Shown here: positions 1-17,615 of the stretch, in pieces
How positions within the stretch are numbered: the stretch's first letter is position 1
Layout of the letters: each line of letters starts with the position of its first letter
Assembly: GCA_029556545.1 (NCBI GenBank)
Contig: JAKQEQ010000119.1
Span: 1 to 17,615 of the forward strand
Direction of reading: 5' to 3'
Source of the DNA: Candidatus Hydrogenedentota bacterium
GTDB taxonomy: Bacteria; Hydrogenedentota; Hydrogenedentia; Hydrogenedentales; JAGMZX01
Length of the DNA stretch: 17,615 nt
Made by a program: the position numbers and the translations under genes
The notes under the pieces: generated by a model
Database searches by the model: none
Told to the model about the DNA's origin: nothing
What the model saw: the letters and a program-made list of their open reading frames with translations, nothing else

Positions 1-360
1 GTCGCCTGTGTGCGTGGCGGCCAGATTTACACCTCGACGGACTCGGGCGCGACCTGGACCCCGAGGGACAGCGACCGCTTATGGTGGTCCGTGGCGTCGT
101 CGGCGGACGGCACGAAGCTGGTCGCCTGTGGGCCAAGCGAAAAGATTTACACCTCGACGGACTCGGGCGCGACCTGGACCCCGCGGGACAGCAACCGCTC
201 CTGGTATTCCGTGGCGTCGTCGGCGGACGGCACGAAGTTGGTCGCCTGTGTACAGAACGGCCGGATTTACACCTCGACGGACTCGGGCGCGACCTGGACC
301 CCGAGGGACAGCAACCGCTGGTGGTATTCCGTGGCGTCGTCGGCGGACGGCGCGCGCCTG
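1..360 (+). repeat. Three tandem 120-bp coding repeats
   Basis: Units at 1-120, 121-240 and 241-360 each begin GTCGCCTGTG. A block of about 40 bases (24-63 in unit 1) is identical in all three, as are about 24 bases near 88-111. Differences concentrate in two short windows, around unit positions 11-23 and 78-87. Each unit encodes one 40-aa Asp-box repeat. The array may extend left beyond the window. Confidence 0.95.
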
Positions 361-636
361 CTTGCGTATGCATCAGACGACGGCGACAGGGTCTTCGCAT
401 CCAGGGACTCCGGCGTGACGTGGCGGCAGACGAGTACGGAGCACATCTTCTATCTTGCGTGCTCGGGGGACGGCACGCGCTGTGTGGGCGGTAGCAGCAC
501 GATCTATACAGGACACTGGCCGGTCCCCACGAACGCCGGTTTGTACGGGGACAGCGCGACCGCCCTCGAACTGCTCTACGTGGGCGGCGGCGTGTTCCTG
601 CCCCTCAATCACAACGGATCATTCTCCGTGGATTGA
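1..636 (+). CDS. Partial surface protein of 40-aa BNR/YCF48-like repeats (C-terminal end)
   Basis: The frame is open from base 1, so the start lies outside the window. The visible 211 residues hold three nearly identical 40-residue units plus a fourth, degraded one (about residues 121-160). Each unit has the pattern IYTSTDSGATWTPRDS followed by VASSADGTKLVAC. The SxDxGxTW core is the Asp-box/BNR motif, and such units form blades of sialidase-like or YCF48-like beta-propellers. The protein ends after a non-repeat tail of about 50 residues with no membrane anchor or sorting signal. Its location is therefore probably extracellular or periplasmic, though the signal peptide cannot be seen. It lies 18 bp before the PKD gene, which has a strong ribosome site, so the two are probably co-transcribed. 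The ligand is unknown. The repeats are identical at many synonymous sites, which suggests recent duplication or gene conversion. Confidence 0.8.
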   Translation, partial: VACVRGGQIYTSTDSGATWTPRDSDRLWWSVASSADGTKLVACGPSEKIYTSTDSGATWTPRDSNRSWYSVASSADGTKLVACVQNGRIYTSTDSGATWTPRDSNRWWYSVASSADGARLLAYASDDGDRVFASRDSGVTWRQTSTEHIFYLACSGDGTRCVGGSSTIYTGHWPVPTNAGLYGDSATALELLYVGGGVFLPLNHNGSFSVD

Positions 637-654
637 CGGGGAAAGGAGGACGCC

Positions 655-1311
655 ATGAAATCGACGGACTATGCAAAGACGCGAAGACGCAAAGAGAAGA
701 CCAGGATCGCGACGGCGGGTGCGCGCGGGGTGTTCGCGGTGCTGTGCCTGATGTCGTTGGGCGCGATGGGCGCGAACGTCAACGGGACCGGGGCCTCGTT
801 GAACCTGCTGAGCGCGGAGTATTGGGCCGCGGACGAACAGGTGAACGGGGCGGGCGCGTCGCTGTTGCAGGGCGGCACGTCCGGGACGGGCGGCGCGTTT
901 CAAGGCGGCCTTGGCGCGACGCTGATCCTCGATCCGCTCTCGGCGCTGCCGGGAAGCATGGCCACCGTGGCGGACTTCAGCGCCGCGCCGGTGTCGGGCC
1001 GGGCGCCGCTCGAGGTCTACTTCACCGACCTTTCTTCAGGCGGGCTGTACGAGATCACGGCCTGGTTGTGGGATTTCGGCGACGGCGAGACGAGCACGGA
1101 ACGAAACCCGGTGCACGTCTACGAGACGGTGGGCGTCTATACCGTGACGCTTACGATCATCACCGAGGCCGGGACGGTCAGCAGGCCCAAGGCCGACTTT
1201 ATCACGGTGCTTGAGACCTTGCCCGTCGTCGGCGCGGGGTTGCTCGCGGCGCTGGCCGGCGCGTTGACGACCGCCTCGCTGGCGGTCCTGCGAAGGAGAT
1301 CAAGAGGTTGA
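655..1311 (+). CDS. PKD-domain secreted protein with C-terminal sorting signal
   Basis: This is a 218-aa protein. The start is fixed by AAAGGAGG at 642-649, five bases before the ATG. Residues 1-24 form a long basic leader and 25-39 a hydrophobic core ending AMG-AN, consistent with a signal peptide. Residues 40-95 are Gly/Ala-rich with a doubled VNG(T/A)GASL motif (42-49 and 63-70). Residues 107-186 are a PKD (Ig-like) domain with the typical WDFGDG (139-144) and an HxYxxxGxYTVTL strand. The end is tripartite: LPVVG (189-193), a membrane segment (about 191-212) and RRRSRG. That is the architecture of PEP-CTERM/IPTL-CTERM-type signals, which are recognised by exosortase- or rhombosortase-like enzymes. 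The motif is not one I can assign to a named class. A structural or adhesive surface role is inferred, together with the repeat protein just upstream. Confidence 0.8.
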   Translation: MKSTDYAKTRRRKEKTRIATAGARGVFAVLCLMSLGAMGANVNGTGASLNLLSAEYWAADEQVNGAGASLLQGGTSGTGGAFQGGLGATLILDPLSALPGSMATVADFSAAPVSGRAPLEVYFTDLSSGGLYEITAWLWDFGDGETSTERNPVHVYETVGVYTVTLTIITEAGTVSRPKADFITVLETLPVVGAGLLAALAGALTTASLAVLRRRSRG

Positions 1312-1429
1312 GATAAGGCAGCCCCGGCGGCAGGGACGCGGGCCCGGGCCACGGCCCCGCGCCGCCGGACATAAGCAAGCCCTCCTGGGAGAGGATGCCC
1401 TACCGCGTCCTTTCCTTGCCTGAGACCCA

Positions 1430-1467
1430 GTGGCCCCGGCGCGTTGAGGCAGGCGCGCCGGGGCCAC
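1430..1467. repeat. Perfect 14-bp inverted repeat, 10-nt loop
   Basis: GTGGCCCCGGCGCG (1430-1443) is exactly complementary to CGCGCCGGGGCCAC (1454-1467). A transcript would form a very stable stem. It lies 118 bp beyond the PKD stop codon. It has no T-run, so a canonical intrinsic terminator is doubtful; a transcript-stabilising hairpin or a REP-like element is equally possible. Confidence 0.8.
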
Positions 1468-1524
1468 GCCAGGGAGCGGGGACCGGGGACGTGGGTGGGA
1501 GTCATGGGGACGAGGCGGGGGGAC

Positions 1525-1578
1525 GATTACGATTACGAACACGAGCACGAGTGCGAGTACGAGGACGAGGACGAATAG
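1525..1578. repeat. Hexamer array, GANNAC-type
   Basis: Nine consecutive 6-base units run GATTAC, GATTAC, GAACAC, GAGCAC, GAGTGC, GAGTAC, GAGGAC, GAGGAC, GAATAG. All begin GA and most end AC. The last unit runs into the left edge of the three-way-junction repeat. Confidence 0.85.
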
Positions 1579-1636
1579 GAGCTGGGGCGTCCCGCCCCAC
1601 ATGTTCGGGGGCAAGATGCCCCCGCTCCTATGCGCG
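1570..1636. repeat. Interspersed repeat copy 1 (three-way-junction fold)
   Basis: It shares the GACGAATAGGAG edge, the GGGGCGTCCCGCCCCAC core, a GGGGGCA-x-GATGCCC arm and CTCCT...ATGCGC with 16569-16638. Two 8-bp-class hairpins with 3-nt loops (1583-1599 and 1606-1624) are enclosed by an outer stem TAGGAG/CTCCTA (1576-1581 with 1625-1630). There is no coding role. It resembles REP/BIME-type elements in size and structure. Confidence 0.85.
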
Positions 1637-1678
1637 ACAGGGGGAGGGGCGGACAAGCGACTGGAGAGAGACCTAGAA

Positions 1679-1727
1679 TTTCAGATTTCAGATTTCAGAC
1701 TTCAGATTTCAGATTTCAGACTTGAGA
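1679..1727. repeat. Heptamer array TTTCAGA x7
   Basis: Seven consecutive 7-base units: TTTCAGA three times, CTTCAGA, TTTCAGA twice, then CTTGAGA. This AT-rich island is unlike the surrounding GC-rich DNA. Seven-base periodicity in a non-coding gap suggests slippage or telomere-like expansion rather than protein constraint. Confidence 0.9.
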
Positions 1728-1764
1728 TCGCATATCCCACCATACACCGTCATGCCCGCAACCT

Positions 1765-1856
1765 GGTCCCTAGTCCCTGATCCCTGGTCCCTGATCGCTG
1801 ATCCCTAGTCCCTGGTCCCTGGTCCCTAGTCCCTGAATCCCTAGTCCCTGATCCCT
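1765..1856. repeat. Heptamer array (GG/AG/GA)TCCCT x13
   Basis: Thirteen units of consensus RRTCCCT are joined head to tail, one with an extra A (GAATCCCT) and one reading GATCGCT. The unit length equals that of the TTTCAGA array 37 bp upstream, but the sequence is unrelated. Function is unknown. The array ends about 10 bp before the kinase promoter. Confidence 0.9.
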
Positions 1857-1865
1857 GCTATCCCC

Positions 1866-1894
1866 TTGCGCACGGCACGGCGTTCGGCTACTAT
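1866..1894 (+). promoter_or_regulatory. Putative promoter of the sensor kinase gene
   Basis: TTGCGC (1866-1871), a 17-bp spacer, then TACTAT (1889-1894). Transcription would start near 1901, leaving a leader of about 66 nt. The same -35 recurs at 7905-7910 and 14086-14091, which raises confidence in an otherwise weak match. Confidence 0.5.
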
Positions 1895-1966
1895 TTGCGC
1901 GGGGGCGGGGGCCGGAGTCGCGAGGGCGATCCGGACGGGTCAGGCAACCTACGAGGAGTGGTGGGC

Positions 1967-4138
1967 ATGGCGGTGTTGCCGCCCGGTGCTGGTTTCGGCA
2001 AGTACCGGATTCTTCGGTTGATCGGTCGCGGCGGGATGGGCGTGGTGTATCTGGCGGAGGACCAGACGCTCGGCCGGGAAGTCGCGCTCAAGGTGCTGGA
2101 CCGGTCCGTTACCGCAAGCGGGGATTTCGCGGCGCGTTTCCGCGTCGAGGCGCGGACGATCGCCGGTCTGGAGCATCCGTTCATCATCCGTATTCACGCC
2201 CTTGAACAGATCGATGAAGAACTGGCCATCGACATGGAGTTCGTGTCGGGCGGTTCCGTCGCGGACGCGGAGAAGGCGGGGCCGATCCCGGCGACGTTGG
2301 CCCTCGGGCACCTCCGGGACACGCTGCTTGCGCTGGCGTGCTGCCACGAAGAAGGCATCATCCACCGGGACGTGAAGCCGAGCAACCTGCTGATTCGCGG
2401 CGACGGCCACGTTGTGCTGTCGGACTTCGGGCTGGCGAAGCTGCTGGCGGAGTATCAGACGGAGTCCATCGCGCAGCGGACGTCCTCGGGCCTGTTTCTG
2501 GGCACGCCGCGCTACGCGCCGCCGGAAGCGTGGGACGGGCAGCCGCCGACGCCCGCCTGGGACGTGTTCTCGACGGGCATGGTGTTGTATGAAGCGATCG
2601 CGGGCGCCACGCCGTACTCCGCCGACACGCCGCTGTCGCTCATGAAAGAGATGATCGAGAAGCGGATTCCGCCGCTCAGCGAGGTGGTCGAGGGCGTTTC
2701 GCCGGAACTGAGCGAACTTGCCGCCGACATGCTCGCCCGCGTGCCCGAGGACCGCCCGCCGGACGCCGGGGAAGTGTTGGCGCGTCTCAGCACGCTGCCG
2801 GAACTGTCGGCGGATCAGGCTGACGACGTCGCGCGAACGCAAGCGCACAGGCATAGCGCCTACCAAAGACGTCTGCGCCGCCTGCGGGCGCGCGCGTGGT
2901 GGCGCGGGTGGGGTGAGGCGTTGCGCCGGATGGCGCGCCCCGCGTTCCGCGGCGTTGCAGTCGTGGCGGTTCTGGCGGTGGTATTGGCGGGCCTGTGGTC
3001 GGCGTTCTCATGGTCTTCCCGGGGCGTCCCGTCTCCCGCGCCGCCGGCGACGGACGAGGGGTACCGCATCTTCGATACCATCGAACCGGTCGCACAGACC
3101 TTATGGCCGAATCATTGGATCATGACGCGCCTGCCGGACAACAACGGTTGGGATGTGATCGCCGCGGCATCCGCGCGGCTGTGGCGCCTGCAAGCGACGC
3201 CGCAGGCGACCGGGGCGGGTCTTGTGTTTGAGGGGTCTTGGGCGGAGTACACGGACACTTCCGCGCGGGTGTTTCGTTACGGTACGCTGAGCGGTAACGG
3301 GCGCTGGCTCCGCCCGAACGAGGAGATGGCGGCGACGCTCACGTTCACGAGCCTGCAGGACGGTTCGCAGTCGACCCAGGCGCTGATACTGCGCACGGCC
3401 GCGAATCCGATCACCCTTGCGGAATACGCGCGGCGGCTTGAGGGAAGCGACCACGCGCAGGCGCTGATCTACAAGGAGTTGATCCCGAGAAATCAAGCAT
3501 GGGCGGAAGAGGTCGAATCGCGGTACTTGTGCGCCGTCTCGCGTCGCGTCACGGTGCCGCGACGCGCCGGCGGCGTGCCGGAGATTGACGGAAACCTCGA
3601 TGACCCCTGCTGGCACGATTTCATCGAGGCCGCGGGCGCGGCGCCGGGCATGGCGGTTACGGGCGAGGGTGACGCGCGGGCGACGATCCGGCTGCGGTAC
3701 GACGACGACGCGCTGTACCTGGCCGTCGCGGTACGGCCAATACCGGTCCAACCGCGCCTCATAATTACGGTGTTGCCGCGTTTCGGCGTGCCGGTGGCGA
3801 TGTCTACGCGGTGGGCCGTTCGCGCGGAAGGCGGGCGGGTGATCGCGGCACAGCGCCTCGTCGCGGACCGGTCCGTGCCCTGGTCTTGTGATTGGACCCT
3901 GGCCGATCAGCGAGAAGAAGATAGATGGACGGCGGAGGCGCGGATACCGTTTGCGGGGATCGATGAACGCCGAAGCCCGAGGCAAGGGGATCGCTGGCGG
4001 CTGAATTGCCAGGTAACCCGGGAGGAGGCGGGCGCGGAAGTCACCGTCGCCACGTGGGGCAACGCGGATCCGCTGCGCGCGGAACACGGCCTGATCCTGG
4101 TATTTCAAGGCGCGGAATCCGCACAAAGCAATCCGTAG
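1967..4138 (+). CDS. Transmembrane Ser/Thr protein kinase with CBM9-like outer domain
   Basis: This is a 723-aa receptor-type Hanks kinase. ATG 1967 is chosen because GAGGAG (1953-1958) lies 8 nt upstream and the kinase fold begins 12 residues in; an upstream TTG at 1895 overlaps the promoter. The cytoplasmic domain (about 12-285) has the GRGGMG loop (20-25), K42 in VALK, HRD (133-135) and DFG (153-155), and the APE motif reads APPEAW. All catalytic residues are present, so it should phosphorylate Ser/Thr. One membrane helix (about 329-348) follows. The outer part has an unrecognised region (about 365-530) and a C-terminal CBM9/DOMON-like domain (about 535-715) with PEIDGNLDDPCW, a DDALYLAVAV strand and WTAEARIPF. 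The family usually binds sugars in secreted glycosidases, so glycan sensing is inferred. The ELWxxDGT gene follows after 40 bp and is probably in the same operon. Confidence 0.9.
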   Translation: MAVLPPGAGFGKYRILRLIGRGGMGVVYLAEDQTLGREVALKVLDRSVTASGDFAARFRVEARTIAGLEHPFIIRIHALEQIDEELAIDMEFVSGGSVADAEKAGPIPATLALGHLRDTLLALACCHEEGIIHRDVKPSNLLIRGDGHVVLSDFGLAKLLAEYQTESIAQRTSSGLFLGTPRYAPPEAWDGQPPTPAWDVFSTGMVLYEAIAGATPYSADTPLSLMKEMIEKRIPPLSEVVEGVSPELSELAADMLARVPEDRPPDAGEVLARLSTLPELSADQADDVARTQAHRHSAYQRRLRRLRARAWWRGWGEALRRMARPAFRGVAVVAVLAVVLAGLWSAFSWSSRGVPSPAPPATDEGYRIFDTIEPVAQTLWPNHWIMTRLPDNNGWDVIAAASARLWRLQATPQATGAGLVFEGSWAEYTDTSARVFRYGTLSGNGRWLRPNEEMAATLTFTSLQDGSQSTQALILRTAANPITLAEYARRLEGSDHAQALIYKELIPRNQAWAEEVESRYLCAVSRRVTVPRRAGGVPEIDGNLDDPCWHDFIEAAGAAPGMAVTGEGDARATIRLRYDDDALYLAVAVRPIPVQPRLIITVLPRFGVPVAMSTRWAVRAEGGRVIAAQRLVADRSVPWSCDWTLADQREEDRWTAEARIPFAGIDERRSPRQGDRWRLNCQVTREEAGAEVTVATWGNADPLRAEHGLILVFQGAESAQSNP

Positions 4139-4178
4139 ACGCCGAACACGCCCGTCGCGCGAAGCGAGAGGAAGCAGT

Positions 4179-6896
4179 ATGGGGATCGTGGTGGGAATGG
4201 TCGCTATGGCGACGCTTCACGGCGTCGCGGCGCAGAATGTTCCCATGGAGAACCCTTCGTCCGTGCCGGAGTATCTGAAGGTCGCGGGGGACGCGCTCTA
4301 TTTCACGGCGGACGACGGTATCCATGGCCGGGAACTCTGGAAATGGGAGTTCCCCGAAGATGTCGCGGCGGAGGACCGCGCGAGCCCGCACATCGCCGCG
4401 TCGCGCGGCCGGGCGCGTCTCGTGGCGGACCTGACGCCGGGACCGCAAGGCGCCAACATCAATTACATATTGAACTGTCATAATATCCTATATTTCTATC
4501 CCACGCTCGAAACGCACGGCAGAGAACCTTGGTATTACGACCCGGCGCGGGATGAGGTCCGTGCGTGGGATTTCCGGCCCGGGCCGGAATCCTCGGGAGC
4601 ATCCAACGCCTTTCCCGTCAAGAACGGGATGGTGGCCGTGGTTGCGGATGACGGCGTTCACGGGCTGCAGCTTTGGGCGGGCCGGGCCGGGTCCCCCGAG
4701 ACCGCATTGATCTCCCCGCAAACGTCGCTGCCGCCCAGCGCACGTATCCTGGGATACGTGGCGTCCGACGGATTTCTGTACGTGGTGACCGGGCACGGCC
4801 TTGCCCGCACGGACGGATTGGACGTCGAAACGGTAGTTGATTGGCACAACCTCGACGTGTCGGCGAACCAAATCTGGGACATCGATGGCCGCCTGCTGTT
4901 TCTGGGCATGACCCCCGAGTACGGAAGCGAGTTGTGGATTCTCGATGATTCTCCAAGCGGTGCGCGCCTGCTGAAGGATATTGCGCCCGGCGCCACCACG
5001 TCCGGACCGGAATGCGGCTGCAATTGGAGGCAGTGCTTCTACTTCAACGCCGATGACGGCGAACTCGGCAGGGAACCGTACCGGACGGACGGGACGCCCG
5101 ACGGCACGGTGCTGCTCAAGGATGTGAACCCCGGAAAGACGGGCAGCAATCCCCATTACTGGGCCGCGGCCGACGATTTCCTTTACTTCGTCGCCGATGA
5201 CGGCGTTCACGGGTATGAAATCTGGCGGACGGACGGCACGCCCGACGGCACGACCCTCGCGGCCGATCTGTACCTGGGCGAACAGGGGTCGGACCCGTGG
5301 TCCCTCACCGCGTACAAGGGGCGGCTCTTCTTTTGCGCAAACACACCTGCTTACGGGGAAGAAATCTTCTTCACCGACGGGACCCCCGAGGGCACGGGCA
5401 TTCTGCGCGATATCGTTCCCGGCGCCGGGGACGCCGGTCCTGACAATCTGACGGTCTTCGGCGATCTACTGTTTTTCACCTGCAACGACGGGTTGCACGG
5501 CGAGGAACCGTGGGTGACCGACGGGACTCCCGAAGGCACCCTGTTGGCCGCGGATATCGCGCCAGTTCGGGTGAATCCGTCTTCTTCCCCGCGACAATTG
5601 ACTTCCATCGGCGACGTCATTGTGTTCACGGTCAGCGACATGGCGCACGGCGAGGAACTGTGGACGAGTGACGGGACCGAGGCGGGAACCGTTCTCGTGC
5701 GGGACATCGCGCCCGGGCCGGCGCACTCGGCTCCGAGAGATATCACGCCCTTTGCGGGCAAGGCGCTGTTCTCCGCGTTCACGCCGGAGGCGGGCCGGGA
5801 ACTCTGGGTCAGCGATGGAACCGTCGAGGGCACGAAACAGGTTTGTGACCTGTGGGAAGGCCCGAACTCGGGCGAGCCGCGCCATCTGCTCTGGTGGAAC
5901 GGTCTGGCGCTGTTCACCGCGGACGACGGACTCCATGGACGGGAACTGTGGCGGTCGGACGGGACGGCGGAAGACACACGCATGATCCTGGACGCTACGG
6001 CAAGGCCGGACGGGACTGCGTTCGTGAGTCTCTTCGTTCTTCGAGGAAAGGCGTATTTCTATACGGGCGATCCGCCGAATGAGATCACGCTTTGGACCAC
6101 CGACGGCACGGAAACCGGTACATACGCCCTGTTGCGTCTTGCTTATCCCTACTATGTCGGGGACCCGGATGAACTCGGTGACTTCCCTCGTCTCGGCGAG
6201 GGCGTCATTCCGTTGCGCGAGGACCTGTCCGAAGAGGCGTTGCTGGCGGCCGTGATGTACCCGTGCAGCCCGGACTACTCACTGGAAGCCCCCGTAACCG
6301 TGGGCAATCTAACGTTCTTCGCGAGCCACACGCGCCGTTACGGGACGGAGTTGTGCCGGAGCGATGGCACACTGTCCGGCACGGGCATCGTATGGGATGC
6401 GTTTCCGGGTCCGGGCAGTTCGAGTCCGTCGCAGCTTGCGGTAGTGCGGGGCCGGGTGTACTTCGCTGCGGACCATCCTCGCGAGGGCCGCGTGCTGTGG
6501 CGCACGGACGGTACGGAGGCCGGCACGAATTTCCTTACGCCGTCATTCGGCGACCGTGTATCGCCCCCGATTCCCGTGACGAACGTGGTCGCGAACGATC
6601 ACTTGCTGCTTGTGCTCGGGGCCTCTCCCGAGCAGACCAGACTGGGCTACAACTTGCTCAGCCTGATCAGACCCGGTGAGGAACAGGACGAGCGGTCCAC
6701 CGTGCCGGCTGACAAGCGGGCCTCGCCGGGACCGCCACGGCATCTGGTGATCACGCAAGACAAGGCGTATTTCGCCGCGGACGACGGCGTGCATGGCGAG
6801 GAGCTCTGGGCATACGATCCGACGCCGAGCGACCCGCCGCCGATGACGTACCTGGTTAAAGACATTCTGGTCCCGGGCGATTTGTCTCCGAAATAG
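4179..6896 (+). CDS. Secreted ELWxxDGT-repeat protein
   Basis: This is a 905-aa protein. ATG 4179 has GAGG (4168-4171) seven bases upstream. A short signal peptide is visible, MGIVVGMVAMATLHGVAA-Q. Nearly the whole mature protein is about 14-15 repeats of roughly 48 residues. They have the pattern (H)GxELWxxDGTxxGTxLxxDIxPGxxxSxPxxL, then a hydrophobic strand and ADDGxHG. Clear copies are GYEIWRTDGTPDGT, GEELWTSDGTEAGT, GRELWVSDGTVEGT and RVLWRTDGTEAGT. The ELWxxDGT family is taken to form beta-propeller-like surface proteins, but its biochemical function is not established. The first three units are divergent and the last ends as ELWAYDPT. No C-terminal anchor is seen. It lies 40 bp after the sensor kinase and may be its extracytoplasmic partner; that link is inference from position. 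Confidence 0.9.
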   Translation: MGIVVGMVAMATLHGVAAQNVPMENPSSVPEYLKVAGDALYFTADDGIHGRELWKWEFPEDVAAEDRASPHIAASRGRARLVADLTPGPQGANINYILNCHNILYFYPTLETHGREPWYYDPARDEVRAWDFRPGPESSGASNAFPVKNGMVAVVADDGVHGLQLWAGRAGSPETALISPQTSLPPSARILGYVASDGFLYVVTGHGLARTDGLDVETVVDWHNLDVSANQIWDIDGRLLFLGMTPEYGSELWILDDSPSGARLLKDIAPGATTSGPECGCNWRQCFYFNADDGELGREPYRTDGTPDGTVLLKDVNPGKTGSNPHYWAAADDFLYFVADDGVHGYEIWRTDGTPDGTTLAADLYLGEQGSDPWSLTAYKGRLFFCANTPAYGEEIFFTDGTPEGTGILRDIVPGAGDAGPDNLTVFGDLLFFTCNDGLHGEEPWVTDGTPEGTLLAADIAPVRVNPSSSPRQLTSIGDVIVFTVSDMAHGEELWTSDGTEAGTVLVRDIAPGPAHSAPRDITPFAGKALFSAFTPEAGRELWVSDGTVEGTKQVCDLWEGPNSGEPRHLLWWNGLALFTADDGLHGRELWRSDGTAEDTRMILDATARPDGTAFVSLFVLRGKAYFYTGDPPNEITLWTTDGTETGTYALLRLAYPYYVGDPDELGDFPRLGEGVIPLREDLSEEALLAAVMYPCSPDYSLEAPVTVGNLTFFASHTRRYGTELCRSDGTLSGTGIVWDAFPGPGSSSPSQLAVVRGRVYFAADHPREGRVLWRTDGTEAGTNFLTPSFGDRVSPPIPVTNVVANDHLLLVLGASPEQTRLGYNLLSLIRPGEEQDERSTVPADKRASPGPPRHLVITQDKAYFAADDGVHGEELWAYDPTPSDPPPMTYLVKDILVPGDLSPK

Positions 6897-6921
6897 CGCG
6901 TTTTCTCGCAGACGCCCCGTG

Positions 6922-7782
6922 CTACTTGCGTTTCCCTTGGAGGCCGCCCAGGAAGTTGTCGATGTGTTCCCGGTTCTCGCGGAGTTTTTCGGCCATCTCC
7001 GCGCACCGCGCCTCCGAGAGATTGAGGCGTGTGCCCGAGTAGACGGGGTATGCGGGCGTAAGGCCGTTGCTCAACTCGCCCAAGTCCGCCGGATAGGTAA
7101 TGTAGTTCGCGAGGGCGGCCACTTGCGCGAGTTGCGAATCGATGGCGGCCTTTTCGGGCGCGTGATGGAACCGGATGGCGTCCACCACGGCGGGAGGCAG
7201 GTTCCAGTGTTCGCCGAGCAGGCTGCCCGCCTCGGCATGATCGATGTTGAACATCTCGCGCTCGACGTCGGCGATGTAGCGCTGTTCGTCGTTGGCCCGC
7301 CGCGCCGCCTCGCAGAAGCGATCGGGGTACAGGAGGTCCAGCACCACCTTGCCGATGTCGTGCAGGAGCGCCGCTTCGAAACAGCCTTCCGCGTCGAGCC
7401 GCAGTTCCTTTACGATGCGGTCCGCGGCCATGGCGGCGCCGAGCGAGTGCCGCCAAAGCTGGAGCCGGTCATAGTTCGACCCCGATTTCCCCAAGGTGCG
7501 GAAAGCGGTGGCCGTCAAGGTCAGGTTGCGCACCTCGACAAAGCCCAGCACCACAATCGCCTGCGTGATCGTCTTGATCTGGCGATAGAAGCCGTAATAG
7601 GCCGAATTCACCAACTTCAAAAGGGTGGCCGACAGGCTCTGGTCCGCCTGGATGTGCTGGCCGAGGTCGATGGCCGAGGCGTCGGGGTCCGCCGCGGTGG
7701 CCAGAATCTTGCTCAGTACGGAAGGCAACGTGGGCAGTTCTCGAATGCGCAGGATGGCATCGCGTATGCTTGGTGTGTTCAC
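6922..7782 (-). CDS. HDOD-domain signalling protein
   Basis: This is a 286-aa protein. A GTG at 7782 is preferred: AGGAG lies 12 nt upstream and the homologous region starts immediately (IRELPTLPSV at 13-22). Farther upstream the frame runs through the promoter and the divergent gene. The HDOD domain (about 10-210) shows the LPTLP motif, DQSLSATLLKLVNSAYYG and an LHDIGK motif (140-145). HDOD proteins are HD-superfamily relatives, usually non-catalytic, that act in chemotaxis, c-di-GMP and stress signalling. Here the HD pair (H141, D142) and later histidines (DHAEAG, FHH) are kept, so hydrolase activity cannot be excluded. The gene stands alone, convergent with the ELWxxDGT gene (25-bp gap) and divergent from the peroxiredoxin. 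A GGDEF gene 1.3 kb away fits a c-di-GMP context, but no direct link is shown. Confidence 0.85.
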   Translation of the reverse strand: MNTPSIRDAILRIRELPTLPSVLSKILATAADPDASAIDLGQHIQADQSLSATLLKLVNSAYYGFYRQIKTITQAIVVLGFVEVRNLTLTATAFRTLGKSGSNYDRLQLWRHSLGAAMAADRIVKELRLDAEGCFEAALLHDIGKVVLDLLYPDRFCEAARRANDEQRYIADVEREMFNIDHAEAGSLLGEHWNLPPAVVDAIRFHHAPEKAAIDSQLAQVAALANYITYPADLGELSNGLTPAYPVYSGTRLNLSEARCAEMAEKLRENREHIDNFLGGLQGKRK

Positions 7783-7881
7783 GGTACCGGGAATCTCCTG
7801 TTGACCAACGCTGTTGGACGTATTAAAGCAAGCCCGCGGTTTCCGGCCCCTCCCGGAGCCTGCGCACCGCAGGACAAGACC

Positions 7882-7910
7882 ATGATACGGGAAGCACGGG
7901 CGTAGCGCAA
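7882..7910 (-). promoter_or_regulatory. Putative promoter of the HDOD gene
   Basis: On the - strand, TTGCGC (7910-7905), a 17-bp spacer, then TATCAT (7887-7882). Transcription would start near 7875 with a leader of about 93 nt. The leader contains small inverted repeats, CCTGCG-CAC-CGCAGG (7859-7873) and CCAAC-GCT-GTTGG (7805-7817), which could be operator or RNA stems. Confidence 0.5.
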
Positions 7911-7950
7911 GACCCGGCTGTGCCGTTTTCGCACACAAGGAGCGCATGCG

Positions 7951-8427
7951 ATGAAAGCCAAGATGCCTGAAAGCGGGAACCCCGCTCCGGACTTCACACT
8001 GCCGAACGCAGAAGGAAAGAAAGTGCGCCTCGGCACGCTGAAGGGGAAGGCGGTCGTCCTCTATTTCTACCCGAAAGACGACACGCCGGGCTGCACCGTG
8101 GAGGCGCAGGGATTTCAAGCAGCCCTGGACGAATTCATACGGCGGGGCGCGGTGGTACTGGGGGTCAGCCCGGATAACGGCAAGTCACACTGCAAATTTG
8201 CGGAGAAATTCGGTTTGCGTTTCGATCTCTTGTGCGATGAAGCGCACGCGGTCGCCGAGCAATACGGCGTGTGGGTCGAGAAGAATCGTTACGGCAAGAA
8301 ATACATGGGCATCCAGCGCGCCACGTTTCTCATCGACAAGGCGGGCCGCATTGCCAAGGTCTGGCCGCACGTGAAGCCGGAAGGACACGCGGCGGAAGTC
8401 ATCGAGGCCTTGGACGCCCTGGCCTGA
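7951..8427 (+). CDS. bcp: Thioredoxin-dependent peroxiredoxin, PrxQ/Bcp type
   Basis: This is a 158-aa cytoplasmic peroxiredoxin that reduces H2O2 and organic hydroperoxides using thioredoxin. The start ATG follows AAGGAG (7937-7942) by 8 nt; the ATG at 7945 is out of frame. The fold covers the whole protein: APDFTLPNAEGKKV (12-25), the active site YPKDDTPGCT (40-49) with peroxidatic C48, SPDN (73-76) and the RATFLIDKAGRI strand. In the common Bcp type a second Cys lies five residues after the first; here that site is Gln53. C81, in the next helix (SHCKF), is a likely replacement resolving Cys, as in the PrxQ subtype whose disulfide joins these helices; C95 is another option. It diverges from the HDOD gene and is convergent with the lipoprotein gene (12-bp gap). 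No clear promoter was found. Confidence 0.95.
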   Translation: MKAKMPESGNPAPDFTLPNAEGKKVRLGTLKGKAVVLYFYPKDDTPGCTVEAQGFQAALDEFIRRGAVVLGVSPDNGKSHCKFAEKFGLRFDLLCDEAHAVAEQYGVWVEKNRYGKKYMGIQRATFLIDKAGRIAKVWPHVKPEGHAAEVIEALDALA

Positions 8428-8439
8428 GCGACGCTTCGT

Positions 8440-9021
8440 CTACTGTTTGCGCACCCGGTTTCCGCTCGCGTCCTCGTACAACTGCCCGGCGGGCATGACT
8501 TGGACGCGCGCTTCCTGGAAGATTTCCTGGATCGCCGAGAGGGCCCGCGCGGGGAAGCTGCTGCCCTTGAGAATGCCCTCGTAGATGGCCCACCGATTTT
8601 CGTTCTCGCCCATGACCAGAATGGCGTTGCGGTCGCGGTCGCGGCTGGTCCCGCTCCGCTTGTATTCTTTGCTTCGGATGATTTCAATCAGCCCCTTGCG
8701 ATTCTCGAAGGCGAAGCCGCTGTCGCGGAACACGTTGACGAGGGCGCTGCGCGCAGCGCGCGTGCGAATGGCCAAACGCACCTCCTCATTCAAGACAAGG
8801 CCGTCCCGGTCCGCGAATTCGGCGTCCCGGAGCCCCTCCTGCACGGCCGTCTCGATGTCGAGCGCGAGCGCGCGCATCGCCTCGACCGGAAGTTCCTGGT
8901 AATCGGGCCGCATATGGACAAAGGGGTTTGCGGCGGACCGGCACCCGGCGCCGCCGATGGCGATGGCCGCCGTCACTAAGAGGATGGCCCCCGCCTGGGG
9001 GAGTCTTGACCAGTGCAGCAT
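8440..9021 (-). CDS. Small lipoprotein, DUF1318/YdbL-like C-terminus
   Basis: This is a 193-aa protein. ATG 9021 is supported by AGGAGA 8 nt upstream and by the leader that follows it. Residues 1-26 form a signal peptide with the lipobox GGAG-C27, so the mature protein should be lipid-anchored. The middle (about 45-125) is charged and predicted helical. The tail has ENENRWAIYEGIL, a variable helix, then a QVMPAGQLYEDASGNRVRK ending. That order (NxxRxxxYxxL ... PGxxYxxxxGxWVxK) resembles the DUF1318/YdbL family, whose role is unknown; I rate the match as moderate. It is 40 bp downstream of the GGDEF gene and is probably the last gene of the leftward block, which suggests an envelope function next to the L,D-transpeptidase. 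Confidence 0.7.
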   Translation of the reverse strand: MLHWSRLPQAGAILLVTAAIAIGGAGCRSAANPFVHMRPDYQELPVEAMRALALDIETAVQEGLRDAEFADRDGLVLNEEVRLAIRTRAARSALVNVFRDSGFAFENRKGLIEIIRSKEYKRSGTSRDRDRNAILVMGENENRWAIYEGILKGSSFPARALSAIQEIFQEARVQVMPAGQLYEDASGNRVRKQ

Positions 9022-9061
9022 TGTCGTTCTCTCCTGATAGGTGTGGGACGGTCCGGCGCCA

Positions 9062-10678
9062 TTACCCGGCGAGCGCGACGCGGTTCTTTCCCGTCCTCTT
9101 GGCCTCATATAGCGCCCTGTCCGCCTGAACAATCAACCCTTCGCAGTCCATCGCGGCATCGTGGTCCAGCACGCCGACCCCGACACTGACCGTCACCGGG
9201 ATGCCGCCGGGCACGCCCTCGAACGGTCGCGACGCGATTTCCGCGCGTACCCGTTCGGCCTGGGCGGCCGCGCCGTCGGCGCCGGTTTGCGGCATGATTA
9301 CGACAAACTCCTCGCCGCCGTACCGGGCGACGATATCGCTGCGCCGCACCGTCCGCGAGGTGCGTTTCGCGATCTCGCAGAGGATGCCGTCGCCCACGAG
9401 ATGGCCGTGCGCGTCGTTAATTTGCTTGAAATTATCCACGTCGAAGATCATGCAGGCAAGAGGGATGCGATACCGCAACGCGCGGTCCACCTCTTCCGCG
9501 AGGCGATTGCGGAAACAGCGATGGTTAAAGATGCCCGTGAGTCCGTCCGTCACGGCGAGCACTTCGAGTCGCTCATTGGCCTTTTGAACGCGCTCGAAGA
9601 GCTCCGCGCGTTCGAGGGCGTTCGATGCCGCCTCGGCCACAATCTCGAAGAAACTGGTCTCGCGCAGGGTAAAGGTTCCCTGGCTGCGCGCCGCGCGCAG
9701 AATAAGCGATCCGACGTTTCGGTCGTACAACACGATGGGAATGACCAGCAGCGAGCGGATATTCGCCCGTTCGAGGTCTTCGAGGCAGGGCTTCGTCAGC
9801 GGGTGTGTGCGCACATCGTTGATGATGGTTTTCTCGGCCGTCTGGAGGACGTGGCCGAGTTCCGGGTACTTGGCGAGATCGATGGTGTGGTTGATCAGGT
9901 TCGCGTCTTCGTGGGAGGCCAGCACTTGCCCGAACGGCTCGCCGCCCCAGATGCGCACGATGGAGCACCGGTCCGCCGTGACGACGCGTGCGATATGTTC
10001 GACGAAGACGTAGAGGATGTCGTGCGCGCTGCGCTTCGCGGACATGGCCTTGAGTATGTTCAAGACCGCGAACAGGTCGTCCTTGTCCATGGCGATGTCG
10101 CGATGCCGCGACGCCAGCAGGCTGGTCTGGATCGCCATGAGCCGCAAGGCGATGCTTGTGGCCGCGTCCGCCGATCGCGCGGGCACGAGTTCCGCCTCGC
10201 AACCGGGCAGCGCCGCGAGCACGCGCGTTACGGCGTCGCGATGCGCCGTCCACGCGCCTTGAAACCACCCGATCTCGCTTTCGGTTCCCTCGTGATGCGT
10301 TCCCAGCGTCAAGAGGGCGACCTGATCGGCGATGACCGCGAGCAAGCGGTCGTCATCGCCGAATCCATGGCCGGTCGGGAGTTCCACGACGTTCTCGGCG
10401 CGGGCCCAGGCCGCCGGGGCCTGGCCATAGTGCCAGACCTTGGCGGCGCTCAGGCGCAGTTCCTCGATGGCGTCCACGCGCGCCGCGGTGTGTCCGTCCA
10501 CGACGACCGTCACGTTCTTTCCTCGCTGCGCCAAGCCGGTCCGGGCGATTTCGCCCGCGATCATCCGGAAGGCTGCGTAGTCGTCGATGGGCACGAACGG
10601 GTCGTGTCCGAAATCCATTTCGGGGTGCGGCGCCGCCAGGCGCGAAAGCAGAGATTGCGTGTCTTGTGTATCCGCCAA
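9062..10678 (-). CDS. Diguanylate cyclase with DICT-like, GAF and GGDEF domains
   Basis: This is a 538-aa cytoplasmic protein that should make c-di-GMP from two GTP. I place the start at TTG 10678, preceded by GGAAGGA; the frame stays open upstream only because it overlaps the L,D-transpeptidase gene. ATG 10618 is an alternative without a ribosome site. The N-terminal part (about 20-175) has a VTVVVDGHTAAR segment and a WFQGAWT motif reminiscent of the DICT sensor domain found in cyclases. A GAF domain (about 215-365) follows, with DRCSIVRIWG and a conserved LLVIPIVLYDRNVGSLIL core. The GGDEF domain (about 380-535) has DGLTGIFNHRCF and the active site GGEEF (454-458). An RRSD five residues before it fits the RxxD inhibitory site, implying product feedback. 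Both catalytic and I-site residues are intact. It is 73 bp downstream of the L,D-transpeptidase gene. Confidence 0.9.
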   Translation of the reverse strand: MADTQDTQSLLSRLAAPHPEMDFGHDPFVPIDDYAAFRMIAGEIARTGLAQRGKNVTVVVDGHTAARVDAIEELRLSAAKVWHYGQAPAAWARAENVVELPTGHGFGDDDRLLAVIADQVALLTLGTHHEGTESEIGWFQGAWTAHRDAVTRVLAALPGCEAELVPARSADAATSIALRLMAIQTSLLASRHRDIAMDKDDLFAVLNILKAMSAKRSAHDILYVFVEHIARVVTADRCSIVRIWGGEPFGQVLASHEDANLINHTIDLAKYPELGHVLQTAEKTIINDVRTHPLTKPCLEDLERANIRSLLVIPIVLYDRNVGSLILRAARSQGTFTLRETSFFEIVAEAASNALERAELFERVQKANERLEVLAVTDGLTGIFNHRCFRNRLAEEVDRALRYRIPLACMIFDVDNFKQINDAHGHLVGDGILCEIAKRTSRTVRRSDIVARYGGEEFVVIMPQTGADGAAAQAERVRAEIASRPFEGVPGGIPVTVSVGVGVLDHDAAMDCEGLIVQADRALYEAKRTGKNRVALAG

Positions 10679-10703
10679 TGGTCCTTCCCGCGCACAGACC
10701 GAT

Positions 10704-10722
10704 CCCGCCGCCTGCCGGCGGG
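10704..10722. repeat. Short inverted repeat between ldt and GGDEF genes
   Basis: CCCGCCG and CGGCGGG pair perfectly around a CCTGC loop. It could attenuate leftward transcription or protect mRNA between the two genes. There is no T-run, so a strong terminator is unlikely. Confidence 0.4.
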
Positions 10723-10751
10723 GGGACCCGTCGAGCCTAACAGTCTCGGTC

Positions 10752-11993
10752 TTATCCGGTCTTGGTCTGTTCCAACTCGAACACCTCGACAATTTCGACG
10801 GGCGTCGAGCGCACGACCAGATCATACAATTCTTCGACGTCTTCCCTGTACATGCGCGCACAGCCGTGCGAAGAGTACTTGCCTATCGTCTCGGGCGCAA
10901 TCGTACCGTGAATACCCAGGTCCGTCGGCAGCCCTTCCTCGATGGGCACGAGCGGCATCCAGCGCGTGCCGAGTTCATTGCGCGGGTCGCCCGCCGGAAT
11001 GGGTTCGGATCCCGCCTTGTGCCACACCGGGTCCTTTTCCTTCGTTCCGATCTTGTACTTTCCGAGCGTGGTCTCGTGTCCCGGCATGCCTAGGCCCACG
11101 GGATAACACCGGAAGATGCCGTCCATGTCGAGGAGAAACAGCCTGCGGCTGGAACGCTCGATGACAATGCGAAAGTCCTTCTGCGTGTATTTCAGGCGTT
11201 GGCCGGTCCGCAGCGTTGCGGTCTCGTCCAGGCCGTTGGCGCGACAGAGGAGCCCCTGCGTGGTATTGAGCCTGATCCCGATCGAGGTCAGGCTGTCTCC
11301 CCGCTGCACCTCGTAATGCTTGCTTTCCGGCGTCTGGTCCGGCGCGAAAATGAGCGCGACATTGAGCCGGCCCAACGCGTCCAGGGCTTCCTTCCATTCC
11401 GGGCTGTCCCACTTGGCGTCACGGACCGCCTGCGCATACTGATCGCGCGCCTTCAAGAGGTCGCCGTCGCGCTCCGCGTCCTTGCCCAGGCCAACGAGCG
11501 CCACGGCGCGGACTTGCGGGGGCGTGTTGCGTCGCACATCGTCGTATAAGGCCCGCGCCTCGTCTGTGCGGCCCATCTCTTCGAGAAGCGCGGCGCGCCG
11601 CAGCGTGGCGTTCGACTGATCGCGCGTGCCTTCGTACCGCCGCGCGGCCTGTTCAAGCCGCAGCAAAGCGGCTTCTTTGTCGCCCGCGGCCGCCTCGACG
11701 TCCGCGAGGAGCATGAGCGCCTCCGGCGGCGCCGTGCCTTCATTGCGGCCGCCGACCATCTTTTCGAGCAAGGGCCGCGCCGCCTCGAAGTCGCCCGCGC
11801 TCACCAGGTCGCGGGCCTTCTCTATGTCGCTATATGCGGCGGCTTCGGCGTCGTCCTGTGAGCGCGTGGCGAGAAACCGATATCCAGCCAGGAGAACGAC
11901 GCAGATCAGGCTCAGGACGATGATAATCCGGGCCAAGGAGGGTTCCGTGCTTTGGTTTCGGGTATTCCTGAATGTGAGGTTCCGCTTTTTCAT
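10752..11993 (-). CDS. Membrane-anchored L,D-transpeptidase with TPR and LysM domains
   Basis: This is a 413-aa protein with one N-terminal membrane helix (about 21-41), so the bulk faces the periplasm. Residues 50-210 are helical TPR-like repeats, for example YSDIEKARDLVSAGDFEAA and RLEQAARRYEG. A LysM domain (226-269, HYEVQRGDSL to GQRLKY) should bind peptidoglycan. The YkuD domain (about 273-405) carries the catalytic signature IHGT (361-364) and SSHGCARM (374-381), with C378 the nucleophile and H362/H376 conserved. Such enzymes make 3-3 peptidoglycan cross-links or attach proteins to peptidoglycan; which one cannot be told. The ATG is 4 nt after the stop codon of the kinase gene, without a clear ribosome site, so translation is probably coupled to the kinase. 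The TPR part could recruit partners. Confidence 0.93.
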   Translation of the reverse strand: MKKRNLTFRNTRNQSTEPSLARIIIVLSLICVVLLAGYRFLATRSQDDAEAAAYSDIEKARDLVSAGDFEAARPLLEKMVGGRNEGTAPPEALMLLADVEAAAGDKEAALLRLEQAARRYEGTRDQSNATLRRAALLEEMGRTDEARALYDDVRRNTPPQVRAVALVGLGKDAERDGDLLKARDQYAQAVRDAKWDSPEWKEALDALGRLNVALIFAPDQTPESKHYEVQRGDSLTSIGIRLNTTQGLLCRANGLDETATLRTGQRLKYTQKDFRIVIERSSRRLFLLDMDGIFRCYPVGLGMPGHETTLGKYKIGTKEKDPVWHKAGSEPIPAGDPRNELGTRWMPLVPIEEGLPTDLGIHGTIAPETIGKYSSHGCARMYREDVEELYDLVVRSTPVEIVEVFELEQTKTG

Positions 11994-11997
11994 GATG

Positions 11998-12939
11998 CTA
12001 GATACGGGACTCCGACATTCGCGACATGTCCAACAACATTTCCGTGACCGACTGATAGCGGTCTTCGGGCCGGCGGCGCAGGGCCTTCAGGATGATCCGG
12101 TCGAGCGCCGGCGAGATCTCGGGATTGTACTTTGACGGGGGCTCGAAGCGAAAGCGCGGGTCGCGCAACTGGCGTTGAATAAGGCGGGCGTCGCCGCCAT
12201 TGCAGGGGTGACGGCCGGATAAGAGTTCGTACATGGTTATTCCAAAGGAGAAAATGTCGGAACGCTCGTCCAGGGGCTTCTTGGCCAACTGCTCGGGCGA
12301 CATGTAGATCCGCGTGCCGCCCGTTTCCTTTGCCCAGCGCATGCGCCAGGACGCATTCGACTTTGACAGCCCGAAGTCCACGATCTTCACCTGTTTCCCG
12401 TCGCGGGAGAACAAGAAGTTTCCGGGCTTGATGTCCCGATGGATGATCTTGTGCTGGTGCAAAAAGTCCAAGCCACGGCCGAGTTCGATACAGACGTGGA
12501 CCATCTGTTCGAGAGTGAGGTCGCGGTCCACAATGTGCTTCTTGAGATTGTGCCCGTCGATGAACTCCATGAGCAGGCATCGCCGCTTGCGTCCGTCTCG
12601 GTCCTCCTGAATCATCAGTTCCTTGTGCATCTTGATGATGTTCGGATGGTTCAGCGACGCCGCGATGAGGATTTCCCGGCCCAGATAGTCGCGCTTGCGG
12701 CTCCTGCGGTCGACGTCGTAGCGGCGGTCCAGCACTTTGATCGCGATGGTGAGATCGCGGGAACGATCTATCGCCTTATATACGGTTCCCATACCGCCGG
12801 AACCGACGGGGGCGAGTATCTCGTAGGGGCCCACGTGGGTGAGTTCAAACTGGGCATCGTCGGCGGCGCCGCTCGCATGGTGCGTCGCGCCGTTCGGCGA
12901 CACGGTGACCGGGGCACGCTTTCTAAACAAGGACAGCAT
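11998..12939 (-). CDS. Soluble Ser/Thr protein kinase
   Basis: This is a 313-aa Hanks-type kinase. A 36-residue N-terminal extension precedes the kinase domain (about 37-308), and there is no membrane segment or sensor domain. The motifs are complete: GSGGMG (46-51), IAIK with K68, LHQHKIIHRDIKPGN with HRD 167-169, DFG (188-190), and SPEQ (214-217) replacing APE. The activation loop, about 23 residues, holds Ser and Thr residues (SKSNAS, ETGGT) that could be autophosphorylated. The short length is typical of minimal bacterial kinases. The ATG at 12939 sits 12-13 nt after a GGGGG tract. The gene is coupled to the L,D-transpeptidase (4-nt gap) and follows the MoxR gene after 123 bp. Regulation of cell-wall cross-linking is a reasonable inference but not shown by the sequence. 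Confidence 0.93.
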   Translation of the reverse strand: MLSLFRKRAPVTVSPNGATHHASGAADDAQFELTHVGPYEILAPVGSGGMGTVYKAIDRSRDLTIAIKVLDRRYDVDRRSRKRDYLGREILIAASLNHPNIIKMHKELMIQEDRDGRKRRCLLMEFIDGHNLKKHIVDRDLTLEQMVHVCIELGRGLDFLHQHKIIHRDIKPGNFLFSRDGKQVKIVDFGLSKSNASWRMRWAKETGGTRIYMSPEQLAKKPLDERSDIFSFGITMYELLSGRHPCNGGDARLIQRQLRDPRFRFEPPSKYNPEISPALDRIILKALRRRPEDRYQSVTEMLLDMSRMSESRI

Positions 12940-12977
12940 CTTCTTCTCGTACCCCCTTCAGGACCCTGCATGTTGTG

Positions 12978-12989
12978 GATACGCGTATC
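12978..12989. promoter_or_regulatory. 12-bp perfect palindrome upstream of the soluble kinase
   Basis: GATACGCGTATC is a perfect palindrome, flanked outside by TGTGG (12974-12978) and CCACA (12995-12999). It lies in the 123-bp gap, about 40 bp upstream of the kinase ATG. It could be a dimeric repressor site. I know of no matching regulator. Confidence 0.35.
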
Positions 12990-12998
12990 ATACACCAC

Positions 12999-13029
12999 AT
13001 AATATGCCCGATGCACGCCGCAATCTCAA
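12999..13029 (-). promoter_or_regulatory. Weak candidate promoter for the kinase-ldt pair
   Basis: On the - strand, TTGAGA (13029-13024), a long 19-bp spacer, then TATTAT (13004-12999). It would start transcription close to the GATACGCGTATC palindrome. The spacer is off-optimal, so readthrough from the MoxR promoter may matter as much. Confidence 0.3.
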
Positions 13030-13062
13030 GCACACCGCGAGGCGCGACAGCGCGACACTTGC

Positions 13063-14022
13063 TTACTCGCGCCAGCTTGCCCGTCCGGCGGGCACCGCCA
13101 CTTCCTGGAGTATATCATGCATGACGCTCTGCGCGGTGACGCGCCGAAGGCGGCTCTCCGGGTTGAGTATCAGACGGTGCAGGAGCACCGGCCCGGCCAG
13201 CATCTTGATGTCGTCGGGGATCACGTAGCCGCGCCCCTGCACGGCGGCGTAGGCCTGGGCCGCGCGAAACAGCATCATGGCCGCGCGCGGGCTCGCGCCG
13301 AGGGTCAGGTGGGTCGAATCGCGCGTGCGATGGACCAGCCGCAAGATGTAATCCCTCAGCTTGTCGTGGAGGAAGATCTCCCGAACGGAAAGCTGCATCC
13401 GGGATATCATTTCCGGATCCGTCACGGGGCGCAGCGCGTCGATCGGGTGGCTCAATCGCGTGATTTCGAGGAGTTGCGCCTCGGCAATGATATTGGGATA
13501 ACCGAGCGAGAGCCGCATCATGAACCGGTCCAACTGGGCCTCGGGCAGGGGGAAGGTTCCTTCGTGTTCGACGGGATTCTGGGTAGCGAACACGACAAAC
13601 GGCGCTTGGAGTCGATAGGTGCGGCCATCGACGGAGACCTGCCCCTCCGCCATGGCTTCGAGGAGGGCGGACTGGGTGCGCGGCGTGGCGCGGTTGATTT
13701 CGTCCGCCACGACGACCTGGGTGAAGATGGGTCCCTTGCGGAACTCGAACTGGCGGGTTTCCTGATTGAAGATGGAGACGCCGGTGACATCGGTCGGCAG
13801 CAGGTCCGGCGTGCACTGAATGCGCGTGAAGGTGCAGCCGCTGGAAATCGCCAGGGCGCGCGCGAGCATCGTCTTCGCCACGCCCGGCACATCTTCGAGC
13901 AACACGTGGCCGCCCGCGAGAAACGCCGAAATGGCGGCCCTCACCACCTCCGTCTTGTCCAAGATTACCGTCTCGATGTTGCGTAAGAGGTCCTTGACGA
14001 CTTGACGAAACTCGCCCACCAT
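13063..14022 (-). CDS. MoxR-family AAA+ ATPase
   Basis: This is a 319-aa cytoplasmic ATPase. ATG 14022 is chosen because AAGGA lies five bases upstream and FRQVVKDLL matches the usual N-terminus; the open frame to 14097 covers the promoter. The AAA_3 core has the MoxR-style Walker A GGHVLLEDVPGVAKT (37-51), Walker B VVVADEIN (103-110) and sensor 1 ATQNPVEHEGTFPLPEAQLDRF (146-167). The C-terminal helical lid has GASPRAA and YVIPDDI. MoxR proteins act as chaperones that mature or activate partner complexes, usually with VWA- or DUF58-domain proteins encoded next door. Neither is present in this window. The next leftward gene is a kinase, so the client here is unknown. It diverges from the glycine-rich STN-like gene across 90 bp. 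Confidence 0.95.
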   Translation of the reverse strand: MVGEFRQVVKDLLRNIETVILDKTEVVRAAISAFLAGGHVLLEDVPGVAKTMLARALAISSGCTFTRIQCTPDLLPTDVTGVSIFNQETRQFEFRKGPIFTQVVVADEINRATPRTQSALLEAMAEGQVSVDGRTYRLQAPFVVFATQNPVEHEGTFPLPEAQLDRFMMRLSLGYPNIIAEAQLLEITRLSHPIDALRPVTDPEMISRMQLSVREIFLHDKLRDYILRLVHRTRDSTHLTLGASPRAAMMLFRAAQAYAAVQGRGYVIPDDIKMLAGPVLLHRLILNPESRLRRVTAQSVMHDILQEVAVPAGRASWRE

Positions 14023-14062
14023 CGTATCCTTTAAGTAGAGAGTGTTGTAACCCGAGAGGTTG

Positions 14063-14091
14063 ATAATACCGCGCGCTCTTGATGGGCGCAA
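14063..14091 (-). promoter_or_regulatory. Putative promoter of the MoxR gene
   Basis: On the - strand, TTGCGC (14091-14086), exactly 17 bp, then TATTAT (14068-14063). The start would be near 14056, giving a leader of about 34 nt. This is the best-scoring promoter in the window. The same 90-bp gap must also hold the rightward promoter; GATAAT (14062-14067) is a candidate -10 there but has no good -35. Confidence 0.6.
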
Positions 14092-14112
14092 GCGCAAGAA
14101 GGGAGGCCAATC

Positions 14113-15042
14113 ATGCGCGGCTTGACCGTATTATTGGCGACGTTGCTGCTCCCGGCGGCGGCGCTGGCGGACAGCATCGTCTTGAACGGCGTCCGGCACG
14201 AGAATGTCCGCATCGAAGAAGGGGCGTCGATGTATTACATTCTCTTGCCCGATAGCGGCGAGGTGCTGAACGCGCGAAAAAGCGAGGTGGACCCGAACGA
14301 CGTGGTGATTTCGGAGGACGAAGGCCGCCGACAGTCCTTGCGCGACCAGTGGAAGGAAGCGCGCGGCATTTCGCCGGCGCCGGCGGTTGCGTCCCCAATG
14401 GCGAGGGTGGCGACCGTCGCAGCGTCTGACGACGCGAAGACGGCGATCAAGAGCGTGCGCGCCTCGGGGCGCGGGGCGCAGCCGGGGGCCGACGGCGCCT
14501 CGGGCGGCGATGCCTACGCAACGGACGGGTATCTTGACTATGTCTCGCTGCGCAACGTCAGCCTGAGCGACGCCTTGAAGGCAGCGCTTCGTCCGCTCAA
14601 CCTGGATTATCAGGCCGAGAGCGGCTATTTGTATGTCTCATCCCCGGAGCGTCTGCGGAAAGAGGCGCATGGCCCCGCAACGGCCCGCATCCATCCGATT
14701 CGGTTCGGCATGTCCGGGACCTTGCCGAAGATTGTTGTGCGTAATCAGGGGGTGTCCGGACCACGCGGCGGCTTTGGCGGGATGGGTTATGGGGGCTACG
14801 GCGGCGGTTTCCCGGGCGGCATGGGTCATGGGGGCTACGGCGGCGGGCTCGGCGGGATGGGCTACGGCGGCTACGGCGGCGGGGTCGGCGGGATGGGCTA
14901 TGGCGGCTTTGGCGGCGGGTTTGGGGGCGGCATGGCGCAGGATGTGACGGCGATCAGCAACATCTCGGACCTGTTCAGCGCAATCGACGACCGGCTCGTC
15001 GGCGAGGCCCCCGCGCAGATAGCGGAGATAAAGATATACTGA
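14113..15042 (+). CDS. Secreted protein with STN-like domain and glycine-rich repeats
   Basis: This is a 309-aa protein. The start is fixed by GAAGGGAGG (14098-14106), six bases upstream. The signal peptide is MRGLTVLLATLLLPAAALA-DS. Residues 20-60 form a small domain (SIVLNGVRHENVRI ... YYILLPDSGEV). A variable Ala/Ser-rich linker follows. Residues about 138-175 contain YVSLRNVSLSDALKAALRPL and GYLYVSS, the pattern of the STN/secretin N-terminal fold (a helix-strand domain found at the start of secretins and TonB-linked proteins). About 55 residues (222-275) are glycine-rich repeats, and a polar tail ends AEIKIY. No secretin pore is present, so this is not a full secretin. Function is unknown; a periplasmic adaptor or surface-fibre protein is possible. 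Confidence 0.75.
   Translation: MRGLTVLLATLLLPAAALADSIVLNGVRHENVRIEEGASMYYILLPDSGEVLNARKSEVDPNDVVISEDEGRRQSLRDQWKEARGISPAPAVASPMARVATVAASDDAKTAIKSVRASGRGAQPGADGASGGDAYATDGYLDYVSLRNVSLSDALKAALRPLNLDYQAESGYLYVSSPERLRKEAHGPATARIHPIRFGMSGTLPKIVVRNQGVSGPRGGFGGMGYGGYGGGFPGGMGHGGYGGGLGGMGYGGYGGGVGGMGYGGFGGGFGGGMAQDVTAISNISDLFSAIDDRLVGEAPAQIAEIKIY
14776..14936 (+). repeat. Glycine-rich coding repeat GGMGYGGYGGG x4
   Basis: Four units of 12-13 codons (36-39 bp) start GGMG(Y/H)GG(Y/F)GGG. They end in a variable hydrophobic residue (FP, L, V, FG), followed by a partial GGM. Met, Tyr and Phe are the only bulky residues. The DNA copies are nearly identical, so unit number may vary between strains. Confidence 0.9.
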
Positions 15043-15054
15043 TACCGGTCGGCG

Positions 15055-15070
15055 GCGGCTGAAAAGCCGC
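15055..15070 (+). terminator. Possible weak hairpin terminator
   Basis: GCGGCT and AGCCGC pair around a GAAA tetraloop 13 bp after the stop codon of the glycine-rich gene. GNRA loops give stable hairpins, but no U-run follows, so termination would be weak or Rho-assisted. Confidence 0.3.
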
Positions 15071-15175
15071 GCGACAAACCGGCAGAAGGTTTCGCGGGGT
15101 ATTGCGGTTGGGGTTTGGGAGAGGGTAATCGTCTTGTCCGGATACGGAGACTATGCACCAGTGGAGGCTACGGTA

Positions 15176-16045
15176 ATGAGCATATCGCGGCGTGAATTCA
15201 TGCGTTGGAGCGCGGGCGGGCTGGCGGCGGTGGCGGTGTTGTCCCGATGGAGTTGGGGACAGTCGGCATCGCCTATCCGCCTTTCGGCGTGCGACTGGTC
15301 GTTGCAGGCCCATGGCCCGGAGGGGCTGGCCATTGCGAAGGGCGTGGGGCTCGACGGCCTCGAGGTGAGCGCGGGCGACCCGGATGAGACGCTCGCCATT
15401 GCCGATCCGGGGCTGCGCGCGCGCTACAAGGAGCAGGTCGAGGCGACGGGCGTGGTGGTGTCGTCCGTGGCGATGGGGCTGCTGAATAACGCGCCGCTGG
15501 CGAACGACCCGCGCGGGCCGGCCTGGCTCGACCAGACCATCGAGGCGACGGCGGACCTCGGGGCGAAGGTGATTCTGCTGGCGTTTTTCGGCAAAGGCGA
15601 CCTGCGCACGCGCGAGGGATTGAAGGAGGACGACGTCGACGTGGTCGTGCAGCGCCTTAAGGACGCCGCGCCGAGGGCGCGGGATGCGGACGTCGTTCTT
15701 GGACTCGAAAACACGCTGTCCGCGAAGGACAACCTGATGATCCTGGACCGCGTCGCTCATGAAAGCGTGCGCGTGTATTACGACGTGGGCAACTCGACGT
15801 ACAACAAGTACGACGTGCCCGCTGAAATCCGCGAGTTGGGCGACCGTATTTGCCAGATACATTTCAAGGACGGAGCGTATTACCTCGGCGAGGGCAAGGT
15901 GGCGATGGAACCGATTGCGGAGGCCATCGCGGACATCGGGTATCAGGGTTGGGTCGTGCTCGAGACCGCGATTCCCTCGAAGGACCGCGACGCCGATTTC
16001 CGGCGCAATGCGGAGTTCCTGCGGCGCCTGCTGGCGCCGGCCTGA
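15176..16045 (+). CDS. Tat-exported sugar-phosphate isomerase/epimerase-like TIM barrel
   Basis: This is a 289-aa protein. ATG 15176 has GGAGG (15163-15167) eight bases upstream. The N-terminus SRREFMRWSAGG (4-15) plus a hydrophobic stretch is a twin-arginine signal, with cleavage probable near residue 30, so the enzyme folds in the cytoplasm and is exported. The rest is an AP-endonuclease-2/xylose-isomerase-like barrel. Likely metal ligands sit at the ends of strands: E178 (GLENT), D203 (YYDVGN), H229 (QIHFKD) and E263 (VLETA). That set is complete for a divalent-metal isomerase or epimerase. Related Tat-exported proteins are common in Planctomycetes and allied phyla and are linked to sugar catabolism; the exact substrate cannot be read from sequence. 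It follows the glycine-rich gene by 133 bp, with only a weak candidate promoter (TTGCGG near 15104). Confidence 0.9.
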   Translation: MSISRREFMRWSAGGLAAVAVLSRWSWGQSASPIRLSACDWSLQAHGPEGLAIAKGVGLDGLEVSAGDPDETLAIADPGLRARYKEQVEATGVVVSSVAMGLLNNAPLANDPRGPAWLDQTIEATADLGAKVILLAFFGKGDLRTREGLKEDDVDVVVQRLKDAAPRARDADVVLGLENTLSAKDNLMILDRVAHESVRVYYDVGNSTYNKYDVPAEIRELGDRICQIHFKDGAYYLGEGKVAMEPIAEAIADIGYQGWVVLETAIPSKDRDADFRRNAEFLRRLLAPA

Positions 16046-16052
16046 GTAGGCT

Positions 16053-16067
16053 GTGCCGCCCCGGCAC
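16053..16067 (+). terminator. Possible short hairpin after the isomerase gene
   Basis: GTGCCG and CGGCAC pair around a CCC loop seven bases after the isomerase stop codon. There is no T-run. Position supports a transcript-end hairpin, but the stem is only 6 bp. Confidence 0.3.
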
Positions 16068-16084
16068 GCTGAGCCCTGAGGCAG

Positions 16085-16093
16085 TGCTATACT
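16085..16093 (+). promoter_or_regulatory. Extended -10 promoter candidate for mntA
   Basis: TGC-TATACT is an extended -10 element (TGn plus 5 of 6 matches). Transcription would begin near 16100, about 30 nt before the mntA ATG. No -35 is evident, which is common for extended -10 promoters. Confidence 0.45.
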
Positions 16094-16129
16094 GGAAAGT
16101 CGCATCCGCCGGAAACGAGGTCTTCGAGA

Positions 16130-16429
16130 ATGCAGTTGCCCATTGAAATTGATAGCGAACGGATAGCGGCGTCTTGCGGTAAACACCACATCACTAAACT
16201 CGCCCTGTTCGGGTCCGTGCTGACCGAGCGCTTCGGGCCGGACAGCGACGTGGATGTCCTGTTCGAATACCACCCCGAGCACGTCCCCTCGTTGTTCGAA
16301 GTGGTCCGCATGGAGCGGGAACTGTCTGAAATCCTGGGCCGCAAAGCGGACATGCGGACCCCCGAGGATCTCAGCCGCTACTTTCGCGACGAAGTGGTGC
16401 GGCGCGCGGTGGTGCAATATGTCGCATGA
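16130..16429 (+). CDS. mntA: MntA-type minimal nucleotidyltransferase (antitoxin)
   Basis: This is a 99-aa protein with the nucleotidyltransferase signature GSX10DXD: G28-S29, then D40 and D42 (GSVLTERFGPDSDVD). A third acidic residue, D74, follows in RKADMRT, so the catalytic triad is complete. In HepT/MntA toxin-antitoxin pairs, MntA transfers AMP groups from ATP to a Tyr next to the HEPN RNase site of HepT and so silences it. The C-terminus (FRDEVVRRAVVQYVA) is typical for the family. The partner gene overlaps its end by 11 bp, the usual layout. The partner is truncated, so this antitoxin may now be an orphan. The ATG has GAGG about 12 nt upstream; it is probably transcribed from the extended -10 element at 16085. 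Confidence 0.88.
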   Translation: MQLPIEIDSERIAASCGKHHITKLALFGSVLTERFGPDSDVDVLFEYHPEHVPSLFEVVRMERELSEILGRKADMRTPEDLSRYFRDEVVRRAVVQYVA

Positions 16430-16577
16430 CGTCGACCCGAATCGGCTGCGGCACATGGTGGATGCCGTTCGGGAAATCCTCGATTTCGTGGGCGAACGTG
16501 ACCGGCAGGCACGACGGATCGAGCAGACGCCCCTCACCCTGACCTTCTCCGTTATAGAGAGAGTCCTTGACGAATAG
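16419..16577 (+). pseudogene. hepT: Truncated HepT (HEPN/DUF86) toxin
   Basis: The 52-codon frame starts at ATG 16419 inside mntA. Residues 8-27 (NRLRHMVDAVREILDFVGER) match the first helix of DUF86/HepT proteins, which are normally about 110-120 aa. The frame then runs into QTPLTLTFSVIERVLDE and stops at a TAG that lies inside the three-way-junction repeat. The HEPN active site (RX4-6H, with its adjacent Tyr) and the whole second half are absent, and no HepT remnant is visible beyond the repeat. The product should lack RNase activity. The last 16 codons may themselves be repeat-derived; alternatively they are the true second helix of HepT cut just before GEA. Either way the gene is disrupted. 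Confidence 0.75.
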
Positions 16578-16638
16578 GAGGTGGGGCGTCCCGCCCCACA
16601 GTGTCGGGGGCAGGATGCCCGCGCTCCTCCTATGCGCA
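16569..16638. repeat. Interspersed repeat copy 2 (three-way-junction fold)
   Basis: This is the second copy of the element at 1570-1636. Hairpin one is GTGGGGCG-TCC-CGCCCCAC (16581-16599). Hairpin two is CGGGGGCA-GGA-TGCCCGCG (16605-16623, one mismatch). The outer stem is AGGAG/CTCCT (16576-16580 with 16624-16628). Its left edge supplies the stop codon of the truncated hepT frame. The element separates hepT from rmlA. Confidence 0.85.
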
Positions 16639-16654
16639 CCTGAGCGCGGCGGGT

Positions 16655-16684
16655 TTGCGGCCCTGTGCCCGGGGCGGGCATAAT
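16655..16684 (+). promoter_or_regulatory. Putative rmlA promoter
   Basis: TTGCGG (16655-16660), an 18-bp spacer, then CATAAT (16679-16684). Transcription would begin near 16691, a leader of about 35 nt before rmlA. It matches the TTGCG-type -35 seen at other genes of the window. Confidence 0.5.
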
Positions 16685-16725
16685 GCGCCCGTTCCGACCA
16701 TTCAACCACCACAAGGGATTCCGAT

Positions 16726-17607
16726 ATGAAGGGTGTAATTCTGGCGGGCGGTCTGGGTTCGCGGCTGTTGCCGTTGACGCGCGTGACCAATAAACACTTG
16801 CTCCCCGTCTATGACAAGCCGATGATATATTATCCCCTTTCGGCACTGATGCTTGCCGGCATACGCGATGTACTGATCATCTCCACACCGCGTGACCTGC
16901 CCAGTTTCAGGGCCCTGCTCGGCGACGGCAAAAGGCTGGGAATGGAGTTCTCGTACCGTGAACAGCCCTCCCCTGACGGACTGGCACAGGCATTTATTAT
17001 CGGTGAAGATTTCATAGGCAGTGACAACGTGTGCATGATCCTAGGCGACAATATCTTTTATGGAGACCGTTTAAGGGCCATCCTTCAAACGGCAGCAGCG
17101 AATAATAAGGGGGCTACGATTTTTGGATATTATGTGAAGGACCCTGAACGTTACGGAGTGGTTCAGTTTGATTCTTCCAACAAGGTGATCTCGCTTGAAG
17201 AAAAACCGGCCCAGCCTCAGTCCAACTGGGCTGTCACAGGCCTATATTTTTATGATCAGAATGTCGTGGAATACGCCAAGCAGGTCAAGCCATCTCAGCG
17301 GGGAGAGCTTGAAATTACAGACTTGAACAAATTGTATCTGGAGAAAGGCGCGTTGCATGTGGAACTGCTGGGACGAGGGTATGCCTGGCTTGATACAGGC
17401 ACGTATGAGTCGCTGATCAATGCGTCTCTTTTTATTAAGACCATCGAGGACCGCCAGGGATTAAAGATCGGATGCGTGGAGGAGATCGCTTATCGTATGA
17501 ATTATATTAGCGCTGAACAGCTGACAAAAATGGCACATCAGATCAAGACATCGTATGGTGAATATCTTCTCCGCATTGTTCAGGACAAAATATTGAATTC
17601 TTTGTGA
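16726..17607 (+). CDS. rmlA: Glucose-1-phosphate thymidylyltransferase
   Basis: This is a complete 293-aa enzyme that makes dTDP-glucose and PPi from dTTP and glucose-1-phosphate, the first step toward dTDP-rhamnose and other deoxysugars of surface polysaccharides. The start has AAGGGA (16713-16718) seven bases upstream. Visible signatures are the nucleotide loop [11 protein letters not shown] (8-18), K23 in [28 protein letters not shown] with D108, [30 protein letters not shown] and [12 protein letters not shown] replaces the common SKQ near residues 22-24. Length is normal. GC content falls from about 63% in the first codons to about 42-48% over most of the gene, with more TTA, ATA and AAA codons than its neighbours, which suggests horizontal transfer. 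A dTDP-sugar cluster probably continues to the right. Confidence 0.96.
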
Positions 17608-17615
17608 AAGGGATA

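Follow-up and report, generated by a model that had tools for sequence, protein, structure and literature searches.

The window, here the whole stretch of DNA that was analysed, is the entire 17,615-nt contig C28 of a fragmented assembly (6.1 Mb in 195 contigs). Towards its 3' end lies an antitoxin gene, mntA, overlapped by what is left of its toxin gene, hepT, which in turn runs into two dispersed repeats. The features are as follows.

16085..16129, + strand: region 5' of mntA with an extended -10-like TGCTATACT, shared with the genome's other orphan mntA
16130..16429, + strand: mntA, antitoxin gene, intact, 99 aa, minimal nucleotidyltransferase (Pfam NTP_transf_2 and GSX10DXD)
16419-16577, + strand: hepT ORF, 52 aa, overlapping mntA, with a TAG stop at 16575-16577
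16419..16526, + strand: hepT remnant, toxin codons 1-36, by HepT family profile match and alignment
16527..16577, + strand: remaining 16 codons of the 52-codon ORF, repeat-derived, overlapping elements A and B, no HepT homology
16530..16563 (core 16530-16550), + strand: element A, one of the dispersed palindromic repeats with consensus ACCCTCACCCTGACCCTCTCCCTCGGGGAGAGGG, here degenerate
about 16567..16640, + strand: element B, the dispersed repeat named in the first-pass annotation, a strong hairpin

MntA (16130-16429) matches Pfam NTP_transf_2 (E 4e-12) and retains FGS-X10-DVD, in which FGSVLTERFGPDSDVD corresponds to the GSX10DXD motif expected of the MNT protein in class I HepT/MntA pairs. 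This motif is shared with the class I HEPN/MNT pair of Shewanella oneidensis (SO_3166/SO_3165; PMC7641770). The aspartate of the downstream RKADMRT is kept too, so that the first-pass annotation was right to credit MntA with all its catalytic residues. The protein is 61–83% identical to its relatives, and the closest named relatives of the gene are from Hydrogenedentota MAGs. Three relatives of MntA, 57–60% identical, are also present in one WOR-3 MAG of another phylum (L133, L134, L142), by transfer or binning error. Upstream of mntA, a TGNTATAMT-type motif lies at a distance of 30–55 nt in 16 of 32 paired and 10 of 23 orphan loci. MntA additionally matches the PADLOC candidate defence family PDC-S09 (E 2e-21); however, the broken HepT partner leaves this two-gene system incomplete in the window.

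The overlapping two-gene arrangement is present, with hepT starting at 16419 inside mntA (stop 16427-16429), and most relatives have the same offset. This mntA-hepT overlap order is a likeness to the S. oneidensis pair and to the relatives, the intact members of which carry RX4HXY and PF01934. The 52-codon ORF reported earlier is confirmed, with the correction that only ~36 codons are HepT and the final 16 derive from repeats. A Pfam search of the 52-aa ORF gave no match, and the remnant came to light only with a family profile. Built from intact HepT relatives, this profile matches 16419-16526, corresponding to positions 1-36 of 116 (E 6.7e-5).

Class I HepT is defined by RX4HXY, the tyrosine of which is adenylylated by MntA (PMC7641770). 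In the intact HepT family this motif forms the invariant columns 76-83, which are absent from the window remnant, in line with the original observation that the RNase site and the tyrosine modified by MntA are both gone. Intact relatives score above the Pfam HepT-like cut-off, nearly all with RX4HXY, and thus display the HEPN domain (PF01934) with RX4HXY beside an MNT protein that the window lacks. As the defining HepT motif was looked for and is missing, the window locus is not a functional class I member. A remnant with neither RNase site nor acceptor tyrosine leaves the locus without a toxin, and MntA without a local substrate. The window hepT, cut after about codon 36, differs in this from that of S. 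oneidensis, and of the two halves only the antitoxin could still work. A functional short HepT was considered and dropped, as the short form occurs in no relative and codons 37-52 are repeat. A short HepT conserved among relatives, which the first-pass annotation had named as evidence against decay, was not found. Three MntA-paired and otherwise full-length HepT proteins (L019, L030, L209) carry the motif changes His to Arg, Tyr to Ser, and Arg to His, and therefore some paired toxins may also be inactive.

HepT homology stops ~3 nt before element A and ~45 nt upstream of element B. Allowing ≤2 mismatches, the 21-nt core of element A has 32 matches in the genome versus 0 in controls, a few of the 32 falling in low-complexity coding runs, while the core of element B has 36 versus 1. 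Copies of element B that were inspected and compared by eye are usually intergenic. The window has another copy of element B at 1570-1635, adjoined by tandem short repeats at 1669-1868, CAGATTT-type and then CTGGTCC/CTGATCC-type. The hepT stop codon had been placed within a three-way-junction repeat. The repeat itself is real and its left edge provides the TAG of the 52-codon ORF, but the junction was dropped as the favoured fold: element B folds at -43.3 kcal/mol (z -4.5), and the predicted minimum-energy structure of both window copies is one long hairpin.

The 3' half of hepT was sought in the 1.2 kb downstream of the cut and not found. Because the 3' end is missing downstream, a deletion is proposed instead of a simple insertion, on the strength of this missing end and with no orthologous intact locus to define the exact event. 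The deletion would have removed the 3' two thirds of hepT, joining codon 36 to the downstream repeat cluster. It is possible, albeit unlikely, that element A or B inserted into hepT first and that the hepT 3' part was lost afterwards by deletion or erosion. Such an order of events would fit five truncated loci, from four genomes, in which the repeat starts no more than ~15 nt from the cut. However, nothing of the hepT 3' end is detected beyond the cut in any of the five, no target-site duplication can be seen, there is neither an empty nor an intact orthologous site for comparison, and the inspected repeat copies are mostly intergenic.

Association of repeats with the breakpoints was assessed by asking, at 17 truncated loci with cut positions set by eye, whether the first 80 nt beyond the cut are multicopy in the same genome; the 80 nt after 17 intact hepT genes served as controls. 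Multicopy sequence lies at the cut in 5/17 truncations (the window, C100, G009, G032, and G043) versus 1/17 controls (one-sided Fisher p = 0.087). Three of these five had caught attention before the test was designed, so that the test and the idea behind it are not wholly independent. The association of repeats with hepT truncation breakpoints is suggestive but not significant. The first-pass annotation had taken the locus as direct evidence of gene disruption by the repeat (or by a deletion ending in it). This is only partly supported: the break is at element A and not at the repeat that was named, the hepT 3' end is absent, and the association across relatives is no more than suggestive.

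Downstream of the repeats, a nucleotidyl transferase gene (PF00483) occupies 16726-17607, with the contig end 8 nt beyond it. Elsewhere in the window, a 905-aa ORF at 4179-6896 contains repeated units like DDGxHGxELWxTDGT, ~48 residues apart. The proximity of the contig end, the drop in GC to 54% downstream compared with about 64% in the rest of the contig, and the multicopy nature of elements A and B could all be accommodated by an assembly artefact in which two loci were misjoined at a repeat. Nonetheless, the longest exact string that the junction shares with the other repeat copies compared is 27 nt, which is short for a misjoin and hence makes misassembly at the repeat unlikely. The hepT cut also precedes both repeats, and independent truncations occur at another site in this genome and in relatives. 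Assembly error at the repeat, the caveat attached to the locus from the outset, is on these grounds highly improbable.

One of these truncations lies on contig C100 of the same genome. It is a second orphan mntA, 79% identical to the window gene (72% by blastn for window 16085-16430 against G000:C100), and in its hepT the break comes after ~7 codons, at a member of a third repeat family (58 copies). As both the cut and the repeat differ from those of the window, the two losses look independent. Just 3' of this second orphan mntA, at 4369-5163 (L221), six GTCATTCCCGCGAAAGCGGGAATCC-type repeat copies surround a GIY-YIG-like ORF (4569-4862, named by eye). The same genome also contains three intact HepT genes, each with an adjacent MntA. 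The search for a second hepT without mntA, proposed in the first-pass annotation, thus came up empty.

In a sister species of the same genus (G001), mntA is truncated, its DXD is changed to DXG, and there is no hepT (L202, G001:C101, minus strand, about 1973-2155). This is a later stage of decay. The G001 copy of the gene upstream of the window locus is followed by unrelated DNA with no mntA. A tblastx comparison of synteny with the sister species was discarded, as it returned only noise apart from one orthologous neighbour.

A survey of 68 genomes of the order places the locus in a wider series. It recovered 61 loci of this MntA subfamily, 36 with a full-length HepT, 24 without, and one at a contig end, so that about 40% (24/60) of the scorable loci have no full HepT. 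The 24 deficient loci divide into six with stops or frameshifts, five with an N-terminal remnant, and 13 without profile-detectable HepT, several of which still begin with recognisable hepT codons. Conversely, no full-length HepT scoring above 100 bits was found without an adjacent MntA in the set of 60 relatives, with adjacency matched by hand from two tables, except for two at contig ends. Read-through stops were recorded in 16 HepT rows versus none of the listed MntA rows, some of the 16 being natural C-terminal ends. As MntA is often without a full HepT, and in the set checked a strong full HepT inside a contig is never without MntA, the toxin therefore goes first in HepT/MntA decay. Toxin-antitoxin pairs are expected to break down in this order: were the antitoxin lost before the toxin, an RNase would be left unneutralised, which is why MntA lasts longer.

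Orphan antitoxins are familiar from Klebsiella (PMC7192599) and from marine MAGs that include Hydrogenedentota (PMC12654330), and are also described in PMC7354431, while a literature search on toxin-antitoxin systems in Hydrogenedentes returned nothing relevant. Many have been read as remnants of degraded pairs (PMC7192599, PMC12654330). The window mntA resembles the Klebsiella and marine-MAG examples in having no toxin partner, and the locus shows what identifies an orphan antitoxin, an intact antitoxin ORF adjoining a broken toxin. It differs from them in belonging to the HEPN/MNT family, in having a toxin remnant that is still readable, and in that both halves were counted across the order. 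With a probability of roughly 0.8, the locus is best explained as a degraded class I HepT/MntA pair. The description of a decaying addiction module given at first sight agrees with the intact mntA, the hepT remnant of codons 1-36, and the loss of the toxin first across the order. The surviving MntA would be expected to decay next, as in the sister species.

A different fate for MntA has to be weighed, in which the orphan is retained by selection for anti-addiction or immunity and adenylylates the HepT of incoming elements or of other pairs in the genome. The promoter-like and catalytic motifs are kept, and anti-addiction by an antitoxin has a precedent in CcdA (PMC7354431). A codon model of 56 labelled mntA sequences, comparing orphan with paired terminal branches, gave a dN/dS of 0.083 (about 0.07–0.10) for orphan branches versus 0.072 for paired ones, which are not different (2dlnL 1.3); the window branch alone has 0.058, below 1. 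However, the orphan branches are long and mostly probably predate the toxin loss, so their low values cannot show selection once the toxin was gone. The mntA of L014, the one short orphan branch with an intact sister, has a dN/dS of about 1 (2dlnL 5 versus the background value, from few substitutions) compared with about 0.1 in that sister, L015. The L014 hepT is relaxed too, but the hepT estimate for L015 is also high, making this pair weak evidence. The mntA of L021 is likewise raised relative to its sister L017, and the mntA of the sister species has decayed.

Tests of selection are unable to demonstrate a function for which orphan MntA is kept. The suggestion that the antitoxin could protect against a related incoming toxin is possible but unsupported, as none of the tests speaks for a retained function and the only short orphan branch seems to be relaxed; retention by selection in the window is improbable. 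The broader notion that orphan MntA proteins across the order are kept as shields against the HepT of incoming elements or neighbouring pairs, with repeat-driven toxin loss building a stock of protective antitoxins, is speculative and quite improbable. For orphan MntA, the evidence leans towards decay and away from a retained shield, short of proof.

The single window locus is itself ordinary. The wider value of the analysis lies in a decay series that can be counted, from 36 whole pairs through 24 antitoxin-only loci and 0 antitoxin-free full toxins inside contigs to an antitoxin that has itself decayed. This series comes from one of the commonest toxin-antitoxin families and lends support to the order of loss that was expected; the survey also yields candidate orphan MntA proteins for anti-addiction testing.
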